DNA of 64,000 bases from Paenisporosarcina sp. FSL H8-0542 (GTDB lineage Bacteria; Bacillota; Bacilli; Bacillales_A; Planococcaceae), in contig NZ_CP152050.1 of the NCBI RefSeq assembly GCF_038632915.1, positions 104,001 through 168,000 on the forward strand. Direction: 5' to 3'. The position numbers and the translations under genes were made by a program. Numbering within the stretch: position 1 is the stretch's first letter; each line of letters opens with the position of its first letter. Shown here in pieces: positions 1 through 64,000 of the stretch. The notes beneath the pieces were generated by a model. The model made no database searches. It worked only from the letters and a program-made list of their open reading frames with translations, and was not told where the DNA came from.

Positions 1-309
<309 letters not shown>

Positions 310-373
310 AAATGAACTTGAATGGTTTTCAATGGCCCGTTTATCCAGTTTTGAGTGAACAAACACTCAAATA

Positions 374-490
<117 letters not shown>

Positions 491-500
491 AAAATAAGAA

Positions 501-530
501 ACCGATACCTTCCGAGGTATCGGTTTTTTT
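501..530 (+). terminator. rRNA operon terminator
   Basis: A 9-10 bp perfect stem (ACCGATACCT with AGGTATCGGT) is followed by a run of seven T, a strong intrinsic terminator 10 bases after 5S rRNA. From here to about 730 I see no gene. Confidence 0.93.
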
Positions 531-731
531 GTGTTGTTTTTTAAGCTTAGTACGAAGGTGTGCGAGAAAGAGGAGGAACAAAGAGTTCGAGGAAACAAAG
601 GGATGAGACTCGGAGCGAAGAATTTCCAAATGCTTAAATTAAACACTTTGCAAAAGAACAACGAAAACACCCATCATCAAATGAAAGGTGTTCACGATAG
701 TAATTAATTTCGTCTGTTCTTTCCAAATGTT

Positions 732-1079
732 TTAAGAGCGTTCAAAAAAAGTAATGCACACACCATCTGGATCAATAATGGAGAACTCCTTAGTCCCCCA
801 AGGCTTGGCTTCTAAAGATCCATTCTGATGAATCACCTGTTGTTTTTCATATTCACGATACAGAGATTCAATTGCATCGACCTGGATGCGGAAGCTCGTC
901 CATTCGCCTAAATGAGTATCATCCGTTTGGTAAAAAAGAATTTCAATATTTCCACGGTAGACACCGCCATAGCCGTTTGGAGTGAAACCCAGCTTTTGTT
1001 CATAGAAAGTTATGGCGGTTTCGATATCTTTCGCTGGGCTTAAAGGGGTCAAGCTCTTGAAATTAATAGACTCACTCAT
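732..1079 (-). CDS. VOC family (glyoxalase/bleomycin-resistance fold) protein
   Basis: A 115-residue single-domain vicinal-oxygen-chelate protein. The N-terminus carries the usual first beta strand and helix (SLTPLSPAKDIETAITFYEQ, then LGF), and the end carries FSIIDPDGVCITF, the typical last strand with the metal-ligand region. Substrate cannot be told from sequence; relatives include dioxygenases, glyoxalases and antibiotic-binding proteins. It begins 17 bases after the mtnE stop on the same strand, so it is probably cotranscribed with mtnE. The SD is weak (GTGGTG). This is one of four VOC genes in the window. Confidence 0.85.
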   Translation of the reverse strand: MSESINFKSLTPLSPAKDIETAITFYEQKLGFTPNGYGGVYRGNIEILFYQTDDTHLGEWTSFRIQVDAIESLYREYEKQQVIHQNGSLEAKPWGTKEFSIIDPDGVCITFFERS

Positions 1080-1096
1080 TCATTGTCACCACTTTC

Positions 1097-2260
1097 TCAA
1101 AAGATAGCCAGCTTACCAATCCTATCTACTGCTTCTTCCAATCGTGGCTCATCAACTAATAACCCAACCCGAATATAGCCTTCTCCAAATTCACCGAAGC
1201 CATTTCCTGGGGCTACGGCTACGTCTGCTTCATTCAAGAGTTTATCTGCGAATTCCTGGCTGGTATATCCTTTTGGAACGGGTAACCAAGCAAAGAATGA
1301 GCCTGTAGGGGCTTCTACTTCCCAACCAATCCGTTTACATGCGTTGATAAAGGTATTGCGACGGTTTTCGTAGCGCTCGACCAATGAGGAAACGCATAAT
1401 TGATTTTCATTCAAAGCAGCGACTGCAGCATGCTGTATTGCAGGGAAAAGGCTGACGAATAAATGGTCTTGAATCAGGTTCAGGGCTTCAATCATCTCTT
1501 TGTTACCAACTGCAAAACCGACACGCCATCCTGCCATATTGTAGGTTTTAGATAACGTATACATCTCAATTCCTATTTCCTTAGCTCCTTCAGCTTGTAG
1601 GAAACTTACCGGTTTATCGCCGTCAAATCCAATGGCTCCATAGGCGAAATCGTGTGATACAGCAATTCCATTTTCTTTTGCGAACTCGACGGTTTGGTTG
1701 AAGAATTCAAGATCTGCCGTTGCTCCAGTTGGATTATTTGGATAGTTAAGATACATGAGTTTTGCGCGTTCTTTCGTGTCTTGAGAAAGTATATTGTAAT
1801 CAGGTAAAAAGTTGTTTTCGGCGACTAGTGGCAGTGTTTCATATTGAACGTCAGCCATGACGACTCCAGATAAATAATCCGGATAACCTGGGTCAGGCAG
1901 TAACATCAAATCTCCAGGATTCAGTACAGCAATCGGCAACTCCACAAGTCCAATTTTCGTTCCGAATAAAACCGCAACTTCTGTAGTTGGGTCAATCTCA
2001 ACATTGTATTCTCTTTTATAAAAGTCTGCTGCAGCTTCCTTCAATTCGCCAATTCCACGAAATGGCGAATATTTATGTGTAAGGGGATCTTCTGCAGCTT
2101 CTTGCAAGGCTTTTACGATGTGTGGAGGTGTTGGTTGGTCAGGATTTCCTTGACCTAAATTGATCACATCGCGACCTTGTGCCACTGCAGCTCCTACTTT
2201 TTGAACAAGTGAAGCAAAGAATTGTGGTGGTAATTGTTGAAGCTTCTTAGAAAGTTCCAT
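1097..2260 (-). CDS. mtnE: Pyridoxal-phosphate aminotransferase of methionine salvage (MtnE-like)
   Basis: Class I/II aminotransferase of 387 residues. Visible marks are N-P-D-Q near 39-42, the NYPNNPTG cofactor-pocket motif at 172-179, and the Schiff-base lysine K238 in SKTYNMAGWRVG. In methionine salvage MtnE transaminates 2-keto-4-methylthiobutyrate to methionine. The B. subtilis protein (YkrV) begins very similarly, and there too it neighbours mtnU, as here (divergent, start codons 85 bp apart). The strongest support is this context plus the SAM-riboswitch gene sets nearby; a related aspartate or alanine aminotransferase is the alternative. Confidence 0.82.
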   Translation of the reverse strand: MELSKKLQQLPPQFFASLVQKVGAAVAQGRDVINLGQGNPDQPTPPHIVKALQEAAEDPLTHKYSPFRGIGELKEAAADFYKREYNVEIDPTTEVAVLFGTKIGLVELPIAVLNPGDLMLLPDPGYPDYLSGVVMADVQYETLPLVAENNFLPDYNILSQDTKERAKLMYLNYPNNPTGATADLEFFNQTVEFAKENGIAVSHDFAYGAIGFDGDKPVSFLQAEGAKEIGIEMYTLSKTYNMAGWRVGFAVGNKEMIEALNLIQDHLFVSLFPAIQHAAVAALNENQLCVSSLVERYENRRNTFINACKRIGWEVEAPTGSFFAWLPVPKGYTSQEFADKLLNEADVAVAPGNGFGEFGEGYIRVGLLVDEPRLEEAVDRIGKLAIF

Positions 2261-2345
2261 GGTTTTTCCTCATTTTCTGAAATAGTTGCAATCATCAGCC
2301 AAATCTTATAATCTTTTGTGTATCTTGTCTACAGGGGGTGTACCC

Positions 2346-3140
2346 ATGAAAATCGCATGCATTCAGCTCGACGTAGCGTTTGCCGAGCCTGAAAAAAATT
2401 TTTCCAACGTTCAAAAGTACATAAAAAAGGTCGCAAGTGAGGGTGCAGAGCTCGTTGTATTACCTGAAATGTGGAATACTGCCTATGCATTAACGGAGTT
2501 AGAACATCTTGCAGACGTCGAAGGGCAACGAACAAAAGAATTTCTTTCCGAGCTGGCCCGTACATATCATGTCCATATCGTAGGAGGGTCGGTTTCTACG
2601 AAAAAAGGAGACAGCTTCTACAACACGATGTACATTTATTCGAATGAGGGGCAGTTGGTCTCCGAATATGATAAAGCGCATTTGTTCCGTCTCATGGATG
2701 AACATCTATACTTAAAAGCAGGAAATCAATCAAATGTATTTTCATTAGGTTCTATTCAAGCAGGAGGGGTCATATGTTATGACCTAAGGTTTCCTGAGTG
2801 GTTAAGGGCACATGCATTAGCCGGAGCGAAAGTGCTCTTCTTACCAGCACAATGGCCTGAAACTCGTATCGATCATTGGAGAATCTTGCTTCAAGCCCGT
2901 GCAATCGAAAATCAATGTTTTGTCATCGCGGTCAATCGAACTGGGAACGATCCGAACAATCAGTTCAATGGCCAATCCATGATCATTGCACCTTGGGGGA
3001 AAGTGTTATGGACTGGAGCTGATGATGAAGATTACGCAATCATTGATGTTGATTTTTCAGAAGTTGAAGAGGTACGTACTCGCATACCGGTATACGAGGA
3101 TCGCAGACCTTTGCTATATAAACCTTTGTTTGAAAAATGA
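2346..3140 (+). CDS. mtnU: Carbon-nitrogen (nitrilase-family) hydrolase MtnU, omega-amidase-like
   Basis: Nitrilase-superfamily hydrolase of 264 residues with the full Glu-Lys-Cys triad: E41 in VLPEMWNTAY, K110 in YDKAHLFR and C144 in GVICYDLRFPEW. Such enzymes hydrolyse omega-amides, and MtnU is proposed to process the alpha-ketoglutaramate or ketosuccinamate produced when glutamine or asparagine donates the amino group in the MtnE reaction. The ATG at 2346 follows AGGGGGTG and gives the family start MKIACIQLDV; the frame is open further upstream but that part looks non-coding. It sits directly before the SAM-riboswitch met operon. Confidence 0.85.
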   Translation: MKIACIQLDVAFAEPEKNFSNVQKYIKKVASEGAELVVLPEMWNTAYALTELEHLADVEGQRTKEFLSELARTYHVHIVGGSVSTKKGDSFYNTMYIYSNEGQLVSEYDKAHLFRLMDEHLYLKAGNQSNVFSLGSIQAGGVICYDLRFPEWLRAHALAGAKVLFLPAQWPETRIDHWRILLQARAIENQCFVIAVNRTGNDPNNQFNGQSMIIAPWGKVLWTGADDEDYAIIDVDFSEVEEVRTRIPVYEDRRPLLYKPLFEK

Positions 3141-3160
3141 AAATAATTTTCAAAAAGTGT

Positions 3161-3189
3161 TTGACACGTGTATAAAAACATCGTAAGAT
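3161..3189 (+). promoter_or_regulatory. SigA-type promoter of the metNIQ operon
   Basis: TTGACA at 3161-3166, a 17-base spacer and TAAGAT at 3184-3189, about 45 bases before the SAM riboswitch aptamer. Both boxes are near consensus. Confidence 0.8.
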
Positions 3190-3230
3190 TTACTTCAGCA
3201 ACAAAACAACCAAACAACTACATATGGAAA

Positions 3231-3335
3231 TTTATCAAGAGAGACCGAGGGATAGGCCCTATGACGTCCGGCAACCCCCAGCACGAGCTGGGAAGGTGCC
3301 AATTCCTACAGAATGATTTCATTCTGAAAGATAAC
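3231..3335 (+). promoter_or_regulatory. SAM-I (S-box) riboswitch upstream of metN
   Basis: The S-box core is clear: the P1 strand TTATC (3232-3236) pairs with GATAA (3330-3334), with AAGAGAGACCGAGGGA, the CCGGCAACC block near 3270 and GGTGCCAATTCC near 3295. SAM binding is expected to stabilise P1 and allow the downstream terminator, switching the methionine importer off when SAM is plentiful. Confidence 0.96.
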
Positions 3336-3353
3336 CCAAAATCCATTTTTCGG

Positions 3354-3385
3354 TGCCTCTTTCATGATGAAAGGGGCATTTTTTA
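3354..3385 (+). terminator. Riboswitch-controlled terminator before metN
   Basis: A 10-bp stem (TGCCTCTTTC with GAAAGGGGCA) and a T run lie 12 bases before the metN ribosome site. This is the expression platform of the SAM riboswitch. Confidence 0.9.
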
Positions 3386-3406
3386 TTTGGCAAAAAGGAG
3401 CTTGTG

Positions 3407-4420
3407 ATGATAAAAATTAATGATTTATCTAAAGAGTACATAACGAAAAAAGGAACGGTTATAGGTGTTGATCGCGTAAATCTCACCGTCAATGAAGGGG
3501 AAGTGTTCGGTATTGTCGGATACTCAGGTGCAGGCAAAAGCTCATTATTACGGTGCATCAATCTGCTGGAACGACCAACAAGCGGACAAATTGAAGTGAA
3601 TGGACTGGACCTCACAAAATTAAAAGGAGAAAAATTACGTAAAGCCCGCTTGAAAATCGGCATGATCTTTCAACACTTTTACTTGATCAGTCAAAAAACA
3701 GTTGCTCAGAATATTTCCTTCGCATTAAAGGCAGCTAATACACAAAGTGAAAAAATGGAGACCCGCGTTTTGGAGTTGCTAGAAATGGTTGGTTTGACAG
3801 ATAAGAAAGATGTTTATCCGGCCCAATTAAGCGGTGGACAGAAGCAGCGTGTCGGAATTGCTCGTGCACTGGCAAACAATCCTTCCGTCCTGCTGTGTGA
3901 CGAAGCAACTTCAGCGCTTGATCCGAATACGACCTTATCTATTCTGCGCTTGCTCAAAAAAATCAATCGCGAATTGAACATCACCATTGTGTTGATCACA
4001 CACGAAATGAATGTGGTAAAAGAAATATGTGATCGCATGGCCGTCATGCAAGATGGACGGGTGGTTGAAGAGGGAACGGTTTACGATATTTTCTCCAATC
4101 CGAAAGCAGAATTGACGAAAGAGTTCATCAGTAGCGTCGTATCATTCGAAGTACCTCAATCCATTTTGGATCAAGTCACTGGACGTATTGTGAAAGTGCT
4201 ATTTAAAGGCAATGTGGCGGGAGAAGGTGTCATCTCGGATATGATTCAGAATTTTGATGTACGAGGTAATTTCTTGCATGGCGCGATTGAATACATTCAG
4301 GAAATACCACTCGGCTTGTTTTTGATGGAAATTCAAGGACAACCAGAAAATATAACAAGAGCTATCACGTATATGGAAGGACGAGGGGCGCAAGTGGAGG
4401 TGGTACGTAATGGGAATTGA
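3407..4420 (+). CDS. metN: Methionine ABC importer, ATP-binding protein MetN
   Basis: ABC ATPase of 337 residues. The Walker A motif GYSGAGKSS is at 38-46, the signature LSGGQ at 141-145 and Walker B VLLCDEATSALDP from 161. A C-terminal extension beyond residue 245 fits the NIL substrate-sensing domain of MetN. The SAM riboswitch and the following metI and metQ genes fix the identity. ATG at 3407 was preferred over GTG at 3404 because it lies six bases after GGAG. It overlaps metI by 11 bases, so translation is probably coupled. Confidence 0.95.
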   Translation: MIKINDLSKEYITKKGTVIGVDRVNLTVNEGEVFGIVGYSGAGKSSLLRCINLLERPTSGQIEVNGLDLTKLKGEKLRKARLKIGMIFQHFYLISQKTVAQNISFALKAANTQSEKMETRVLELLEMVGLTDKKDVYPAQLSGGQKQRVGIARALANNPSVLLCDEATSALDPNTTLSILRLLKKINRELNITIVLITHEMNVVKEICDRMAVMQDGRVVEEGTVYDIFSNPKAELTKEFISSVVSFEVPQSILDQVTGRIVKVLFKGNVAGEGVISDMIQNFDVRGNFLHGAIEYIQEIPLGLFLMEIQGQPENITRAITYMEGRGAQVEVVRNGN

Positions 4421-5081
4421 TATAACGCATGTAATTGAAATGTGGCCAGACATCCTGAACGCATTCGGGCAATCGATGTATATGATTGGGGTTTCATTAA
4501 CAGTCGCAATCATTATTGGCTTACCGTTGGGGATTGTGCTTTTTGTTACAGACCGAGGTTTATTTTTAGAAAATCGATTTGTTAAAGGAACACTCGGTTT
4601 TATCGTCAATATGGTGCGTTCCATTCCATTTATCATTTTGTTGGTAGCTCTTATCCCTTTAACCAAATTACTGGTAGACTCAACGATTGGCCCAGCAGCT
4701 GCAAGTGTATCATTGTCAGTTGCTGCAATTCCTTTCTTCGCTAGAATTGTGGAAACGTCTCTTCGTGAAATTGATAAAGGGGTGATCGAAGCAGCCATTG
4801 CAGTTGGCGCGACACCTTGGATGATCATCAGGGATGTATTATTGCCTGAAGCAAAAACCAGCATCGTGCAGGGCATTACGATGACAATCATTAGTTTAGT
4901 AGCATACTCCGCCATGGCGGGTGTGGTTGGAGGCGGCGGTATTGGAGACTTAGCCATTCGCTTCGGATATTACCGTTACGATGAAACAATCATGATGGTG
5001 ACAGTTGTCATTTTAATTGTTCTTGTTCAAGTCATTCAGCAGCTGGGTGACTGGACGTCAAAAGCAATAGATAAACGATAA
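4410..5081 (+). CDS. metI: Methionine ABC importer, permease MetI (MetP)
   Basis: Inner-membrane permease of 223 residues with about five hydrophobic segments. The family EAA-type loop reads EAAIAVGATPWMIIRDVLLPEA, the contact site with MetN. Length and the GVVGGGGIGDLAIRFGYYR segment are typical for methionine permeases. It overlaps the end of metN and is followed 18 bases later by metQ, in the canonical N-I-Q order. Confidence 0.95.
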   Translation: MGIDITHVIEMWPDILNAFGQSMYMIGVSLTVAIIIGLPLGIVLFVTDRGLFLENRFVKGTLGFIVNMVRSIPFIILLVALIPLTKLLVDSTIGPAAASVSLSVAAIPFFARIVETSLREIDKGVIEAAIAVGATPWMIIRDVLLPEAKTSIVQGITMTIISLVAYSAMAGVVGGGGIGDLAIRFGYYRYDETIMMVTVVILIVLVQVIQQLGDWTSKAIDKR

Positions 5082-5099
5082 AAAGGGAGAGAAACAGAG

Positions 5100-5933
5100 A
5101 TGAAAAAAGTGTTATTAATGTTCATTCTAGTCTTAATGACAGCAGCACTTGCTGCATGTGGAGGAAGCGACAAAGAGTCAAAAGGTAATGCGGACAATGA
5201 CAAATCAGTGACATTAGGCGGATCAGCAGGTCCATATAGCGACATGCTCAATAAGGCAATCAAACCTGCTCTTGAGGATAAAGGATACAAAGTGAAAATC
5301 GTTGAATTCAGTGACTATATTCAACCGAATATTGCGTTGGACAATGGAGATATTGACGCAAATCTTTTCCAACACTCGATTTACTTGGAAAACTTCTCAA
5401 AAGAAAATGATATGGAATTGACAGGCTTGATTGCAGTGCCGACAGCACCAATGGGTATTTACTCCAACAAGTTCAAATCTGTTGAAGAGATCAAGGATGG
5501 AGCAACCATTGCCATTCCAAATGACCCGGTGAATGCAGCTCGTACATTATTAATCTTGCAAGACCATGGATTAATTGAATTAGACCCTAATGCAGAACCA
5601 TTGAAGGCATCTGAGAAGGACATTAAATCAAATTCGAAGAACTTGGTGTTCCAACCAATTGAAGCTGGCCAACTTCCACGTGCAGTGGACAGTGCGGACT
5701 TAGCAGCTGTACCTGGTAACTTTGCTTTGGCAGCGGAAATGAACCTGCTGGACGCGATTTTGCTTGAGAACATGCCGGACCGATACCGCAACTTAGTTAC
5801 TGTAACGACACCAAACAAAGACTCACAATTAGCGAAAGATTTAATTGAAGTCGTGGAAGCACCAGAATTCGAGGAAATCATCGATGCGGAATTCGAAGGC
5901 TTCGGCAAACCAGAGTGGATGAAAAACCGTTAA
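5100..5933 (+). CDS. metQ: Methionine-binding lipoprotein MetQ
   Basis: Substrate-binding lipoprotein of 277 residues (NlpA/MetQ family). The signal peptide ends in the lipobox LAAC (Cys18), followed by a Gly/Ser/Asp-rich linker. Domain marks include VTLGGSAGPYSDM, VKIVEFSDYIQPN and DIDANLFQHSIYLENF. The acylated N-terminus anchors it outside the membrane, where it captures methionine for MetNI. It is the third gene of the SAM-riboswitch operon; the dehydrogenase gene follows after 15 bases. Confidence 0.95.
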   Translation: MKKVLLMFILVLMTAALAACGGSDKESKGNADNDKSVTLGGSAGPYSDMLNKAIKPALEDKGYKVKIVEFSDYIQPNIALDNGDIDANLFQHSIYLENFSKENDMELTGLIAVPTAPMGIYSNKFKSVEEIKDGATIAIPNDPVNAARTLLILQDHGLIELDPNAEPLKASEKDIKSNSKNLVFQPIEAGQLPRAVDSADLAAVPGNFALAAEMNLLDAILLENMPDRYRNLVTVTTPNKDSQLAKDLIEVVEAPEFEEIIDAEFEGFGKPEWMKNR

Positions 5934-5948
5934 GAGAGAAGGGTTTTT

Positions 5949-7064
5949 GTGGAAGACATCATAGTTCGGGGCGCACCAGCTGAATATGTTTATAAAAGTG
6001 GTGTACTGAATGAATTAGAAGAGAAGTTACAGCTAAGAAGCATTCAACGAGTACTTATTGTATCAGGCGTGAAATCATGGAATGCAGCGCGCTATTACTT
6101 TCCAAATCTAAAAAGCATTCAGGTATCACATACCTTCTATAAAGGCGAGTGTTCACTCACTGAAATTAATAGAGTCTCTACGTTGGCACAAACTGATGGT
6201 GTGGATGCCATTATTGGAGTAGGCGGCGGAAAAGTATTGGACGTGGTGAAAGCGGCTGCTAGCGCAAGTAGAACGAAGTCAGTGTTAATTCCAACGCTTG
6301 CTTCAAACTGCGCACCGTGGACACCACTAAGCGTTATTTATTCGGATGAAGGGGTTATGACACATTACGATGTGTACCCCATGAGTGTTGACATTCTTCT
6401 CGTCGAGCCGCGCATTTTAGTGGAAGCCCCAGCTCCACTTTTAATTGCAGGCATCGGCGACACGCTAGCCAAGTGGTATGAGGCAGACGTCCAAATTCGG
6501 CGATTAACCCATCCCCCGGTTGCGCTGAAAGTTGCTCATCATACCGCTCGGCTGTGTGCTGAAGAAATGTTTGCTCATGCAGAAGAAGCCATTGCTGACG
6601 CGAAAGAAGCCCAAGTGTCAGAGTCATTTAAAAAAGTAGTTGAATCCATTATTATGCTAGGCGGCATGGTTGGTGGATTTGGTGACAAATTTGGTCGCAT
6701 TGCAGGTGCCCACTCCATTCATAACGGAATGACCATTGCACCGGAGTCACACGAGGCGCTTCATGGAAATAAAGTAGCTTACGGCATTTTGGTTCAACTG
6801 CTCCTTGAACAAAAAGAAAGCGAAGTGGAGCGATTACTGCCGTTCTATCATAAACTGGGTTTGCCTTCTTCACTTCGAGAATTAAATATTTCTGATACAT
6901 GGATTGACGAAATTGCTGTGCACTCCACACGTGAAGAAGAGTCGATACATAACATGCGGAGTGAAAAGATAACCGCTACTGAAGTGTCACAAGTCATGCG
7001 TGACTTAGAGTCATTCCAACTCGTGAAAAGTCCGATTATGATTGAAGTAAAGACGAACCCGTGA
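5949..7064 (+). CDS. Iron-containing alcohol/glycerol dehydrogenase-like protein
   Basis: A 371-residue GldA/Fe-ADH-type enzyme starting at GTG. It has the Gly-rich NAD site IGVGGGKVLDVVKA near 87-100, and probable metal ligands in GIGDTLAKWYEAD and in the His-containing segment around HNGMTIAPESHEALHG. Substrate is unknown; glycerol dehydrogenase is the nearest broad class. It starts 15 bases after metQ with no terminator between, so the SAM riboswitch probably controls it, which is unusual for this family. A terminator follows at 7096. The assignment to the superfamily is solid, the reaction is not. Confidence 0.8.
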   Translation: MEDIIVRGAPAEYVYKSGVLNELEEKLQLRSIQRVLIVSGVKSWNAARYYFPNLKSIQVSHTFYKGECSLTEINRVSTLAQTDGVDAIIGVGGGKVLDVVKAAASASRTKSVLIPTLASNCAPWTPLSVIYSDEGVMTHYDVYPMSVDILLVEPRILVEAPAPLLIAGIGDTLAKWYEADVQIRRLTHPPVALKVAHHTARLCAEEMFAHAEEAIADAKEAQVSESFKKVVESIIMLGGMVGGFGDKFGRIAGAHSIHNGMTIAPESHEALHGNKVAYGILVQLLLEQKESEVERLLPFYHKLGLPSSLRELNISDTWIDEIAVHSTREEESIHNMRSEKITATEVSQVMRDLESFQLVKSPIMIEVKTNP

Positions 7065-7095
7065 ATTTTGCGATCATCGATGATTATCAATTTGA

Positions 7096-7126
7096 AAGAC
7101 CGACATTAAGCTGTTGGTCTTTTTTG
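7096..7126 (+). terminator. Terminator after the metNIQ-dehydrogenase operon
   Basis: The stem AAGACCGACA / TGTTGGTCTT with one G-T pair is followed by a T run. It closes the operon 30 bases after the dehydrogenase stop. Confidence 0.88.
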
Positions 7127-7197
7127 TTGTGTAGAAGATTATACTTAAAAGGTCATGGTCATTTATATAAAATGGTCCGTCAAAACGTACATTTTAT

Positions 7198-7226
7198 CCC
7201 CTTACACTTTGTATGGGGTTTTTTCT
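7198..7226 (+). terminator. Terminator-like hairpin upstream of the BrkB gene
   Basis: CCCC-TTACA pairs with TGTA-TGGGG across one mismatch and is followed by six T. It lies in the 7130-7285 gap, 60 bases before the next start; it could be a second terminator or a leader attenuator. Nothing else is visible in the gap. Confidence 0.5.
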
Positions 7227-7285
7227 TGCTTAAATCCATATGTTTCGGTCACAATGACAGTAGAACAAGCTTGGAGGAACCATAG

Positions 7286-8113
7286 ATGAAGCTCGTTACA
7301 CGTATATTTATGCGGTTTTTTTCGGAGCGATTTTTCGATGAAGCTGCTCAAACCGCTTATTATCTGCTTTTATCGGTATTTCCTTTCTTACTATTTATCC
7401 TGTCATTAATTAGCTTCTTTCCGGTAGATGAGCAACAGATTTTAAATTTCTTGAGACCGTTTGCTCCTGGTGAATCGTTCAATTTAATAGAAGACAATGT
7501 GACAAATATCCTGGCTGCAGACAAAGGACGCGTACTGTCCCTCAGTTTGCTGGCTGCGTTCTGGGTTTCATCTATGGCTGTGCAGGCGCTTGCCCGTGCA
7601 TTGAATGAAGCGAATGGAATTAAAAGTACACTTCCTTATTGGAAAGGACTGCTTCGAGATCTTGGCATAACCCTTTTGTTTATGACACTTATACCGTTGT
7701 CATTGTTTTTACCATTCATTGAAAGTGGATTGCACTGGGTGGTATCAAAAGCGGGTACAATCGATCACTGGCAAGGGTGGATTTATATTTGGCCCGCAGT
7801 TAAGTGGGGGCTTGGGTCTGTATTTTTGTTCCTGTTTTTCCTGCTTTTCTATAAAATCGTACCAAACAAAAGACTCACTTTCCGTGATGTATGGCCTGGT
7901 GCTTTATTGTCGGCAGTTGGTTGGCAAGTCGTTTCGATTCTTTTTGCCGACTACGTGGCGAATGTCAATTACAAGCGACTGTATGGTCAACTGTCAGGGA
8001 TTATCGTGCTGGTGCTTTGGTTCTACTTGACCACCGTCGTGATTTTATTGTCAGGGCTGCTGATTGCAGAAGTACGAAAGCTTCGATTGGGAAGCGATGA
8101 AGGGGTTGAGTAA
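7286..8113 (+). CDS. YihY/BrkB family integral membrane protein
   Basis: A 275-residue protein with about six membrane helices. The N-terminal FFDEAAQTAYYLLLSVFPFL, the middle VSSMAVQALARALNEANG and KRLTFRDVWPGALLSAVGWQ are hallmark segments of the YihY/BrkB family (B. subtilis YfkH type). The biochemical role of this family is not settled; older ribonuclease BN labels are wrong. It starts after a good GGAGGA site and abuts the response-regulator gene, whose ATG directly follows the TAA stop, so the three genes to 10164 look like one operon. Confidence 0.9.
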   Translation: MKLVTRIFMRFFSERFFDEAAQTAYYLLLSVFPFLLFILSLISFFPVDEQQILNFLRPFAPGESFNLIEDNVTNILAADKGRVLSLSLLAAFWVSSMAVQALARALNEANGIKSTLPYWKGLLRDLGITLLFMTLIPLSLFLPFIESGLHWVVSKAGTIDHWQGWIYIWPAVKWGLGSVFLFLFFLLFYKIVPNKRLTFRDVWPGALLSAVGWQVVSILFADYVANVNYKRLYGQLSGIIVLVLWFYLTTVVILLSGLLIAEVRKLRLGSDEGVE

Positions 8114-8788
8114 ATGCGAACCATATTATTGGTAGATGATGATCCAAATATTTTAGCGCTTATGAGTATCCATTTAAGCAAAGCGAGATATAAAGTGGAA
8201 AAAGCACTGGATGCAGAGAGTGCACTTACGTTAATTCCACGTGTGTGGCCACATGTGGTTGTCGTTGACGTGATGATGCCCGGCATGGATGGTTTCGCGT
8301 TAACAAAAAAGATTCGGGATGAATTTGATATTCCCGTTATATTGGTAACAGCCAAAAATTTGCTTGAAGATAAAGAAAAAGGATTTCTTGCAGGTTCTGA
8401 TGACTACGTCGTTAAACCGTTTGAACCGCAGGAACTCCTTTTCCGCATAGGGGCTGTGTTAAGAAGGAGCGCCAAACCAAATGAAATACGCATGCAGGTT
8501 GGGTCACTTGTGATTAATCGAAAGCGACTCGATATTTCAAATGGAGTTGAAACAAAGTGGCTGCCCTTAAAAGAATTTGAATTGCTTGCTTTGCTCGCAT
8601 CCAATCCAGGCACTGTATTTACACGAAGTGTACTGATGGAGCAAGTTTGGGGATACGATTATGAAGGTGATGAACAGACATTGAGTGTACATATAAAACG
8701 ATTAAGGCAACGCTTGGAGGGATTTGTCTCAGATGTGAAGATTGGTACAGTACGTGGAGTTGGCTATAAGTTGGAGGCTCAAACATGA
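8114..8788 (+). CDS. hssR: OmpR/PhoB-type response regulator, HssR-like
   Basis: Receiver domain (residues 1-115) with DDD at 8-10, phosphoacceptor D52 in VVVDVMMPGMDGF and K101-region VKPF, then a winged-helix domain ending WGYDYEGDEQTLSVHIKRLRQRL. The segment DYVVKPFEPQELLFRIGAVLRR and the WGYDYEGDE block resemble Staphylococcus HssR, which turns on heme efflux. The matching kinase follows with a four-base overlap. No hrtAB efflux genes are nearby, so the HssR name is by resemblance, not context. Confidence 0.72.
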   Translation: MRTILLVDDDPNILALMSIHLSKARYKVEKALDAESALTLIPRVWPHVVVVDVMMPGMDGFALTKKIRDEFDIPVILVTAKNLLEDKEKGFLAGSDDYVVKPFEPQELLFRIGAVLRRSAKPNEIRMQVGSLVINRKRLDISNGVETKWLPLKEFELLALLASNPGTVFTRSVLMEQVWGYDYEGDEQTLSVHIKRLRQRLEGFVSDVKIGTVRGVGYKLEAQT

Positions 8789-10164
8789 GATCTTTGTATA
8801 GCAAGTTTATCCTTGTGACAGTCGCCATCATGGTTGGAAGTGCCACCCTTGGGTTTTTATTGGTCAATACGTATTACCATCAACAATTAAAAGAACAAAA
8901 TGACGCCAAAAATGTTGGGATTGCACAAGACATGGCAGCTTTCATTGAACGCAATCCAAGCGTCCCTTTAACTGAATCAATCGAGGTATTTGGTGATGTC
9001 GGATACCAATTGTACGTTGTAAATGAAGCGGGTGAATCAGATTTTCATGGTGGTCCATTTCGTAAATCAACTTTGCCTGCAAAAGTAAAAGAAGGGGTAC
9101 TTGAAGGAGAAATTTATCACGGCATGAGAGATTTTCCGAAAGAAACGTTTGTTACCGGCTTCTTTTCAAATCAATTGACCAATACAGTCGGCGTTCCATT
9201 TGTTTATGACGGCGAGAATCATGCGCTGTTTATTCGCCCAAATATCAAAATGTTATTTACGGAAGTACACCTTCTGCTGGGTGGACTGGCTACATCCATG
9301 ACCGTGTTTAGTTTACTTGCGATGATAATTGTCGCGAGAAAGATGATTCAACCCATCACCTTATTAACGGAAGCAACGAATAAAATAGCGAATGAACGCT
9401 TTGATGAGCCCATTGCTGTTTCAAGTAGGGATGAAATCGGACAGCTGGCTGCAAGTTTTCAAATCATGGCCACTCGTTTGAAAGAGAATGATCAAGTACG
9501 AAAAGATTTTATAAGTCATGTCTCACATGATTTCCAGTCACCCTTACAGAACATCCAAGGATATGCGCAGTTACTTGCAAATCCATCTTGTCCGAAAGAT
9601 GAACGACTTCAATATGCTGAAATCGTGGAGTTAGAGAGTAGGAGATTGTCAGCATTAACAAAGCAGCTGTTGTATTTGACTTCACTAGATCATCAATCGT
9701 ATCAACCCACTTATAAGAGGGTTTCTATTAAAGAGCAAATTGAAAGGTCCATTCGTCAAAATGAATGGCGTTTTGAAGAGTTGGAGCTGGATGTTCAGAT
9801 AGATATGCCACCCCTGCTTACACACGGAAATCCGGAATTATTGATGCAAGTATGGGAAAACATCATCACCAATGCAGTAAAATACAACCGTTTAAATGGA
9901 TTCATTCACATTAAAGGATTTGAGTTGGAGAAGGAAGTTGCTATTACAATAGAAGATTCAGGGATTGGATTGACCGATGAACAAGCAGAAAAAGCTTTTG
10001 ACCGGTTTTACCGAGCCGATCTCTCCCGGACTCGAGCTAAGGAAGGAACAGGGCTTGGACTGGCAATTGTCAGTGAGGTCGTGAAACGTCACAAAGGAAC
10101 AGTGTCAATCAATAGTGAGATTGATAAAGGAACCACCATTCAAATCATTCTTCCAAAACTGTAA
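8785..10164 (+). CDS. hssS: Sensor histidine kinase, HssS-like
   Basis: Kinase of 459 residues. There is a membrane helix near 8-28, an extracytoplasmic sensor to about 160, a second helix near 163-185, HAMP near 187-236, an H-box with H248 in SHVSHDFQSP, and an ATPase domain with N, GIGL and GTGLGLAI boxes. The sensor segments YHGMRDFPKETFVTGFF, TNTVGV and FIRPNI closely resemble Staphylococcus HssS, the heme sensor. Autophosphorylation at H248 would feed the overlapping response regulator. What it controls here is open because hrtAB is absent. Confidence 0.75.
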   Translation: MRSLYSKFILVTVAIMVGSATLGFLLVNTYYHQQLKEQNDAKNVGIAQDMAAFIERNPSVPLTESIEVFGDVGYQLYVVNEAGESDFHGGPFRKSTLPAKVKEGVLEGEIYHGMRDFPKETFVTGFFSNQLTNTVGVPFVYDGENHALFIRPNIKMLFTEVHLLLGGLATSMTVFSLLAMIIVARKMIQPITLLTEATNKIANERFDEPIAVSSRDEIGQLAASFQIMATRLKENDQVRKDFISHVSHDFQSPLQNIQGYAQLLANPSCPKDERLQYAEIVELESRRLSALTKQLLYLTSLDHQSYQPTYKRVSIKEQIERSIRQNEWRFEELELDVQIDMPPLLTHGNPELLMQVWENIITNAVKYNRLNGFIHIKGFELEKEVAITIEDSGIGLTDEQAEKAFDRFYRADLSRTRAKEGTGLGLAIVSEVVKRHKGTVSINSEIDKGTTIQIILPKL

Positions 10165-10237
10165 TACCAAGTTCACGTTATGTTCATCTTCGTGTGGTAA
10201 GATGAACTCATCTTAAAAGAAGAAAGGTAGAAATAAT

Positions 10238-10633
10238 ATGCAAGAAAAATGGAGTATTCGTTTAATCCGGATTGCCGCAATTTTTGGGATTATTGGCGCC
10301 TATATCGGCTCGCATATGGCGGGAGCCGGGTCGTACGCATTCAAGCCGATTCATGCACATATTTTGCTGGTGGGTTGGTTATCTGTATTTAGTTGGGGTG
10401 TATTCTACAAGTTGTTTGAAGTGAAATATCCGAAATTGGTCGTCGTTCATGCATGGTCAGCCATTTTAGGAGCAATCGGATTAACAGTAGGAATGTGGCT
10501 TCAATTTATGCAACCTCTTGGAATACCTGAAACATTCTCATTGATTTTCTACATTGTGGGTGGAAGTACATTACTCTTAAGCTTTGCGTTGTTTGTAGCG
10601 GTTACATTCGCCATTAAACCAGCTAAGAAATAG
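10238..10633 (+). CDS. Four-helix membrane protein resembling a heme-copper oxidase subunit I fragment
   Basis: A 131-residue protein with four predicted membrane helices. The second carries HAHILLVGWLSVFSWGVFYK, a pattern like the heme-ligand helix of CcoN/NorB and NnrS-type proteins, preceded by a short GAYIGSHMAGAG segment. Full oxidase subunits are over 450 residues, so this is not an enzyme subunit by itself. It starts after GAAAGG 73 bases beyond the HssS-like kinase and may be its target. Function unknown; heme or metal binding through the HAH histidines is inference. Confidence 0.7.
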   Translation: MQEKWSIRLIRIAAIFGIIGAYIGSHMAGAGSYAFKPIHAHILLVGWLSVFSWGVFYKLFEVKYPKLVVVHAWSAILGAIGLTVGMWLQFMQPLGIPETFSLIFYIVGGSTLLLSFALFVAVTFAIKPAKK

Positions 10634-10701
10634 TAGACTGAAAACATCAAGCTCTTCTATCACAAAAGGGCGTTCCATGCAGTCCTTAGAGAAAGAAGGA
10701 A

Positions 10702-10732
10702 AGAGGAGGCCAGATTGGCGCTCCTCTTTTTT
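10702..10732 (+). terminator. Intrinsic terminator
   Basis: GAGGAG-GCCA pairs with TGGC-GCTCCTC around a short loop, followed by six T. It ends the 10238-10633 transcript. Confidence 0.8.
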
Positions 10733-10809
10733 GTTGGCTCAGTTATTGTTCAAAAAGAAAATAGAGCCATGATAGACAGATAAACTTCTTTAAGATAGCC
10801 TCTTTATAA

Positions 10810-10842
10810 AAAAAAACGCAATCCCACTTACAGGATTGCGTC
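10810..10842 (-). terminator. Terminator of the FixH-like lipoprotein gene
   Basis: On the minus strand ACGCAATCCTG pairs with GGGATTGCGT, followed by a run of T, five bases after the stop codon. Confidence 0.9.
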
Positions 10843-10846
10843 TATC

Positions 10847-11617
10847 TTATTTCACTGTATACGTTTTTACCACATGGTCGTGCACATCGTCGCCTTTAGT
10901 TACATGAACTTGAATTTCGTAAGTTCCAGACTCTGTAAAGGTGAATTCTGTCTGGTACACGCCTGCGCCTTTTTCAGGGGCTTCAAGCCAAGTGTGGTGG
11001 TCGTCATCACTGCGTGAAATTTCATATCGTACGCGTGCTCCTTCAAGAGGCGCATCTGATAGAGAAACATTGGCAATTAACATTACCGCTTCACCAACAG
11101 TCGCAGAACCGTCTGCAAAATCAATCGTTGCACCGTGGCCATGATGGCTATCGTCGCCATGAGCTTTTCCTTCAGTCGAAGTGTCTGTCGCTTTGCTTGA
11201 CGTTTCTTCGCCACCTGTCACCGTTGTTTGTTTGGTAGGCATAATGTGCATGTCACGAGCTGTTACATGCGATGTAATATCATACGTCCCATTTGTCTTA
11301 AATGTATAGTCGATTGCATACTGTTTGTCTTCATTTAATGTTGCAACAATCATTTCTTTTTCGCCAGAAGTTAAATTCAAGACCTCGATCTTTACTTCAT
11401 TCGCATCTTCCACAATTTCTCCGTCTTGTGTGACTGCAGCAGCGATTACTACCTTTTCACCGGCAGTAACTGTTTCAGGTACGATTAAATCGACTTCAAC
11501 TATTTCTGGAACTTCATCTGTTTTTGCTGCGTTATGTCCTTCATGTTCGTCATTTGTTCCACAAGCACTAAGAGTAAGAACAGTGAGTATTGATCCAATT
11601 GCTAAAAATCGTTTCAT
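10847..11617 (-). CDS. FixH/YtkA-like lipoprotein with two repeated domains
   Basis: Lipoprotein of 256 residues with lipobox LSAC (Cys19). Two YtkA/FixH-like immunoglobulin-type domains follow (about 40-135 and 165-256), each with the closing pattern GTYDI or GTYEIQVHVT. They are joined by a linker rich in Ser, Thr and His (HGDDSHHGHGA). Family members sit near copper or cytochrome oxidase genes, and the His-rich linker could bind metal; that is inference. It is monocistronic, with its own terminator. Length is about twice that of a single YtkA domain, an internal duplication. Confidence 0.78.
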   Translation of the reverse strand: MKRFLAIGSILTVLTLSACGTNDEHEGHNAAKTDEVPEIVEVDLIVPETVTAGEKVVIAAAVTQDGEIVEDANEVKIEVLNLTSGEKEMIVATLNEDKQYAIDYTFKTNGTYDITSHVTARDMHIMPTKQTTVTGGEETSSKATDTSTEGKAHGDDSHHGHGATIDFADGSATVGEAVMLIANVSLSDAPLEGARVRYEISRSDDDHHTWLEAPEKGAGVYQTEFTFTESGTYEIQVHVTKGDDVHDHVVKTYTVK

Positions 11618-11820
11618 TTGTCATACGCCTCATTTCGTTTCGTTGATGTCATTGTAGCAAAAAAAAGCTTATACAGCTGTGACAGAACTAGGAATTTAGT
11701 ATGTTACACTGCTTTTGTTTAAGTATCGGATAAAGTGGAAGGAAAATATTCTATAAAAATAGAGTTTCTTCTTATTATTATGAAATCATTGCACTCATTC
11801 AAAAGCCCAGTAACAAAAAA

Positions 11821-11854
11821 ACGCCCAGCCTTACAAAAGGCTAGGCGTTTTTTT
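11821..11854. terminator. Terminator downstream of the GNAT gene (works in both directions)
   Basis: ACGCCCAGCCTT / AAGGCTAGGCGT stem with A-run before and T-run after. It sits 16 bases beyond the minus-strand GNAT stop. The rest of the 11618-11869 gap shows no gene. Confidence 0.85.
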
Positions 11855-11869
11855 AGAGAATGGTTTGTC

Positions 11870-12433
11870 CTAAAGAGGTTTCACCATGTGATGAAAGGCA
11901 CCGCCATAGATTTCCCACGGTTCAGCAATATGATAACCGATTCTTTCATATAGCCGAATGGCTGCTTCCTTTTCCAACTCCACATTAAGTGCGGCTTTAG
12001 AGAAACCTTCTTTTCGTGCGACTTCTTCTGCGTGCTTCAATAAGATACTGCCGATGCCCTGCCCACGGAAATCGGGGTTTACACAAACGGTATCAATATA
12101 AAATTCGTCTTTACGTGCCTCTGGTGGAATAACGATTGGTTCTCCTGTTTTCGTGCGTAACCATGTTACTAAATTCGCATCCATTTCAATGGCGTCGGTT
12201 CCTGAATATAGAACCATCACTCCAGTAATCCCATCTTGTTGTTCGGCAATTACCGTATTTAAATAGGAATGTCGATTGTCTTCTTGTTGAAATAAGTGGA
12301 TTAACTGTTCTGTCACTGCTTCGGCATCCTTTTCGCCAGTCATTTGCTCGGCAATGTCGCCAATCGCATCGATGATGAGTGGAACGGCTATTTCAGCATC
12401 TTCAGGTCTTGCTTTTCGAATATGTATGGTCAT
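11870..12433 (-). CDS. GNAT family N-acetyltransferase
   Basis: A 187-residue acetyltransferase. The acetyl-CoA site reads IDTVCVNPDFRGQGIGSILL (motif A with R/Q-G-x-G), followed by ALNVELEKEAAIRLYERIGY (motif B). The acceptor is unknown. ATG at 12433 is chosen because it gives MTIHIRKARPED and lies 9 bases after GGAG; the frame is open three codons earlier at a TTG. Transcribed alone, divergent from the PfkB kinase gene. Confidence 0.88.
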   Translation of the reverse strand: MTIHIRKARPEDAEIAVPLIIDAIGDIAEQMTGEKDAEAVTEQLIHLFQQEDNRHSYLNTVIAEQQDGITGVMVLYSGTDAIEMDANLVTWLRTKTGEPIVIPPEARKDEFYIDTVCVNPDFRGQGIGSILLKHAEEVARKEGFSKAALNVELEKEAAIRLYERIGYHIAEPWEIYGGAFHHMVKPL

Positions 12434-12533
12434 GAAACTCAACTCCTTCCTTCAACTATACCAAAATGTACATGTTCCCTCTACAACGCCGTTCATGGTA
12501 ATCTAATGCTACTAAATAGAAGGAGGATGGATG

Positions 12534-13472
12534 ATGACTCAATCACATAAATCGCACGTCCTCACTTACGGGGATGCTTTTGTAGACTATATTGCAACCG
12601 ATTCAACGAATACATCATTTTCAATGTTTTTGGGAGGGGCTACCGTTAATGTAGCAGTAGGTGTTGCTAGGCTTGGCGTACCTTCAGCGTTTATTACCAT
12701 TACAGGTGATGATGCAACGTCTGAGTTTGTACGAGGTGAACTTGAAGTTGAAGAAGTCATCATGGACTTTGCCAAAGTAGAACCTGAAAAACGGGTGAGT
12801 GGAGTGTATGTGCATTTAACGGAAGACCATGATCGCATTTTTCATCAATATATTGACGATGCACCACATATTCAAGTCGGAGCTGAGGATTTGAAAGAAG
12901 AGGCATTTGAAAAAGCATCTGTTTTAAATTTATGTTCTGGTACATTGTTTCAACCGAAGGCATTGGAGACATCCCGCAAAGCAGTAGAATACGCGAAAAA
13001 GCACGGAGCTTTATTGTCTTTTGATGCCAATATCCGCCCGCTACGCTGGAATAGTGAAACCGAGTGCCGCGAAACAATCTCTTCATTTTTCAAAGACGCA
13101 GATTTGTTGAAGTTCACGGAAGAAGAGTTAACGTTCTTAACTGAAACGACTACCATGGAAGAAGGACTTTCAGCAATTGCCAAGCTGAATATCCCTATCA
13201 TTTTAATAACAGCCGGTGCGGAAGGGACTTATGCCGTTTTGAATGGAGAACTCCAGCATGTTCCGGTAGAACCGGTGGTACCTGTAGATACGACCGGAGC
13301 TGGAGATGCCTTTATGGCAGGCGTATTACGCTATGTCCATCTCAATGGTTTGCCGACAACGATGGAATCCCTTATTGAATGTACTGCTTTTGCCAATCAT
13401 CTTGGAGCCCTAGCTGCTACAAAAGCTGGTGCTTTGACTGCAATGCCGCGACTCAGTGAATTGCAAATATAA
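12534..13472 (+). CDS. PfkB family carbohydrate kinase
   Basis: Ribokinase-fold kinase of 312 residues. The N-terminal GG motif (FLGGATVNVAVGVARLG) and the C-terminal PfkB signature DTTGAGDAFMAGVL carry the sugar-binding region and the catalytic aspartate (GAGD). It phosphorylates a sugar or nucleoside at a primary hydroxyl with ATP; fructokinase is the usual label, but the substrate cannot be fixed here. ATG at 12534 lies seven bases from AGGAGG; an ATG three bases earlier is possible. It stands alone and ends at a terminator shared with the ykoC side. Confidence 0.88.
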   Translation: MTQSHKSHVLTYGDAFVDYIATDSTNTSFSMFLGGATVNVAVGVARLGVPSAFITITGDDATSEFVRGELEVEEVIMDFAKVEPEKRVSGVYVHLTEDHDRIFHQYIDDAPHIQVGAEDLKEEAFEKASVLNLCSGTLFQPKALETSRKAVEYAKKHGALLSFDANIRPLRWNSETECRETISSFFKDADLLKFTEEELTFLTETTTMEEGLSAIAKLNIPIILITAGAEGTYAVLNGELQHVPVEPVVPVDTTGAGDAFMAGVLRYVHLNGLPTTMESLIECTAFANHLGALAATKAGALTAMPRLSELQI

Positions 13473-13476
13473 TAGA

Positions 13477-13516
13477 AAATCGCCCATGACAACGTTTGTC
13501 AAAGGGCGATTTTTTG
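13477..13516. terminator. Bidirectional terminator between the PfkB kinase and ykoC
   Basis: AAAATCGCCC pairs with GGGCGATTTT with an inner GACAA/TTGTC stem; A-run on one side and T-run on the other. It serves the two convergent genes. Confidence 0.88.
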
Positions 13517-13518
13517 GT

Positions 13519-14280
13519 TCAGCTCAAAAGGAAGCCAGTGACACTACTGCCTATCAATATACTGATTATAATGATGGCAAGTAACCAATCACGGCCAGCG
13601 ATGGTGAGTGGTTCGTAATAAACGGAACGCCGCTCACCTGTAAAGCCTCTTGCTTCCATGGCGAATGCCGTCCGTTCCGCTCGACGAACAGCGCTCGCAA
13701 GCAGTGGAATCAATAGCCTTTTCATGCTTAAGAGGCGTTGCCAAGCATGTTTTTCCTGACCAATTCCTCGCAATCGATGTGCATGTCGAATCTGAATGAA
13801 CTCATCCTTCACGACAGGCAAAAACTGATATCCAACCATCACACCGTATGCAAGTTTTGGAGACAGCCTTAATTGTTGCATTAAACTCATCACAAATTTA
13901 ACTGGATCTGTTGTTAATGCAAACAACAAAGACAGTGAGGATAAAGCGAAAACACGAAACGCCAATGATAACGCTGTATGCCACTGTTTATCCGTCACTT
14001 CAAATCCATGCCATGCCCAAATGACGTCACCACTTGTATCAGCCGCAAAGAGCACTGTCGTCCATAAATATCCGAGGGCAGTAAAGCCTATTGGAATCAT
14101 GAATAAAATCCAAACTTTCCAATTTACTCGACTGAACGATATTTGAACAAAAATAACACCGATAAATAATAGAAAAGGCGTCCATGGATTGAAAAACCAC
14201 GCCAAAGTCAACATAGAGATAATAACTAACATAAACTTCAAAGCAGGATTCATTTCATGTAACCAAGTACGACTAGACAT
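13519..14280 (-). CDS. ykoC: ECF transporter T component (YkoC), thiamine precursor uptake
   Basis: Membrane scaffold of 253 residues with about five or six helices. It carries the EcfT coupling motifs: AVRRAERTAFAMEARGF, and HAHRLRGIG with the A-R-G type signature. It links the S component YkoE to the double ATPase YkoD. The ATG at 14280 has GGAG nine bases upstream and overlaps the ykoD end by eight bases. It is last in the ykoFEDC operon and depends on the TPP riboswitch. Confidence 0.9.
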   Translation of the reverse strand: MSSRTWLHEMNPALKFMLVIISMLTLAWFFNPWTPFLLFIGVIFVQISFSRVNWKVWILFMIPIGFTALGYLWTTVLFAADTSGDVIWAWHGFEVTDKQWHTALSLAFRVFALSSLSLLFALTTDPVKFVMSLMQQLRLSPKLAYGVMVGYQFLPVVKDEFIQIRHAHRLRGIGQEKHAWQRLLSMKRLLIPLLASAVRRAERTAFAMEARGFTGERRSVYYEPLTIAGRDWLLAIIIISILIGSSVTGFLLS

Positions 14281-15736
14281 ATGAACCCACTCCAATCGGT
14301 GAAAGTAATTGGTGACGTTTTAATAATTCGGATTGCTGCCACAATTGGTCAATTTCATAACGCCCCGTTAATTCACCGTTATTTAATAAGAAAACGGTGT
14401 CTGCGATGGCTTCAGCAAACGCCATATCATGCGTCACAATCAATACGCTGAACCCTTCTTTGGCACGAGCATCGAGTAAGTGAAACAATTCGATAAGAGC
14501 ATCTGAATCCTGTCCAGATGTAGGTTCATCTAATAATAGAACCGGTCGCTTATCTGCTAGCAGAGCTCCAATTGCCACACGTCGTTTTTGTCCATGACTG
14601 ATTGCAAAAGGGTGGGCATCGTGAATTTCAGCTAGTCGTAACCGTTGCATAATATCCTCAATTTCATCAGTGCTAGAGTAATTTGAAAAGGAAATCTCCT
14701 GTCCTACTTGTTGAGTAACAAATAAATGCTCTGGCGATTGTGGAACGTACCCCGGAAACGTGTTTCCACTTTCGATGTACCCTGCCGATTTTTTCAAAAT
14801 ACCACATATGGTTTTCAGGAAAGTGGATTTTCCACTGCCATTCGGACCTGCAAGGACGGCGATTTCACCTCTTTGCAAACGGAGGGAAACGTCATGTAAT
14901 AAATGTTTTTCATTGATGTTCACACTGACATTTCTTGCTTCCAACGTTATACCTTCTTGAATAGTCGAAGTACGTGAAGGAAAACGAATTGGAAATCTCG
15001 TCGGATGCTTTTCGACAGGGAAATTCACGGATGATGTGACGAGAAGGGCACGGTCGAAAAATGAACCCCACAAATCGAGACGGTGTTCAACAGCCACGAT
15101 CGTGAAGCCATTGGATAATTGCAATGCATCCAACCACTCCACATATTGTTGTGCGGTCAGAGGGTCTAAATGAGCAAGCGGCTCGTCGAGCAACAGCACT
15201 TGCGGTTCTATTAACAATGCACAAGCGGTTGCAAGTCGTTGTTTCATTCCTCCGGAAAGCGTTTGAATCATTGCATGCCGGATTTCAGAAAGACCGGTTA
15301 GGGTAAGTGTTGATGTGATTCGCTGTTCCATTTCTGCCCGATTGACGTGCAGATTTTCTAACGTAAAAGCCATTTCTTGTTCAACTGTAGGCATACAAAA
15401 TTGTGTATCCGGATCTTGGAAGACGGTAGCGATTCTCCGATTAATTTCCCCAGCGACATAACTACTGGTGTCTTTATTAAAGAGGATAACCGAACCACTT
15501 AGCTCTCCGTCACAATTGGCAGGGTACAAACGGTTCATTAAATACAGTAAACTACTTTTCCCGCAGCCACTCGGACCATATAAGACGACACGTTCGCCAG
15601 CATCTATCGAAAATGAAATGTTTGTAAAAACTGGCGAGTCATCGTCTGGAAATTGAAACGTGACTCCTCTGAAGTCAACTACTTGTGAGATGCCACTTGG
15701 TGATTCATTCGTGAAAGCTTTACCCAATGGACTCAC
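14273..15736 (-). CDS. ykoD: ECF transporter double ATP-binding protein (YkoD)
   Basis: A 487-residue fusion of two ABC ATPase domains. The first has Walker A GPSGCGKSS, signature LSGGMKQR and Walker B VLLLDEPLAHLDP; the second has GPNGSGKST, the weaker signature SHGQKRR and LLLDEPTSGQD. This tandem form is usual for YkoD. It powers HMP/thiamine uptake with YkoC and YkoE. Start is taken at GTG 15736; a TTG nine bases in is better spaced from AGGGTG and cannot be excluded. It overlaps ykoE. Confidence 0.92.
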   Translation of the reverse strand: MSPLGKAFTNESPSGISQVVDFRGVTFQFPDDDSPVFTNISFSIDAGERVVLYGPSGCGKSSLLYLMNRLYPANCDGELSGSVILFNKDTSSYVAGEINRRIATVFQDPDTQFCMPTVEQEMAFTLENLHVNRAEMEQRITSTLTLTGLSEIRHAMIQTLSGGMKQRLATACALLIEPQVLLLDEPLAHLDPLTAQQYVEWLDALQLSNGFTIVAVEHRLDLWGSFFDRALLVTSSVNFPVEKHPTRFPIRFPSRTSTIQEGITLEARNVSVNINEKHLLHDVSLRLQRGEIAVLAGPNGSGKSTFLKTICGILKKSAGYIESGNTFPGYVPQSPEHLFVTQQVGQEISFSNYSSTDEIEDIMQRLRLAEIHDAHPFAISHGQKRRVAIGALLADKRPVLLLDEPTSGQDSDALIELFHLLDARAKEGFSVLIVTHDMAFAEAIADTVFLLNNGELTGRYEIDQLWQQSELLKRHQLLSPIGVGSYV

Positions 15737-16319
15737 CCTTCAGCTTGTGTTTCTTTGATGTATTGCGAGAAATCGAATATCCACGGAGAGCCCCTGTTGC
15801 CAGTAAACCATCGGATACATACTTTCCTCCTAAACCAGCGATGATGGCACCACTCATCACTCGAAGTGTGAACATCAAGAGAAGCAGTGAAGGGTCAAGC
15901 GCTGCGTAACCAGATACAAAGAAGCCATAGGCAAAACTGAAGACTGCAGAACCAATCCCCGCTAAACAAAGCACCCACCAGTCATAGCGTTTGTAACCTG
16001 TCGCGGCAAACGCAGCTTCTGCACCAAGCCCCTGGACTAGTCCAGATAAAATCAAACGTGGTCCCACCGCATTACCGATCATCACTTCAATAGTCGCTGC
16101 CATGGTTTCAGACAAAAGAGCGGCACCCGGTTTGCGGATGATGTATGCACAAATGATCGACACAATAAACCAAATCCCAAAGATCCACTCGTATGCAATA
16201 GGTCCAATCACTCCAGCCCAAATGTTTCCTACTTGAACAAACAGCAAATAAACGACGGCAAAGACAACTGCAAAAACGGATAGCAACACAACTTCTTTCA
16301 GTTTCCAGGACTTCAACAT
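15720..16319 (-). CDS. ykoE: ECF transporter S component (YkoE), thiamine/HMP specific
   Basis: A 199-residue membrane protein with five to six helices (VVLLSVFAVVFAVVYLLFVQ near the start, then IAYEWIFGIWFIVS). It matches the YkoE S-component family, which binds the thiamine precursor hydroxymethylpyrimidine. ATG at 16319 was chosen over 16328 because the latter touches the AAGGAG site with no spacing. It lies between ykoF and ykoD with one-base and overlapping junctions. Confidence 0.9.
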   Translation of the reverse strand: MLKSWKLKEVVLLSVFAVVFAVVYLLFVQVGNIWAGVIGPIAYEWIFGIWFIVSIICAYIIRKPGAALLSETMAATIEVMIGNAVGPRLILSGLVQGLGAEAAFAATGYKRYDWWVLCLAGIGSAVFSFAYGFFVSGYAALDPSLLLLMFTLRVMSGAIIAGLGGKYVSDGLLATGALRGYSISRNTSKKHKLKGESIG

Positions 16320-16320
16320 A

Positions 16321-16926
16321 TTACTCATCTCCTTTGTGAGAAGGGCTGTTGATGCTCATGTTAACAGTCATGACCAAATGTTTATGTTGTTCCGATCGAG
16401 CGTGTGTAAAAGAATCTTCAAGGAATGCAAACACATCGTGAATATCCCCATGAAGTCCACTTGCATAATGCATGGAATCATTGAACACACCATATTCTTT
16501 TGCGCGTGCCACTTCCTGATAAATAACCGACATATAATCGGGGTTATTCATCGGATACAGAGCAAATTGTGATGATACATATTGTTTGATTTCGCTAATT
16601 TGAGGATGGTTTAACAGAACATCATCTTTTTCCAGATAAACATCGCCTGCAGAATCACCTGGGCAGCCAATCGAAAAGGTTCCGTTAAAGGCGACATGGG
16701 CACCCGTTTTTGCTGCATACAATACGATGGCTCTCGCTGTATCGAATACATGCACTTGCTTCCCACGCATCACCGTACTGACGTCGTCGGTATGCATCCA
16801 TACATTTGAGGTATCTGCTTCACGCAAAGCCCCTTTAATAATTTTAATAAAATTGTCCGCCATCGGGTGAATCGAAAACCGTAAACCAACGATTGGACTA
16901 ATCCCACAACTAAACTCATTCGACAT
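16321..16926 (-). CDS. ykoF: Thiamine/HMP-binding protein YkoF
   Basis: A 201-residue protein made of two similar ferredoxin-like halves (GLRFSIHPMADNFIKIIKGAL near the start, QFALYPMNNPDYMSVIYQEV in the second half). This is the YkoF fold, known in B. subtilis as a thiamine-binding dimer and thought to hand HMP to the ECF transporter. ATG at 16926 follows GGAGGAAAAAGAG; the longer open frame runs into the riboswitch terminator and is not coding. First gene of the TPP-riboswitch operon. Confidence 0.9.
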   Translation of the reverse strand: MSNEFSCGISPIVGLRFSIHPMADNFIKIIKGALREADTSNVWMHTDDVSTVMRGKQVHVFDTARAIVLYAAKTGAHVAFNGTFSIGCPGDSAGDVYLEKDDVLLNHPQISEIKQYVSSQFALYPMNNPDYMSVIYQEVARAKEYGVFNDSMHYASGLHGDIHDVFAFLEDSFTHARSEQHKHLVMTVNMSINSPSHKGDE

Positions 16927-16969
16927 CTCTTTTTCCTCCTTTTTTAGTGCCAGGCACCTATTATTGAAC

Positions 16970-17002
16970 ATAAAAAAGCTGCATTCGACGTGGAATGCAG
17001 CT
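16970..17002 (-). terminator. TPP-riboswitch terminator before ykoF
   Basis: On the minus strand GCTGCATTCCACG pairs with CGAATGCAGC, followed by six T. It lies between the aptamer and ykoF, where a transcriptional OFF switch is expected. Confidence 0.88.
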
Positions 17003-17039
17003 GGTTTGCGCAAAAAGAAAAAAAGTTGGGCAAAGGTCA

Positions 17040-17131
17040 CCGCACTTCCTCACGCCAGTATTACCTGGATCGAGTGTTAAGGGATCGGAGCAAATGCTCT
17101 CATCTCAGCCAAACTATAGCACCCCTAGTGC
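17040..17131 (-). promoter_or_regulatory. TPP riboswitch (THI element) of the ykoFEDC operon
   Basis: Read on the minus strand: P1 arms GCACT and AGTGC, GGGGTGC, CTGAGATGAGAG, GATCCCTTAACAC, then GATCCAGGTAATACTGGCGTGAGG. These are the conserved THI-box blocks, with CTGAGA and the ACCTGA-like segment. TPP binding should expose the downstream terminator and repress thiamine-precursor uptake. Confidence 0.95.
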
Positions 17132-17234
17132 AAATTCGTATGCAGTTTTATATATTCAAGAACGGCTTCATTGTAACGCATGAAAAAAGGATTGTAAATA
17201 AAGTGAATATCAATACTTGCCAATCAGCAAATTC

Positions 17235-17280
17235 TGTTCTATATTGTATATAACAAGACTGTTCTACTAAGAATAGAACA
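17235..17280 (+). promoter_or_regulatory. Tandem palindromic operators before the GntR-ABC operon
   Basis: TGTTCTA (17260-17266) and TAGAACA (17274-17280) form a perfect 7-bp inverted repeat. Just upstream TGTTCTATATTGTATATAACA (17235-17255, symmetric at its ends) forms a second. Both begin TGTTCTA. They lie 15-60 bases before the GntR start, the position expected for an autoregulatory operator. Confidence 0.7.
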
Positions 17281-17294
17281 AAGGGAGGTCGCAT

Positions 17295-17681
17295 ATGTTT
17301 ATTGAGATTGAACCGGAATCGACCGTACCGATTTACTTGCAATTGGCTCAGCAAATTATTGAAGGGGTAGCAAAGGGGTCTTTGAAACCTGGAGATTCTT
17401 TGCCATCTGTACGCTCATTTGCAGCTGATCTCGGCATGAACATGCATACGGTAAATAAAGCTTATCACTACTTGGAAGAGAAGGAATTTATTCAGATTGT
17501 ACCGAAGAAAGGTGTATTCATTCATGAAAAAGGTGTACGGAAAGCATCAGCTTCCGATCGCCAACGACTGAGTAAAGAATTACGCCCAATCATAGCAGAA
17601 GCACTTTGTCTTCAGTTGTCTCAAGAGGACATTGAGTTACTGGTGAAAGAAATTATTTTGGATTTGAAGGAGGTTAAGTAA
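17295..17681 (+). CDS. GntR family regulator, YtrA subfamily
   Basis: A 128-residue regulator with an N-terminal winged helix (PIYLQLAQQIIEGVAKGSLKP, then SVRSFAADLGMNMHTVNKAYHYLE) and only a short C-terminal dimerisation tail. That is the hallmark of YtrA-type GntR proteins, which control adjacent ABC exporters and react to cell-envelope antibiotics. The gene is first in a five-gene operon: its stop overlaps the next start by one base, and operator-like palindromes lie upstream. Confidence 0.9.
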   Translation: MFIEIEPESTVPIYLQLAQQIIEGVAKGSLKPGDSLPSVRSFAADLGMNMHTVNKAYHYLEEKEFIQIVPKKGVFIHEKGVRKASASDRQRLSKELRPIIAEALCLQLSQEDIELLVKEIILDLKEVK

Positions 17682-18787
17682 TGTCAGCAATCATTTTTAT
17701 CGTCCTATTAATGTTCAACATTGCCATTCAAGCCTTTTTACCGAAGTTTCTGAAGGAAAGTGAAGCGTTTGGCGTGTATATCCCGGATACGCACTTAAAA
17801 GACCCGCGTCTTATGAAGATGAAAAATCGCTACACACAATTGGTTTTGCTATGTGGTGTGGTTGTTCTGGTCCTATTCATTGGCGGGGTGTTAATCGTCC
17901 GTCCACAGGAGCAACAAATTGTATTTTGGGGATTAGCCGCACAAATAGGTGCATTGGTTCTGCCGATGGGGCTATATGCAAAAAATCATATTGCATTAGC
18001 TAACTGGAAGAAAGATGAAAAATGGACAGCGGGTCAAGTTGAGCGGAAAGTGGTAGACCTGCAGTTTCGTGAGCAACTGAAGCTGTTGCCCAACATGTAT
18101 TTTATCTTGCCCATGCTTTTGACATTCGGTCTAAGTGTTTATGGATTAACCCAATATGATTTGTTACCTGACCAGCTTCCGACGCACTGGGGTCCGAATG
18201 GGGAAGCGGATGCATTTACGGAAAAAAGTTGGCTTTCAGTCAGTTCGTTGCCATTCCTGACACTCGTGCTTCAAGGCATGTTGCTGTTTTTCAATGGGGC
18301 TATGAAGCAATCGGGTGCAAAGATTCAGGTACGAAATAAAAAACGTTCCCGAGAACAACAACTCGCGTTCCGTAAATATACAAGTTGGTTATTGTTTGTC
18401 GTGACCATCACGGTGACGTTGTTGATGGGGTACTTACAACTGACCATTATTTTTCCTGAAACCATGTCAACTTCAGTAACTCTTGCTTCCACCATCTCTT
18501 TCTTGGTCATTATTTTAGGTTCCGTTCTATTTTACGCCATTAAAGTAGGGCAAAGTGGCACCAGAATAACCGTATCACACCCGGATGAAAGTCTAGAAGG
18601 GGTAATCGATCAAGATGACGATCGATACTGGAAATTTGGAATGTTTTATGTGAATAAGAACGATCCGAGCATAATGGTGGAAAAACGTTTTGGGATTGGC
18701 TGGACCATCAATTTCGGTCACAAAACCAGTTGGATTTCCTTACTATTACTAATAGGAAGTATCGTGTTCGTTTTAACATTGCAATAA
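17681..18787 (+). CDS. DUF1648/DUF5808 integral membrane protein
   Basis: A 368-residue protein with about eight helices. Residues from about 160 carry the DUF1648 signature DLLPDQLPTHWGPNGEAD, shared with SdpI-type immunity proteins. The C-terminus has a DUF5808 block (WKFGMFYVNKNDPSIMVEKR, then GIGWTINFG). Such proteins accompany YtrA-type regulators and ABC exporters; a role in bacteriocin or envelope-stress immunity is plausible but inferred. Start overlaps the GntR stop by one base. Confidence 0.85.
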   Translation: MSAIIFIVLLMFNIAIQAFLPKFLKESEAFGVYIPDTHLKDPRLMKMKNRYTQLVLLCGVVVLVLFIGGVLIVRPQEQQIVFWGLAAQIGALVLPMGLYAKNHIALANWKKDEKWTAGQVERKVVDLQFREQLKLLPNMYFILPMLLTFGLSVYGLTQYDLLPDQLPTHWGPNGEADAFTEKSWLSVSSLPFLTLVLQGMLLFFNGAMKQSGAKIQVRNKKRSREQQLAFRKYTSWLLFVVTITVTLLMGYLQLTIIFPETMSTSVTLASTISFLVIILGSVLFYAIKVGQSGTRITVSHPDESLEGVIDQDDDRYWKFGMFYVNKNDPSIMVEKRFGIGWTINFGHKTSWISLLLLIGSIVFVLTLQ

Positions 18788-18803
18788 AGAGGAGTGGGAG
18801 AAA

Positions 18804-19004
18804 ATGGAGGAATTACAAGGGGTGCCTTGGGGTATTATCACACCGATATTTATCATTCAATTTATTTTACTGGTAGTTGCACTTATCGATTTAGCAAAAA
18901 TACATCAAACAAACGGACCTAAATGGGTCTGGGTACTGGTTATTATTTTCATTAGTATTTTTGGACCTATTACATACTTTATTGCAGGGAGAAAACAAGC
19001 ATGA
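18804..19004 (+). CDS. PLDc_N (YxlE-like) small membrane protein
   Basis: A 66-residue protein with two membrane helices around a short basic loop (IDLAKIHQTNGPKWVWVLVI) and the GPITYFIAGRK end typical of the PLDc_N family. In B. subtilis the related YxlE sits before the ABC genes yxlF and yxlG, as here, where it is linked to SigY control. Its stop overlaps the ABC ATPase start by four bases. Confidence 0.85.
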   Translation: MEELQGVPWGIITPIFIIQFILLVVALIDLAKIHQTNGPKWVWVLVIIFISIFGPITYFIAGRKQA

Positions 19005-19903
19005 CGACAATCTTAGAAGCTAATCATTTAATGAAAATATACGGCTCAGAGCGAGCTGTAAATGATGTGACTTTTGCGCTGGGAGAAGGCACATCTACGG
19101 CATTAATCGGACCAAATGGAGCCGGTAAAACGACGACTTTATCCATGCTTGGTGGGTTATTACAACCAACATCCGGTACCATTTCACTGAATGGGGAAAA
19201 ACATGCGGACGTAAGAAAACATATTGGTTTCCTGCCTCAATATCCACAATTCTTTTCGTGGCTGACAGCACTGGAATTTACTGAAATGGCGGCGAAATTA
19301 AGTGGGATGGACTCACGGTCTGCCAAGCTTGAAGCACAAAAAACACTGGAGTTCGTAGGACTTGGAGACGCACTACGGAAAAAAACGGGCACTTTCTCCG
19401 GCGGAATGAAACAACGTCTTGGATTAGCACAGGCCATTGTTCATAAACCAAAGCTCTTATTATTGGATGAACCCGTATCTGCGCTGGATCCCGTTGGAAG
19501 ACGCGAGATTATGAATCTATTAAAAAGCTTGCAACAAGACATGACCATTTTGTACTCGACACACATTTTAAATGATGCGGAAGAAATGACGGATCAATTG
19601 TTGTTTTTACGAAAAGGACAATTGGTCGAACAAGGTTCGATTGGCGATGTGCGTGCAAAATATGATCAACCAAGATACCGCTTGGAATTTGGCCGAGCAG
19701 AAGATGCCCTCATTTATTCAGAAAGTGCTCCATGGAAAGTACAAGTGGAAGGCACTTGCGGTACCATTCACATTACTCAAGGATTGCCGACAATGGCGGA
19801 AGTGTTGAAGTCGTTGGCGGAAAGTGGACTGGATGTCCAGAAAGCGGAGCGACAAACAGCGAACTTAGAAGAAATCTTTATGAAGGTGGCGGGGAAGGCA
19901 TGA
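19001..19903 (+). CDS. ABC transporter ATP-binding protein (YxlF-like)
   Basis: ABC ATPase of 300 residues. Walker A GPNGAGKTT near 37-45, signature FSGGMKQRLGLAQAI, Walker B LLLLDEPVSALDP and a long C-terminal domain after residue 210, typical for CcmA/YxlF-type exporters. It pairs with the overlapping permease gene. Substrate unknown; the YtrA-type regulator hints at antibiotic or peptide export. Confidence 0.92.
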   Translation: MTTILEANHLMKIYGSERAVNDVTFALGEGTSTALIGPNGAGKTTTLSMLGGLLQPTSGTISLNGEKHADVRKHIGFLPQYPQFFSWLTALEFTEMAAKLSGMDSRSAKLEAQKTLEFVGLGDALRKKTGTFSGGMKQRLGLAQAIVHKPKLLLLDEPVSALDPVGRREIMNLLKSLQQDMTILYSTHILNDAEEMTDQLLFLRKGQLVEQGSIGDVRAKYDQPRYRLEFGRAEDALIYSESAPWKVQVEGTCGTIHITQGLPTMAEVLKSLAESGLDVQKAERQTANLEEIFMKVAGKA

Positions 19904-20682
19904 GGGAATTAATCGTACTTTTTCAAAAAGAGTGGCGTGAAAATACACGCAACTATAAATTTTTATGGGTACCTCTAGTCTTTATTTTCTTCGGATTGTC
20001 CGAGCCGCTGACAAGTTATTATTTGCCGCAAATACTCGACGCAGTAGGGAATATGCCTGAAGGCTCCGTCTTCCCAATGCCGGATTTCACGCCCGCTCAA
20101 GTCATCATGGCGACAATGGGGCAATACCAATTCATCGGCATGCTCGTATTAGTATTGGCATTCATGGGTACCATTTCTCGCGAGCGTAAAAATGGAACAG
20201 GAACGCTTATTTACGTACGACCGATTTCTTATATAAATTACTTTTTGAGCAAATGGAAAGTTGTAGGCTTAATTGCGCTAGTGAGCGTATGGCTAGGATT
20301 GTTGACGAGCTGGTATTACACAGGGTTGTTATTCGGCAAAATCGAAGCAGTTGATTTCTTAGCTTTTGCAGGCACTTATAGTGTATGGATTTTATTTGTT
20401 GTGACAATCGTTTTGGCTATGAGTGCGTGGTTACCTACAGGTGGTGCTGCAGGTGTATCATTATTACTGGTCTTACTTGTTCAAATTGCAGACTCTTTAC
20501 TTGGAGCTTACTGGACCATATCACCTTGGAAGCTGTCTATTTATGCAACGGAGTGGTTGACAGGTTCACCAGACTCAGGCGATTTCTGGTGGAGCATGGT
20601 GATCACGATTGTGGCTATTATCGCGTTGATGATGTTTGGTGTATGGATGTCAAAACGCAACGCATCAAAAACAAAAGTGTAA
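19900..20682 (+). CDS. ABC transporter permease (YxlG-like)
   Basis: A 260-residue ABC-2 type permease with six helices: an N-terminal LIVLFQKEWRENTRNYKFLW segment that enters the first helix, an extracellular loop near 35-80, then GTISRERKNGTGTLIYVRPI before the third helix. ATG at 19900 overlaps the ATPase stop by four bases and is the true start; the frame is open some 170 bases further upstream inside the ATPase gene. It closes the operon. Confidence 0.9.
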   Translation: MRELIVLFQKEWRENTRNYKFLWVPLVFIFFGLSEPLTSYYLPQILDAVGNMPEGSVFPMPDFTPAQVIMATMGQYQFIGMLVLVLAFMGTISRERKNGTGTLIYVRPISYINYFLSKWKVVGLIALVSVWLGLLTSWYYTGLLFGKIEAVDFLAFAGTYSVWILFVVTIVLAMSAWLPTGGAAGVSLLLVLLVQIADSLLGAYWTISPWKLSIYATEWLTGSPDSGDFWWSMVITIVAIIALMMFGVWMSKRNASKTKV

Positions 20683-20687
20683 AAGTT

Positions 20688-20723
20688 ATCCCTCTCCAAA
20701 TTAATATGGAGAGGGATTTTTTT
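20688..20723 (+). terminator. Terminator of the GntR-ABC operon
   Basis: ATCCCTCTCCA pairs perfectly with TGGAGAGGGAT, followed by seven T. It also lies next to the minus-strand lipoprotein end. Confidence 0.92.
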
Positions 20724-20729
20724 GTAGGC

Positions 20730-20948
20730 TTATTTTTGGTCGTTATCGTCAGCTGCACCATCAGCATCTGGTATATCTGATTTGTCCATCGTTGGTTCTT
20801 CACCATCTGTTTTATTCTCTCCAGGTACGAAGTCTTTATCTTGATCACTTGGTCCCTGTTGAGTACCGATGGAAGTACCTTTATCCGTTCCACAACCAGC
20901 AAGCATAAACATAGCCAAAACGACTAATAATATAGATTTCATATACAA
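20730..20948 (-). CDS. Small acidic lipoprotein
   Basis: A 72-residue protein with a signal peptide and lipobox LAGC (Cys at about 19), then a low-complexity Asp/Gly/Lys tail without any recognisable domain. TTG at 20948 lies seven bases from AGGAGG; ATG at 20942 would be 13 bases away, so the TTG is preferred. No homologue is recognised. It is monocistronic. Confidence 0.72.
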   Translation of the reverse strand: MYMKSILLVVLAMFMLAGCGTDKGTSIGTQQGPSDQDKDFVPGENKTDGEEPTMDKSDIPDADGAADDNDQK

Positions 20949-21153
20949 ACTTTTACCTCCTGTTTCACCTGATTTTTGTTTTCAGCTTAGGTTGCTCATA
21001 CAGGAGTGAAATATGTATTTTAATAAAATAGGTTTTGTATTTTGTCAGTCGTGTAACGTTTTTGTCGAGTGTGAAGTGGTTTCTGACTCGAAGGGGATTT
21101 TGACCATTTATTAATTTCCATCCTGACCATTCGAGAAAATTCCGATATACATG

Positions 21154-21558
21154 TTATTTTCCGGGTCTGCGATTTTCTTCCGATTTGAACCATGCACGAA
21201 TGCCTTTTCCAGCATAAGGTTCGTCTGCAAAACGAGGCAAAATATGAAAATGCGCATGCGGAATCGATTGGTTTGAAGCGTCTCCAACATTCCAGCCTAG
21301 TGTGTATCCGTCTGGTGAGTAGTTCTCGTCCGCATAGGACTTCACTTGTTGCATCAATTCATATGTAGCGTTCCATTCTTCCTGTGTTAAATCAAAAACC
21401 GTTTGTCGATGGATTTTTGGAACGATTAGTCCACTGCCTTCTAAAATGGTTTGGTGATTGGGATGTTGTAAGTACTGGCAATATTCATTTTCAAACACAA
21501 TACGCTGTTTAGAATCCTTTTGCGGATTGCAATAAGGACAATTTAATAGGTTTTCCAA
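21154..21558 (-). CDS. HIT family hydrolase
   Basis: About 134 residues with the HIT signature HAHFHILPRF near the end and an N-terminal zinc-type CPYCNP. HIT proteins cleave nucleotide phosphoramidates and dinucleotides such as AMP-lysine or Ap4A through the central histidine. TTG at 21558 is chosen for its spacing from GAAGAGG; GTG at 21567 is the longer option. The upstream gap and the 20949-21153 gap carry only a TTTTGACCA-type repeat near 21100. Confidence 0.85.
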   Translation of the reverse strand: MENLLNCPYCNPQKDSKQRIVFENEYCQYLQHPNHQTILEGSGLIVPKIHRQTVFDLTQEEWNATYELMQQVKSYADENYSPDGYTLGWNVGDASNQSIPHAHFHILPRFADEPYAGKGIRAWFKSEENRRPGK

Positions 21559-21648
21559 TTTCAACACCTCTTCTTACAGTAATTGTAATAGAACGACAGG
21601 AAAATAAGCAAACTATGTAGAAAGAGTTGCGAACGGGAGGAATGCAAA

Positions 21649-22365
21649 ATGGATAAAACACAACAGGCCGAGCAATCAATTCGGAATTCCAATCGCTTTT
21701 TGACGGCTTTTCATCGCATTGAACATTCGATGAAAGACATTATTGGCACCAATGATCATCTGTCATTTTATAAATTAGTTGAGCTTTCGAAACGGAAGAA
21801 TGCCGTTGTCAGACGATTTGAAGAGGATTTAAAAGAATATGCCACACTGCGAAATGCCATCGTCCATCATCAAACCTCAACAGAGTATGCCATTGCTGAA
21901 CCCCATGATGAAATTGTACAAGCTCTTGAAGCAATTGATGAAGCACTGGCAAAACCAGTTACCGTAGGAGAAATGTTTGCACGAAAAGTAAGCACACTCC
22001 AAGCGCAAGACACGTTACTTGATGCCTTAGTCATGATAAGAGATAAACAATTTACCCAAATACCCGTATATGAAGGTAAAGTTTTTGTAGGCCTATTAAC
22101 TGCGGTGGGAATTACCTTCTGGCTTGCAAACCATGTCGAAAAAGAGGATATTTCCTGGGAAATGACTATCGAATCCACTCTTCAACATGAAAAAAAGAAA
22201 GAAAATCATCTTTTCGTCCCACGAGAAATGTCGATTTTTGAAGCGGAAGAACTTTTTAAAGAGGCAATGGCAAAAGGAAAAAGACTCGAAGCATTGCTGA
22301 TTACTGACAAAGATGGACTGGTCGGTATTGTCACGCCGTTGGATCTGATGAAAATTGAAGCGTGA
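21649..22365 (+). CDS. CBS-domain protein with helical N-terminus
   Basis: A 238-residue protein. Residues 1-100 are helical and contain LRNAIVHH, reminiscent of HEPN-like or DUF4145-type helical domains. From about 108 a pair of CBS motifs follows (LLDALVMIRDKQFTQIPVYE and EALLITDKDGLVGIVTPLDL). CBS pairs bind adenine nucleotides; the output is unknown. It is a single gene with a clear GGGAGG site. Confidence 0.82.
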   Translation: MDKTQQAEQSIRNSNRFLTAFHRIEHSMKDIIGTNDHLSFYKLVELSKRKNAVVRRFEEDLKEYATLRNAIVHHQTSTEYAIAEPHDEIVQALEAIDEALAKPVTVGEMFARKVSTLQAQDTLLDALVMIRDKQFTQIPVYEGKVFVGLLTAVGITFWLANHVEKEDISWEMTIESTLQHEKKKENHLFVPREMSIFEAEELFKEAMAKGKRLEALLITDKDGLVGIVTPLDLMKIEA

Positions 22366-22453
22366 TTGAGTTTTATGCTCCGATTGGACGAAAACTCATA
22401 TTGAATGGACAAAAACTTAAATGGGAGAAGGCTGCGTCTCCTCTTGAAAAGAA

Positions 22454-22486
22454 AAACCCTTCCATGCTGAAGCTTTGGAAGGGTTC
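22454..22486 (-). terminator. Terminator of the VOC gene
   Basis: On the minus strand AACCCTTCCAAAG pairs with CATGGAAGGGTT, followed by TTTCTTTT, six bases after the VOC stop. Confidence 0.85.
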
Positions 22487-22491
22487 GTTGC

Positions 22492-22863
22492 TTAAATTTC
22501 ACTCATAACTGCATGTGTATTGCCTTCACCATCTTTGAAGAAAGCCATCCAGATTTCAATATCGCCCATTTTTCCAACCATATGGGGTTCATCAAAAAAA
22601 TCTGCTCCCGCTTCTTTCATGGTGCTCACTGTTGAATTCAATTCTTTCACTTTGAAGTACAGCACGGAGCTGGGGTGGTCAAACTCTTTTTTCTCCGGCA
22701 AACTCAATAACAAACGTGTTTCTCCACATTGGAAAAACGCCAGTCCATCTGTTTCGAACAGTAACGGCAAGCCGATTACATCTCTGTAAAAAGCGACAGC
22801 TCGAGGCACGTCCTTTACATTGACGGCAATTTGACCAATGGACTCAATCGATAAATTTTTCAT
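22492..22863 (-). CDS. VOC family protein
   Basis: A 123-residue glyoxalase-fold protein. IGQIAVNVKDVPRAVAFYRD starts the first beta-alpha unit (His-less in the first strand), and the end has EIWMAFFKDGEGNTHAVMSE with the terminal glutamate region. ATG at 22863 follows GGAGG by eight bases; ten codons of open frame upstream are ignored. Substrate unknown; relatives are annotated as glyoxalases or ring-cleavage-like proteins. Confidence 0.85.
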   Translation of the reverse strand: MKNLSIESIGQIAVNVKDVPRAVAFYRDVIGLPLLFETDGLAFFQCGETRLLLSLPEKKEFDHPSSVLYFKVKELNSTVSTMKEAGADFFDEPHMVGKMGDIEIWMAFFKDGEGNTHAVMSEI

Positions 22864-22989
22864 ATGTAATTCCTCCAATCCCTTCTTTTTCAATTCGACA
22901 GAACGAGTGGAAATCCTGCTGTGGTATTCTTTAGAGTAGACTCGAAAGTTTGATAATAAAGGATGAAATCAAAATCAAGGGGTGAAGAA

Positions 22990-23334
22990 GTGAATTGGAA
23001 TTGGAATGAAACGAGCATCACTTTGGCTTATACACCTGAAAATTTAAAGGACTTACTAAATAAGGTATGTAATAAAGAAAACAGTTTTTCACAATTTGAT
23101 TTTAGTAAGTGGTGTGATAACTTAACGATGTTTTTTGATGATGACGAACGAGAAGAGTTGAATGAATTTGAAACCCTCGCTACGTGGGTTGCGACAGACA
23201 TTGAAGCCCAATGGGATTTGTTTTTAATTAATACTTATTCGTCTAAGATATTGCAGGACTTGGACCTCACTAAAGTAGAATTGCCTCATCAATGGTGGAT
23301 TCAATGGTCAGAAGAAATGAACGAGGCGTTATAG
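22990..23334 (+). CDS. Hypothetical acidic protein
   Basis: A 114-residue protein rich in Trp, Asp and Glu (NWNWNETSITLAYTPENLKD at the start). No membrane segment or known motif was recognised. GTG at 22990 is preferred, since AAGGGGTGA lies six bases upstream; the ATG at 22963 has an SD too close. It is followed 45 bases later by a VOC gene on the same strand, probably cotranscribed. Confidence 0.7.
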   Translation: MNWNWNETSITLAYTPENLKDLLNKVCNKENSFSQFDFSKWCDNLTMFFDDDEREELNEFETLATWVATDIEAQWDLFLINTYSSKILQDLDLTKVELPHQWWIQWSEEMNEAL

Positions 23335-23379
23335 CTTTTGTTAATCGAACAAATACGCCCTCGAAAAAGGAGGATAAGC

Positions 23380-23766
23380 ATGTTACATCACGTAGAAATG
23401 AATGTCTCCAATTTACAGCAATCCCGCGCCTTTTATGACTTTCTATTGCCGATGCTAGGCTATGAACTCTATCAACAATGGGATAAAGGATTTAGTTATA
23501 AGGTCAATCATACATATCTAGTTTTTGTACAAACAGAGGAGAAGCATGCGGATGCGTCATTCCACCGAGGTTGTACAGGCTTAAACCACCTCGCATTTCA
23601 TGGGGAGTCCCGCACGCAAGTTGATGCTCTGACGGAAGAATTGATAAACCGTGGCGTAAACATTCTATATAAAGATCGTCATCCCTTTGCAGGAGGCAAT
23701 CATACGTACGCTGTATTTTTTGAAGATCCGGACCGGATAAAATTAGAGATTGTAGCGCCTAAATAA
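23380..23766 (+). CDS. VOC family protein (glyoxalase-like)
   Basis: A 128-residue protein with all four metal-ligand regions of the VOC fold: MLHHVEMNVSNLQQSRAFYD (first His), CTGLNHLAFHGES (second His) and the final FFEDPDRIKLEIVAP with the ligand Glu. ATG at 23380 follows AAGGAGG. Function cannot be refined. Located after the hypothetical 22990 gene and before the DUF4385-like remnant. Confidence 0.88.
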   Translation: MLHHVEMNVSNLQQSRAFYDFLLPMLGYELYQQWDKGFSYKVNHTYLVFVQTEEKHADASFHRGCTGLNHLAFHGESRTQVDALTEELINRGVNILYKDRHPFAGGNHTYAVFFEDPDRIKLEIVAPK

Positions 23767-23798
23767 CGGGTATCAGGTAGAAAAGGAGTGATTCTGCC

Positions 23799-23897
23799 AT
23801 GCCGTTTGATTATGACCTGGATTATGAAAATTTAGACCTTCGGAAAAAGCCTGAGTCTGTACCACGTTATAAAACGCCGGGCTTCCGTATACAGTGA
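23799..23897 (+). pseudogene. Truncated DUF4385-like remnant (32 codons)
   Basis: A short ORF with a good AAAGGAG site encodes MPFDYDLDYENLDLRKKPES and then a divergent tail ending at TGA. DUF4385 proteins start almost identically (M-x-F-D-Y-D-L-D-Y then R-K/Q-H-P-E) but run to about 150 residues. The fragment keeps the start and loses nearly everything else, so it looks like a 5' relic; a genuine microprotein is the alternative. Confidence 0.6.
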
Positions 23898-23979
23898 TAG
23901 AGACTACCTTGGTTGAATCATTAGCCAGACCATTCGCATTCCTTTATGCTTAAAGAAAACGATAGTTGGGGGAATCTCC

Positions 23980-24597
23980 ATGAACATTACGATATTTGGT
24001 GCGACAGGTCGTGTCGGAAATGAAATCTTACAACGCGCTTTAAAAGATGGTCATCGTGTGAAAGCTCTTGTACGCACACCATCCAAACTAACGCCTCATG
24101 AAAATTTAACGATTCTAGAAGGCGATATCCGAGAACAACAATCGGTGAGTGAAGCGATTAAAGGTGCGGATGCCGTATTCAGTGCAATTGGTACTGATAA
24201 AACCACAACACTGACAGATGCGATCCCGCTTATTATTGAAGCCATGCAAAAAGAAGAAATAAAACGTATCGTCACAATCGGCACGGCAGGGATTTTGCAA
24301 AGTCGTACCAACCCTGAAGAGTACCGCTTTCAGTCAACTGAATCAAAACGTCGTTTAACCTTTGCGGCAGAAGAACATGCAAAGGCTTATGAACAGCTTG
24401 TTACAACGAATCTGGAATGGACAGTTGTCTGCCCAACCTATTTACCGGATGGAAAGGCGACGGGTCAGTGGAGAATCGAACGGAACTTTTTACCAGAAGA
24501 TGGCGTTGAAATATCTGTAGGGGACACTGCTGAGTTCGCTTACAAAGAATTGCTGGACCCTCAGTTTATAAACGTTAGAGTGGGTCTTGCTTATTAA
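23980..24597 (+). CDS. NAD(P)-binding NmrA/SDR-type oxidoreductase
   Basis: A 205-residue atypical short-chain dehydrogenase. The Rossmann motif ITIFGATGRVGNEIL is at 3-17, a D-x-R block at ILEGDIREQQS, and a long C-terminal helix region near YEQLVTTNLEWTVVCP. Family members bind NAD(P)H as quinone reductases, flavin reductases or redox sensors. The catalytic YxxxK of classic SDRs is not evident. Followed 12 bases later by a phosphoesterase gene. Confidence 0.85.
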   Translation: MNITIFGATGRVGNEILQRALKDGHRVKALVRTPSKLTPHENLTILEGDIREQQSVSEAIKGADAVFSAIGTDKTTTLTDAIPLIIEAMQKEEIKRIVTIGTAGILQSRTNPEEYRFQSTESKRRLTFAAEEHAKAYEQLVTTNLEWTVVCPTYLPDGKATGQWRIERNFLPEDGVEISVGDTAEFAYKELLDPQFINVRVGLAY

Positions 24598-24609
24598 AAG
24601 GAGTTTTAC

Positions 24610-25431
24610 ATGTTTCGAAAACTATTGAAAGGTATCATTGCCGTCGCTTGTCTGATTGGCTTCTTATATGTGAATAACAACTGGCTCAGCGTTACGAATC
24701 ATACCGTAGAATCTTCTGAGATTCCTTCATCTTTTGATGGATATCGGATTGTGCAAATTTCAGATTTACAGGATGCTACTTTTGGTGAAAATCAACAGCG
24801 GTTAGTGAATAAAATTAAACAGGCAAGGCCAAATATGATTGTCATTACCGGGGATTTGATTGATAGCAATCGCTATGATTTACCCAACAGTCTTGCGCTC
24901 ATCGAGGAAATTGTGGAATTAACGGACGTGTACTACGTGACAGGAAATCATGAAGTGGCAACGAATGATGTGGAACATATAAAAGAGGAACTCACCACTC
25001 GTGGCGTGCGCGTGTTATCCAATGAAACCGTGAACATAACACGTGACGGAATGTCGATATCCTTAACAGGGATAGAAGACCCATTAAATGGTGCGACAGC
25101 TTCACAAATGATTGATTCTTCCAATGTTCCGAATGACGCTTTTTCAATTCTCCTTGCCCATCGCCCAGAAGATTTTCAATCCTATATAGATGCGGGAATG
25201 GATATAACGTTTTCCGGACATGCACATGGCGGTCAGTTCCGTATCCCATTCGTTGGTGGCCTTGTTGCGCCTGGTCAAGGTTACTTTCCAAAATATACAG
25301 CAGGCATTCATGAAGGTGGGTCATCTAAATTGATTGTCAGTCGAGGACTTGGAAATAGCATCATTCCGATTCGCCTGTTTAACTTGCCTGAAATAGTCGT
25401 GGTTACGTTAAAATCGAGTTCAATAAAATAA
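24610..25431 (+). CDS. Membrane-anchored metallophosphoesterase
   Basis: A 273-residue calcineurin-like phosphoesterase of the YkuE/YaeI type with an N-terminal signal anchor (residues 5-22). Metal motifs are ITGDLID, VTGNHE and SGHAHGGQ, all intact; the first motif reads SDLQDATFG, where most relatives have D-x-H, so one ligand appears replaced by Gln. Related proteins cleave UDP- or lipid-linked phosphates outside the membrane; the substrate here is unknown. Start 12 bases after the NmrA-like gene. Confidence 0.85.
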   Translation: MFRKLLKGIIAVACLIGFLYVNNNWLSVTNHTVESSEIPSSFDGYRIVQISDLQDATFGENQQRLVNKIKQARPNMIVITGDLIDSNRYDLPNSLALIEEIVELTDVYYVTGNHEVATNDVEHIKEELTTRGVRVLSNETVNITRDGMSISLTGIEDPLNGATASQMIDSSNVPNDAFSILLAHRPEDFQSYIDAGMDITFSGHAHGGQFRIPFVGGLVAPGQGYFPKYTAGIHEGGSSKLIVSRGLGNSIIPIRLFNLPEIVVVTLKSSSIK

Positions 25432-25466
25432 CTCGATCGACAACTTAAGAAGGAGAGATTTTCATC

Positions 25467-26453
25467 ATGCCACAAAGCATTACGCTTGTACCTTACAATC
25501 CAGATCATCAACAAGCATTCCAATTTTACCCGTTACCTCCCGACCAGCTTGAGTTTACGGCACACCCATTAGAGCTGCTGAAAAACGACAATTATTCCAG
25601 AACTCCCGTCACCATCTTGGAAGGGAATCATATCGTTGGGTTCTTTGTCCTGGATACCGGAAATGACCGTTTCTTTTATACTGACAACCCGAATTCTATT
25701 TTATTAAGGGGATTTTCCATTCATCCGGAATCCCAAGGTCAAGGAATTGCAGTGAAAACGATACATGCTCTTCCAACTTTTATTCATCGGCATTTTCCGC
25801 AATTCGACGAAGTGGTACTTGGGGTCAATGAACGCAACGAAGCTGCTAGACATGTTTATTTAAAGGCTGGTTTCAAAGATGAGGGACGTCGCTACATAGG
25901 TTCAAAAGGTCAGCAATATGCGCTGCATCTATATGTACCAGATACAATCATACGCCGAGCAAAGCCCGGGGATGAGGATGGAATTGTCAAGGTCTGTACG
26001 GAAGGTCAATGGTTTACATATGGGGATATATATACGAAGCAAGAGATTGAACATATCATTGATAGGTACTATACTCCTAAACGAATCTTGAAGGAAATCA
26101 GTGATTTGTCGAAAAAATGGAATGGTTACTATGTGGCAGAGGTTGAAGGGGAAATTGTCGGGGCAATCGGTGGGGGTATGACCAACTCCAAGACAGCAGA
26201 AATTTACGTTCTTTATTTGCATCCAGAGAAGCGGAACAAGAAAATTGGAACTCAATTACTGGAAGCTTATACCCGACTCCAACAAGTAGAGTATAATGCC
26301 ACGGAACAGTGGGTTTCGGTGGAAAAAGAAAATGACAAAGGAATCCCATTTTATAAAGCAAAAGGATTCATTTTCGTTAAAGAAGAGCCTGCAAATGATT
26401 CCGAATTGACAAGTGCTCACACTTCTTTACGATTAAAAAGAGCATTAGATTAA
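25467..26453 (+). CDS. Tandem GNAT acetyltransferase
   Basis: A 328-residue protein made of two GNAT domains. Domain 1 (about 1-150) has the acetyl-CoA loop SIHPESQGQGIAVKTI and NERNEAARHVYLKAGF; domain 2 (about 155-328) has VLYLHPEKRNKKIGTQLLEA and KGIPFYKAKGF. Both keep a plausible cofactor site. No acceptor can be named; tandem GNATs are common in Bacilli. The SD AAGGAGAG is strong. Confidence 0.85.
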   Translation: MPQSITLVPYNPDHQQAFQFYPLPPDQLEFTAHPLELLKNDNYSRTPVTILEGNHIVGFFVLDTGNDRFFYTDNPNSILLRGFSIHPESQGQGIAVKTIHALPTFIHRHFPQFDEVVLGVNERNEAARHVYLKAGFKDEGRRYIGSKGQQYALHLYVPDTIIRRAKPGDEDGIVKVCTEGQWFTYGDIYTKQEIEHIIDRYYTPKRILKEISDLSKKWNGYYVAEVEGEIVGAIGGGMTNSKTAEIYVLYLHPEKRNKKIGTQLLEAYTRLQQVEYNATEQWVSVEKENDKGIPFYKAKGFIFVKEEPANDSELTSAHTSLRLKRALD

Positions 26454-26553
26454 AAGGAAATTTTAGATTTTTGGGTGCTCTCGTTTAGTTGATACATTTG
26501 AAGGTTTTCAAGTATTGCTCTTGAAGCCATTTCATTCATTATTAACATAAAAA

Positions 26554-26588
26554 TAGTTGCCCTCGAGTAATGAGAGCAACTTTTTTTG
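26554..26588. terminator. Terminator shared by the convergent GNAT and CsbD genes
   Basis: AGTTGCCCTCG / TGAGAGCAACT stem flanked by A-run and T-run, seen on both strands, four bases past the csbD stop. Confidence 0.85.
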
Positions 26589-26591
26589 TTA

Positions 26592-26783
26592 TTATTTATA
26601 ATCAGTGTGGCGATCTTTCGTTTCACCAATTTTTTCTTGTACGGCACCTTTAGCTTTATCGAACTTGCCTTCAGCTTGAAGTGATGTATTATCTGTTGCG
26701 TTACCAATATGATCTTTCAATTCACCTTTGGCTTTGTTTACTTCACCTTTAAGTTTGTCAGAAAATCCATTGTCTTTTGTCAT
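26592..26783 (-). CDS. CsbD family general-stress protein
   Basis: A 63-residue CsbD-like protein: FSDKLKGEVNKAKGELKDHI and KAKGAVQEKIGE, the two internal repeat helices of the family. These small hydrophilic proteins are made under general stress, usually from a SigB promoter, and one with the right boxes lies upstream. Strong AGGAGG site. Exact function unknown. Confidence 0.93.
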   Translation of the reverse strand: MTKDNGFSDKLKGEVNKAKGELKDHIGNATDNTSLQAEGKFDKAKGAVQEKIGETKDRHTDYK

Positions 26784-26833
26784 GTGCTTTCCTCCTAATT
26801 TGTCATTTAATTTCTAGTTCATTACTATATGAA

Positions 26834-26858
26834 ATACCCTTCTCCAACTCGCATAAAC
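26834..26858 (-). promoter_or_regulatory. SigB-type promoter of the csbD gene
   Basis: On the minus strand GTTTAT (26853-26858), a 13-base spacer and GGGTAT (26834-26839), matching the SigB pattern GTTTAA-N12-15-GGGWAW with one mismatch in the -35 box, about 50 bases before the start codon. Confidence 0.75.
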
Positions 26859-26884
26859 ATACTAACTTGATAAAGAGGTAGCTC

Positions 26885-27616
26885 ATGGATTACATTTGGT
26901 TATTTTTAATAGGTTTGATTGCGAATGTGCTGGGTACTTTGGCTGGAGGTGGTGGCTTAATCAGTTTACCGGCCATGTTGCTAATGGGAATACCGGTTCA
27001 CTCAGCCATTGGCGCAAATAAGGTCTCGAATACAGTCAGCTCCTTATCTAGTTTCATCGTGATCTATAAGTATAAAGAAGTTACCGTCAAAGAAGCGTTC
27101 ATCATCGTTCCGCTTTGTCTTGGTGGGGGAATATCAGGAGGATTAATCGCGTCCTTTCTAACAGAAAGCACATTGACAATAATCGCCGTTGTCCTCCTGA
27201 GTTTCGCATTGCTTACTTCATTTATGGGATCGAGTGATTTTGAAGGAAATCGTCTGCTTGTCGTTAGTAAGAAAAGTGGGGTCGGTCTATTTGGCATCGG
27301 TCTGTACGATGGGGTGTTTGGACCGGGATCTGGCACATTGATGATGTACGTGCTATCTCATCTAGGCATTTCTTATATTCGGGCTGTTGGACTAGCCCGC
27401 ATTGCAATTTTTTCAAGTTGTTTCGGAGCGGCATTAATGTACATAGCGACGGGGAAAATTATGTGGGCGGTAACCATTGCACTATTGTTGGGCTCGGTAA
27501 GTGGTGCGCAAATCGGGGTGCATCTAGCTCGTAAATTGAAAAAAGAATATGTGAAACCTTTATTACGCATTGTAACGATAGCGTTGATTATACAAATTGT
27601 CGCAACGAATCTCTAG
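26885..27616 (+). CDS. TauE/SafE family anion exporter
   Basis: A 243-residue membrane protein with about seven or eight helices. The Gly-rich NVLGTLAGGGGLISLPAMLL and the second-half repeat GLYDGVFGPGSGTLMM are the paired signature loops of the TauE/SafE (DUF81) family. These export sulfite, sulfoacetate or similar anions, but many members are uncharacterised. Monocistronic. Confidence 0.92.
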   Translation: MDYIWLFLIGLIANVLGTLAGGGGLISLPAMLLMGIPVHSAIGANKVSNTVSSLSSFIVIYKYKEVTVKEAFIIVPLCLGGGISGGLIASFLTESTLTIIAVVLLSFALLTSFMGSSDFEGNRLLVVSKKSGVGLFGIGLYDGVFGPGSGTLMMYVLSHLGISYIRAVGLARIAIFSSCFGAALMYIATGKIMWAVTIALLLGSVSGAQIGVHLARKLKKEYVKPLLRIVTIALIIQIVATNL

Positions 27617-27672
27617 ATAAAAAGGCTAAATTTTCAGTATAATTGTAAGAAAGAGTAAAGAGGTGATTGGTC

Positions 27673-28689
27673 ATGAAGCGATGGGTAATCTTCACCTCAT
27701 GCCTTCTTCTGTTAAGTGGGTGTGGAATATTTGAACAAAACAACTCTGAAGAACCAGAGTTAATTAAAGAAGTAGCTAAAAATCTTCAAGTCCCTTGGTC
27801 CATCAACCAGTCTGGGAAGGACTTTTACATATCTGAACGGGTCGGCACGATTGCCTATATTCAAGCGGATGGCACTGTCGAACATCAAAAAGTAGATTTT
27901 ACCACGCCTTTAGCGACAGTTTCTGAAGCGGGTTTGCTTGGATTTGTCCTGAAACCGACGTTCGAAGAAACAAAAACAGCATTTGCCTATTACAATTACG
28001 ATGCGGGAAATGGTCCATTCAATCGTATTGTCACATTAAAATTAGAAGGTGAAGTTTGGAAAGAAACCGCCATACACTTAGACGAAATCTCAACCGGCAA
28101 TGTCCATCATGGAGGTCGACTTGAAATCGGTCCTGATCAGTTGTTGTATGCAACGATTGGGGATGCGTCAAATCCACAACTTGCCCAAGATCCCGATTCT
28201 AAAAACGGGAAAATTATCCGTTTAAATGCAAACAATCAATGGGAAACCGTTAGTCTGGGTCATCGCAATCCTCAAGGCCTCGCTTGGTCGGATGATGGCG
28301 TTTTATTTGCTTCTGAACATGGACAATCTGCCAATGATGAAATAAACAAAATCGAACCGGGCAGTAACTACGGTTGGCCCTTAATTGAAGGTAGCGAAGA
28401 ACGAGAAGGATATGTGACTCCATGGCTTCATTCAGGCGCAAATGTCACATGGGCACCTTCTGGCATGGCGTTTCATAAAGGGAAATTGTATGTTGCAGCT
28501 TTGCGAGGAGAAGGTATTCTCGTCATTAATCCCGAATCTGGTGAATTAGAGGATAAAATTACGGGGTATGGACGAATAAGAGATGTATTTTCAAATGGTG
28601 AGGAGTTGTACTTCGTCTCAAACAATCGAGATGGACGTGGAAAAGCGAATGTTGATGACGATAAGCTTTACCAATATTTAGCGGAATAA
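27673..28689 (+). CDS. PQQ-dependent sugar dehydrogenase-like lipoprotein
   Basis: A 338-residue lipoprotein with lipobox LSGC (Cys17) and a six-blade beta-propeller of the soluble glucose/aldose sugar dehydrogenase family. Marks include VPWSINQSGKDFYISERVG, TGNVHHGGRLEIGPDQLLYA and the YGWPLIEG blade ending. Homologues oxidise sugars with PQQ, but many Firmicute members lack proof of activity and PQQ synthesis is not seen here. ATG at 27673 gives a normal signal peptide after GAGGTG. Confidence 0.85.
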   Translation: MKRWVIFTSCLLLLSGCGIFEQNNSEEPELIKEVAKNLQVPWSINQSGKDFYISERVGTIAYIQADGTVEHQKVDFTTPLATVSEAGLLGFVLKPTFEETKTAFAYYNYDAGNGPFNRIVTLKLEGEVWKETAIHLDEISTGNVHHGGRLEIGPDQLLYATIGDASNPQLAQDPDSKNGKIIRLNANNQWETVSLGHRNPQGLAWSDDGVLFASEHGQSANDEINKIEPGSNYGWPLIEGSEEREGYVTPWLHSGANVTWAPSGMAFHKGKLYVAALRGEGILVINPESGELEDKITGYGRIRDVFSNGEELYFVSNNRDGRGKANVDDDKLYQYLAE

Positions 28690-28713
28690 CAGCACGTTGT
28701 CATGTTTAATTGG

Positions 28714-28739
28714 TTGAACTGAATGGAATACTTTCAGGA
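28714..28739 (+). promoter_or_regulatory. Possible SigB promoter of the general-stress flavoprotein gene
   Basis: GTTTAA (28714-28719), 14 bases, TGGAAT (28734-28739): the -35 is exact and the -10 differs from GGGAAT at one base. The gene product belongs to a family that is SigB-controlled in B. subtilis, which supports the call. Confidence 0.5.
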
Positions 28740-28755
28740 AAGGAGCTGATTAAGA

Positions 28756-29166
28756 GTGAGTAAACAACAAGCATTGAATATTTTAAAAGAAAGTCGAACC
28801 GGCACGATGGCAACGATAAAAAATAATAAACCACACTCAAGATACATGACTTTCTTCAATGAAGAATTCACTTTATTTACGCCAACCAATAAAAACACGC
28901 ATAAAGTTGAAGACATTGAAGCCAATCCATATACACATATTTTGATTGGCTATGACGGAGAAGGCTTCGGGGATGCATTCCTAGAGATTGAAGGCAAAGT
29001 AAGTGAAAGTAAAGACGAAAGTTTGAAAGAAAAAATTTGGAACGACCATATGAAAAATTGGTTCGAAGGTCCAGAAGACCCGAACTTAGTGATATTGGTT
29101 GTAAAACCAGAAAGCGTTCGTCTTATGAACAAAAGTGGAAAACCACCTGAAACCATTGAATTATAA
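28756..29166 (+). CDS. Pyridoxamine 5'-phosphate oxidase family protein (general-stress protein 26 type)
   Basis: A 136-residue split-barrel flavin-binding protein. The start QALNILKESRTGTMATIKNN and LFTPTNKNTHKVEDIEAN, then DAFLEIEGKVS, match the YdaG/GSP26 group. It probably binds FMN or F420-like cofactor; true PNPOx activity is not expected. GTG start eleven bases after AAGGAG. A terminator follows. Confidence 0.85.
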   Translation: MSKQQALNILKESRTGTMATIKNNKPHSRYMTFFNEEFTLFTPTNKNTHKVEDIEANPYTHILIGYDGEGFGDAFLEIEGKVSESKDESLKEKIWNDHMKNWFEGPEDPNLVILVVKPESVRLMNKSGKPPETIEL

Positions 29167-29173
29167 TAAATGG

Positions 29174-29208
29174 AAAGCTCGCTCTCAGACTGAGGGTGAG
29201 CTTTTTTG
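29174..29208 (+). terminator. Terminator after the PNPOx-like gene
   Basis: AAGCTCGCTCTCAG pairs with CTGAGGGTGAGCTT and is followed by six T, eight bases after the stop. Confidence 0.88.
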
Positions 29209-29231
29209 TGTAATGTGAAAGTTTGTGAAAA

Positions 29232-29330
29232 ATTTAACGCTCAAACTGAACCATTTATTGGTCAAAAATCGAGTTTATCGCTCAAACTAGACTATTTATC
29301 GCTCAGATAGGTCTCAGAGTCAAGTTAACT
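29232..29330. repeat. Degenerate intergenic repeats (CGCTCAAACT / ACCATTTAT type)
   Basis: The gene-free stretch 29209-29511 contains two to three imperfect copies of a unit built from CGCTCAAACT, then CATTTAT or CTATTTAT, then GGTC or CGCTCAGAT. Similar TTTTGACCA-containing segments occur near 21100, 22380 and 37490. No protein or RNA gene is seen in this stretch. Confidence 0.5.
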
Positions 29331-29523
29331 TGCGCTGAGATGACGGTTCCCTCAAAGTGTGATTTTTAATCTCTCTCCATGGCTTTGAAGTACCCCAAAG
29401 CATCCAGTTGGGGCGAGTTCATATTTCCAGAAAAAAGGATTTAACTCCCTGGTGGAGAATAACGTAATAGATGAATACATTGATATCGATTAAAATGATT
29501 TTAAAATTGAAAGGAGCATTAAA

Positions 29524-30339
29524 TTGCAATCTCTTAAACCGAAAAAGAGAAGTGCTTCCCGTATATGGATGGGAACTAAAGCTTATCGGCTGAAACGATA
29601 TGCTGAATGGGTACTGGATGAAAAAAAGTACGCAAAAAATAAGCGAAATGAATCACTGGAATATCGAGTTTTCAAACACAAGACACCGTTGCTGCGTCAG
29701 TTAAAAGATGTGGACATGCAACTGCAATATAATAAAGTTAAGAATTTGAGGATTGCAGCCAAAAAGGTAAGTGGAATCGTCGTTCAGCCAGGTGAAACGT
29801 TTTCCTACTGGAAGACAATTGGAAAAACGACGAGGCGGAAAGGTTATCTTGACGGCATGATTCTACATTATGGAAAAGTGCGATCTGGTCCCGGCGGCGG
29901 ACTGTGCCAATTATCCAATTTAATTTACTGGATGACGTTGCACACTCCACTTCAAGTAACTGAACGCTACCGTCACAGTTACGATGTATTTCCGGATTCC
30001 AAGCGCAGCCAACCCTTTGGAAGCGGGGCAACTTGTGCATATAACTATTTGGACCTGCAGATTAAAAATGAAACGAATGAATCTTACCAACTAATCATTT
30101 ACGTAACCGATCAATCTTTGGTAGGCGAATGGCGATCGACACAACCTTCTTTGACGACCTACAATGTTTATGAAAAAGAGCATTGGTTTACATTAGAACA
30201 ATGGGGAGGGTACGTACGTCACAACACGATATACCGTGAAGTATTCAACCATTTCGGAGAACGAATCGATGACGAATTCATTACTGAAAACCATGCCATT
30301 ACCATGTATGAACCCTTTCTGACGGATGGAAAGGAATAA
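29524..30339 (+). CDS. VanW family protein
   Basis: A 271-residue VanW-like protein starting at TTG seven bases after AAAGGAG. The VanW core is from about 75 to 190: VQPGETFSYWKTIGKTT, SGPGGGLCQLSNLIYW and RHSYDVFPD. VanW accompanies some vancomycin-resistance operons but its action is unknown, and most homologues, as this one, are not linked to resistance genes. No signal peptide is evident, only a basic N-terminus. Confidence 0.88.
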   Translation: MQSLKPKKRSASRIWMGTKAYRLKRYAEWVLDEKKYAKNKRNESLEYRVFKHKTPLLRQLKDVDMQLQYNKVKNLRIAAKKVSGIVVQPGETFSYWKTIGKTTRRKGYLDGMILHYGKVRSGPGGGLCQLSNLIYWMTLHTPLQVTERYRHSYDVFPDSKRSQPFGSGATCAYNYLDLQIKNETNESYQLIIYVTDQSLVGEWRSTQPSLTTYNVYEKEHWFTLEQWGGYVRHNTIYREVFNHFGERIDDEFITENHAITMYEPFLTDGKE

Positions 30340-30342
30340 AAG

Positions 30343-30376
30343 AAACAGCTCAGCAGGAATCTGCTGAGCTGTTTTA
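30343..30376 (+). terminator. Terminator of the vanW-like gene
   Basis: AAACAGCTCAGCAG pairs with CTGCTGAGCTGTTT; the loop is four bases, the T tract short. Confidence 0.82.
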
Positions 30377-30433
30377 TTGTTCGACTAATAAAGAAAGAAA
30401 AAATGACTATTTTGATTAACATTTACGGATGAG

Positions 30434-30458
30434 GTTTATATGTTTTGTATAGGGGTAA
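30434..30458 (+). promoter_or_regulatory. SigB-like promoter of the 56-residue lipoprotein gene
   Basis: GTTTAT (30434-30439), 13 bases, GGGTAA (30453-30458), about 60 bases before the start. The same pair of boxes and spacing precede csbD. Confidence 0.6.
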
Positions 30459-30516
30459 ATTTGAATTAGAACATTAGAAACATTCAACTAACACAAAATA
30501 TGAGGAGGAAACTAAC

Positions 30517-30687
30517 ATGGCAGATTGGAAAAAAACATTATTAGCAAGTAGTCTAGTAGGTGGAATCGTTTTGGGTGGTTTAGCAGGTTGTGGTGACGGA
30601 GTTGACCAGGATAATGGTGTCAATGATGGTGACCAGAAGGACGAAGTAGATTCTGAAAACAAAAACACTGAAGAAGGCGAAGAATAA
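30517..30687 (+). CDS. Small acidic lipoprotein (56 residues)
   Basis: ATG follows GAGGAGG. The product starts MADWKKTLLASSLVGGIVLG, then GLAGC with a likely lipobox cysteine at about 28, and ends in a Asp/Glu/Lys/Asn tail. It would be a surface-exposed acidic lipoprotein. It has a SigB-like promoter upstream and a terminator right after. No homologue is recognised, but gene architecture is complete. Confidence 0.75.
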   Translation: MADWKKTLLASSLVGGIVLGGLAGCGDGVDQDNGVNDGDQKDEVDSENKNTEEGEE

Positions 30688-30698
30688 TTCAGCCGATT

Positions 30699-30725
30699 TA
30701 AGGAGCGTAAAGCTCCTTTTTTTTA
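30699..30725 (+). terminator. Terminator of the small lipoprotein gene
   Basis: AAGGAGC GTAAA GCTCCTT with seven to eight T after it. Confidence 0.9.
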
Positions 30726-30772
30726 TGGACAATAAGTGAAGTTAATGGGTTTAGCCTTGTAACACCATCACT

Positions 30773-31198
30773 CTATAGCTTATTAGCAGTTAAGAATTTC
30801 TCTTTATATATGTTGCTTAATTCACTCCAAACGTCAAATTTATTCCCATCTAAATCATAAAAAACAAAGTTTTTTCCTGTGTGCCCTCGGTTTTCAATAT
30901 CGCCAATTCTTATTTCTTTTTCATTGAAATCCTTGTGTATACTTTCTAAAGCAGATAATCCATTCACTTCAAAGGTAATAGAGAAATGTTCATTCCCATT
31001 AATGTCATAGAAGTTCGAGCTTTGATTATCTCTAGACTTAACAAGGAATATACTTTGGTTAGCTAAATTAAGAATAGCTTTATCGTTGTCTTTGTAGCTT
31101 AATTCAGCACCTAATTTGTGTACATACCATTCCGAAGATAGCTCTACGTCTGTAACAGGTAAATATGTAGTTCCAACTCTTAGTAACTTTTCCTTCAT
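30773..31198 (-). CDS. VOC family protein
   Basis: A 141-residue glyoxalase-fold protein: TYLPVTDVELSSEWYVHKLG at the start, EHFSITFEVNG in the middle and FVFYDLDGNKFDVWSE at the end with the ligand glutamate. The gene is noticeably more AT-rich than its neighbours. Substrate unknown. It stands alone between two terminators. Confidence 0.85.
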   Translation of the reverse strand: MKEKLLRVGTTYLPVTDVELSSEWYVHKLGAELSYKDNDKAILNLANQSIFLVKSRDNQSSNFYDINGNEHFSITFEVNGLSALESIHKDFNEKEIRIGDIENRGHTGKNFVFYDLDGNKFDVWSELSNIYKEKFLTANKL

Positions 31199-31310
31199 CT
31201 TATAATCCTCCCCAAAAATTTTCTGAAATTGAGTTCTTCATCCTATTTCTATTTTCGATACTACAATGGGAAAATCCTGTTTGAACTTATGAACTGGAAA
31301 CCGATCAAAT

Positions 31311-31347
31311 AAAAAACCATCTCCTTTTTTTCGGGAGATGGTTTTCA
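31311..31347 (-). terminator. Terminator of the corA-like gene
   Basis: On the minus strand AAACCATCTCC pairs with GGAGATGGTTT, with T-run following, directly after the stop codon. Confidence 0.9.
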
Positions 31348-32310
31348 TTATGATTTGAATAAATTCAGCCAGCCTTTGTATTTAAACCAGGCGAACATTA
31401 ACAATCCGATAAGTGCCATTCCGCCTAAAGCGAAAAAGTAGCCGTATTTCGTCTCGAGTTCCGGCATGTTTTCAAAGTTCATGCCATATACCCCTGCTAC
31501 AAATGTTAGTGGAATGAAAATGGAGGATACAATCGTTAAAATCATCATGATTCGGTTCATTCGATTGGAGTTCATTGCCATATAGCTATCTCGAATATCC
31601 GCTGTAAGTTCTCGGTTTGACTCCACAATTTCTGTCAGTTTGACGAGGTGATCAGAAATATCCGCAAAGTAGGAATGTTCGTGCTGTTGAAGGTTAAAAC
31701 GACTCGAGTTTAATACACGGTACATCAAATCACGCATCGGCAAAATCGTTCGGCGCAACCATAACAAGTCACTGCGCATTTCAAAGACGGTATCCATCGA
31801 AAAATGCTTCATATCAAACGTCATCTGATCTTCAATTTCGTTCAAATGGTCCTCAATCTTGTACACAAGTGGAAAGTAGGAATCAACCACTTTGTCGAGA
31901 ATTTGATACATCGCATAAATCGCTCCACGTTCCCAGAAGGAAGCATCGCGTTGCAATTTTTCTCGAACCAAGTCCAATTCTTGAACGGCATTATGATGGA
32001 AAGTAACAACAAAATTCTTTCCGACGAATAAATCCAACTCCTCGGCTTCAAGCGTCTCTTCATTCAGCGTATGGACGACAAAGAAATGATATCCATCGTG
32101 GTAATCGACTTTCGGGCGCTGCAAGCGGTGTAAACAATCTTCAATCGCCAGTGGATGGAAATGAAAGAACGAATCAAGCAAAGCCCATTCAGTGGCTGAT
32201 GGTTTGTCAAAATCAATCCAGTACCAGTCGAATGACTTTTTATGTAGATCTTCTAAAGGAAAGTCCATTTCTAATTGGCTATCAACGGTAACTCCAAATG
32301 TTCGAATCAT
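31348..32310 (-). CDS. corA: CorA family magnesium/divalent cation channel
   Basis: A 320-residue CorA-type channel. A large N-terminal cytoplasmic domain is followed by a long helix and two C-terminal membrane helices. The selectivity motif YGMNFENMPE lies between them. The N-terminal DWYWIDFDKPSATEW and HFHPLAIEDCLHR segments are typical. It imports Mg2+ (or Co2+, Ni2+) as a pentamer. No Mg-sensing RNA element was noticed upstream. Confidence 0.92.
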   Translation of the reverse strand: MIRTFGVTVDSQLEMDFPLEDLHKKSFDWYWIDFDKPSATEWALLDSFFHFHPLAIEDCLHRLQRPKVDYHDGYHFFVVHTLNEETLEAEELDLFVGKNFVVTFHHNAVQELDLVREKLQRDASFWERGAIYAMYQILDKVVDSYFPLVYKIEDHLNEIEDQMTFDMKHFSMDTVFEMRSDLLWLRRTILPMRDLMYRVLNSSRFNLQQHEHSYFADISDHLVKLTEIVESNRELTADIRDSYMAMNSNRMNRIMMILTIVSSIFIPLTFVAGVYGMNFENMPELETKYGYFFALGGMALIGLLMFAWFKYKGWLNLFKS

Positions 32311-32543
32311 AAGTAAAACCTCGTTTCACACGGTAAATTCTAGTAGTAGTTTACCACGAAAGTTCGATGTGCTTGTATTGAAGCCAACAAAATTCGTTTG
32401 AAAAAGGAGAAGTTACCAGTTGATTTCTTATAACTTCGCATTAAAAGCTCATTTTCTAAATAATGTCTTAACAAGTCATTCACATCCTCTTCATATTCAT
32501 CGACTACACTAAAGGTGCAAGCTCAAATCCAAGGAGGTCCTAC

Positions 32544-32678
32544 ATGAGTCAAACACGTTTGAAAAAGAAAGCTTTACCTATCGCAATCCTTTCGTTTTTA
32601 GCCATCAGTGGAGTCGCGGGAACCATTGCCACATTTCCATTTCATAAACGACAACGAATACCTCTAAAAGCTAGATAA
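32544..32678 (+). CDS. Small single-helix membrane protein (44 residues)
   Basis: ATG follows AAGGAGG at ideal spacing. The product has a basic start (SQTRLKKKALP), one hydrophobic helix (AILSFLAISGVAGTIATF) and a basic tail (HKRQRIPLKAR). This is a coherent membrane microprotein; no homologue is recognised. The next small gene begins 40 bases later on the same strand. Confidence 0.65.
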   Translation: MSQTRLKKKALPIAILSFLAISGVAGTIATFPFHKRQRIPLKAR

Positions 32679-32718
32679 AGGAAAAATAAAAAATGCGATT
32701 TAAAGGAGAGTCATTAAC

Positions 32719-32850
32719 GTGGAAATTCAACGAAGACCTTGGAAAAAAATATCTTTGACGCGATTTATGGACTTTATAAGTAAGTCCACTCAAAGAGCAC
32801 AAGAAAAGAGATTTTCTCAATTAAATTCATCACAGACACCTTGGAATTAA
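32719..32850 (+). CDS. Small basic protein (43 residues)
   Basis: GTG follows AAAGGAGAG by eight bases. The product is basic and soluble (VEIQRRPWKKISLTRFMDFI, then SKSTQRAQEKR). It may be cotranscribed with the 32544 microprotein. No family is recognised, and coding status rests on the SD and codon pattern only. Confidence 0.5.
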   Translation: MEIQRRPWKKISLTRFMDFISKSTQRAQEKRFSQLNSSQTPWN

Positions 32851-32860
32851 CTAAACGCAG

Positions 32861-33139
32861 TCATATATAAATAAATTGATTCACTTTAATACTCTCATTT
32901 CTAATGGAGAGTTTTTTCTTGTTTAAAAACTCAATCATATGGGGATCTTTAATAACTTTTTCATGCGCTAACAAATACGAAATCGGGATGAGAAGAAAAA
33001 GAATGATCAATCCAATCATCGTACCAAGCGGAGAGATAGGAAGTAGATTACCTGCAAAAAAACCAAGTAACTGATAAAAAATGACGAAAATGACGATGGA
33101 CATGATCAAAATAATGATCTTATTTTTGAAGGTTTTCAT
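32861..33139 (-). CDS. Hypothetical two-helix membrane protein
   Basis: A 92-residue protein with two hydrophobic helices (IIILIMSIVIFVIFYQLLGF and MIGLIILFLLIPISYLLA) and a hydrophilic, basic C-terminus. ATG at 33139 lies after GAAGGAG. Not recognised; the layout is common among uncharacterised Bacillus membrane proteins. It ends close to the 32719 ORF on the opposite strand. Confidence 0.65.
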   Translation of the reverse strand: MKTFKNKIIILIMSIVIFVIFYQLLGFFAGNLLPISPLGTMIGLIILFLLIPISYLLAHEKVIKDPHMIEFLNKKKLSIRNESIKVNQFIYI

Positions 33140-33317
33140 TGTGATTCTCCTTCCGCAACAACCAAATATATTACCATTAAGTATTACATTTACTTCCAAT
33201 TGTTACAACTGTTTCTTTAAAGCGAGCGCATCGTTTGACTCTCTGTAAAATATAGTTTATTCTAGCCATGGAATTAATAAATGCATAAAGCGCCATTTTC
33301 ACAATGGCGGCCAAGTT

Positions 33318-33412
33318 TTCTAGGGTTCCGCAAACAACCGGTTTGGTCTGGTCCAAGAGAAAACGCTTTGCACACACGCAAAGATACACGGAAGGATAAA
33401 AGCCTGGGAGAT
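33318..33412 (+). promoter_or_regulatory. Guanidine-I (ykkC) riboswitch
   Basis: The ykkC consensus blocks appear in order: TTCTAGGGTTCCG, GGTCTGGTCCAAGAGAAAAC, ACACGGAAGGATAAAAGCC and GGGAGA. The element binds free guanidinium and turns on detoxification and export genes, consistent with the SMR exporter pair that follows. Confidence 0.96.
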
Positions 33413-33448
33413 GACGTATGATACGTTTATCTCTCGGGCTTATTTTGA
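33399..33448 (+). terminator. Guanidine riboswitch terminator hairpin
   Basis: AAGCCTGGGAGAT pairs with ATCTCTCGGGCTT over 13 positions including two G-T pairs, followed by ATTTTGATTT. The 5' arm is the 3' end of the aptamer, so guanidinium binding would prevent this hairpin and permit transcription. Confidence 0.85.
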
Positions 33449-33470
33449 TTTGGAAAAGGAGTATGTTTTC

Positions 33471-33806
33471 ATGAATAAAGAATGGATGAAAGTCTTCATA
33501 GCAGCATTTTTTGAAGTGTTTTGGGTAATTGGTCTCAAGCATGCGGATGATATCTGGACATGGTTGGGCACGGCAATTGCGATTTCGGTGAGTTTCTATT
33601 TAATGATTATGGCAGGGAAAACACTTCCTGTTGGAACCGTGTATGCAGTGTTTGTCGGACTTGGTACAGCTGGTACAGTGATTGCGGATATCCTCTTTTT
33701 CGGGGAATCATTTAGTATCGCAAAAATTGCCTTGATTGCACTTCTGTTAATTGGGGTTGTCGGGCTTAAGCTGGTGACAAAAGAACAGGAAGAGGTGGAA
33801 TCCTAA
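33471..33806 (+). CDS. gdnC: Guanidinium exporter subunit (SMR family, YkkC/GdnC)
   Basis: A 111-residue small multidrug-resistance protein with four helices. The essential membrane glutamate is in [17 protein letters not shown]. Together with the next gene it forms a heterodimeric exporter; the guanidine riboswitch shows that guanidinium is the likely substrate. ATG at 33471 follows AAAAGGAG; upstream codons fall inside the riboswitch. The stop overlaps the next start. Confidence 0.93.
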
Positions 33807-34120
33807 TGGCGTGGATATTCTTAGTCATTGCTGGATTGTTTGAAATGACAGGTGTGGCGATGATCAGTCAAGTGCATAAAAGTCGCAATTGGAAGTCCAT
33901 TAGCGGATTGTTCGCAAGCTTTTTGGCAAGCTTCCTGTTCCTTGCACTCGCCATGGAAACCCTTCCGATGGGTACGGCATACGCAGTGTGGACTGGTATT
34001 GGTGCTTCAGGTGGAGCGATTTTAGGCATGATTTTATACGGGGAGCCTAAAACATGGTTGCGCATGCTGTTTATTGCCATGGTGTTAGGAGCGGCTGTCG
34101 GTTTGAAATTTATTTCTTAG
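33806..34120 (+). CDS. gdnD: Guanidinium exporter subunit (SMR family, YkkD/GdnD)
   Basis: A 104-residue SMR protein with four helices. The membrane glutamate lies in AGLFEMTGVAMI, and GTAYAVWTGIGASGGAILGM is the family helix-three motif. It overlaps gdnC at TAATG, so expression is coupled. The pair order and lengths match B. subtilis ykkC-ykkD. Confidence 0.93.
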   Translation: MAWIFLVIAGLFEMTGVAMISQVHKSRNWKSISGLFASFLASFLFLALAMETLPMGTAYAVWTGIGASGGAILGMILYGEPKTWLRMLFIAMVLGAAVGLKFIS

Positions 34121-34207
34121 GACTGTCATATCTATTTCCCGGCAAACATAGCATAGCTTTATCACACATATAAAAAGCAGTATATTTTAATTTATTAGAA
34201 AATTATG

Positions 34208-34236
34208 TTGACAAGTATTTTGCACCCTGTCATAAT
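34208..34236 (+). promoter_or_regulatory. SigA-type promoter of mtnWXBD
   Basis: TTGACA (34208-34213), 17 bases, CATAAT (34231-34236), 40 bases before the SAM riboswitch. Confidence 0.8.
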
Positions 34237-34275
34237 CCAATTTAGATTTTAAAAAAATATCATATCTACATTTTT

Positions 34276-34376
34276 CTTATCAAGAGCAGGTGGAGGGACT
34301 AGCCCTATGAAACCCGGCAACCGACTTACGCGAGTAGGCACGGTGCTAATTCTTGCAGCAGTAGCTGACAGATAAG
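34276..34376 (+). promoter_or_regulatory. SAM-I (S-box) riboswitch upstream of mtnW
   Basis: P1 arms CTTATC (34276-34281) and GATAAG (34371-34376) enclose the S-box core AAGAGCAGGTGGAGGGACTAG, CCCGGCAACC near 34313 and CACGGTGCTAATTC near 34339. It is the second SAM riboswitch in the window and places methylthioadenosine salvage under the same signal as metNIQ. Confidence 0.96.
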
Positions 34377-34427
34377 AGGATGTTAGTTCAACTACTAACC
34401 TCTTCTTTTTTGTGAAGAGGTTTTTTA
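34374..34427 (+). terminator. Antiterminator/terminator platform of the mtnW riboswitch
   Basis: Two exclusive hairpins can be drawn. AAGAGGATGTTAGT (from 34374) pairs with ACTAACCTCTT as antiterminator and uses the 3' arm of P1. AACCTCTTC (34397-34405) pairs with GAAGAGGTT (34414-34422), followed by TTTTTA, as terminator. SAM-stabilised P1 would free the terminator. Confidence 0.85.
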
Positions 34428-34450
34428 TTTTCCCTAAAGAGGTGAAGACA

Positions 34451-35665
34451 TTGAGTGAAGTAGTCGCGACTTATTTAGTCCATAGCATAGAAGAAAATTT
34501 AGAAAAAAAAGCAGAAGGCATCGCACTTGGCTTGACGGTCGGATCATGGACCGACTTACCACAACTGGAACAACAGCAACTGAAGAAACATAAGGGACGC
34601 GTTGTATCTGTCGAAAAAGAAAATAGTCAATTAGAAAGCAGAACGAAAGGAATTATTCGCATTGCATACCCCACGGCGAATTTCAGTCCTGATTTGCCAG
34701 CCATTTTAACGACGACTTTTGGCAAGTTATCACTGGACGGGGAAATCAAATTAATTGATTTGGAGTTCAGTCCGGAATTAACGGGACACTTTCCAGGGCC
34801 GAAATTCGGCACAGAAGGCATACGACAACTGACAGGCGTGCAAGAACGACCATTTGTCATGAGTATCTTTAAAGGCATACTCGGGAAAGATTTGGACTTT
34901 TTACTGACACAACTGGAACACCAAGCACGCGGTGGTGTGGATTTTGTGAAAGATGATGAAATTTTATTCGAAAACGAGTCGACGCCTTTTGAACAACGGA
35001 TTGTAAAAGGACGTGAAGTACTCGAGCATGTTCTCTCGGAGACAGGTCACCGCACACGTTACGCAGTGAATTTGACAGGACGTACATTCGACTTAAGAGA
35101 CAAAGCAAGACATGCGACAGAGCTAGGGGCAGATATGTTGCTGTTTAATGTTTATGCATACGGATTGGATACACTGCAAAGTTTAGCTGAAGATCCAGAA
35201 ATTGCGATTCCGATAATGGCACACCCAGCCGTTTCGGGAGCATTCACTCCATCCCGAAAGTATGGTCTCTCAAACCACCTCGCACTGGGTAAAATATTGC
35301 GACTTGCCGGGGCGGATTTCTCGTTATTTCCTTCACCGTATGGCAGTGTGGCCTTGGAAAAATCAGAAACATTACAAATTGCAGAAGCACTCCAGGTTCC
35401 TGGTTTGATAAAGACCTCTTTGCCAGTGCCTTCAGCCGGAATTCATCCGGGCATGGTGCCGCAACTGATTGAAGACTTTGGTATTGATTCCGTCATCAAT
35501 GCAGGTGGCGGGGTGCACGGACATCCAGCAGGTTCTGTGGCGGGGGGAAAAGCATTCAGGCAAGCGGTTGATGCAACGCTTTCAAGAAAGACCTTATCAG
35601 AGGCTGCACAAACAAATGCAGAACTGCAACAAGCACTGGAATTGTGGGGTGACAAAGTACGATGA
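34451..35665 (+). CDS. mtnW: 2,3-diketo-5-methylthiopentyl-1-phosphate enolase (RuBisCO-like protein MtnW)
   Basis: A 404-residue RuBisCO-like protein. The metal site motif [10 protein letters not shown] is at 161-170, with the carbamylated lysine K167, D169 and E170. MtnW enolises the diketo intermediate in methionine salvage and does not fix CO2. TTG at 34451 lies after AGAGGTG and gives SEVVATYL, the B. subtilis start; the longer frame begins inside the terminator loop. It overlaps mtnX by four bases. Confidence 0.95.
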
Positions 35666-36321
35666 CACAACCCGTTATATTTTGTGATTTTGATGGCACG
35701 ATTACCACGAAAGATAACATTATGGCCATCATGAAAAAATTCGCACCACCTGAGTGGGAGCCGATTAAAGACCAGATTCTCGGCCAACAAATAACCATTC
35801 AACAAGGCGTAACACAACTTTTCAACTTGCTATCAACCGACCAAAAAGATGAAATTACCCAATTTGTATTGAAACAGGCACAAATTCGAGAAGGATTTGA
35901 GGATTTTGTGGCCTATACGAAAGCACAGAAGATTCCACTCTTTATTGTATCTGGAGGCATTGATTTCTTTGTTAAGCCACTCGTGAAGGAACATATAGAA
36001 GACGACCGTATTTACTGCAACGTGGCAGATTTTTCTGGAGAAACCATCATAATCAACTGGCCTCATACATGCGATGAACATTGCTCGAATGGCTGTGGTT
36101 GTTGTAAACCATCCATCATTCGCAAACTGAGTGACGACAACACTTACAAAATCGTCATCGGTGATTCCATTACCGATTTGCAAGCGGCCAAACTGGCAGA
36201 CAAAGTCATAGCGCGGGACTTCCTCATTGAAAAGTGCGAAGAACTCGATATTCCTTTTGAGCCATTTGAAACATTTACAGACGTGATTCACATTTTAAAG
36301 CAATTGGAGGTACGCACATGA
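35662..36321 (+). CDS. mtnX: 2-hydroxy-3-keto-5-methylthiopentenyl-1-phosphate phosphatase MtnX
   Basis: A 219-residue HAD-type phosphatase with CDFDGTIT at 8-15 (nucleophile D9, acid D11), IVSGGID for motif II and [12 protein letters not shown] for motifs III/IV. It removes phosphate after MtnW, giving the acireductone. A Cys-rich stretch [12 protein letters not shown] is a family feature. Overlaps mtnW and mtnB by four bases each. Confidence 0.94.
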
Positions 36322-36947
36322 GCAATTACTTTTCCCGCTGGAACGAGCTTGCGGCCATAAAAAAAGAACTCGCAGACCGCGATTGGTTCTACGGCACGAG
36401 TGGTAATTTATCGATTAAGGTAACGAATGAACCGGTTACATTCCTCGTTACAGCATCCGGTAAGGACAAACGGAAATTCACGGATCATGACTTTTTACTG
36501 GTTGATGCAACTGGTGAAAAATTGGAGGAAACGATGTCAAAGCCATCGGCCGAAACGTTGCTCCACGCTAAGATTTATAACAAAACAAATGCCGGTTGTG
36601 TCCTTCATGTGCACACGATTGACAACAATGTCATCACAGAACTGTATAAACATGATACACATATCGATTTCACCGGAAATGAAATTATTAAAGCACTCGG
36701 TTCCTGGGAACAAGATGCCAAAGTCAGCATTCCGATCATTCCAAATGTCGCGCATATCCCGACACTTGCTGAACAATTTGATCGTTATGTAACAGGGGAC
36801 ACGGGAGCAATCCTGATTAAAAATCACGGCATCACGGTGTGGGGCAAAGACGCTTTTGAAGCGAAAAAATATTTGGAAGCATGGGAATTTTTATTCTCGT
36901 ACCAAGTGAAAATAGCAACTATAAAACATGTAGTGGGGAGTTATTAA
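36318..36947 (+). CDS. mtnB: Methylthioribulose-1-phosphate dehydratase MtnB
   Basis: A 209-residue class II aldolase/adducin-fold enzyme. Zinc ligands appear in LHVHTIDNN and in [19 protein letters not shown] near the start and ASGKDKRKF are the substrate phosphate loop. It dehydrates methylthioribulose-1-phosphate to the diketo substrate of MtnW. Overlaps mtnX and ends two bases before the mtnD ATG. Confidence 0.94.
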
Positions 36948-36949
36948 AA

Positions 36950-37480
36950 ATGGCATACATTCGCAAACACGCAAACAACGAACGCATTGAAGAAGAGCAA
37001 GCAGTCATCGCCTTTTTGAACAGCAATGAAGTTATTTACGAAAAATGGGCCATCGAGAAGCTTCCAACCGAACTTCGTGAAAAATTCAATTTAACAGATG
37101 AAGAAAAACAACAGATTCTATCCGCATTCGGAATCGAAATTGCTGACATTTCCAAGCGACGCAACTACCAGCAAGCGGATGTGATTTCACTCTCTGAATC
37201 AACGCCTAACTTGGAACAACTGTTGAAAAATTTCCAACAAGAGCACCATCATGAAGACGATGAAGTGCGTTTCATCGTCAGCGGTCATGGCATTTTCGTC
37301 ATTCAATCGGAAGACGGAGAGTTCTTTGATGTCGAGTTGCAACCGGGAGACTTAATCTCTGTACCTGAAAATGTTCGGCACTACTTTACGCTGATGGAAG
37401 ACCGTAAAGTTGTAGCAGTACGCATCTTTGTCACGACAGAAGGCTGGGTACCGATTTACGAGAAGGAAACAGTCGCTTAA
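36950..37480 (+). CDS. mtnD: Acireductone dioxygenase MtnD
   Basis: A 176-residue cupin. The metal motif HHHEDDEVRFIVSG supplies His99, His101 and Glu105, with the fourth ligand in NVRHYF. With iron it makes 2-keto-4-methylthiobutyrate, the MtnE substrate; with nickel, an off-pathway cleavage. ATG at 36950 gives MAYIRKHANN after GGGGAG. Last gene of the operon. Confidence 0.95.
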   Translation: MAYIRKHANNERIEEEQAVIAFLNSNEVIYEKWAIEKLPTELREKFNLTDEEKQQILSAFGIEIADISKRRNYQQADVISLSESTPNLEQLLKNFQQEHHHEDDEVRFIVSGHGIFVIQSEDGEFFDVELQPGDLISVPENVRHYFTLMEDRKVVAVRIFVTTEGWVPIYEKETVA

Positions 37481-37488
37481 TTAGAGGT

Positions 37489-37625
37489 TGATTACTTTTT
37501 GACCACTTGATAAAGGTCTTTGACCAGTCAAGATTGATTTTCATCCAGTTAGCCCAAGTTTTTGACCAGTCAGCAAGGCTTTCGTTCATTCGTGGTCACT
37601 TTCCGTCCATTCGCCTGGACACGGA
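37489..37625. repeat. Degenerate TTTTGACCA-type intergenic repeats
   Basis: Three related segments occur in a row: TTTTTGACCACTTGATAAAG, TCTTTGACCAGTCAAG and TTTTTGACCAGTCAGC, followed by TTCGTTCATTCG and CCGTCCATTCGCC. They resemble segments near 21100 and 29240. No gene is seen in 37481-37758. Confidence 0.5.
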
Positions 37626-37652
37626 AAAAATCATCCTTTCCAGACACACAAT

Positions 37653-37686
37653 AAAACCTGACATCCCGTAAGGAGTCAGGTTTTTT
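37653..37686 (+). terminator. Terminator after mtnD
   Basis: AAACCTGACATCC / GGAGTCAGGTTT stem and six T. It is 170 bases past mtnD, beyond the repeat segment, so the transcript probably includes that segment. Confidence 0.82.
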
Positions 37687-37758
37687 GTACTTATTACACA
37701 CGATGGGGGAAGAAAGAGTCGTGCGTCATAGTCGGATGTGAGGGTTAATTTCTATAAA

Positions 37759-37857
37759 TTAGTATAGACAACTCGCACCGACAATAATTAACAAGATGAA
37801 GAGAACAACAATCAACGTGAACGTAGAACCGCTAGTATTGCAGCATTCGTATCCCAT
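37759..37857 (-). CDS. YjcZ family small membrane protein (copy 1)
   Basis: A 32-residue protein starting MGYECCNTSG and continuing FTLIVVLFILLIIVGASC, the tail-helix signature of YjcZ sporulation-associated proteins. GGTGG lies before the ATG. A second copy is at 40407-40496. Such microproteins are abundant in sporulating Bacilli; their function is unclear. Confidence 0.85.
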   Translation of the reverse strand: MGYECCNTSGSTFTLIVVLFILLIIVGASCLY

Positions 37858-37962
37858 GCTTTACACCACCTTTTTAGAAAGGATGCTTTAGCATATGCAC
37901 ATCTTTGGCACTGACCCGGGAAAAAATCACGGTTCACTACACAAGATTGTTTCTTGCTTCAT

Positions 37963-38575
37963 TCATTTTATTTGGCCACACCATTCTTCTTTCAAGACGG
38001 CATTTACTTTGGCTAAGTTGAACTTTTGATACCCTTGACCTTCTGCCCGTGCTTTCATCCCCGCGTGTTTAGGGTCATCTTTGTCTTTCATGACGCGCTT
38101 GAATTCGTCATATCCAGGCGGACAAGTACCTTTGCCTTCGAGCAGTTGCGGATGATCATACGTGTAATCATCCACTACTTGTTCGAGCACCACTTCGTGG
38201 TCCCAGCTGTCTCCAAAGTCATACATGTAGCGAAATACGGGGGAGTCATGGACGTATTTGGTCAAATCCACATTGCGTGCGAGTAATAGCTGAGTACGGA
38301 TAAACTGTTGATACATTCTGAATTCAAACGATCCTTCTTCTGGCGGGTTTTTCATATAGTGTTGGGCCATGCCGAAGTTTTCTGAAACCGATTCTTCATC
38401 GCCGACCAATGGAATCGTCGATGGAGAAATTAAATAAGTGACTATTTGTCCATCCGACAGAGGTTTGGATAATCGAATGTAAATCATAAAAATCGAGCGT
38501 CTCAGGTACGATAATGCGACGCCATACTTTCGGTTTTACATAATTTAGCGTGACAAGAAATTGATATGCTTTCAA
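37963..38575 (-). pseudogene. Plasmid pRiA4b ORF-3 family protein, frameshifted
   Basis: The family N-terminus is read from a TTG at 38575 after AGAGGTG: KAYQFLVTLNYVKPKVWRRI, then DFYDLHSIIQTSVGW and HLFNFSIDDS, ending soon at TGA. The family C-terminal part (FRYMYDFGDSWDHEVVLE, then a GKGTCPPGYDEF segment) continues in the +1 frame, open from 38487 to 37963. Both halves join cleanly near 38412, so one extra base, or two lost, splits the gene. It may be a pseudogene, a sequencing error or, less likely, programmed shifting. The family function is unknown. Confidence 0.8.
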
Positions 38576-38724
38576 GATATCACCTCTACTTTAGAATTTT
38601 CCCCATCATAGGAAATATTTACAGTTCCCATTTCTATCAATTTTAAGAAACATGGTATGATAGAAGAAAATTAATTTATTGCATAATAAAATTATTTCCA
38701 TAGGAAGATACGAGTGGGTGACGA

Positions 38725-39393
38725 ATGAAAGAAGCGATCAACAAATTCACGCATAAAAACTGGTTGGTTTGGGGTGGCTTATTGTTGCTGCTCATTTTTT
38801 TACTATTAAATCGTCAGATCATTACTCTTCTCGTAAATCGTGACGTCGAAGGCATTCAAGATTTTTTGGATGATAATCTGCTTTATGCATATATATTTAT
38901 GCTGATCATCATGATTCTCCAAAATTCGTTTACGGTGTTTCCTTTACTTTTAGTAATTACCATCAACATTACGTTGTTTGGATTTTTTGATGGTTTTTTA
39001 TGGAGCTGGATTTCCAGTGTAATCGCCGCAGTCTTCGTCTTCTGTGCCGTCCGCTTCTTGTTTCAAGAAAGATTGATTGAAAAATTCAAACCAGGTTTAC
39101 TTGTGCAAATAGAAGCAAATGGATTTGCTTATGTATTCCAAGCGCGGATTTTCCCTTTAGTCCCGACTAGTTTGGTCAATATATTGGGAGGATTGAGCAC
39201 GGTTCGGTTTTGGCCGTTTATTCTTGCCACGACCATCGGGAATTTTATTTATTTTTTCATCCTGGCGCTGATTCCCGCTGGACTAGTCTCAAAGGAAATT
39301 GATGAAACCATGATTTGGGTCATTTTAGTGAGTGCTATCTTGTTATACTACTTGTTCAAACTTGTTCGAAAAAAACGGAAACCCTCTAACTAA
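38725..39393 (+). CDS. VTT-domain (TVP38/TMEM64, DedA-like) membrane protein
   Basis: A 222-residue protein with about six helices. The VTT core is seen in VFPLLLVITINITLFGFFDG and in the re-entrant ARIFPLVPTSLVNILGGLS loop, which carries the family R-x-x-P pattern. These proteins are linked to lipid scrambling or transport. A second VTT gene lies at 40701-41255. It is followed by a bidirectional terminator. Confidence 0.88.
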   Translation: MKEAINKFTHKNWLVWGGLLLLLIFLLLNRQIITLLVNRDVEGIQDFLDDNLLYAYIFMLIIMILQNSFTVFPLLLVITINITLFGFFDGFLWSWISSVIAAVFVFCAVRFLFQERLIEKFKPGLLVQIEANGFAYVFQARIFPLVPTSLVNILGGLSTVRFWPFILATTIGNFIYFFILALIPAGLVSKEIDETMIWVILVSAILLYYLFKLVRKKRKPSN

Positions 39394-39400
39394 AGAGACT

Positions 39401-39431
39401 AACCCAGTTCACAAAGTGTGAGCTGGGTTTT
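39401..39431. terminator. Bidirectional terminator
   Basis: AACCCAGTTCACA / TGTGAGCTGGGTT stem with T-run on the plus side; it lies between the convergent VTT and hydrolase genes. Confidence 0.85.
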
Positions 39432-40209
39432 ATTTTTGATCTAAAAATTCGAGTACGAAATCCAAGAACAGCAAGGGTTGTTCCACATTAGGCGCATGTC
39501 CTGACTGATTGAACTCCACAAACGTAGCATTCGGAATCAATTTCGCTGTTTCACGTCCCACTTCAGGCGGATTCAATCCATCATGATCGCCACTGATGAC
39601 CAATGTTTCAGCTGTTATACGATACAAATCCTCACGGAAATCAAAGCCCTCTAACGCTTCGTTTGCAGCTTCAATCTCGTTAGCGGTCAAGGGTGAACCC
39701 TTTTCAGCCGCATAGTGACTCCACTTTCCGACAGCTTTGAGGTCATGAAAAATATATGGAGAGACTTTGACTACTTTCTCTGAAAAGTCCATTCCTTCAA
39801 GTTCTTTTGCATGTTTGGCAAACAAGGCTTCCATTGAAGATGTTTTCCCTTGAGATTTCGTTGCCACTAAAATCAGTTTCTTCACACGTTCCGGTGAAGC
39901 AATTGCTACACCTTGCGCAATATAGCTGCCCATTGAGACACCTAGCAAATAAGTTTCTTCAATCCCTAAATGTTCAAGCAATCGAAGTACATCACCGATA
40001 TGATCATCTAACGTATACGATGATGGTTTCTCGGAGTCCCCGTGCCCACGTGCATCTAGTACGATTGTTCGAAAATACTTCTTGTATACTTTTACTTCCG
40101 CATCAAACATATGGCGATTGCCGGTCAACCCATGCAGTAACAATAGAGGCTCACCGGTTCCATATTCTTCATAAGTTAAACTCGTTCCATTACTCTTAAA
40201 TGTTCCCAT
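39430..40209 (-). CDS. Alpha/beta-fold hydrolase
   Basis: A 259-residue alpha/beta hydrolase. LLHGLTGNRHMF forms the oxyanion region, LGVSMGSYIAQG the nucleophile elbow with serine, SGDHDGLNPPE the acid and GHAPNVEQP the histidine. The full triad is present. Substrate is unknown; it is close to lactonase and 3-oxoadipate enol-lactonase-like enzymes. ATG at 40209 follows AGAGGTG. Confidence 0.9.
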   Translation of the reverse strand: MGTFKSNGTSLTYEEYGTGEPLLLLHGLTGNRHMFDAEVKVYKKYFRTIVLDARGHGDSEKPSSYTLDDHIGDVLRLLEHLGIEETYLLGVSMGSYIAQGVAIASPERVKKLILVATKSQGKTSSMEALFAKHAKELEGMDFSEKVVKVSPYIFHDLKAVGKWSHYAAEKGSPLTANEIEAANEALEGFDFREDLYRITAETLVISGDHDGLNPPEVGRETAKLIPNATFVEFNQSGHAPNVEQPLLFLDFVLEFLDQK

Positions 40210-40338
40210 CCAATCACCTCTATTTATCATGTTCCCTCGTGCCCTCGAATGAAAACAACAGCTAAGGTGTTACTTATTCTGTTAATTCTCAGAAACGGGG
40301 CTTGTCCAAAAATTCCAAAGCGATTCTTCATAATAGGG

Positions 40339-40361
40339 GAGAGCGCCTACAAAGCGCTCTC
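40339..40361. other. Perfect hairpin GAGAGCGC / GCGCTCTC
   Basis: An 8-bp perfect inverted repeat with a seven-base loop lies 45 bases past the YjcZ copy 2 stop. It has no T tract on either strand. It might be a transcript end or structural element. Confidence 0.4.
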
Positions 40362-40406
40362 GGAGTGCTTGTGAGAGTGGTTTTCTTTTCCTTGCGATTA
40401 TTTTAA

Positions 40407-40496
40407 TTAGTAAAGAAAAGCAGCTCCGACAATAATCAACAAAATGAAAAGTACCACAAGTAAAGCGAAAGAAGATCCGCCGCTATTATATCCCAT
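40407..40496 (-). CDS. YjcZ family small membrane protein (copy 2)
   Basis: A 29-residue protein: MGYNSGGSSFALLVVLFILL, then IIVGAAF. It aligns directly with the copy at 37759. AAAGGCGGTG precedes its ATG. The two copies differ in the soluble head (Cys-rich in copy 1, Gly/Ser-rich here). Confidence 0.87.
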   Translation of the reverse strand: MGYNSGGSSFALLVVLFILLIIVGAAFLY

Positions 40497-40700
40497 AGAT
40501 AACACCGCCTTTCATAATGAGATGTTGTATTATACGTAATACAACGGTCTGCAAATGGGGCAATGTCTTGGATAATATAAATAAATCTATGTTTCAGGCA
40601 AGGACCAAGTCTACGAACATCTTAGTTTGTTGTTCAAGCAAGATTCTTCATAGTATAAATATTATAGGGTTAATATGGTTAATATATGCAATGAAGCCAA

Positions 40701-41255
40701 TCATCTCTGAGAATTATTGAATTTTTTCCATACATGCAAAAGTAAAGCGAATGCCAACACGAAGACAAGATACTGTCCAGCTTGTGCCCATTCTACAAGT
40801 GCGTATGTAGCGGAAGTTTCCAACAGTAGAGCGGGCAACTTACCTATACTGCCGGCTACTGCAAAGGACCCAAAACTCATGGTGCCGACTGCTGCATAAA
40901 GAGTGACTAATCCAGAAGGGACGAATGGCATCAACCGCAGCCCGATGACAAACAAAAAGGCTTCCTTGGGTGAAGCATGCAGCAACTTTTGCAGGCGTGG
41001 AGCATGCTTGGTCTTATCGGCGATAACATGTCGAAATCCTTTTCGGTACAATCCAAAAGCGATTAAACTCCCCACAATTTCTCCAATAAGTGAGACTGAA
41101 AAACCTCCCCAAAATCCAAAAACCGCCACATTCGCAGCCGTCAAGAATGCACTTGGGACAACACCTGAAATGGCAATTAATATATTGAGGGAAATACTCA
41201 ATAAGACAGCTACAGGAAGGGGGAGCATATGTAAATAAGTCAATAAAGCATCCAT
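40701..41255 (-). CDS. VTT-domain (DedA-like) membrane protein, second gene
   Basis: A 184-residue protein with about five or six helices. SGVVPSAFLTAANVAVFGFW and the re-entrant loop GLRLMPFVPSGLVTLYAAVG match the VTT family, with the F-x-P pattern. ATG at 41255 has AAGGAGC nine bases upstream. Likely role in membrane lipid or small-molecule transport; not specific. The gap 40497-40700 shows no gene. Confidence 0.85.
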   Translation of the reverse strand: MDALLTYLHMLPLPVAVLLSISLNILIAISGVVPSAFLTAANVAVFGFWGGFSVSLIGEIVGSLIAFGLYRKGFRHVIADKTKHAPRLQKLLHASPKEAFLFVIGLRLMPFVPSGLVTLYAAVGTMSFGSFAVAGSIGKLPALLLETSATYALVEWAQAGQYLVFVLAFALLLHVWKKFNNSQR

Positions 41256-41437
41256 GTATATTAAGCTCCTTGCACAAAACAATATTGAAATGTAGTTAAT
41301 ATTTCAGCGAAGCCATACTTTTTCTTAGTCACGGCTTCTATAAGATTCGATGATAGATATATAATACCTTCAATTAAAGGAAGATGCCGCAAGCGTAGCG
41401 TGAAGGTCTGTCACATCGTTGACCATAAAAATTCACA

Positions 41438-41480
41438 TTAAAAAAGCCAAACAGAATGAAGTTCATCCTGCTTGGCTTTC
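41438..41480 (-). terminator. Terminator after the DUF326-like remnant
   Basis: On the minus strand AAAGCCAAGCAGGATGAAC pairs with CATTCTGTTTGGCTTT, followed by TTTTAA. It lies ten bases after the remnant stop and supports former expression in that direction. Confidence 0.82.
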
Positions 41481-41488
41481 TCACATCT

Positions 41489-41636
41489 TTTAGGCAACCA
41501 TGTTACGGCATGCTTCAGCGCATACCCGGTCGAGACGAATGCAGTCCACCATCATTTTCACATTGTCTTCTTTCAGACAGGAATCAAAACAAACGTTATA
41601 CGCTTCCAAGCATTCTTCATAAGTGGGATTTACGTT
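41489..41636 (-). pseudogene. Decayed DUF326 four-helix copper-binding protein
   Basis: An open stretch of about 48 codons encodes PTYEECLEAYNVCFDSCLKE, then MMVDCIRLDR and CAEACRNMVA before TAA. The Cys spacing (C-x6-C-x3-C, CIRLDR) matches YhjQ/DUF326 proteins of about 110 residues, which bind copper on a Cys-lined bundle. The first helices seem fused to the last one, with the middle missing, and no start codon follows the GAGGAG site at proper spacing (GTA stands there). Hence a shrunken pseudogene. Confidence 0.72.
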
Positions 41637-41731
41637 TTACTCCTCACCTTCATCCAGTAGCTTACATATCGTTCCCTACAGACGCTACACTAAACGCCTT
41701 TCAGACAATTAGTGCTTAGTGAAAAGAGTTT

Positions 41732-42706
41732 TTATTTAGAAACGCTACCGGCAGCTAAAATTTGTTTCCAATTAGCTCCGCCATCAGTTGTTTGGTACAC
41801 ATCATTTTTCAATGTTGCGATGGATATTTCTTTTGCATTTGTGGGATGCACAGCCATGTAAATGATGGCATTATCCTTCTTCAGTTCTGGAATGGCCATG
41901 GCTTTTTCCTCTTTTATCGCAAGGTCGATTTGATTCAATTGAACTTTGTTATCTACTATTTCCGCAACATATGCCTGTTGTTCGTTTAACAAGGCATAAG
42001 TGATTGTCTTATCTTTCGTAGCAAGGGAAAACGTCTTGCCCGCATCTTTAGATACGTACAACCCACGGTCTGTACCAATCGCAACGGTTTCAGGTTCATC
42101 TGGATGTGCGGATATATTGGACATCATGTCGGCTTCAAATCCACCCATATCCATGGTAGTCCACGACTTACCTAAATCATCCGAATAATAAAAGCCGTTT
42201 CCTAACTTTTCAGTTGGCATCTCATTAAAAACGTAGATGCGATCTGTATTGTAACCAGCTGCTAAATAGTGAAAGTCAATTTCACCTTCGAATGCATATT
42301 GCTCAAACGACTCGCCTGCATTTGTACTTTTGAGCAGACCAAGCGGATTTTTATATTTCGAACCAGGCTCAGGATGACCACTGGAAACAAAGCCGTCCGC
42401 CACAGCTTGGAAGCCCATGTAATCATGCTTCTCACCCGTTGTTTCTTTCCATATTCCTTCTTCATACAAAACAGGACCGTGGTGGCTAGCGAGCATTAAT
42501 GCGTCACCGGAACCAGGGTAGCCAATCCCGTGTATATGAGATACTTCAACATCTGTTGTTTCCTTATAAAAATCTCCAGATGGAGAGGAAGAACTCTCCT
42601 GAGTTGATTTCTCTACTTTGTGTTCATTGTGTTCGGTCTTTTCATTTGATGAACAGGCTGCTAGCATCAAACTCATAAGTCCCATCATAAGAATCAATTT
42701 TTGCAT
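41732..42706 (-). CDS. F510_1955-family lipoprotein with BNR/sortilin-like repeats
   Basis: A 324-residue lipoprotein, lipobox LAAC (Cys18). Several Asp-box type blades are visible: GFYYSDDLGKSWTTMDM, GLYVSKDAGKTFSLAT and DVYQTTDGGANWKQIL, a beta-propeller like VPS10/sortilin or sialidases. The VEVSHIHGIGYPG start is typical of this family, which often sits near copper genes; a decayed copper-binding gene is indeed next door. Not known to be a true glycosidase. ATG at 42706 gives a normal signal peptide; GTG at 42715 is possible. Confidence 0.82.
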   Translation of the reverse strand: MQKLILMMGLMSLMLAACSSNEKTEHNEHKVEKSTQESSSSPSGDFYKETTDVEVSHIHGIGYPGSGDALMLASHHGPVLYEEGIWKETTGEKHDYMGFQAVADGFVSSGHPEPGSKYKNPLGLLKSTNAGESFEQYAFEGEIDFHYLAAGYNTDRIYVFNEMPTEKLGNGFYYSDDLGKSWTTMDMGGFEADMMSNISAHPDEPETVAIGTDRGLYVSKDAGKTFSLATKDKTITYALLNEQQAYVAEIVDNKVQLNQIDLAIKEEKAMAIPELKKDNAIIYMAVHPTNAKEISIATLKNDVYQTTDGGANWKQILAAGSVSK

Positions 42707-42769
42707 ATTCCACACTCACTTTCATCTAATGGTAAATCCGTGCTTATATCATCATCGGCTAACTGCCTT

Positions 42770-42891
42770 CATTTTACACGAAAAATAGATTTAACCTATG
42801 CTATGACAAAGAAGTATTCTTGGAGAAATTCGGACGCCTTCAAGTGCCGCAACGTGAAATAATGTTCAAGCTGTTTTATGTAGGTGAATAA
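42770..42891 (+). pseudogene. Possible 3' gene fragment, unidentified
   Basis: A frame without start codon runs to TAA at 42889 and encodes KEVFLEKFGRLQVPQREIMF, then KLFYVGE. It looks protein-like, and a strong terminator starts ten bases after its stop, so it may be the tail of a lost gene. Family unknown. The remainder of the gene-free stretch 42716-43050 holds that terminator and the yolD promoter. Confidence 0.35.
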
Positions 42892-42900
42892 CGATATACG

Positions 42901-42936
42901 ATAACCCTTCGACTTCAAGTTGAAGGGTTATTTTTA
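42901..42936 (+). terminator. Strong intrinsic terminator
   Basis: ATAACCCTTCGACTT / AAGTTGAAGGGTTAT forms a nearly perfect 14-bp stem followed by TTTTTA. No intact gene on the plus strand precedes it, only the unidentified 42770-42891 fragment. Confidence 0.88.
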
Positions 42937-42999
42937 GTGGGTTGGAACATACTTTTAAATGGGTTGGACCGTTTTATGTAAAAACTCCTCTAATTACCA

Positions 43000-43029
43000 T
43001 TGTTAAAAGAACAAATGTTCGCATATAAT
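43000..43029 (+). promoter_or_regulatory. Promoter with embedded LexA (SOS) box before the yolD operon
   Basis: TATAAT at 43024-43029 and TTGTTA at 43000-43005, 18 bases apart. Between them lies AGAACAAATGTTCG (43008-43021), which matches the Bacillus LexA box CGAACRNRYGTTYC except at the outer positions. LexA bound here would block the promoter. Confidence 0.75.
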
Positions 43030-43050
43030 GAAAAAAAGGAGGCGGCTTGA

Positions 43051-43275
43051 ATGAAAGACAACATCGTAAAAATCATGAAGCGGCACGATATATTGGAAAT
43101 GGTCTATTTAGCGAAGGATGGTAATATCACCAAACGCCGTGTGAAAATCATTAAAGCCTACCATGACACGTTTCAGGCGTACTGTTTTACAAAGCAGGCA
43201 AAGCGTACTTTTTACTTTGACAATGTCTTAGCAGCCGTCCCCGTCATTCGAAAAGAACGAGAGGACGTGATCTGA
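43051..43275 (+). CDS. Small WYL-like protein, partner of YolD
   Basis: A 74-residue basic protein with a WYL-type strand pattern (LEMVYLAKDGNITKRRVKII, then AYCFTKQAKRTFYFDNVLAA). Genes like this often precede yolD homologues in Bacilli. It starts after AAGGAGGCGG and overlaps the next ATG by one base. It follows a LexA-like operator, so SOS induction is expected. Precise role unknown. Confidence 0.75.
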   Translation: MKDNIVKIMKRHDILEMVYLAKDGNITKRRVKIIKAYHDTFQAYCFTKQAKRTFYFDNVLAAVPVIRKEREDVI

Positions 43276-43631
43276 TGAAAATCAACCGCGGATTAAAAAT
43301 GCAAGGCGACCTCAAAGATCGCGGCAAAATCAAATGGACGGCCATGATGCTGCCAGAGCACGTCGCGCAACTCCGCGAATGGCAACAAGAATACGAGTTG
43401 GTCAAAAAGCCCGAACTCGACGCGTTCGATTACGATACGATGCAAGAAGAAATCGAACGCGCGCTCATCAGCCGAATGGAAACCCGTCTCACTTCGTGGA
43501 AGAGCGGCAAAATCCACTATCACCGCGGCATCATCAAAGAAGCCAACAATCAGTGCCTACGATACGAAGATCCTTACGGTATTCACCAACTGCCACTCGA
43601 CGAACTCGTCGGTGTCTTTGTTCTTGCCTAA
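43275..43631 (+). CDS. YolD-like family protein
   Basis: A 118-residue YolD homologue with the signature DRGKIKWTAMMLPEHVAQLR near 16-36. In B. subtilis, YolD and YqjX are encoded with the Y-family polymerases UvrX and YqjW and are SOS-induced. No polymerase gene follows here. Codon use is richer in GC than in the flanking genes. A hairpin comes next. Confidence 0.88.
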   Translation: MKINRGLKMQGDLKDRGKIKWTAMMLPEHVAQLREWQQEYELVKKPELDAFDYDTMQEEIERALISRMETRLTSWKSGKIHYHRGIIKEANNQCLRYEDPYGIHQLPLDELVGVFVLA

Positions 43632-43651
43632 CCCTTAAAGAGCACCCAAAA

Positions 43652-43680
43652 ACCTCTTTAGCGATTAAACTAAAGAGGTC
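43652..43680 (-). terminator. Hairpin terminator, minus strand
   Basis: ACCTCTTTAG / CTAAAGAGGT stem; T-run (TTTTT) only on the minus strand. It follows directly the 43683 ORF and also stands after yolD on the other strand. Confidence 0.65.
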
Positions 43681-43682
43681 AT

Positions 43683-43865
43683 TTACCGCGAACACGCAAC
43701 TGCATAATTCAACTCATCTAAAGCACCTTCATACACTTCTCCTACCAATAACTCACCAACTGACATTTCTAAAACAAAAGTAGAATCGGCATTCAAGGCG
43801 CATTGCTGGGATGCACAGTAATCGAACAATGAAAAAAGCGAAGCGAAGCGAAGTGATGCCGTCAC
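43683..43865 (-). CDS. Short ORF of uncertain status
   Basis: A 60-codon frame whose second half (EMSVGELLVGEVYEGALDEL) looks protein-like and ends two bases before a minus-strand terminator. Its first part overlaps the terminator of the upstream GNAT gene, so it is more likely the tail of an eroded gene than an intact one. No family recognised. Confidence 0.3.
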   Translation of the reverse strand: MTASLRFASLFSLFDYCASQQCALNADSTFVLEMSVGELLVGEVYEGALDELNYAVACSR

Positions 43866-43876
43866 TTTCGTTTCGC
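43833..43876 (-). terminator. Terminator of the GNAT gene
   Basis: On the minus strand AAAAAAGCGAAACGAAAGTGAC pairs imperfectly with a GTGA-type arm and CTTCGCTTCGC repeats, closing in TTTTTT. The repeated AAGCG units could allow several registers. Confidence 0.75.
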
Positions 43877-43883
43877 TTTTTTG

Positions 43884-44336
43884 CTATCGACAATAACGCA
43901 TCTTTACAATCTGAACACCAGGTGCAATTTCCACCGTCCGCTCTTGCTGGAACCCCAGCTTTTCATAAAGAGTAACAGCGGGGATATTCTTCAAACCAGT
44001 TGAGACTACAACCTCACGAGAACCCCGTATTTCTTCCATTATGTAACTCACCAACTGACGTCCAATGCCTTTACGAAAAGAAGCGGGAGCCACAACCAAC
44101 CGGCAAATATCAACGAAGTCTTCATTTTCTTCATAAGAAAGAACCCCAAGGAGTTGATCGTCTTCGAAATAACCAATGAAGGTTTCTTTACTGTTCACGA
44201 TATCCTCCGCCGTTTCGGAAAGAGCAGGAATGCCTTGAAATCCAATTAGGTCTGCTTCAATTTGATAAGAGGGACGTTGGATGGCAAGGATTTTGTGTGC
44301 AAGTGTTAAATCTATATGGAGAATTTTCTTGATCAT
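43884..44336 (-). CDS. GNAT family N-acetyltransferase
   Basis: A 150-residue acetyltransferase. ICRLVVAPASFRKGIGRQLV is the acetyl-CoA motif and NIPAVTLYEKLGF motif B. The acceptor is unknown. Transcribed alone and divergent from the NUDIX-helicase module. Confidence 0.88.
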   Translation of the reverse strand: MIKKILHIDLTLAHKILAIQRPSYQIEADLIGFQGIPALSETAEDIVNSKETFIGYFEDDQLLGVLSYEENEDFVDICRLVVAPASFRKGIGRQLVSYIMEEIRGSREVVVSTGLKNIPAVTLYEKLGFQQERTVEIAPGVQIVKMRYCR

Positions 44337-44451
44337 AGTTATTCAACTGCTTTCATTTTATCGTTTTATGAGAATTTTCCATCAAATTGAGATCTCTAGA
44401 TCAGGTTCCGTTATACTGAATATACCAGAATATGAGAGAAGGTAGATGGAA

Positions 44452-44880
44452 ATGTCAGTTGCACATGTATCATCCAAAGTGAACTTGGATTTCTTAATAA
44501 ATGAATTGGGGTTACGCCAAGAACGGAATACAACGATTTTTAATAAAGGTAGCATCTTTGTAATCTCGCCTTCTGTTCAGAATAAGTATAATTGGTTCGA
44601 TATTGGTGAATCGATCATGGGAAATTATAATGCAAAAGAGCAAGAAGGCTATCTCCTTGTTCGATTTAAAGACAAATATTTAATGGCAAAACTTGAGCCT
44701 TTTCAGCGGAAAATGATGTTACGGTCAACTATGCCCAACACAACAAAATTAAGACCGCATTGGAAATTCAAAGTAGAGGAAGGTGCTAATCCTTATATAA
44801 TAAATATGGGGGATAGTGATCTGAGATATCCGATTAAAATGCCTAGTGAGAATCAATTGAAAAAGTTTTTTAATAAGTAA
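44452..44880 (+). CDS. Hypothetical protein, first gene of the NUDIX-helicase module
   Basis: A 142-residue protein with no recognised motif: mixed alpha/beta, basic, with FDIGESIMGNYN and GYLLVRFKDKYLMAKLEPFQ as distinctive segments. ATG at 44452 lies nine bases after AGAAGG; an ATG six bases earlier is too near. Its stop overlaps an alternative NUDIX start (TAATG) and lies 18 bases before the preferred one, so it is cotranscribed. Sequence is AT-rich like the two following genes, suggesting shared origin. Confidence 0.75.
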   Translation: MSVAHVSSKVNLDFLINELGLRQERNTTIFNKGSIFVISPSVQNKYNWFDIGESIMGNYNAKEQEGYLLVRFKDKYLMAKLEPFQRKMMLRSTMPNTTKLRPHWKFKVEEGANPYIINMGDSDLRYPIKMPSENQLKKFFNK

Positions 44881-44897
44881 TGTTAGGAGAACAAGAA

Positions 44898-45311
44898 ATG
44901 AAAAAGCATATAAATGTTGTAGCAGCGGTAATACATAATGATGAAAATAAAATTCTGTGTGCACTTCGCTCTCCAGTGATGGCTCTACCGAACTTATGGG
45001 AGTTTCCCGGTGGAAAAATTGAAAAAGGGGAAAGTCATGAAATCGCATTAGTTAGGGAAATTCAAGAAGAACTTGGTGTGCATATTGTAGTTGGCGACAA
45101 AGTAGAGGATACATATTTTGAGTATGATACTTTCACAATTCAACTAACTTCATATTTAGCAAAAATTACAGAAGGAAATTTACAACCAACGGAACATGCT
45201 GAACTTAAATGGTTAACAATTAATAATTTAGACGAACTAAACTGGGCACCAGCTGATATTCCGGCAGTAGAAAAACTAAAAAAATTATTTAAAATAAAGC
45301 AGGTGCTATAG
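44898..45311 (+). CDS. MutT/NUDIX hydrolase (8-oxo-dGTP diphosphatase type)
   Basis: A 137-residue NUDIX enzyme. The box runs from G38 (GGKIEKGE, then REIQEELG) to about residue 60, with the metal-binding glutamates in place. The overall pattern VAAVIHNDENKILCALRSP with WEFPGGK resembles MutT, which removes 8-oxo-dGTP or related nucleotides. ATG at 44898 follows TAGGAG; the stop abuts the helicase GTG. Tight coupling to a helicase suggests a joint role in nucleic-acid quality control or defence. Confidence 0.9.
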   Translation: MKKHINVVAAVIHNDENKILCALRSPVMALPNLWEFPGGKIEKGESHEIALVREIQEELGVHIVVGDKVEDTYFEYDTFTIQLTSYLAKITEGNLQPTEHAELKWLTINNLDELNWAPADIPAVEKLKKLFKIKQVL

Positions 45312-48209
45312 GTGGGGGAATTTCTTCGGAATTTAGAAGAGTCTTTACATAAAGGATTTATTAATCAAAATTTTATTACGCCAGGTTCCTATAAGCCACA
45401 ATTATTAGTGAACAATACTGTTGAAAATGAGAATGTTTTATCGACTTTATTAGATGAATTAGAGCATTGTGAAACCTTTTTGTTTTCAGTGGCCTTTATT
45501 ACTGAAAGCGGTCTTGCTACATTAAAAGCTCATTTTCATGACTTAAAATTAAAAGGCGTTCATGGACGAATATTAACTTCGACATTTTTGCAATTTAATC
45601 AACCAAAAGTATTTAAAGAGCTCTTAAAAATTGAGAATGTAAAAGTACGGCTATCAGATATTAAAGGATTTCATTCAAAAGGGTACATTTTTCAACACTC
45701 GACTTATTATTCTTTAATCGTAGGAAGTTCCAACCTGACTTCACATGCTCTTAAGGTGAATTATGAGTGGAACATCAAACTTACAACACATGAAAATGGG
45801 GAAATTATTCATCACTTTCAAAACCAATTTGAGGATGTTTGGGAGAAATCTCAAGAATTATCCTCTGAATGGATTAGTGAATATGAAAAAGTTTATATAG
45901 AAACTGTTGAAAAGAAAAAGATGGAGAAAGTAATCGAAGGCTTTGAAGAATATAAAATTAATAACCTTGAAACTGCACTAAAGATTAGTCCTAATAAGAT
46001 GCAGACCGAAGCATTGTTAAATATTGAAAGCATGCGAACTGAAAAAGATAAGGGGTTAATTATTTCGGCTACTGGAACCGGGAAAACATATTTATCAGCA
46101 TTTGATGTTAGAAAATATGCACCCAAAAAGATGTTATTTATTGTCCACAGAGAACAGATATTACAAAAAGCAAAATCTGATTATAAAAAAATATTAGGTG
46201 GATACGATGATGAATTTGGAATTTTGTCAGGCACAATAAAAGAAACGAATGCTAAGTATTTATTTGCCACCATTCAAACATTGTCTAAAGATAGTATGCT
46301 TACTCAGTTTGAACAGGATGAGTTTGATTACATTTTAATAGATGAAGTACACAAAGCAGGTGCACAATCTTATCATAAGGTGATAAATTATTTTCGACCG
46401 AAATTTTTAATGGGTATGACAGCAACACCCGAAAGAACAGATTCATTCAATATATATGAGTTATTTGATTTTAACGTGGCTTATGAAATTAGACTTCAGA
46501 AGGCATTAGAGGAAGATATGCTTTGTCCCTTCCATTATTTTGGGGTTACAGATTTAGAAATCAATGGGGAATTAATTGATGATACAGCGCAATTCTCTAA
46601 ATTAATTACTGAAGAACGAGTTAATCATATTGTCGAGAAGATTGAGTACTATGGATTTTCCGGAGAAGCAGTAAAAGGCTTAATGTTTTGTAGTAGGAAA
46701 GATGAAACAACGGAGCTTTCTAGACTCCTAAATGAAAGAGGGTATCGAACTGTTGCCTTAACAGGAGACGATTCTCAAGACGAACGGATTAAAAGAGTTA
46801 TTGAACTAGAAAATGGAGAACTTGATTATATTTTAACGGTAGATATCTTTAATGAAGGTATTGATATCCCAAGTGTTAATCAAGTAGTAATGCTCAGACA
46901 AACACAATCAAGCATTATTTTCATTCAACAACTTGGACGAGGGTTACGTAAACATGAATCAAAAGATTTTGTAACCATTATTGACTTTATTGGAAATTAC
47001 AAAAATAACTATCTTATTCCAGTGGCTTTATCTGGGGATCAATCACAAAATAAAGACAATATCAGACGGAAATTAAATGACACTAGCTATATTAAAGGTA
47101 TATCGACAGTTATTTTTGAAGGCATTGCGAAAGATCAAATCTATAAGTCGATTAACAACACGAAGTTAACACAACTAGCATTACTTAAAGATGCCTTTGA
47201 AAAATTGAAAAATCGAATTGGACATATTCCATATTTATACGATTTTGTAATCAACGAGTCTTTAGATCCTGTAGCCATTATGTCAGAACACGATGACTAC
47301 TATGCTTTTCTAAAAAAGATTAAACAGGAAATTCCTCAAATAAATGACTATCAAAAACAGGTTTTAACTATGTTCTCTCAAGAAATATTAAACGGTAAAC
47401 GAAAGCATGAACTGATATTAGTACAGCTTCTTATTCAACAGGGAAGTGTTCTAGTTGATGACTATAAGACTGTTTTAATTGATAACAACTGTAGATACGA
47501 TGATGCCACATTGGAGTCTGTTTACCGAGTACTTGATTTATCGTTTTTCACCAGTGGGAATAAGAAGAAATACGGTTCTGAACCCTTGATTTTTATACAA
47601 GACGAAAGAATTAAGCTGAATCAACACATTAAGAATAGCATTGAAAATAATGCTTATTTCCTGCATTTAGTAGAGGACATTATTAATAGTGGACTAGCGA
47701 AAAGTGAAGGTTATGACTGCCAAGAAAAACTGACGTTATTTAAGAAATATTCCAGAAAAGATGCGTGTAAATTATTAAATTGGAATCAAGATGAAACATC
47801 AACTATGTATGGATATAAAATAAAACATCAAACATGCCCAATATTTGTAACGTACCATAAACATGATGAAGTTGAGTCAAGCGTAGCTTATGGAGATGAA
47901 TTCATCGATCAAAATTTATTTAAATGGTATACACGCAGCAATCGAACATTAGAGTCACAAGAAGTAAACAAAATAATAAATGCACAAAAAAACAATGTTG
48001 ATATTCATTTCTTTGTAAAAAAAGATAATGGTGAGGGAAATGATTTTTACTATTTGGGAGAAGTAAAACTAGACCCCAAAAGTGTTGCTCAAGAACAAAT
48101 GAAGGATAAAAACGGGAAGACTCTTCCGGTGGTAACAATGAATATGCAATTTGAAAATCCAGTAAATAGTAATTTATATCATTACTTACGATCAGAAACA
48201 ATTTCTTAA
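45312..48209 (+). CDS. PLD-domain SF2 helicase with DUF3427 C-terminus
   Basis: A 965-residue multidomain protein. Residues about 30-170 form a phospholipase-D-like nuclease domain (H121-S-K123 and GSSNLTS from 138). An SF2 helicase follows: Walker A ATGTGKT at 253-259, DEVH at 344-347, GMTATPERTD near 368, and QQLGRGLRKHE near 540. The C-terminal third is DUF3427, with DIHFFVKKDNGEGNDFYYLG. Such proteins may cut or remodel DNA. GTG start, directly abutting the NUDIX stop. AT-rich compared with the flanks, pointing to transfer. Confidence 0.9.
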   Translation: MGEFLRNLEESLHKGFINQNFITPGSYKPQLLVNNTVENENVLSTLLDELEHCETFLFSVAFITESGLATLKAHFHDLKLKGVHGRILTSTFLQFNQPKVFKELLKIENVKVRLSDIKGFHSKGYIFQHSTYYSLIVGSSNLTSHALKVNYEWNIKLTTHENGEIIHHFQNQFEDVWEKSQELSSEWISEYEKVYIETVEKKKMEKVIEGFEEYKINNLETALKISPNKMQTEALLNIESMRTEKDKGLIISATGTGKTYLSAFDVRKYAPKKMLFIVHREQILQKAKSDYKKILGGYDDEFGILSGTIKETNAKYLFATIQTLSKDSMLTQFEQDEFDYILIDEVHKAGAQSYHKVINYFRPKFLMGMTATPERTDSFNIYELFDFNVAYEIRLQKALEEDMLCPFHYFGVTDLEINGELIDDTAQFSKLITEERVNHIVEKIEYYGFSGEAVKGLMFCSRKDETTELSRLLNERGYRTVALTGDDSQDERIKRVIELENGELDYILTVDIFNEGIDIPSVNQVVMLRQTQSSIIFIQQLGRGLRKHESKDFVTIIDFIGNYKNNYLIPVALSGDQSQNKDNIRRKLNDTSYIKGISTVIFEGIAKDQIYKSINNTKLTQLALLKDAFEKLKNRIGHIPYLYDFVINESLDPVAIMSEHDDYYAFLKKIKQEIPQINDYQKQVLTMFSQEILNGKRKHELILVQLLIQQGSVLVDDYKTVLIDNNCRYDDATLESVYRVLDLSFFTSGNKKKYGSEPLIFIQDERIKLNQHIKNSIENNAYFLHLVEDIINSGLAKSEGYDCQEKLTLFKKYSRKDACKLLNWNQDETSTMYGYKIKHQTCPIFVTYHKHDEVESSVAYGDEFIDQNLFKWYTRSNRTLESQEVNKIINAQKNNVDIHFFVKKDNGEGNDFYYLGEVKLDPKSVAQEQMKDKNGKTLPVVTMNMQFENPVNSNLYHYLRSETIS

Positions 48210-48220
48210 AGGGGTTATAA

Positions 48221-48820
48221 ATGGGTCATCTTCTATTAACTTCAACGGGCTTTTTCCATGAAAAAGTCCGAGAGCAATTCATTGAGCTAATTTCTAATAG
48301 AAAGTCCGCAGTCATTATAACGACGGCATCAGCACAAAAAGAATCGAATCCATTTGCTATTCAAGCACGAGTTGATTTACTTGATATGGGGTTTGAACAA
48401 GTAACTTTTTTGGATGTGGAAAGGGAGAAAATAGATTGTTTGCGAACTGCAGATGTTATTTACCTAAATGGCGGAAATCCTTTTAGATTGTTGCACGCTC
48501 TCAGGGAGAGTGGGGCAGACGAGCTACTTCAAATGAGAGCAAAAGAAGATTGTGTCATCGTGGGCGTAAGTGCTGGAGCAGTGGTGCTTGGCGCATCTAT
48601 TCGAATTGTTGATTGGTTCAGTCCATCATTGAATACGATGAATTTGAAAAATTTCAAGGGGTGCGAGCTATATAAATCCTCTCTATTTCCTCATGTGGAC
48701 CGAATAGACCTGTTCCCAGGTACGACTCCCATTGAAGAAAGAATTCATGCATTTGAGAAAACGTCAGGTGAGCACGTGTTGCGATTGGTGGATAGTGAAT
48801 TCAAAATAATGGAAATCTAG
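48221..48820 (+). CDS. Peptidase E (S51)-like protein
   Basis: A 199-residue class-I glutamine-amidotransferase-fold peptidase. The nucleophile serine is in VGVSAGAVVLG near residue 110, and YLNGGNPFRLL is the family loop. S51 members cleave Asp-X dipeptides or cyanophycin-like products. It starts 11 bases after the helicase stop on the same strand but has more typical host composition, so it may be a passenger. The final third is divergent. Confidence 0.85.
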   Translation: MGHLLLTSTGFFHEKVREQFIELISNRKSAVIITTASAQKESNPFAIQARVDLLDMGFEQVTFLDVEREKIDCLRTADVIYLNGGNPFRLLHALRESGADELLQMRAKEDCVIVGVSAGAVVLGASIRIVDWFSPSLNTMNLKNFKGCELYKSSLFPHVDRIDLFPGTTPIEERIHAFEKTSGEHVLRLVDSEFKIMEI

Positions 48821-48910
48821 CCATTAAGAGGTGTCAATTATGTTGTTTTACAATTGATAAAGAAAGAACAACTCCAATAGATACTAATATGGATAGGGGT
48901 AGTTCGAAAT

Positions 48911-49315
48911 ATGATTTATACAACATCTATTAAAAATATAACAAAAGATCAATTGAACGGATTTTTTGTTGGGTGGCCAAACCCACCGTCTTCTGAAGTC
49001 CATCTTAAATTATTGGAAAAAAGCTCACATATGGTATTGGCAATTGCTCAAGAGTCCAAACAAGTCATCGGGTTCATCACGGCGAACAGTGATGATGTAT
49101 TGTCTGCTTATATACCGTTCTTGGAAGTTTTGCCAGCTTATCAAGGACAAGGTATTGGTAAACAACTCGTCAAAGAAATGTTTAACTTATTGAGTGATAT
49201 TTATATGATTGATCTGATGTGTGATGAAGACTTGATGGGATACTATGAAAAATTAGGAATGCAACGAGCACATGGAATGATCCGAAGAAATTATACAAAA
49301 CAATCTGGTTTGTAA
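48911..49315 (+). CDS. GNAT family N-acetyltransferase
   Basis: A 134-residue acetyltransferase: YIPFLEVLPAYQGQGIGKQL carries the acetyl-CoA loop, and LMGYYEKLGMQ motif B. The family is common and the acceptor is unknown. It lies 90 bases after peptidase E and 17 bases before the frameshifted membrane gene. Confidence 0.87.
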   Translation: MIYTTSIKNITKDQLNGFFVGWPNPPSSEVHLKLLEKSSHMVLAIAQESKQVIGFITANSDDVLSAYIPFLEVLPAYQGQGIGKQLVKEMFNLLSDIYMIDLMCDEDLMGYYEKLGMQRAHGMIRRNYTKQSGL

Positions 49316-49332
49316 GGGGAGGATCTAACCTA

Positions 49333-49601
49333 ATGGATTTCGAATCGTTAAAGTGGGTGTTGTTAGGCATTTGCGCATTGTTGTTTGCGATTAAGTTCTA
49401 TGTAAAACGAGAGTCACTTCTTTTGGCCTGATTTTTTATGTAGGTGTGTTCGCATCAATGTCCTATTATGTAAATTTCAATGACTGGGGACAGGGGTGGA
49501 AGATTGGATTTTTGCTAATCGCATCTTTTGCTTTCTGGCAATTTCTATTTAAAGAAATTGCTCAGTTCCGTCGTTTACGAACAGTCCGAACCCAAAAATG
49601 A
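49333..49601 (+). pseudogene. Small membrane protein split by a frameshift
   Basis: Frame one starts at ATG 49333 (MDFESLKWVLLGICALLFAI, then KFYVKRES) and stops at 49431. The adjacent -1 frame continues LIFYVGVFASMSYYVNFNDW, then a second helix FLLIASFAFWQFLF and a basic tail to TGA at 49601. Joined they would make an 89-residue two- to three-helix protein. The break falls at CTTCTTTTGG, consistent with loss of one T. No family recognised; pseudogene or base-calling error. Confidence 0.65.
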
Positions 49602-49611
49602 ATGAAGCAGG

Positions 49612-49650
49612 AATCGGCCGAAATTGCATCTTCGGCCGATTATTTTATTT
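49612..49650 (+). terminator. Terminator after the split membrane gene
   Basis: AATCGGCCGAA / TTCGGCCGATT perfect stem followed by ATTTTATTT. Confidence 0.88.
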
Positions 49651-49701
49651 AAAGAGAGTGCCGAGTCTTTAGTTACCCAAACAAACAACTACGTTAACTT
49701 T

Positions 49702-49733
49702 TAACCCCCATGTCCAGGACACGTGGGGGTTTG
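49702..49733 (+). terminator. Second hairpin, terminator-like
   Basis: TAACCCCCA-TGTCC pairs with GGACA-CGTGGGGGTT in two stacked parts, followed by a weak T tract (TTTGT). It stands 90 bases before the DUF4349 gene. Confidence 0.6.
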
Positions 49734-49821
49734 TGATGTGTTTTAAAATATAATCAGAAAATTGTAACATTTTTCCTGTCCATCGCGTCATAAATACTAT
49801 AGAGATAGGGGGCAGTCGAAG

Positions 49822-50727
49822 ATGAGGAAGAGGATTTTATTCATACTACTTTCCAGCTTGTTGGTTTTATTAGCTGCGTGTAGTGGTGGCGAGGAGAAAG
49901 CTGAAAGTTCCGAGGACAAAGCACTTGCACCACAGTCAGATTCCAATGAAGTAGCTACGGAAGAATCTGCGGAATTAGCTAACAATTCAAGTTCAGGTGA
50001 AGCCAAGAAAACAGCACCTACTGTTGCAGTGGAAAGAATGATCATTCATAAGGCGATATTAAGTGTGAACGTCAAAGAATTGGATAAAGCACAAAGTAAT
50101 ATTCAGAAGAAAGTCGAGCAATTTGGTGGCTATATCGTGGAGTCAAACGTCTATCAAGAAGACGAACAGACGAGCGGCGGCAAAATGATTGTAAGGGTTC
50201 CAGAAGAGAACTTTGAAAAGTTTCTATTAGAAGCTGAAGGGGAAGCGGCTAAAGTATTGGAACGCAATGTGACGGGTCAGGATGTCACAGAGCAATACGT
50301 GGACCTCGAATCACGAGTGAAATCAAAACGAGCGGTTGAAGAACGCTTACTGGAATTCATGAGCAAAGCACAGAAAACCGAAGACTTGTTGAAAATTTCT
50401 GCAGATTTAGCACAGGTTCAAGAAGAGATTGAAGTGATGGTTGGTAAGATGAAGTATCTTGAAAACCAGACGTCATTTTCAACGATTGAAATCACAATGT
50501 ATGAAAATCGTGTGGTAGTTCCTGAGATAGATAGCAAAGAACTCAATACATGGGAAAAAACAAAAAAACAATTCGCGACAAGCATGAATTCCTTACTTTC
50601 GACATTCTCTGCATTGATTGTATTCTTCGTTGGTAACTTACCAGTTCTCGTTATTTTGACAGCCATTGGATTATTGGTCTATTTCGTCATTAAAAGAAGG
50701 CTTCGGAATGAACAGAAAAAGGTCTGA
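49822..50727 (+). CDS. DUF4349 lipoprotein
   Basis: A 301-residue lipoprotein with lipobox LAAC (Cys20) and an acidic Ser-rich linker. The DUF4349 domain from about 72 to 250 includes GGYIVESNVYQEDE, VTGQDVTEQYVDLESRVKSK and a coiled coil near 190-220. A C-terminal membrane helix (IVFFVGNLPVLVILTAIGLL) follows, so the protein is anchored at both ends. Function unknown. Confidence 0.9.
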   Translation: MRKRILFILLSSLLVLLAACSGGEEKAESSEDKALAPQSDSNEVATEESAELANNSSSGEAKKTAPTVAVERMIIHKAILSVNVKELDKAQSNIQKKVEQFGGYIVESNVYQEDEQTSGGKMIVRVPEENFEKFLLEAEGEAAKVLERNVTGQDVTEQYVDLESRVKSKRAVEERLLEFMSKAQKTEDLLKISADLAQVQEEIEVMVGKMKYLENQTSFSTIEITMYENRVVVPEIDSKELNTWEKTKKQFATSMNSLLSTFSALIVFFVGNLPVLVILTAIGLLVYFVIKRRLRNEQKKV

Positions 50728-50745
50728 AGGTAAGGGGAGTAGTTC

Positions 50746-51324
50746 ATGAGGAAAAAGATTCTTGTGACAATGATGTTAAGTGTCGTCTTTTGTTTGTTCA
50801 GCTTGTCCATTGTTCCGACAACCAGCTACGCATGTTCATGTGCTCAGCCTCCATCAGTAGAAGATGAGTTGGAACGCTCACAAGCCGTTTTTTCAGGTAA
50901 AGTACTTGAAGTGAAAGTACAAAAAAACTTTAAGGGGTATGTGAAGAAAAGAGTATTAATTGAGGTAGCAGAAACCTGGAAAGGTGTATCGGAGTCTCAA
51001 GTAATTATTACCACCGGAAGTGGTGGGGGTGATTGCGGCTATGAATTCCAGGTGGGTCAGGAATATTTAGTTTATGCCACTGAGTCTACGATGTATGGAG
51101 ATAAAGCAGAGCTCGTAACAGTCATCTGTGATCGAACAACAGAGTTAAGTGCTGCACAGGAAGACTTGACCGTTCTCGGAGAAGGAAAAGAACCGACTGA
51201 ACAAGTGGATTTAGTTACAGAACAAGCGGGAATTGCCGAATCGAATGCAATGATTGCTGTTATTGTTGCTGTCGGCATTGTTCTTTTAAGTTTCATCGTT
51301 TGGAAGAGGTTTAAGAAACGGTAA
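50746..51324 (+). CDS. Secreted NTR/TIMP-like protein with C-terminal membrane helix
   Basis: A 192-residue exported protein. After the signal peptide the mature part begins ACSCAQPPSVEDELERSQAV, a CxC start typical of the NTR/TIMP-like fold. Further cysteines in GDCGYEFQVG and VTVICDR could form disulfides. The C-terminus carries a membrane helix and basic tail. It is 18 bases after the DUF4349 gene, so the two are probably cotranscribed. Function not known in Bacilli. Confidence 0.82.
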   Translation: MRKKILVTMMLSVVFCLFSLSIVPTTSYACSCAQPPSVEDELERSQAVFSGKVLEVKVQKNFKGYVKKRVLIEVAETWKGVSESQVIITTGSGGGDCGYEFQVGQEYLVYATESTMYGDKAELVTVICDRTTELSAAQEDLTVLGEGKEPTEQVDLVTEQAGIAESNAMIAVIVAVGIVLLSFIVWKRFKKR

Positions 51325-51405
51325 TTCAACAAGAACCTCGTGAAAATCATATGCATATTAAAATGAACTTGGAAATTTTTCTATGCTTTATTTTTGATAT
51401 AACAC

Positions 51406-51464
51406 AGTTGAAAAAAGGGTTTTTGACCACAACTGTCAAAAACTCTTTTCCTTTTTCAACTGTA
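51406..51464. terminator. Long bidirectional hairpin terminator
   Basis: CAGTTGAAAAA-AGGGTTTTTGAC pairs with GTCAAAAACTCTTTTC-CTTTTTCAACTG across two small gaps. It lies between convergent genes, and the minus-strand 56-residue ORF ends within its loop side. Confidence 0.75.
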
Positions 51465-51606
51465 TATCTTTTAACAGCGAGATGATTGCCTTGTTTTGTT
51501 CAACCTGCACGTCCGTATTGTTTTTAATGAGTCGAATCCATCGGACGACGAGGGCTCCAATGACAAGTAGGAATCCATACATAACCAACCACTCTAAATT
51601 ATCCAT
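51436..51606 (-). CDS. Small membrane protein (56 residues)
   Basis: ATG follows TGGAGG. The product is MDNLEWLVMYGFLLVIGALV, then VRWIRLIKNN and a hydrophilic charged tail to KKEKSF: one membrane helix with a cytoplasmic coiled tail. No family recognised. It follows a 16-codon ORF on the same strand. Confidence 0.7.
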   Translation of the reverse strand: MDNLEWLVMYGFLLVIGALVVRWIRLIKNNTDVQVEQNKAIISLLKDIQLKKEKSF

Positions 51607-51627
51607 TAGTCTACCTCCATCACTTAA

Positions 51628-51678
51628 TTATGCAATCCCTAAAAAGTGTTCCAAAAAAGACCGGAAGTCATTATTCAT
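51628..51678 (-). CDS. Tiny ORF (16 residues)
   Basis: ATG preceded by GTGAGGTG encodes MNNDFRSFLEHFLGIA, then TAA, 22 bases before the 56-residue ORF. A leader or microprotein is possible; support is only the ribosome site and position. Confidence 0.35.
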   Translation of the reverse strand: MNNDFRSFLEHFLGIA

Positions 51679-51706
51679 ATGGGTTCACCTCACGTTATAC
51701 CATTGT

Positions 51707-52738
51707 CTAGTGGTTGGTCACTTTTGTCCATTCGTCTTCAATGGCCGCCATGATTTTATACGCACCAGACGACTTATTTGAACAAACCACAACAATGCGG
51801 GAATCATCCGGGTAGTATGCCGAGTGAAAACTTACTCCTGGGTCATAGCCCATAACATGATACTTGGTTACGGTCTCGTCTTTTTTATTAATCCAAATCC
51901 CATAACCATAGTAGCTGCCTTCTTTTACTTGAACATGTGCCGTGAGCAGGCGATCAGTCATTTCCTTGCTAAGAATTTGATGATTCATAAGAGATTCCCA
52001 GAGAAGAGCCATATCGGTAACGGTGACATAAGCGCCGCCATCCGACCCACCTTTTGCCGGCAGTGAGTACATATTGGTTTTCCACGTTCCATCAGAATGA
52101 TCGATGTATCCCCATGCCGTTCTCTCAGGTAGGGAGTCAAAAGAAAAGTAGCCCGAATCGACCATCCCAGCTTTTTTGAAAATGTGTTCTTCCACATAGT
52201 CAGTAAAGGGAAGTCCACTTGCTTGTTCCACAATCAACCCTAGCAAAATATAGCCGGAGTTATTGTAACTGAAACTCTCACCTGGTGGATTTTTCATCGG
52301 TTCATTTTGGAAAAGAGGAAGGAAATCCTTCAAGGTCCTGATATGGTACATTGGCGTTTTGATCCACAACTCCTCAAAATCATCCATGACTTCTTCGTCA
52401 AAATAATCAGGAACGCCCGATGTGTGGGTAAGCAAGTGATGGACAGTGACGTTGTCATCAAAATGAGGAAACTTTACATCCAGACAGTCTTTCAATTTGG
52501 AGTCGAAGGAAAGTTTTTTCTCCTCCACGAGTTTGCAGATGGCGATCGCGGTGAAGAGTTTGCATCCTGAAGCAATTCCATACCTGGTTCCAGACTGATT
52601 GTTTATTGCTTCTGCCCGATTGGCATATCCAAAGCTACGATCAATAAGAGCATTCTCTCTTTCTTTTACCAAAACGGTTCCAGAAAAATCATTTTCGCTT
52701 TGAAGGGAAACAATTCGATCCATAATCGTGTTTTTCAT
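51707..52738 (-). CDS. Beta-lactamase-fold serine hydrolase
   Basis: A 343-residue class-C/penicillin-binding-type hydrolase. The SxxK motif is at S57-G-C-K60, YNNSG gives the YxN motif, and HVMGYDPGVSF near 300 takes the KTG-like place. Substrate may be D-Ala peptides or esters; not a typical resistance enzyme. ATG at 52738 lies after GGAGG; the frame is open ten codons upstream. No signal peptide is seen, unlike secreted relatives. Confidence 0.88.
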   Translation of the reverse strand: MKNTIMDRIVSLQSENDFSGTVLVKERENALIDRSFGYANRAEAINNQSGTRYGIASGCKLFTAIAICKLVEEKKLSFDSKLKDCLDVKFPHFDDNVTVHHLLTHTSGVPDYFDEEVMDDFEELWIKTPMYHIRTLKDFLPLFQNEPMKNPPGESFSYNNSGYILLGLIVEQASGLPFTDYVEEHIFKKAGMVDSGYFSFDSLPERTAWGYIDHSDGTWKTNMYSLPAKGGSDGGAYVTVTDMALLWESLMNHQILSKEMTDRLLTAHVQVKEGSYYGYGIWINKKDETVTKYHVMGYDPGVSFHSAYYPDDSRIVVVCSNKSSGAYKIMAAIEDEWTKVTNH

Positions 52739-52983
52739 GTGAGATTCCTCCATTTCTTTAACTACCATTTACATTAAATTCTTGCTAGTCCGCCCTCCTT
52801 AATCGAAAGGGAACGATCCATATTTGCCAAGTTTCGTAAAGCAAATGATGTATCTATTTATTATTCGCCAACCACCTAGTCTCTTCCTTTTTCTTTAAGA
52901 GAATCTAACTAAAACGAGGATTTCGAGGAATGGAAACGAATAGGTATGTATAGATGGAAAGAAAAATGAAATGAGGAAACGCA

Positions 52984-53685
52984 ATGTTGGAACAAGAGGG
53001 ACCTGCATTTGTTATGTTTTCGACGGCACATCAGATCGTAATTGTGGGATTGGTTCTATTAATTGTTTTGTTATTTGCTTTCAAAAATAGATGGACGCTT
53101 CAACCTCGCAAAGCGCAACAAATCGAACGTCTTTTTGCCCTGTCCTTACTGGGCATGGATATCGCGTTTTATATTTGGCTCTTTCAAACCGGAAGATGGA
53201 ACTTGAGTAGTTCGTTGCCACTCGAATTGTGTAGCATTAGTTTAGTGTTGACCATCGTCCTGCTGTGGACCGGAAATAAGCATGTCTATGATTTTGTTTT
53301 CTATGCAGGAATAGGCGGTGCACTTCAAGCAATTGCAACACCAGTATTGGATTTAAGCTTCCCGCATTTCAGGTACTTCCACTTCTTTTTCACGCATGCG
53401 GGAATTGTCCTTGTAGCGCTATATTTTACATGGGTGAAAGGGTGCCGCCCTACTTTTAAAGGAATCCTCAAAACGATGCTCGCATTGAACGTATTGCTGC
53501 CACTCGTGTTTGTCATCAATGTTTTAGTTAACGGAAACTATATGTTTTTACGGACAAAACCAGTGAACGGAAGTCTGCTTGATTACCTGGGACCATATCC
53601 ATGGTACATCGTATCTCTTGAATTGGTGGCTTTCTTCATTTTCGTATGTTTATGGTTGGTTTTCAGAAAAAGGCGTTCAGGATAG
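52984..53685 (+). CDS. YwaF (TIGR02206) family membrane protein
   Basis: A 233-residue protein with about seven helices. TAHQIVIVGLVLLIVLL at the start, LPLELCSISLVLTIVLL in the middle and PYPWYIVSLELVAFF at the end are family marks. Family role unknown. Divergent from the serine hydrolase; the 52769-52983 gap shows no other gene. Confidence 0.9.
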   Translation: MLEQEGPAFVMFSTAHQIVIVGLVLLIVLLFAFKNRWTLQPRKAQQIERLFALSLLGMDIAFYIWLFQTGRWNLSSSLPLELCSISLVLTIVLLWTGNKHVYDFVFYAGIGGALQAIATPVLDLSFPHFRYFHFFFTHAGIVLVALYFTWVKGCRPTFKGILKTMLALNVLLPLVFVINVLVNGNYMFLRTKPVNGSLLDYLGPYPWYIVSLELVAFFIFVCLWLVFRKRRSG

Positions 53686-53773
53686 GGGGAACTATTATTA
53701 AAAGCAAAAGAACAGGGACGCAATCGTCACGTGGTCAAGAATGGTGAGCGATCATCTGTTTATGCATAAGCCG

Positions 53774-53805
53774 AATCTCCTCGATGTTGTTGAGGAGATT
53801 TTTTA
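53774..53805. terminator. Terminator between YwaF and YkvA genes
   Basis: AATCTCCTCGA / TTGAGGAGATT stem with six T on the plus side; four bases before the YkvA stop. Confidence 0.86.
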
Positions 53806-53808
53806 TGT

Positions 53809-54186
53809 TCATTTGTAGATAAAAACAAAAGTACCCCACACTAACACAGCAAACCAAATCATGAGGATAATCCCCGCAGCAAACCAATTTTTGGGTTTGT
53901 CCGATAGCAAATGTTCTTCAGCTAATTTAGTGCTGTCCTGAATGACGATTTGAGGAAGCATTTTCAGTGCAAAATAAATGCCGACGGGTACAATCAATAC
54001 ATCATCGACATATCCGAGAATCGGTATGAAGTCGGGAATCAAATCAATTGGGCTAAATGCATAAGCGACGACTGCGATAGTAAATACTTTCACAGGCAAA
54101 GAAACACGTGTGTCTTTTGTTGCGAAGTAAAGCGTATAAAGAGATTTCTTCATGAAACGTGCCCATTCCTTCAATTTTCTCCACAT
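53809..54186 (-). CDS. YkvA family (DUF1232) membrane protein
   Basis: A 125-residue protein. The DUF1232 signature VVAYAFSPIDLIPDFIPILG lies near 50-70, followed by YVDDVLIVPVGIYFALKMLP, then a C-terminal helix IILMIWFAVLVWGTFVFIY. Function unknown. ATG at 54186 follows AAAGGAGG. Divergent from the MarR gene. Confidence 0.9.
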   Translation of the reverse strand: MWRKLKEWARFMKKSLYTLYFATKDTRVSLPVKVFTIAVVAYAFSPIDLIPDFIPILGYVDDVLIVPVGIYFALKMLPQIVIQDSTKLAEEHLLSDKPKNWFAAGIILMIWFAVLVWGTFVFIYK

Positions 54187-54260
54187 AGGTTGAATCCTCC
54201 TTTCTACAATACTTGTTTTTTTCATCATATACCCCGCTCCAATTTGTCACAAGACCATCA

Positions 54261-54289
54261 TTGACTTTGCATAGTTTACCCCCTAAACT
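54261..54289 (+). promoter_or_regulatory. Promoter of the MarR-MMPL operon
   Basis: TTGACT (54261-54266), 17 bases, TAAACT (54284-54289). The left arm of the 15-bp palindrome overlaps the spacer and -10. Confidence 0.7.
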
Positions 54290-54314
54290 ACTATTATTGG
54301 TTTAGGGGGTAAAC
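54274..54314 (+). promoter_or_regulatory. Perfect 15-bp inverted repeat, MarR operator candidate
   Basis: GTTTACCCCCTAAAC (54274-54288) and GTTTAGGGGGTAAAC (54300-54314) are exact inverted copies with an 11-base spacer. Each arm is itself nearly palindromic at its ends. The right arm contains the ribosome site (AGGGGG) and ends four bases before the ATG, so protein binding would block both the promoter and translation start region. Confidence 0.85.
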
Positions 54315-54318
54315 TATT

Positions 54319-54762
54319 ATGGATGAAAGAATAAAAGAAGCGGTATCACTCTTTGAAGAGGTACTCATATATGGGACTGAACGCGTCATTCGAAGTGTGG
54401 ATGAACCGATATGGAAAGAATATTCACCTGAACAAATTCAAGTATTGAAACTGATTTACAAAGAAGGGGAAATAACATCAAGTCGACTCGCCATTTTGCA
54501 AGGCGTACATAAAAGCGCCATATCCAATCGTATAAAAAAACTGATGGAAAAAGAGTTGATTGACACAAAGCCTTCAGGAGATAAGCGAGAGAAGATTCTT
54601 GTGCTGACGAGTTTAGGGGAAGATGTCATCAATGAATCAGACCGAGTATTGCATGAATATATTGGAAAATTGATGTCCAATCAAGTTGATGATCGGGAAA
54701 TTGACCAATTTTTAGTGACGTTCCGCAAGTTAAGAGAAATTTTGAAAATGAATGGAGTCTGA
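54319..54762 (+). CDS. MarR family transcriptional regulator
   Basis: A 147-residue winged-helix regulator. The recognition region reads TSSRLAILQGVHKSAISNRIKKL, followed by the wing DTKPSGDKREKILVLT. It presumably represses itself and the MMPL exporter, whose ATG follows after three bases. Ligand unknown, probably a hydrophobic or toxic compound. Confidence 0.93.
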   Translation: MDERIKEAVSLFEEVLIYGTERVIRSVDEPIWKEYSPEQIQVLKLIYKEGEITSSRLAILQGVHKSAISNRIKKLMEKELIDTKPSGDKREKILVLTSLGEDVINESDRVLHEYIGKLMSNQVDDREIDQFLVTFRKLREILKMNGV

Positions 54763-54765
54763 CGA

Positions 54766-57366
54766 ATGAAAACGATATTAAAATGGAAATGGCCGATCAC
54801 CATTGGTTTGCTCGCCATCACGATTCTCTTATTTATCATCGCCCCAAATTTGACGAAACTAGCGGAAGAAGCGGGCTCAATTCAGCTGTCTGGAGATGCG
54901 TCGTCACAACAAGCCGCCAAAATGTTGGCGGATGCAGGCGAAAGTGACCAAACGATTTCCGTTGTTGTGGAACTTGATAAAGCACTGAGGGATGTTGACC
55001 GTGAACAATTGGGCAATATGGCGAAGAAAATCTCAGCACTTTCAGAAACGGTGACCAGTGTCTTAAATCCCGTTGAAAGTGAAGAGCTCGAGAGTCAACT
55101 CGTTTCGGAAGATAAAAAAACAGTACTCATTCCCATTACAGTGGATGGGTCTGATGAAGAAGTTAATGATGTTGCACAAGAAATTCGCGATTCAATCATT
55201 CCGTCAGACATGACAGCTTACGTGACAGGCGAAGCCATCATCAACAATGATGTTAATAAAAGTGCGCAAGAAGGCTTAAAGCGGACAGAGATTATTACAG
55301 TTGTTTTGATTTTTGGTTTGTTGCTTGCGGTTTTCCGTTCGATTGTCACACCATTCATTCCTTTGGTGGCAGTGGGTCTTACGTATTTATTGAGCCAATC
55401 ACTTGTAGCATTTTTCATCGATTGGTTTGGTTTCCCGGTTTCTAACTATACCCAGATTTTCTTGGTGGCGATATTGTTCGGGATTGGAACGGACTACTGT
55501 ATTTTACTGCTGAGCCGTTACAAGGAAGAATTATCTGCAGGTCACGCGGTAGAAGAAGCCATTGTAAACACCTACAAAACTGCCGGCCGTACGTTACTGA
55601 TCAGTGGTCTTGCTGTATTTATTGGGTTCTTCGCGATCGGTTTTGCGGATTTCCCAATATTTAAATCGGCCGTAGCCGTTGCGGTAGGGATAGCTGTTCT
55701 ATTGCTCGTGTTGTTTACGATTGTGCCAGTGTTTATGTTGGTATTGAGAGAAAAACTATTCTGGCCTTCGAAAAAATCGGCAGCGCACCACGACAGCGGC
55801 TTATGGGGATGGATGAGCAAGCTTTCCGTCAATCGCCCCGTTCTATCTATGCTGGTTGTCGCAATTATGACGGTTCCTTTGTTGCTGACATACGATAACT
55901 CCTTGTCATTTAACACAGTGGATGAAATCGGCAGTAACTATGAATCGGTTAAAGGCTTACGCGCCATAGAAAATGGCTTTGGCAAAGGGGACTCGTTGCC
56001 AGTTCAAGTCATTATTGAATCGGATGAGAAGCTAGCAAACGAAGAAATGATTCCGTATGTGGAGAGTTTAAATCAACGCTTTGAACAAATCGAAGGTGTT
56101 GAGAAGATTAGAACAGTCACCCGACCTACTGGGGAAATGATCGAAGACTTATATGTCGATCATCAACTTGGTTTGATGGCGGATGGATTAACGGAAGCTC
56201 ACGAAGGACTCACTGAAATTGGAGCGGGTCTTGAGCAAATTCAAAGGGGATTGGCTGGAGCTGGCAATAGTGGTGGACTTGGAGAAGTTGCGGCAGGACT
56301 TGGTCAGCTAAACGACCAGTTGGCACTGACAACACAAGGGTTACAACAGACCGGTAATGTGCAACAAACAGTCGGTGCTTTGACTGCCATCAGTGGTCAA
56401 CTTGATCAAATTCAGCAAGGCCTTGCCGGAGCAAGTGGTGGCGGTGAAGGATTATCTCAGGTAACTGAGGGGCTTGCAGCTTCCAGCCAGGGTCTTACAC
56501 AAATTGCAGATGGACTTACGGAAGTCAGCGACATGATGAAGGCGATGAGTGAAAGTGATAGTGTTCGTGATACTGGACTGTATATTCCTGCAGGCACACT
56601 TGAAAGTGAAGAGTTTTCTCAAGTATTGGACCGATATACATTCGCTGATGGCAAGGGGATAAAAATGGAAGTAGTCCTTTCGGATGACCCATATTCTCCT
56701 GAAGCCATTAAAACTGTGCAACGCTTGAAAGACGCGGTGGCATCCGAAGTAAAGGAAACGCCGTTTGAAGATGCAAGCATTGCCTTTGGTGGCATATCGA
56801 GCGTAAATAGTGATTTAGCCGATATCTCTTCGAGCGATTTTTCAAGCACTGTCATGATTATGTTGATTAGTTTGTTTGTCGTCTTGACAATTTTATTCCG
56901 TTCCATGATCATGCCATTGTTCATGATCGGCTCGTTATTACTGACGTACTTTACGTCAATTGCCATTGCTGAACTGATTTTCGAGAATCTACTTGGATAT
57001 GACGGCATCAGCTGGGCAGTTCCATTCTTCGGTTTCGTCATGCTGATTGCACTTGGCGTCGATTATTCCATTTTCCTTCTCGACCGGTTCCGAGAAGAGG
57101 CGGAAAGTGGTTTGTCTGTTCGAGAAGCTATGCGTGTTTCGATGGCCAAAATGGGAACGGTCATCATCACGGCAGCTATTATATTAGCGGGTACATTTGG
57201 TGCCATGATGCCTTCAGGGGTTCTGAGCCTGATGCAAATCGCGTCCATCGTGGTTATTGGATTATTGCTGTACGGTTTGATTGTCTTACCATTACTCATA
57301 CCGGCCATTACCGTATCATTTGATCGTGGTGTATGGTGGCCATTCGGCATTAAAAAGAAAAAATAG
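54766..57366 (+). CDS. MMPL/RND family exporter (YdfJ-like)
   Basis: An 866-residue transporter with two six-helix membrane units around extracellular domains. ILFGIGTDYCILLLSRYKEE and LIALGVDYSIFLLDRFREE carry the proton-relay Asp-Tyr motifs (GTDY, GVDY). Between them, residues about 470-600 form a helical hairpin rich in GLxQI/GLxE repeats (ADGLTEAHEGLTEIGAGLEQ and similar), a coiled-coil stalk like that of YdfJ and mycobacterial MmpL. Likely exports lipids or drugs. MarR-controlled. Confidence 0.93.
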   Translation: MKTILKWKWPITIGLLAITILLFIIAPNLTKLAEEAGSIQLSGDASSQQAAKMLADAGESDQTISVVVELDKALRDVDREQLGNMAKKISALSETVTSVLNPVESEELESQLVSEDKKTVLIPITVDGSDEEVNDVAQEIRDSIIPSDMTAYVTGEAIINNDVNKSAQEGLKRTEIITVVLIFGLLLAVFRSIVTPFIPLVAVGLTYLLSQSLVAFFIDWFGFPVSNYTQIFLVAILFGIGTDYCILLLSRYKEELSAGHAVEEAIVNTYKTAGRTLLISGLAVFIGFFAIGFADFPIFKSAVAVAVGIAVLLLVLFTIVPVFMLVLREKLFWPSKKSAAHHDSGLWGWMSKLSVNRPVLSMLVVAIMTVPLLLTYDNSLSFNTVDEIGSNYESVKGLRAIENGFGKGDSLPVQVIIESDEKLANEEMIPYVESLNQRFEQIEGVEKIRTVTRPTGEMIEDLYVDHQLGLMADGLTEAHEGLTEIGAGLEQIQRGLAGAGNSGGLGEVAAGLGQLNDQLALTTQGLQQTGNVQQTVGALTAISGQLDQIQQGLAGASGGGEGLSQVTEGLAASSQGLTQIADGLTEVSDMMKAMSESDSVRDTGLYIPAGTLESEEFSQVLDRYTFADGKGIKMEVVLSDDPYSPEAIKTVQRLKDAVASEVKETPFEDASIAFGGISSVNSDLADISSSDFSSTVMIMLISLFVVLTILFRSMIMPLFMIGSLLLTYFTSIAIAELIFENLLGYDGISWAVPFFGFVMLIALGVDYSIFLLDRFREEAESGLSVREAMRVSMAKMGTVIITAAIILAGTFGAMMPSGVLSLMQIASIVVIGLLLYGLIVLPLLIPAITVSFDRGVWWPFGIKKKK

Positions 57367-57374
57367 CTGTAAGA

Positions 57375-57407
57375 AAAGCCCTTCGAATTATTCTCGAAGG
57401 GCTTTTT
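57375..57407 (+). terminator. Terminator of the MMPL operon
   Basis: AAAGCCCTTCGAA / TTCTCGAAGGGCTTT stem and T-run. Confidence 0.9.
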
Positions 57408-57429
57408 GATTTACTATGATATTGTTTAT

Positions 57430-57700
57430 CGTACATTTGCGCGAGCACGCATGTTCCGCAGGAGCCAACAAGTATGAAAACCAAATACTTGTGGGTCTCA
57501 CGCTTCAAAAGTGCTACTCCTGCGGTTACTCGTCGCAAAGAATCGGTCCAAATCAAAACCTTTGGCCCGCTTCTTTCCTGCGGAATAATGGGCAGGCAAG
57601 ACCCCGCAACGAGGACAAAGGAGCGAAGGCTAAGAACGCCACCTCGTGTGGCAACGCCTTCGTGACCAACATCCTGTTGGCCCGAGCCGATTCATTTCTC
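57430..57700. repeat. Structured intergenic element with several hairpins
   Basis: The gene-free stretch 57408-57719 is GC-richer than its neighbours and full of inverted repeats. TTCCGCAGG (57454) is complementary to CCTGCGGAA (57577), and CCGCAGGAG (57456) to CTCCTGCGG (57517). CAAGTAT pairs with ATACTTG (57469-57491). GCGAAGGC (57623) pairs with GCCTTCGT (57656) enclosing GCCAC-CTCGT-GTGGC, followed by CCAACA-TCC-TGTTGG. It may be a structured RNA or a mobile palindromic repeat; I cannot name it. Confidence 0.55.
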
Positions 57701-57719
57701 TATTTAAAAGAGAATAAAT

Positions 57720-58091
57720 TTACAACCCAATCGGCAATTGAAAGAGCAGGAAATTGCCTGTCCATTGTTGACTTTCAATGAATACTTTTTCATTGCCCTT
57801 TTCAAACAAATAGCTGGAGCCGTTCTGTTCGACAAATTCCCATCCATTCTTTTTCATTCGCTGCTTGAGGGAGTTAAGTGCCACATCGAGAGAATCATCC
57901 GTTACAAGCCAAACAAAGCCGTCTTGCTGTGCCACTTTAGAAAGCGGCAATTCCGATGAGACAGCAAGTTTTGCGACTTCCTGCTTGGTTTTATTAGAAA
58001 ATGGAAGCTCGGGATAATGAAATTTAGTTGACAGAGCAGCATATACCGCAAGAAGGAACAGTATGACAAACAGAAGTATCCACTTTTTCAT
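57720..58091 (-). CDS. Hypothetical protein with N-terminal membrane anchor
   Basis: A 123-residue protein: signal anchor KKWILLFVILFLLAVYAALS, then an extracytoplasmic mixed domain (FVWLVTDDSLDVALNSLKQR and WEFVEQNGSSYLFEKGNE). ATG at 58091 is preferred because it gives a clean anchor; an upstream ATG at 58115 is possible, as the SD is unclear for both. No family recognised. Confidence 0.65.
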   Translation of the reverse strand: MKKWILLFVILFLLAVYAALSTKFHYPELPFSNKTKQEVAKLAVSSELPLSKVAQQDGFVWLVTDDSLDVALNSLKQRMKKNGWEFVEQNGSSYLFEKGNEKVFIESQQWTGNFLLFQLPIGL

Positions 58092-58243
58092 CTCAAAACC
58101 CATCCCATCCATCACGAAATTAATAGTTACTTATTAGACTCTAAAACCCACTCAAAAGTTCCAACATTTCACTAAATTACCAAACAAATTAACTGAAACT
58201 TCATCTTTGGAATTTCGTATAGTAGCTAAGGGAGTGATGGGCT

Positions 58244-59194
58244 ATGTGGTCAACGTTTCAACAAAGACAATCGGAGCTAAAACTATTAATCAATGAACAA
58301 GAACGCTTGCAAAAGAAATTAGCTTCTCTTCAAACGGAAATCCTGGAACACACACACAAACGAAATGAACTCGAAAGTAAGCTGACAAAAGAACAACGGG
58401 ATGTCGCAAAATTGGATGAGTTTTCATTTTCCAACGTGATGAGAAAGTGGAAAGGGACGCAGGAAGATGTCCGTGATCAAGAAATGGCTGAAGCAGCTTC
58501 AATAGAATTGAAGTGGAACGAAGCGGTGAAGGTGGTTCGAGACCTGGAAGTAGAATCAGCTATCATTCGTCAAGCATTAGCAGATGTACAGTTCCAAGAC
58601 CTTCATGCGAACTGGCAACGGTTAATGATTGAAAAAGAGCGATGGTTGCGAGTCAATTCCCCGCAAGATAAAGCGGTGATGGAAGAACTGTATGACCGGA
58701 AAACAGTTGTCCAAACGATGCTTCGTGAAATCGAAGAAGCACGGGATGCAGGAAGTAGAGCAAATGTACTTTTATCCAAAGCAATTAGTCAGCTCGAATC
58801 TGCCCGCAACTATTCAACATGGGATACGTTTTTGGGTGGCGGAATGATTGTGACTGCAATGAAGCATAGTGCAATCGATGACTCAGAAGATATGATTCAT
58901 AAAGCACAAATGGCTCTCCATCGCTTCAGAACGGAAGTCAAAGATGTGCAGGCACTTGAAGCCAATTCTTTTATCGTGGAACGCGGAGAGTTTATCAAAA
59001 TGGCCGATTACTTTTTTGATGATATTTTCAGTGAGTGGACCATTCATTCACGAATATCCAAATCTCAAGGGAACTTGCAAAATACGGTAAAAGAAATCAT
59101 GAAAGTCATGAACTCATTAGCCGGCAAAAAGCATGTATTGGATGCTGAACTCGTTGACATTGAAGAGAGAAGAAAACAATTAATCGAAGCGTAA
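58244..59194 (+). CDS. Coiled-coil protein of unknown function
   Basis: A 316-residue, mostly helical protein. Residues 5-55 form a heptad-rich coiled coil (ELKLLINEQERLQKKLASLQ); others lie near 85-180 and 215-310. The middle has a short glycine segment STWDTFLGGGMIVTAMKHS. No membrane helix. Similar conserved hypothetical proteins occur in Bacillus. Good AGGGAG site. Confidence 0.75.
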   Translation: MWSTFQQRQSELKLLINEQERLQKKLASLQTEILEHTHKRNELESKLTKEQRDVAKLDEFSFSNVMRKWKGTQEDVRDQEMAEAASIELKWNEAVKVVRDLEVESAIIRQALADVQFQDLHANWQRLMIEKERWLRVNSPQDKAVMEELYDRKTVVQTMLREIEEARDAGSRANVLLSKAISQLESARNYSTWDTFLGGGMIVTAMKHSAIDDSEDMIHKAQMALHRFRTEVKDVQALEANSFIVERGEFIKMADYFFDDIFSEWTIHSRISKSQGNLQNTVKEIMKVMNSLAGKKHVLDAELVDIEERRKQLIEA

Positions 59195-59259
59195 GGAAGG
59201 TATTTTGACTATTGTCACGAAAGATACTTAAGAGGAAAGAAATCTTAAGGAGGAAAATT

Positions 59260-59760
59260 ATGTATCATACAATTGATGAGTTTTTAACTGAATGGACTTA
59301 CGAGAGTGACTCTACCCAACAAATACTGGACTTGTTTAACGATGATTCGTTAGGAACAAGAGTCAAAGAAGGAGAGCGTTCGTTAGGTTTCCTTGCTTGG
59401 CATACGATCGTTTCTATCAATGAAATGATGTCACGTGTCGGACTGAAGTTTGAAGCACCACATCACGATGCACCAATGCCGGAATCAGCAGCAGAAATTG
59501 CTGCTGGATACAAACAGGCGAACATGGCATTCAAAGAAGCCATTCGTTCACAATGGACGGATGTCAATCTTTCTGAAGAACACGACATGTATGGAGAAAT
59601 GTGGACGAATGCTACTACACTGAACGTTATCGTTAAGCACCAAATCCACCACCGCGGCCAAATGACAATGTTGATGCGCCTGGCAGGACTGCCGATGATC
59701 GGAGTGTATGGTCCATCCCGTGAAGAATGGACATCCTATGGGGGCGACGTTCCAAAATAA
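59260..59760 (+). CDS. DinB family (YfiT-like) metal-binding protein
   Basis: A 166-residue four-helix DinB-fold protein. Metal-ligand histidines appear in LAWHTIVSINEM, and in KHQIHHRGQM near 125-134. DinB proteins include thiol-dependent transferases (bacillithiol S-transferases); this one may be such, but it is not certain. ATG at 59260 follows AAGGAGG. Confidence 0.9.
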   Translation: MYHTIDEFLTEWTYESDSTQQILDLFNDDSLGTRVKEGERSLGFLAWHTIVSINEMMSRVGLKFEAPHHDAPMPESAAEIAAGYKQANMAFKEAIRSQWTDVNLSEEHDMYGEMWTNATTLNVIVKHQIHHRGQMTMLMRLAGLPMIGVYGPSREEWTSYGGDVPK

Positions 59761-59768
59761 GGTAAACA

Positions 59769-59800
59769 AAAGCAACTTCGAAAATGGAGTTGCTTTTTTG
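59769..59800 (+). terminator. Terminator of the dinB-like gene
   Basis: AAAGCAACTTCGA / TGGAGTTGCTTT stem followed by six T. Confidence 0.88.
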
Positions 59801-59912
59801 TATGCGAAAATCGATGTTCGCCTCATCTATTGAATGACTTTCCAACCTAACGTGGTCATAACCACTTGGCATGCCATATACCTAAAGTAAGTCAATTTTG
59901 GGAGATGGAATT

Positions 59913-60248
59913 ATGGTGGTTTGGATTGATGTAAATGTAAGTAAACGCCAGCTGAAACTTTACGATGCCAGTAGATTGCTGAAAACATATCCGATAGCAG
60001 TCGGGAAAATGTTAACACCTACACCAAGAGGAAATTATATTGTTGTGAACAAAGAGTATGACCCAGGTGGCCCATATGGGGTGTTATGGATGGGTTTATC
60101 TAAACCACATTACGGAATACACGGCACAAATAATCCCTCGTCCATTGGCAAGAAAGTTTCGCACGGGTGTATTCGGATGTATAACGATGACGTAACGGAG
60201 CTTTCATCCTTCGTGCCAATCGGAACAAATGTCTATATACATGCTTGA
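59913..60248 (+). CDS. L,D-transpeptidase (YkuD domain)
   Basis: A 111-residue minimal YkuD enzyme. The catalytic block is [20 protein letters not shown] and CIRMYN, with the Cys nucleophile and the two His. It lacks signal peptide and LysM repeats. Cross-links peptidoglycan peptides or modifies spore/cell wall; without an export signal its route is unclear. ATG at 59913 chosen for spacing from GGGAG. Confidence 0.9.
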
Positions 60249-60256
60249 AGAAGAAC

Positions 60257-60286
60257 AAAAAAAGCCCTCACAAGGGGCTTTTTTGA
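60257..60286 (+). terminator. Terminator of the L,D-transpeptidase gene
   Basis: AAAAAAGCCCT / AGGGGCTTTTTT stem-loop, usable on both strands. Confidence 0.88.
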
Positions 60287-60309
60287 TGTCTATATATGAT
60301 TGATGGAAA

Positions 60310-61356
60310 TTAAACGGGTACGTTTGCTTCTTTCTTAAAGACAGTTATTTTTCCGTTATCCGTAGAAAGTTGAACCGTATTCGTGCCACTTCCGAAAGTC
60401 GTGCGGGAATTCTTCTCCCCAAACACATCAATTTTTCCATGGTCAACCCTTGCACGAATCGAAACATCTGTCGGATTATTTTCAGTCGCAACCGATATGC
60501 TGCCATTGTCCGTTTCCAAATCAATCATGCGGTCAAGGCTCGTTGTTAAAAGTGAAATCCGTCCGTTATCCGTTCTTCCGGTAATATTTCCATTCACATA
60601 TTCCATGATGATTCGTCCGTTATCTGTTTCTGTGTGAACCTGTTCGGCATCGACATTCCGCATTTCAATTCTGCCATTGTCCGTCCCGGTAGTTAGTTTG
60701 TCGACTTGAACGTTATCGATTGCTATACGGCCATTATCTGTTTCAACGTCCAGAACCATTGCTGCAATTTCTTTTATTTCAATGCTTCCATTGTCAGAAG
60801 TTGCTTTCACTGTTTTTCCAAGAACTTTTATCGCTACAATGCCTCCATTATCTGTCTTCATGGAAATAGCTGTATATAGTTTTTTGGGGAGAGCCACATT
60901 GACCTTTACGCCTTTGAAGATCTGAAGAAAACCAAAGAATGCAAATTTGGGGGCTTTAAGGTCAATCGATAGTGTGTCTCCAATAACGTCTGCTGTTAAT
61001 GCTAATTTTTCATGCGCGTTTATTAGCTCAATAGTGGTGACATCTGAATCAGATGGATATACATGTAAAGAGCCAATTTTGATGTTCATGGCAACTTTTG
61101 TGAAGTTATCATTCGTTATAAGAATCTTTTTCGTGTCTGCATTTGTATCAATTTTCTCGGGCACATAATTGGCAAGAAGCTCTTCAGCAATTTCTTTTGG
61201 AGAGCCAAGGGACGCGGCAATTTCGCTATCAGATTTACCATCTACACGTCCATCCGTAAAATACTCTTTAATATCCTGGAAAATATCGTTTCTTTCATCG
61301 GAAGGAAGTTTAGTCAAAGCCATTTCAAGTTCATTTAGAAATTGTTGTTCCGTCAT
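60310..61356 (-). CDS. HAAS-domain DUF4097 beta-helix protein
   Basis: A 348-residue protein with an N-terminal DUF1700/HAAS helical domain (FLNELEMALTKLPSDERNDI, then EIAASLGSPKEIAEELL). A DUF4097 beta-strand repeat domain follows from about 90. At least six TDNGxI/SDNGSI units at 18-21 residue spacing are visible, forming a beta-helix. No membrane helix. It follows padR with a 26-base overlap, and HAAS domains typically partner with PadR regulators. Confidence 0.9.
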   Translation of the reverse strand: MTEQQFLNELEMALTKLPSDERNDIFQDIKEYFTDGRVDGKSDSEIAASLGSPKEIAEELLANYVPEKIDTNADTKKILITNDNFTKVAMNIKIGSLHVYPSDSDVTTIELINAHEKLALTADVIGDTLSIDLKAPKFAFFGFLQIFKGVKVNVALPKKLYTAISMKTDNGGIVAIKVLGKTVKATSDNGSIEIKEIAAMVLDVETDNGRIAIDNVQVDKLTTGTDNGRIEMRNVDAEQVHTETDNGRIIMEYVNGNITGRTDNGRISLLTTSLDRMIDLETDNGSISVATENNPTDVSIRARVDHGKIDVFGEKNSRTTFGSGTNTVQLSTDNGKITVFKKEANVPV

Positions 61357-61672
61357 CTTTTACACTCTCCTCAATTAAAGTATTCACGCCGTTTGTGAAG
61401 CTTTTCCATTCATTTAACTGTTCCTGTAAATATGTTCTGCCTAAATCGGTCAGTTTGTAATATTTACGGGAAGGACCTTCTGTAGACTCTTGTAAATAAG
61501 TAGTGAAATAACCTTCCTTGGTCAGACGTCGCAATAACGGATATACAGATCCCTCGGAAATTGAGATTTGGTCCGAGATTTTTTGTACAAGTTCATACCC
61601 ATATCGATCTTTTTGATCCAATAACACAAGGACGCAAAGATTAAGTACGCCTTTCTTGAATTGAATATTCAC
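61331..61672 (-). CDS. PadR family transcriptional regulator
   Basis: A 113-residue winged-helix regulator: LNLCVLVLLDQKDRYGYELV, then SEGSVYPLLRRLTKEGYF and GPSRKYYKLTDLGR are PadR signature elements. GTG at 61672 lies eight bases after GGAGGGGG. It overlaps the HAAS-DUF4097 gene, so both proteins are made together and may interact. Confidence 0.93.
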   Translation of the reverse strand: MNIQFKKGVLNLCVLVLLDQKDRYGYELVQKISDQISISEGSVYPLLRRLTKEGYFTTYLQESTEGPSRKYYKLTDLGRTYLQEQLNEWKSFTNGVNTLIEESVKDDGTTISK

Positions 61673-61722
61673 CTTAAACCCCCTCCTTCCACTACTAGAC
61701 AATATGCAGTACTGTTAAGAAC

Positions 61723-61751
61723 AATATATCATGCAGTATTATTCTATGCAA
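61723..61751 (-). promoter_or_regulatory. Promoter of the padR operon
   Basis: On the minus strand TTGCAT (61746-61751), 17 bases, TATATT (61723-61728). ATGCAGTA occurs twice in this region (plus strand, near 61704 and 61731), a possible regulator site. Confidence 0.7.
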
Positions 61752-61931
61752 GGTACTGAAAAATAATTATTTTTTTGTGAAAGGGTCTTTGAGATTTTTC
61801 AAAAGTTCTTGCTTATGAAGAGAGCAGACATGACAATGTACGTATATTCTTTACCTGTACCTAAAGTGTTTATGGGCACTTTTTATAGATGTTTGTGCGA
61901 ATGATAAGTAATGGAAGAAGGGGGTTTCTTT

Positions 61932-63386
61932 ATGCATGTATACGTTCTGACGAAGGACTCACTAGAAGCACAAGGAATAAAATGGATGATTTCTTCGCAG
62001 TTACGAGATGTTTTTGTGGAATTGGGGGACTCAGTCACTACTCTACAAAAAGATATGGTTTCCAGGGAATTTGATTTTTATATTATTGATATGGACTTAT
62101 GGTCTGCCTCGGAAGAAAGTATCCTGCCTTCAGGAGCGAGGTGGCTAGGGGTATCCTCAGATCGAACGTTTCAAACTGCATACCGTGCACTTAAACATAA
62201 AGCGGAAGATTTATTGTTCCGTCCTTTCCAGCCCGAACATCTGATTAAGCATATCCAGCAAACGCGTTTTCGTGTGCGCAACGAAAAGAAAGGGATTCCT
62301 CAACTGGATGCATATCAAGAATCGAATTTTACATATGAAGATTTATTGTTGGCGAAAACGTACCCAAGGACTTCTGTACTCTTAAGTGCAATTGTTCCTG
62401 CGAGCCGGGAAGAGGGAACGCAATTGGTGAAATCGCTGGAAGAGTTCGCATTCCCCTCGCATTTTGAACTATTTCCGTTTACTAATTTTATTGTTGTTGT
62501 ACACCGACTACCTGAACTTGAAAGCATGCAGGAAGCCTATCTGGCGTTTTATGCGTCTTGGAAACGCCAATCCAATACACTATTGTCCATTTACTTATAC
62601 GAATCACCTGGCGACCAAGATATTCGTTCACTTTATCAAAAAATGCGTCGCTTCCAAGAACGTGTTTTTTATGATGGCTATGATATTTTATCCGTTGAAG
62701 CTGAAGATTTATCGTGGTGTGAAATGGATCCGTTTTTGTCTCCCATAGAGCAACGCATGTGGATTGAAATGCTAGGAAAACAGGACGTTAAAGCAATTCG
62801 TCAATGGTTGGAGCAAGATTTTCTAACCCTTGAAGCACCTTACCCGGATCCTGAAATGGTGCGAATCCGTTTGACTAGTGTTCTTGCGCAAATCAGAAGA
62901 TATATGTCGGCCAATTCGATTCAAAATCCCCCCCTTGAAAAACAGTACCATCAACTATTTCAAGACATCATCCGCGAGCCGGTTATGTATCACATCATTC
63001 AAAGCTTTGGTGACTTCACAGCGGATTTGATGAAAGTAACAAGTTTAGTGGAATCAGGGACGTCTAATTTCTCAGATAGAGTAAGAATGATGATGGAATC
63101 AAATTATTGGGATTCGAATTGGAACTTGGCGGCTTGTGCAGATGCTTTGCAAATGAATAAAAGCACATTAAGTCGAAGGTTTTCGAAAAGTACAGGCAAG
63201 AATTTCAGGGAAACGCTACAAGAAATTCGCCTTGGAGAAGCAAAACGATTATTAAAAGAAACAAACGCAACTTTAGAAGAAGTATCGAGATTGGCGGGTT
63301 TCACACATCAATCTTATTTCAATGCGAAGTTCAGAGCATCAACTGGAAAGACCCCAACCCAGTATCGATTTAATTGGGGAAGATGA
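61932..63386 (+). CDS. AraC-type regulator with receiver-like N-terminus
   Basis: A 484-residue regulator. Residues 1-115 look like a degenerate receiver (HVYVLTKDSLEAQGIKWMIS, FYIIDMDLWS and LLFRPFQPEHL); the middle 130-370 is unrecognised. The last 100 residues form the AraC double HTH (NLAACADALQMNKSTLSRRF and VSRLAGFTHQSYFNAKFR). A YesN-like architecture, without a kinase gene next door. The next gene is hutU, so histidine use may be controlled by it; that is inference. ATG at 61932 follows AGAAGGGGG. Confidence 0.85.
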   Translation: MHVYVLTKDSLEAQGIKWMISSQLRDVFVELGDSVTTLQKDMVSREFDFYIIDMDLWSASEESILPSGARWLGVSSDRTFQTAYRALKHKAEDLLFRPFQPEHLIKHIQQTRFRVRNEKKGIPQLDAYQESNFTYEDLLLAKTYPRTSVLLSAIVPASREEGTQLVKSLEEFAFPSHFELFPFTNFIVVVHRLPELESMQEAYLAFYASWKRQSNTLLSIYLYESPGDQDIRSLYQKMRRFQERVFYDGYDILSVEAEDLSWCEMDPFLSPIEQRMWIEMLGKQDVKAIRQWLEQDFLTLEAPYPDPEMVRIRLTSVLAQIRRYMSANSIQNPPLEKQYHQLFQDIIREPVMYHIIQSFGDFTADLMKVTSLVESGTSNFSDRVRMMMESNYWDSNWNLAACADALQMNKSTLSRRFSKSTGKNFRETLQEIRLGEAKRLLKETNATLEEVSRLAGFTHQSYFNAKFRASTGKTPTQYRFNWGR

Positions 63387-63458
63387 ATCGAGTTTTTCGA
63401 TTATAAATTAGTTTCTTTGGTTATATCATTAGTTGTCTCTCCGAAGAAAAGATTATTT

Positions 63459-63488
63459 AAAAAGGCCGATAATCCAATCGGTCTTTTT
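63459..63488 (+). terminator. Terminator of the AraC gene
   Basis: AAAGGCCGAT / AATCGGTCTTT stem with T-run. Confidence 0.86.
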
Positions 63489-63640
63489 GTATGTAAAAAT
63501 GATTGAAACGGGAACAGATTATAAAAATATTTTCAAATCAAAGAAATAATTCAATAAAACATAAAGAATGAACTAAATTATAAATAAATTATCAGAACTT
63601 TCACGATACAATGAAACTATTAATAAGGGGGCGAATGAAA

Positions 63641-64000
63641 ATGAAAGCGAATACAATTGAACGAGTTATCCAATATAGAGGAACAGAATTGAACACGAAA
63701 GGATGGCAACAAGAAGCCGCACTTCGTATGTTAAACAACAATTTACACCCAGATGTGGCAGAGCATCCTGAAGATTTAGTGGTATACGGAGGAATCGGTA
63801 AAGCTGCGCGTAACTGGGAAAGCTACGACGCTATTGTGCGCTCATTAAAAGAGTTGGAGAACGATGAAACCTTGCTGGTTCAATCCGGAAAACCGGTAGC
63901 GATTTTCAAAACTCATACAAATGCACCACGTGTGTTGATTGCCAATTCGAATATTGTGCCAGCGTACGCAAATTGGGAAACGTTCCATGAGCTAGATAAA
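63641..64000 (+). CDS. hutU: Urocanate hydratase, N-terminal part (runs off window)
   Basis: The first 120 codons of urocanase: [50 protein letters not shown] and [16 protein letters not shown] are nearly invariant in the family. The enzyme hydrates urocanate to imidazolone propionate using bound NAD, the second step of histidine breakdown. ATG at 63641 is nine bases from AAGGGGG; the ATG at 63635 is too near. The 3' part is beyond the window. Confidence 0.95.

Follow-up and report, generated by a model that had tools for sequence, protein, structure and literature searches.

Pairing of a NUDIX hydrolase gene with a SauUSI-type restriction gene in Paenisporosarcina sp. FSL H8-0542 and other bacteria

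The conserved unit at this locus of Paenisporosarcina sp. FSL H8-0542 is a pair of genes, coding for a NUDIX protein and a homologue of the restriction enzyme SauUSI, and not the trio to which the pair belongs here. The window analysed (64000 nucleotides, positions 104001 to 168000 of contig NZ_CP152050.1) contains three consecutive genes on the forward strand: gene 1 (44452–44880), coding for 142–144 amino acids with an unnamed domain; gene 2 (44898–45311), coding for a MutT/NudG-like NUDIX; and gene 3 (45312–48209), coding for the SauUSI homologue. Among 261 genomes of the order, a NUDIX gene adjoins the SauUSI-class gene at 103 of 105 loci (101 of 105 from the listing, plus G033 and G250); G185 has no NUDIX and G161 was counted neither way.

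The same association is found beyond this class. A second class of PLD–helicases bearing DUF3427 has a NUDIX alongside in 25 of 28 cases and lacks it in two. There are 14 matches in other orders, 12 of them beside a NUDIX, in three arrangements, and two without; on plasmids, five of six long matches have one alongside. The pairing occurs in S. aureus, lactobacilli and a bacteroidete, and in the S. aureus record the NUDIX gene lies directly upstream of SauUSI, as it does here. The nuclease match is in four pieces in the S. aureus record and in three in a Limosilactobacillus record, with no annotated gene, and may therefore be broken in both. A Fusobacterium record contains the nuclease without NUDIX; this, together with G185, the two cases from other orders and the two of the second class, indicates that the NUDIX is not strictly needed. 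SauUSI alone is active when cloned in E. coli (PMC3874153), so that the NUDIX is dispensable for restriction itself. In genus g8, the NUDIX is a single gene at the eight loci inspected. On the NUDIX tree, at least 11 label changes are forced for SauUSI and seven for the second class, and the partners have therefore been re-paired repeatedly.

We found the adjacency in print once, for Streptococcus, in the legend of Fig. 9 of PMC7641849, where MutT neighbours of SauUSI are given without interpretation. The NUDIX family of gene 2 is filed in PADLOC as candidate PDC-S07. Neither that section nor the PADLOC model library gives a function.

Gene 3 as a SauUSI-type restriction enzyme

Judged by its sequence, gene 3 is a homologue of SauUSI, a type IV 5-methylcytosine-dependent restriction enzyme. 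It combines the Pfam domains PLDc_2, ResIII, Helicase_C and DUF3427, aligns with SauUSI (PDB 7clg) over the whole length with 965 bits, and matches the PADLOC family mREase_IV with an E-value of 1.9e-300. The PLD/SF2/DUF3427 design, which the first-pass annotation had taken for an unfamiliar one, is thus that of the SauUSI family. A Mokosh-like system was rejected, no Mokosh model being present among the 22 PADLOC families that match gene 3. Mokosh type II likewise contains a PLD and a helicase, the latter belonging to SF1.

The order PLD–SF2–coupler–SRA is shared with SauUSI, as are most of the functional residues, which were taken for the comparison from PMC7913695. The N-terminal PLD nuclease domain (PLDc_2, residues 72–177; 45525–45842, forward strand) has the HxK motif (H121/K123), which 84 of the 85 rows of the alignment share (duplicates occur among the rows). 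In the SF2 ATPase motor (ResIII, residues 224–375, and Helicase_C, residues 453–547; 45981–46952, forward strand), the Walker A/B residues K258, T259, D344 and E345 are identical in 85 of 85 rows. The DUF3427 match (residues 687–959; 47370–48188, forward strand; E 2.6e-89) would correspond, by homology, to part of the SauUSI coupler and to its SRA-like 5-methylcytosine reader. The predicted 5-methylcytosine pocket consists of Y835, F845, V846 and W872; Y831, F841 and W868 of SauUSI are kept, and I842 is replaced by valine. There are two further differences: the cavity-filling Met829 of SauUSI is tyrosine in gene 3, and the PLD-motif Glu126 is glutamine (glutamate in 34 of 85 aligned rows). SauUSI cleaves S5mCNGS DNA with ATP.

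Gene 3 fits the pattern of SauUSI-type enzymes, which have no cognate methyltransferase and avoid hosts that make 5-methylcytosine. C5-methyltransferases are present in 36 of 133 carriers, as against 95 of 128 non-carriers (p 1.5e-14; stratified by genus, odds ratio 0.11, p 2e-13). No such avoidance is seen for genomes with weaker mREase_IV matches only (21/28 versus 74/99). The genome to which the window belongs contains no C5-methyltransferase match at E 1e-20. A function against foreign DNA, already proposed in the first-pass annotation, is supported.

Reading of 5-methylcytosine and 5-hydroxymethylcytosine, translocation with ATP and cutting by the PLD nuclease have been shown in print for SauUSI. 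On the basis of the full-length homology and the conserved residues, we infer that gene 3 would use its C-terminal, SRA-like reader to detect either base in DNA entering the cell, translocate with ATP and cut by its PLD nuclease.

Predicted substrate and role of the NUDIX partner

Gene 2 matches the NUDIX family PF00293 with 67.3 bits (cut-off 21.1) and E. coli NudG (PDB 2rrk) with 73 bits (phmmer). Its score against the NCBIfam NudG equivalog PRK10546 is 98.7 bits, below the cut-off of 156 bits; gene 2 is therefore related to NudG but is not an equivalog, and is not filed as NudG. An aspartate, as in NudG, occupies the position that we take to be Asn119 of MutT in 68 of 69 rows (the odd row is a truncated extraction), and gene 2 also has the NudG-type APADIP and EH...W motifs. 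PMC5389931 lists NudG (2RRK) as a 5-methyl-dCTP pyrophosphatase; this nucleotide is said to be readily incorporated, with degraded methylated DNA as its main source (PMC10742078). The link from motifs to substrate is loose, because MutT itself has weak 5-methyl-dCTP activity and NudG is additionally credited with 2-hydroxy-dATP and 5-hydroxy-CTP. Unlike NudG, gene 2 is linked to a restriction enzyme, and its substrate is a predicted one. The NUDIX adjoining SauUSI in S. aureus matches PDB 5x1x, which is named only ‘Mutator mutT protein’. NUDIX relatives are also present in 10 phage records, with 56.7% at best, reached in two Staphylococcus ‘phage’ records that carry no annotation.

With moderate confidence, we propose that genes 2 and 3 constitute a type IV restriction module in which the NUDIX cleans the nucleotide pool as a form of self-protection. 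The NudG-type aspartate, the swapping of partners between nuclease classes and the avoidance of C5-methyltransferases all point to this role. Modified free nucleotides would arise from degraded modified foreign DNA or from phage synthesis. The NUDIX is predicted to hydrolyse 5-methyl-dCTP, and perhaps 5-hydroxymethyl-dCTP, and the host polymerase would thus be kept from incorporating modified dCTP, so that the chromosome would not become a target.

The same predicted substrate and operon logic would suit an offensive NUDIX that drains the hm-dCTP or 5-methyl-dCTP of the phage, leaving unmodified phage to ordinary restriction and modified phage to gene 3; some phages turn the dCTP pool into hm-dCTP (PMC3874153). 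We regard this as unlikely, since the loss of modified nucleotides would shield the phage from gene 3, the module contains no enzyme against unmodified DNA, and single NUDIX copies occur without an adjoining SauUSI. An ordinary MutT acting on 8-oxo-dGTP and similar substrates, which would limit mutagenesis after DNA breakage and make the link to SauUSI one of repair, seems equally improbable: gene 2 scores exactly at the cut-off of TIGR00586 mutT (97.9 bits for both), but aspartate stands in place of the MutT asparagine and a related nuclease class has another kind of predicted pyrophosphatase.

In this third PLD–SF2 class, with proteins of 800 amino acids and devoid of DUF3427, the partner is an unrelated PRA-PH/MazG-like predicted pyrophosphatase at 16 of 16 loci examined. 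More tentatively than for the module itself, we suggest that PLD–SF2 restriction enzymes in general may carry a dedicated pyrophosphatase in place of the methyltransferase of restriction–modification systems, a NUDIX for the two 5-methylcytosine-reading DUF3427 classes and a PRA-PH/MazG-like protein for the class without DUF3427, by which the recognized modified base would be kept out of the host chromosome. The common view of type IV enzymes is that they can do without a partner, the target modification being absent from the host. Should a pool-cleaning enzyme normally accompany them, modified nucleotides salvaged from destroyed foreign DNA would represent a real risk of autoimmunity, restriction would have a second way, other than methylation, of sparing its own host, and a function would be suggested for both PDB 5x1x and PDC-S07.

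Gene 1, an optional neighbour

Gene 1, which stands in front of the pair here and not in SauUSI, has no match in Pfam, and its family matches none of the Pfam specificity domains. Its homologues do occur near NUDIX–DUF3427 helicases elsewhere, so that some linkage exists; a conserved trio, as first suggested, must be rejected. Gene 1 adjoins only six of 105 SauUSI-class loci, and the sister species G004 lacks exactly this gene from an otherwise syntenic module; an obligate role as sensor or regulator is therefore unlikely. That gene 1 works as the third subunit, or as the sensor, of a system of three genes is doubtful, even less probable than the offensive or ordinary MutT roles of the NUDIX: seven of 14 second copies have a NUDIX no more than 1 kb away, and the domain is fused to a McrB-like AAA+ protein in three genomes, but only one of 24 loci fetched by similarity to gene 1 has both NUDIX and helicase.

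In these fusions, the gene 1 domain forms the N-terminus, and the McrB-like proteins that it heads adjoin DUF2357–PDDEXK_7 proteins; in the window, it stands alone. The domain also recurs near cytosine-methylation genes. Both contexts suggest that gene 1 is probably a DNA-reading module; it may be an optional DNA-binding element, of the McrB-head kind, placed in front of the pair.

An active PD-(D/E)XK nuclease was considered and not accepted. The best Foldseek match in the PDB is Hjc (E 1.5e-3 and 4e-3), with TM scores of at most 0.46 among the 50 matches listed, and the alignment (24 rows) has no invariant acidic residue, D15 and E112 being nearly so. Two matches to a viral fold library have E <0.001 and TM <0.4. 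In viral contigs, 22 stretches fit a pattern for gene 1 relatives, and none was confirmed.

Layout, composition and exchange at the locus

Three same-strand open reading frames are present, with alternative starts for the first two: 44446/44452–44880, 44880/44898–45311 and 45312–48209. The sequence points to ATG 44452 as the start of gene 1 and to ATG 44898, preceded by TTAGGAG, as that of the NUDIX; gene 3 starts with a GTG directly 3′ of the NUDIX stop. The tight packing and the stop-to-start abutment of genes 2 and 3 noted earlier thus hold, and the gap between genes 1 and 2, given as 18 bases, is 17 with the favoured starts.

The AT-richness reported for the three genes is confirmed by comparison within the 64-kb window. 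The GC content of the three 1-kb steps at 45–48 kb is 0.313–0.329, below each of the remaining 61 (0.361–0.458). When ORFs of 130 amino acids or more were picked mechanically (63 in all) and ranked from the lowest GC upwards, gene 3 came first (0.316), gene 1 third and the NUDIX fourth; for GC3, the NUDIX is lowest, gene 3 second and gene 1 eleventh. Composition alone is no proof of transfer for gene 1, because conserved core copies of its family in the genus are AT-rich too (GC 0.31–0.35).

The view of the locus as an exchangeable cassette is supported by G006, a genome of the same species. The stretch 44353–48206 has no DNA match at the same site there, and a C5-methyltransferase, a MutH-domain protein and a gene of 380 amino acids occupy the place of the trio.

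That the NUDIX and nuclease genes are merely two small defence-island genes linked through chance and descent is already disfavoured and very improbable: the members are related, many loci come from few genera, and 26 of 150 listed NUDIX places do not adjoin a listed nuclease (G189 and G250 among these do so on inspection), but the near-constant adjacency, the three arrangements, the repeated re-pairing and the occurrence in S. aureus, in lactobacilli and in a bacteroidete speak against it. Some unpaired NUDIX copies, at single loci or a handful of them, lie near McrBC, GmrSD, NgoFVII-like or HNH genes, an observation that is suggestive only.

A SauUSI-type nuclease and its NUDIX partner

A stretch of three open reading frames, AT-rich relative to the rest of the window, occupies positions 44452–48209 of the plus strand. 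Its last gene (gene 3, 45312–48209) carries the Pfam domains PLDc_2, ResIII, Helicase_C and DUF3427, is labelled mREase_IV by PADLOC (E = 1.9e-300) and aligns over residues 2–960 with SauUSI (PDB 7clg; 965 bits). SauUSI, a type IV enzyme, cuts S5mCNGS DNA (5mC or 5hmC) and combines a PLD nuclease with an ATP-driven translocase and, at the C-terminus, a reader of the SRA fold (excerpts of PMC7913695 and PMC3874153); DUF3427 is predicted to bind modified DNA (excerpt of PMC7159879). Gene 3 keeps the HxK and Walker residues of SauUSI, which are found in 84 of 85 and in all 85 aligned rows, respectively, some rows being duplicates of one locus. Three of the five SauUSI reader-pocket residues are kept (Y831, F841 and W868), I842 is replaced by Val and M829 by Tyr; Glu126 of the PLD motif is replaced by Gln. 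Gene 3 adds a new member to an established family.

The conserved unit is the pair formed by a NUDIX gene (gene 2, 44898–45311) and a SauUSI-type gene. There are 105 genes of the SauUSI class, defined here by profile matches of E < 1e-230, among the 261 genomes of the order. By the coordinates listed, 101 of them have a NUDIX gene upstream, on the same strand and no more than 1500 bp away (the median gap between profiles being 42 bases). Inspection of the loci also places a NUDIX beside the SauUSI-class gene in genomes G033 and G250; the nuclease gene of G250 is split, and its N-terminal part adjoins the NUDIX. In G161 a NUDIX is present, its position not being among the coordinates listed; in G185 none was found in the 4 kb upstream of the SauUSI-class gene.

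A second class, mostly of about 1050 aa, has at least 28 members among the profile matches listed; the one member scanned (locus L023) has PLD, SF2 and DUF3427 domains. NUDIX accompanies 25 of 28 among these matches: 23 by coordinates, six of them downstream and convergent, plus G167 and G232. No NUDIX match was found in G002 and G134, and G198 was counted neither with nor without an adjacent NUDIX. Among 150 NUDIX places listed, 124 lie beside a nuclease of the two class lists and 26 do not; two of the latter (G250 and G189) do adjoin a nuclease on inspection, and the rest include copies standing alone and copies near other genes.

In other orders of the phylum, NUDIX is present upstream, downstream or convergent in 12 of 14 genomes with a nuclease match (E 1e-150), the nuclease loci without it being L159 and L164. 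Six plasmid records match at least 80% of the gene 3 query; NUDIX adjoins the nuclease in five of them (S. aureus, Latilactobacillus, Lactiplantibacillus, Limosilactobacillus and the bacteroidete Hymenobacter), and none was found beside the match in the sixth, from Fusobacterium. The nuclease of two of these records may be broken, its match falling into four pieces in S. aureus and three in Limosilactobacillus, with no annotated gene in either. A NUDIX tree of 120 rows requires 16 changes of the SauUSI label, of which at least 11 are forced, and 10 of the second-class label, at least seven of them forced; repeated re-pairing of NUDIX and nuclease is clear, the details of the tree being unsure given its few columns and long branches.

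Loci L131–L137 and L145 (genus g8, guessed to be Lysinibacillus) share one conserved setting in which this NUDIX stands as a lone gene, and no SauUSI was found within the 10-kb stretch around it. Other NUDIX copies not beside SauUSI lie near a Schlafen-group-3-type helicase (PADLOC PDC-S41) and an HNH protein (L139:5173–7907 and L150:5786–8661). The HNH protein has weak mREase_IV similarity, families having been run on the L139 copies only, and its cluster was found again in L147 and L148.

Cytosine-C5 methylation and the role of the NUDIX

If enzymes of the gene 3 type cut 5mC DNA, their hosts should avoid cytosine-C5 methyltransferases. With PF00145 at E 1e-20 as the criterion, 36 of the 133 genomes that carry the SauUSI or second class have such a methyltransferase, as opposed to 95 of the 128 that carry neither (Fisher p = 1.5e-14); stratification by genus gives an odds ratio of 0.11 (p = 2e-13; genus of G145 and G146 guessed). 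There is no avoidance in genomes having only a weaker mREase_IV match (21 of 28, against 74 of 99 without any match), most of these 28 apparently having a nuclease of a third, ~800-aa class.

The window's own genome has no PF00145 match at this threshold. Genome G006, of the same species, shows homology to the window through 44352 and from 48207 onwards, and at the site of the module it carries a stretch (L251:2381–6285) with a C5-methyltransferase (PF00145), a MutH-domain protein (PF02976) and a 380-aa gene without match. The MutH domain is as in Sau3AI-type enzymes. The two genomes share the site and differ in what lies there, so that one species holds at one site either a predicted maker or a predicted cutter of 5mC, a within-species swap.

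Gene 2 matches PADLOC PDC-S07 (E = 5e-54). It scores 97.9 bits against the mutT model TIGR00586 (cut-off 97.9) and 98.7 bits against the NudG model PRK10546, below the cut-off of 156. Its closest PDB match, 5x1x, is entitled 'Mutator mutT protein' and is identical, over the 126 residues listed, to the S. aureus NUDIX directly upstream of the SauUSI match. We consider a plain MutT role unlikely; in an alignment that includes NudG and MutT of E. coli, 68 of the 69 rows from outside E. coli have Asp, as NudG does, at the position of MutT Asn119, and the 69th is a truncated extraction. NudG (structure 2RRK) is catalogued as a 5-methyl-dCTP pyrophosphatase and is also credited with 2-hydroxy-dATP (excerpts of PMC5389931); its kcat/Km for 5-methyl-dCTP exceeds that of MutT by a factor of about 100 (excerpt of PMC3744803).

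Recognition, translocation and cleavage have been demonstrated for SauUSI (excerpts of PMC7913695 and PMC3874153), and gene 3 would proceed through the same steps. 5-Methyl-dCTP is an excellent dCTP analogue that may come mainly from the degradation of methylated DNA, and dedicated hydrolases for it are E. coli Orf135 (NudG) and mammalian RS21-C6 and DCTPP1 (excerpts of PMC10742078). Given such a source, a cell shredding methylated DNA would endanger itself; the NUDIX would hydrolyse 5-modified dCTP. An offensive NUDIX, used against phage nucleotide pools, seems to us just as improbable as the MutT role. A direct role in cutting is disfavoured because a SauUSI clone restricts in E. coli without the NUDIX (excerpt of PMC3874153).

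In the excerpts consulted, MutT neighbours of SauUSI are mentioned once, for Streptococcus, in the legend of Fig. 9 of PMC7641849, and PDC-S07 is only listed (PMC11514479); we found no function for the pair in the open-licence literature on Nudix with type IV or modification-dependent restriction, with SauUSI or with phage defence and 5-methylcytosine, or on pyrophosphohydrolase with type IV restriction. The near-constant presence of a NUDIX beside SauUSI, already known but so far without explanation, becomes with these data a hypothesis that is specific and open to testing.

A third nuclease class and its partner

DUF3427 was not found in two scanned members of the ~800-aa PLD-SF2 class, and none of 16 listed members has a NUDIX within 1500 bp. 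Each of the 16 loci examined (L077, L089, L090 and L234–L246) instead encodes a ~108-aa protein that opens with KLVRDxIP; its gene overlaps the 5' end of the nuclease gene or comes very close to it. One scanned copy scores 21.0 bits against PRA-PH, just below the cut-off of 21.3, and a relative in L193, with no such nuclease next to it, scores 21.8 bits. The protein probably belongs to the all-alpha nucleotide pyrophosphatase superfamily and, with the ~800-aa class, possibly forms a second nuclease–pyrophosphatase pair. Two lactobacilli also carry, downstream of SauUSI, an annotated nucleotide pyrophosphohydrolase gene; the one scanned is MazG-like (PF12643). These sequence similarities, weak in profile score for the ~108-aa protein, suggest that nuclease–pyrophosphatase pairing may be a general rule.

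Gene 1, a candidate specificity domain

Gene 1 (44452–44880, 142–144 aa) has no match worth the name in Pfam, NCBIfam, PADLOC, PHROG or PDB sequences. The module of the sister species (G004) is syntenic with the window, and homology stops at 44433 and returns at 44878, so that exactly gene 1 is absent. The family occurs in 75 of the 261 genomes and in four of 19 genera, with two copies in 14 genomes. Seven of these 14 (G000, G003, G084, G089, G090, G101 and G104) have one copy no more than 1 kb from a NUDIX; six of the seven are SauUSI-class loci, and gene 1 is thus present at 6 of 105. The second copies of G001, G098 and G107 adjoin C5-methyltransferase, Vsr or MutH-type genes, and those of G005, G007, G093 and G114 have no NUDIX. 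Most of 24 loci fetched by gene 1 similarity are single core copies; only L204 has a NUDIX and a DUF3427 helicase, and L227 has, by marker search, a SauUSI-like gene. Further relatives are next to a PLD nuclease (Salinibacillus) and to a NOV_C helicase with a DUF1156 protein (Paenibacillus).

In G233, G256 and G257, the gene 1 domain forms the N-terminus of an McrB-like AAA+ protein (AAA_5 in the scanned member), followed by a DUF2357-PDDEXK_7-type protein (L190:5529–7088, L191:6813–8348 and L192:7786–9336). It sits where McrB carries its specificity module, the N-terminus (excerpt of PMC7641849), and is a candidate for an unnamed specificity domain. The AlphaFold model of gene 1 is confident and alpha/beta (pLDDT 89.6; 86.8 for a relative), and fold-library searches gave no convincing match. 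Gene 1 would be a DNA-reading or DNA-binding module, helpful to the pair and not required by it.

In two genus members, DndH, DndG and DndF-like genes adjoin gene 1 copies (L023:10282–18977 and L025:12298–19001), identified as such in L023 and by same-looking starts in L025. At 42801–42802 the window lacks about 0.7 kb relative to G004, the site of a 245-aa gene present in G004 and G007 that by eye looks like a metallophosphoesterase.
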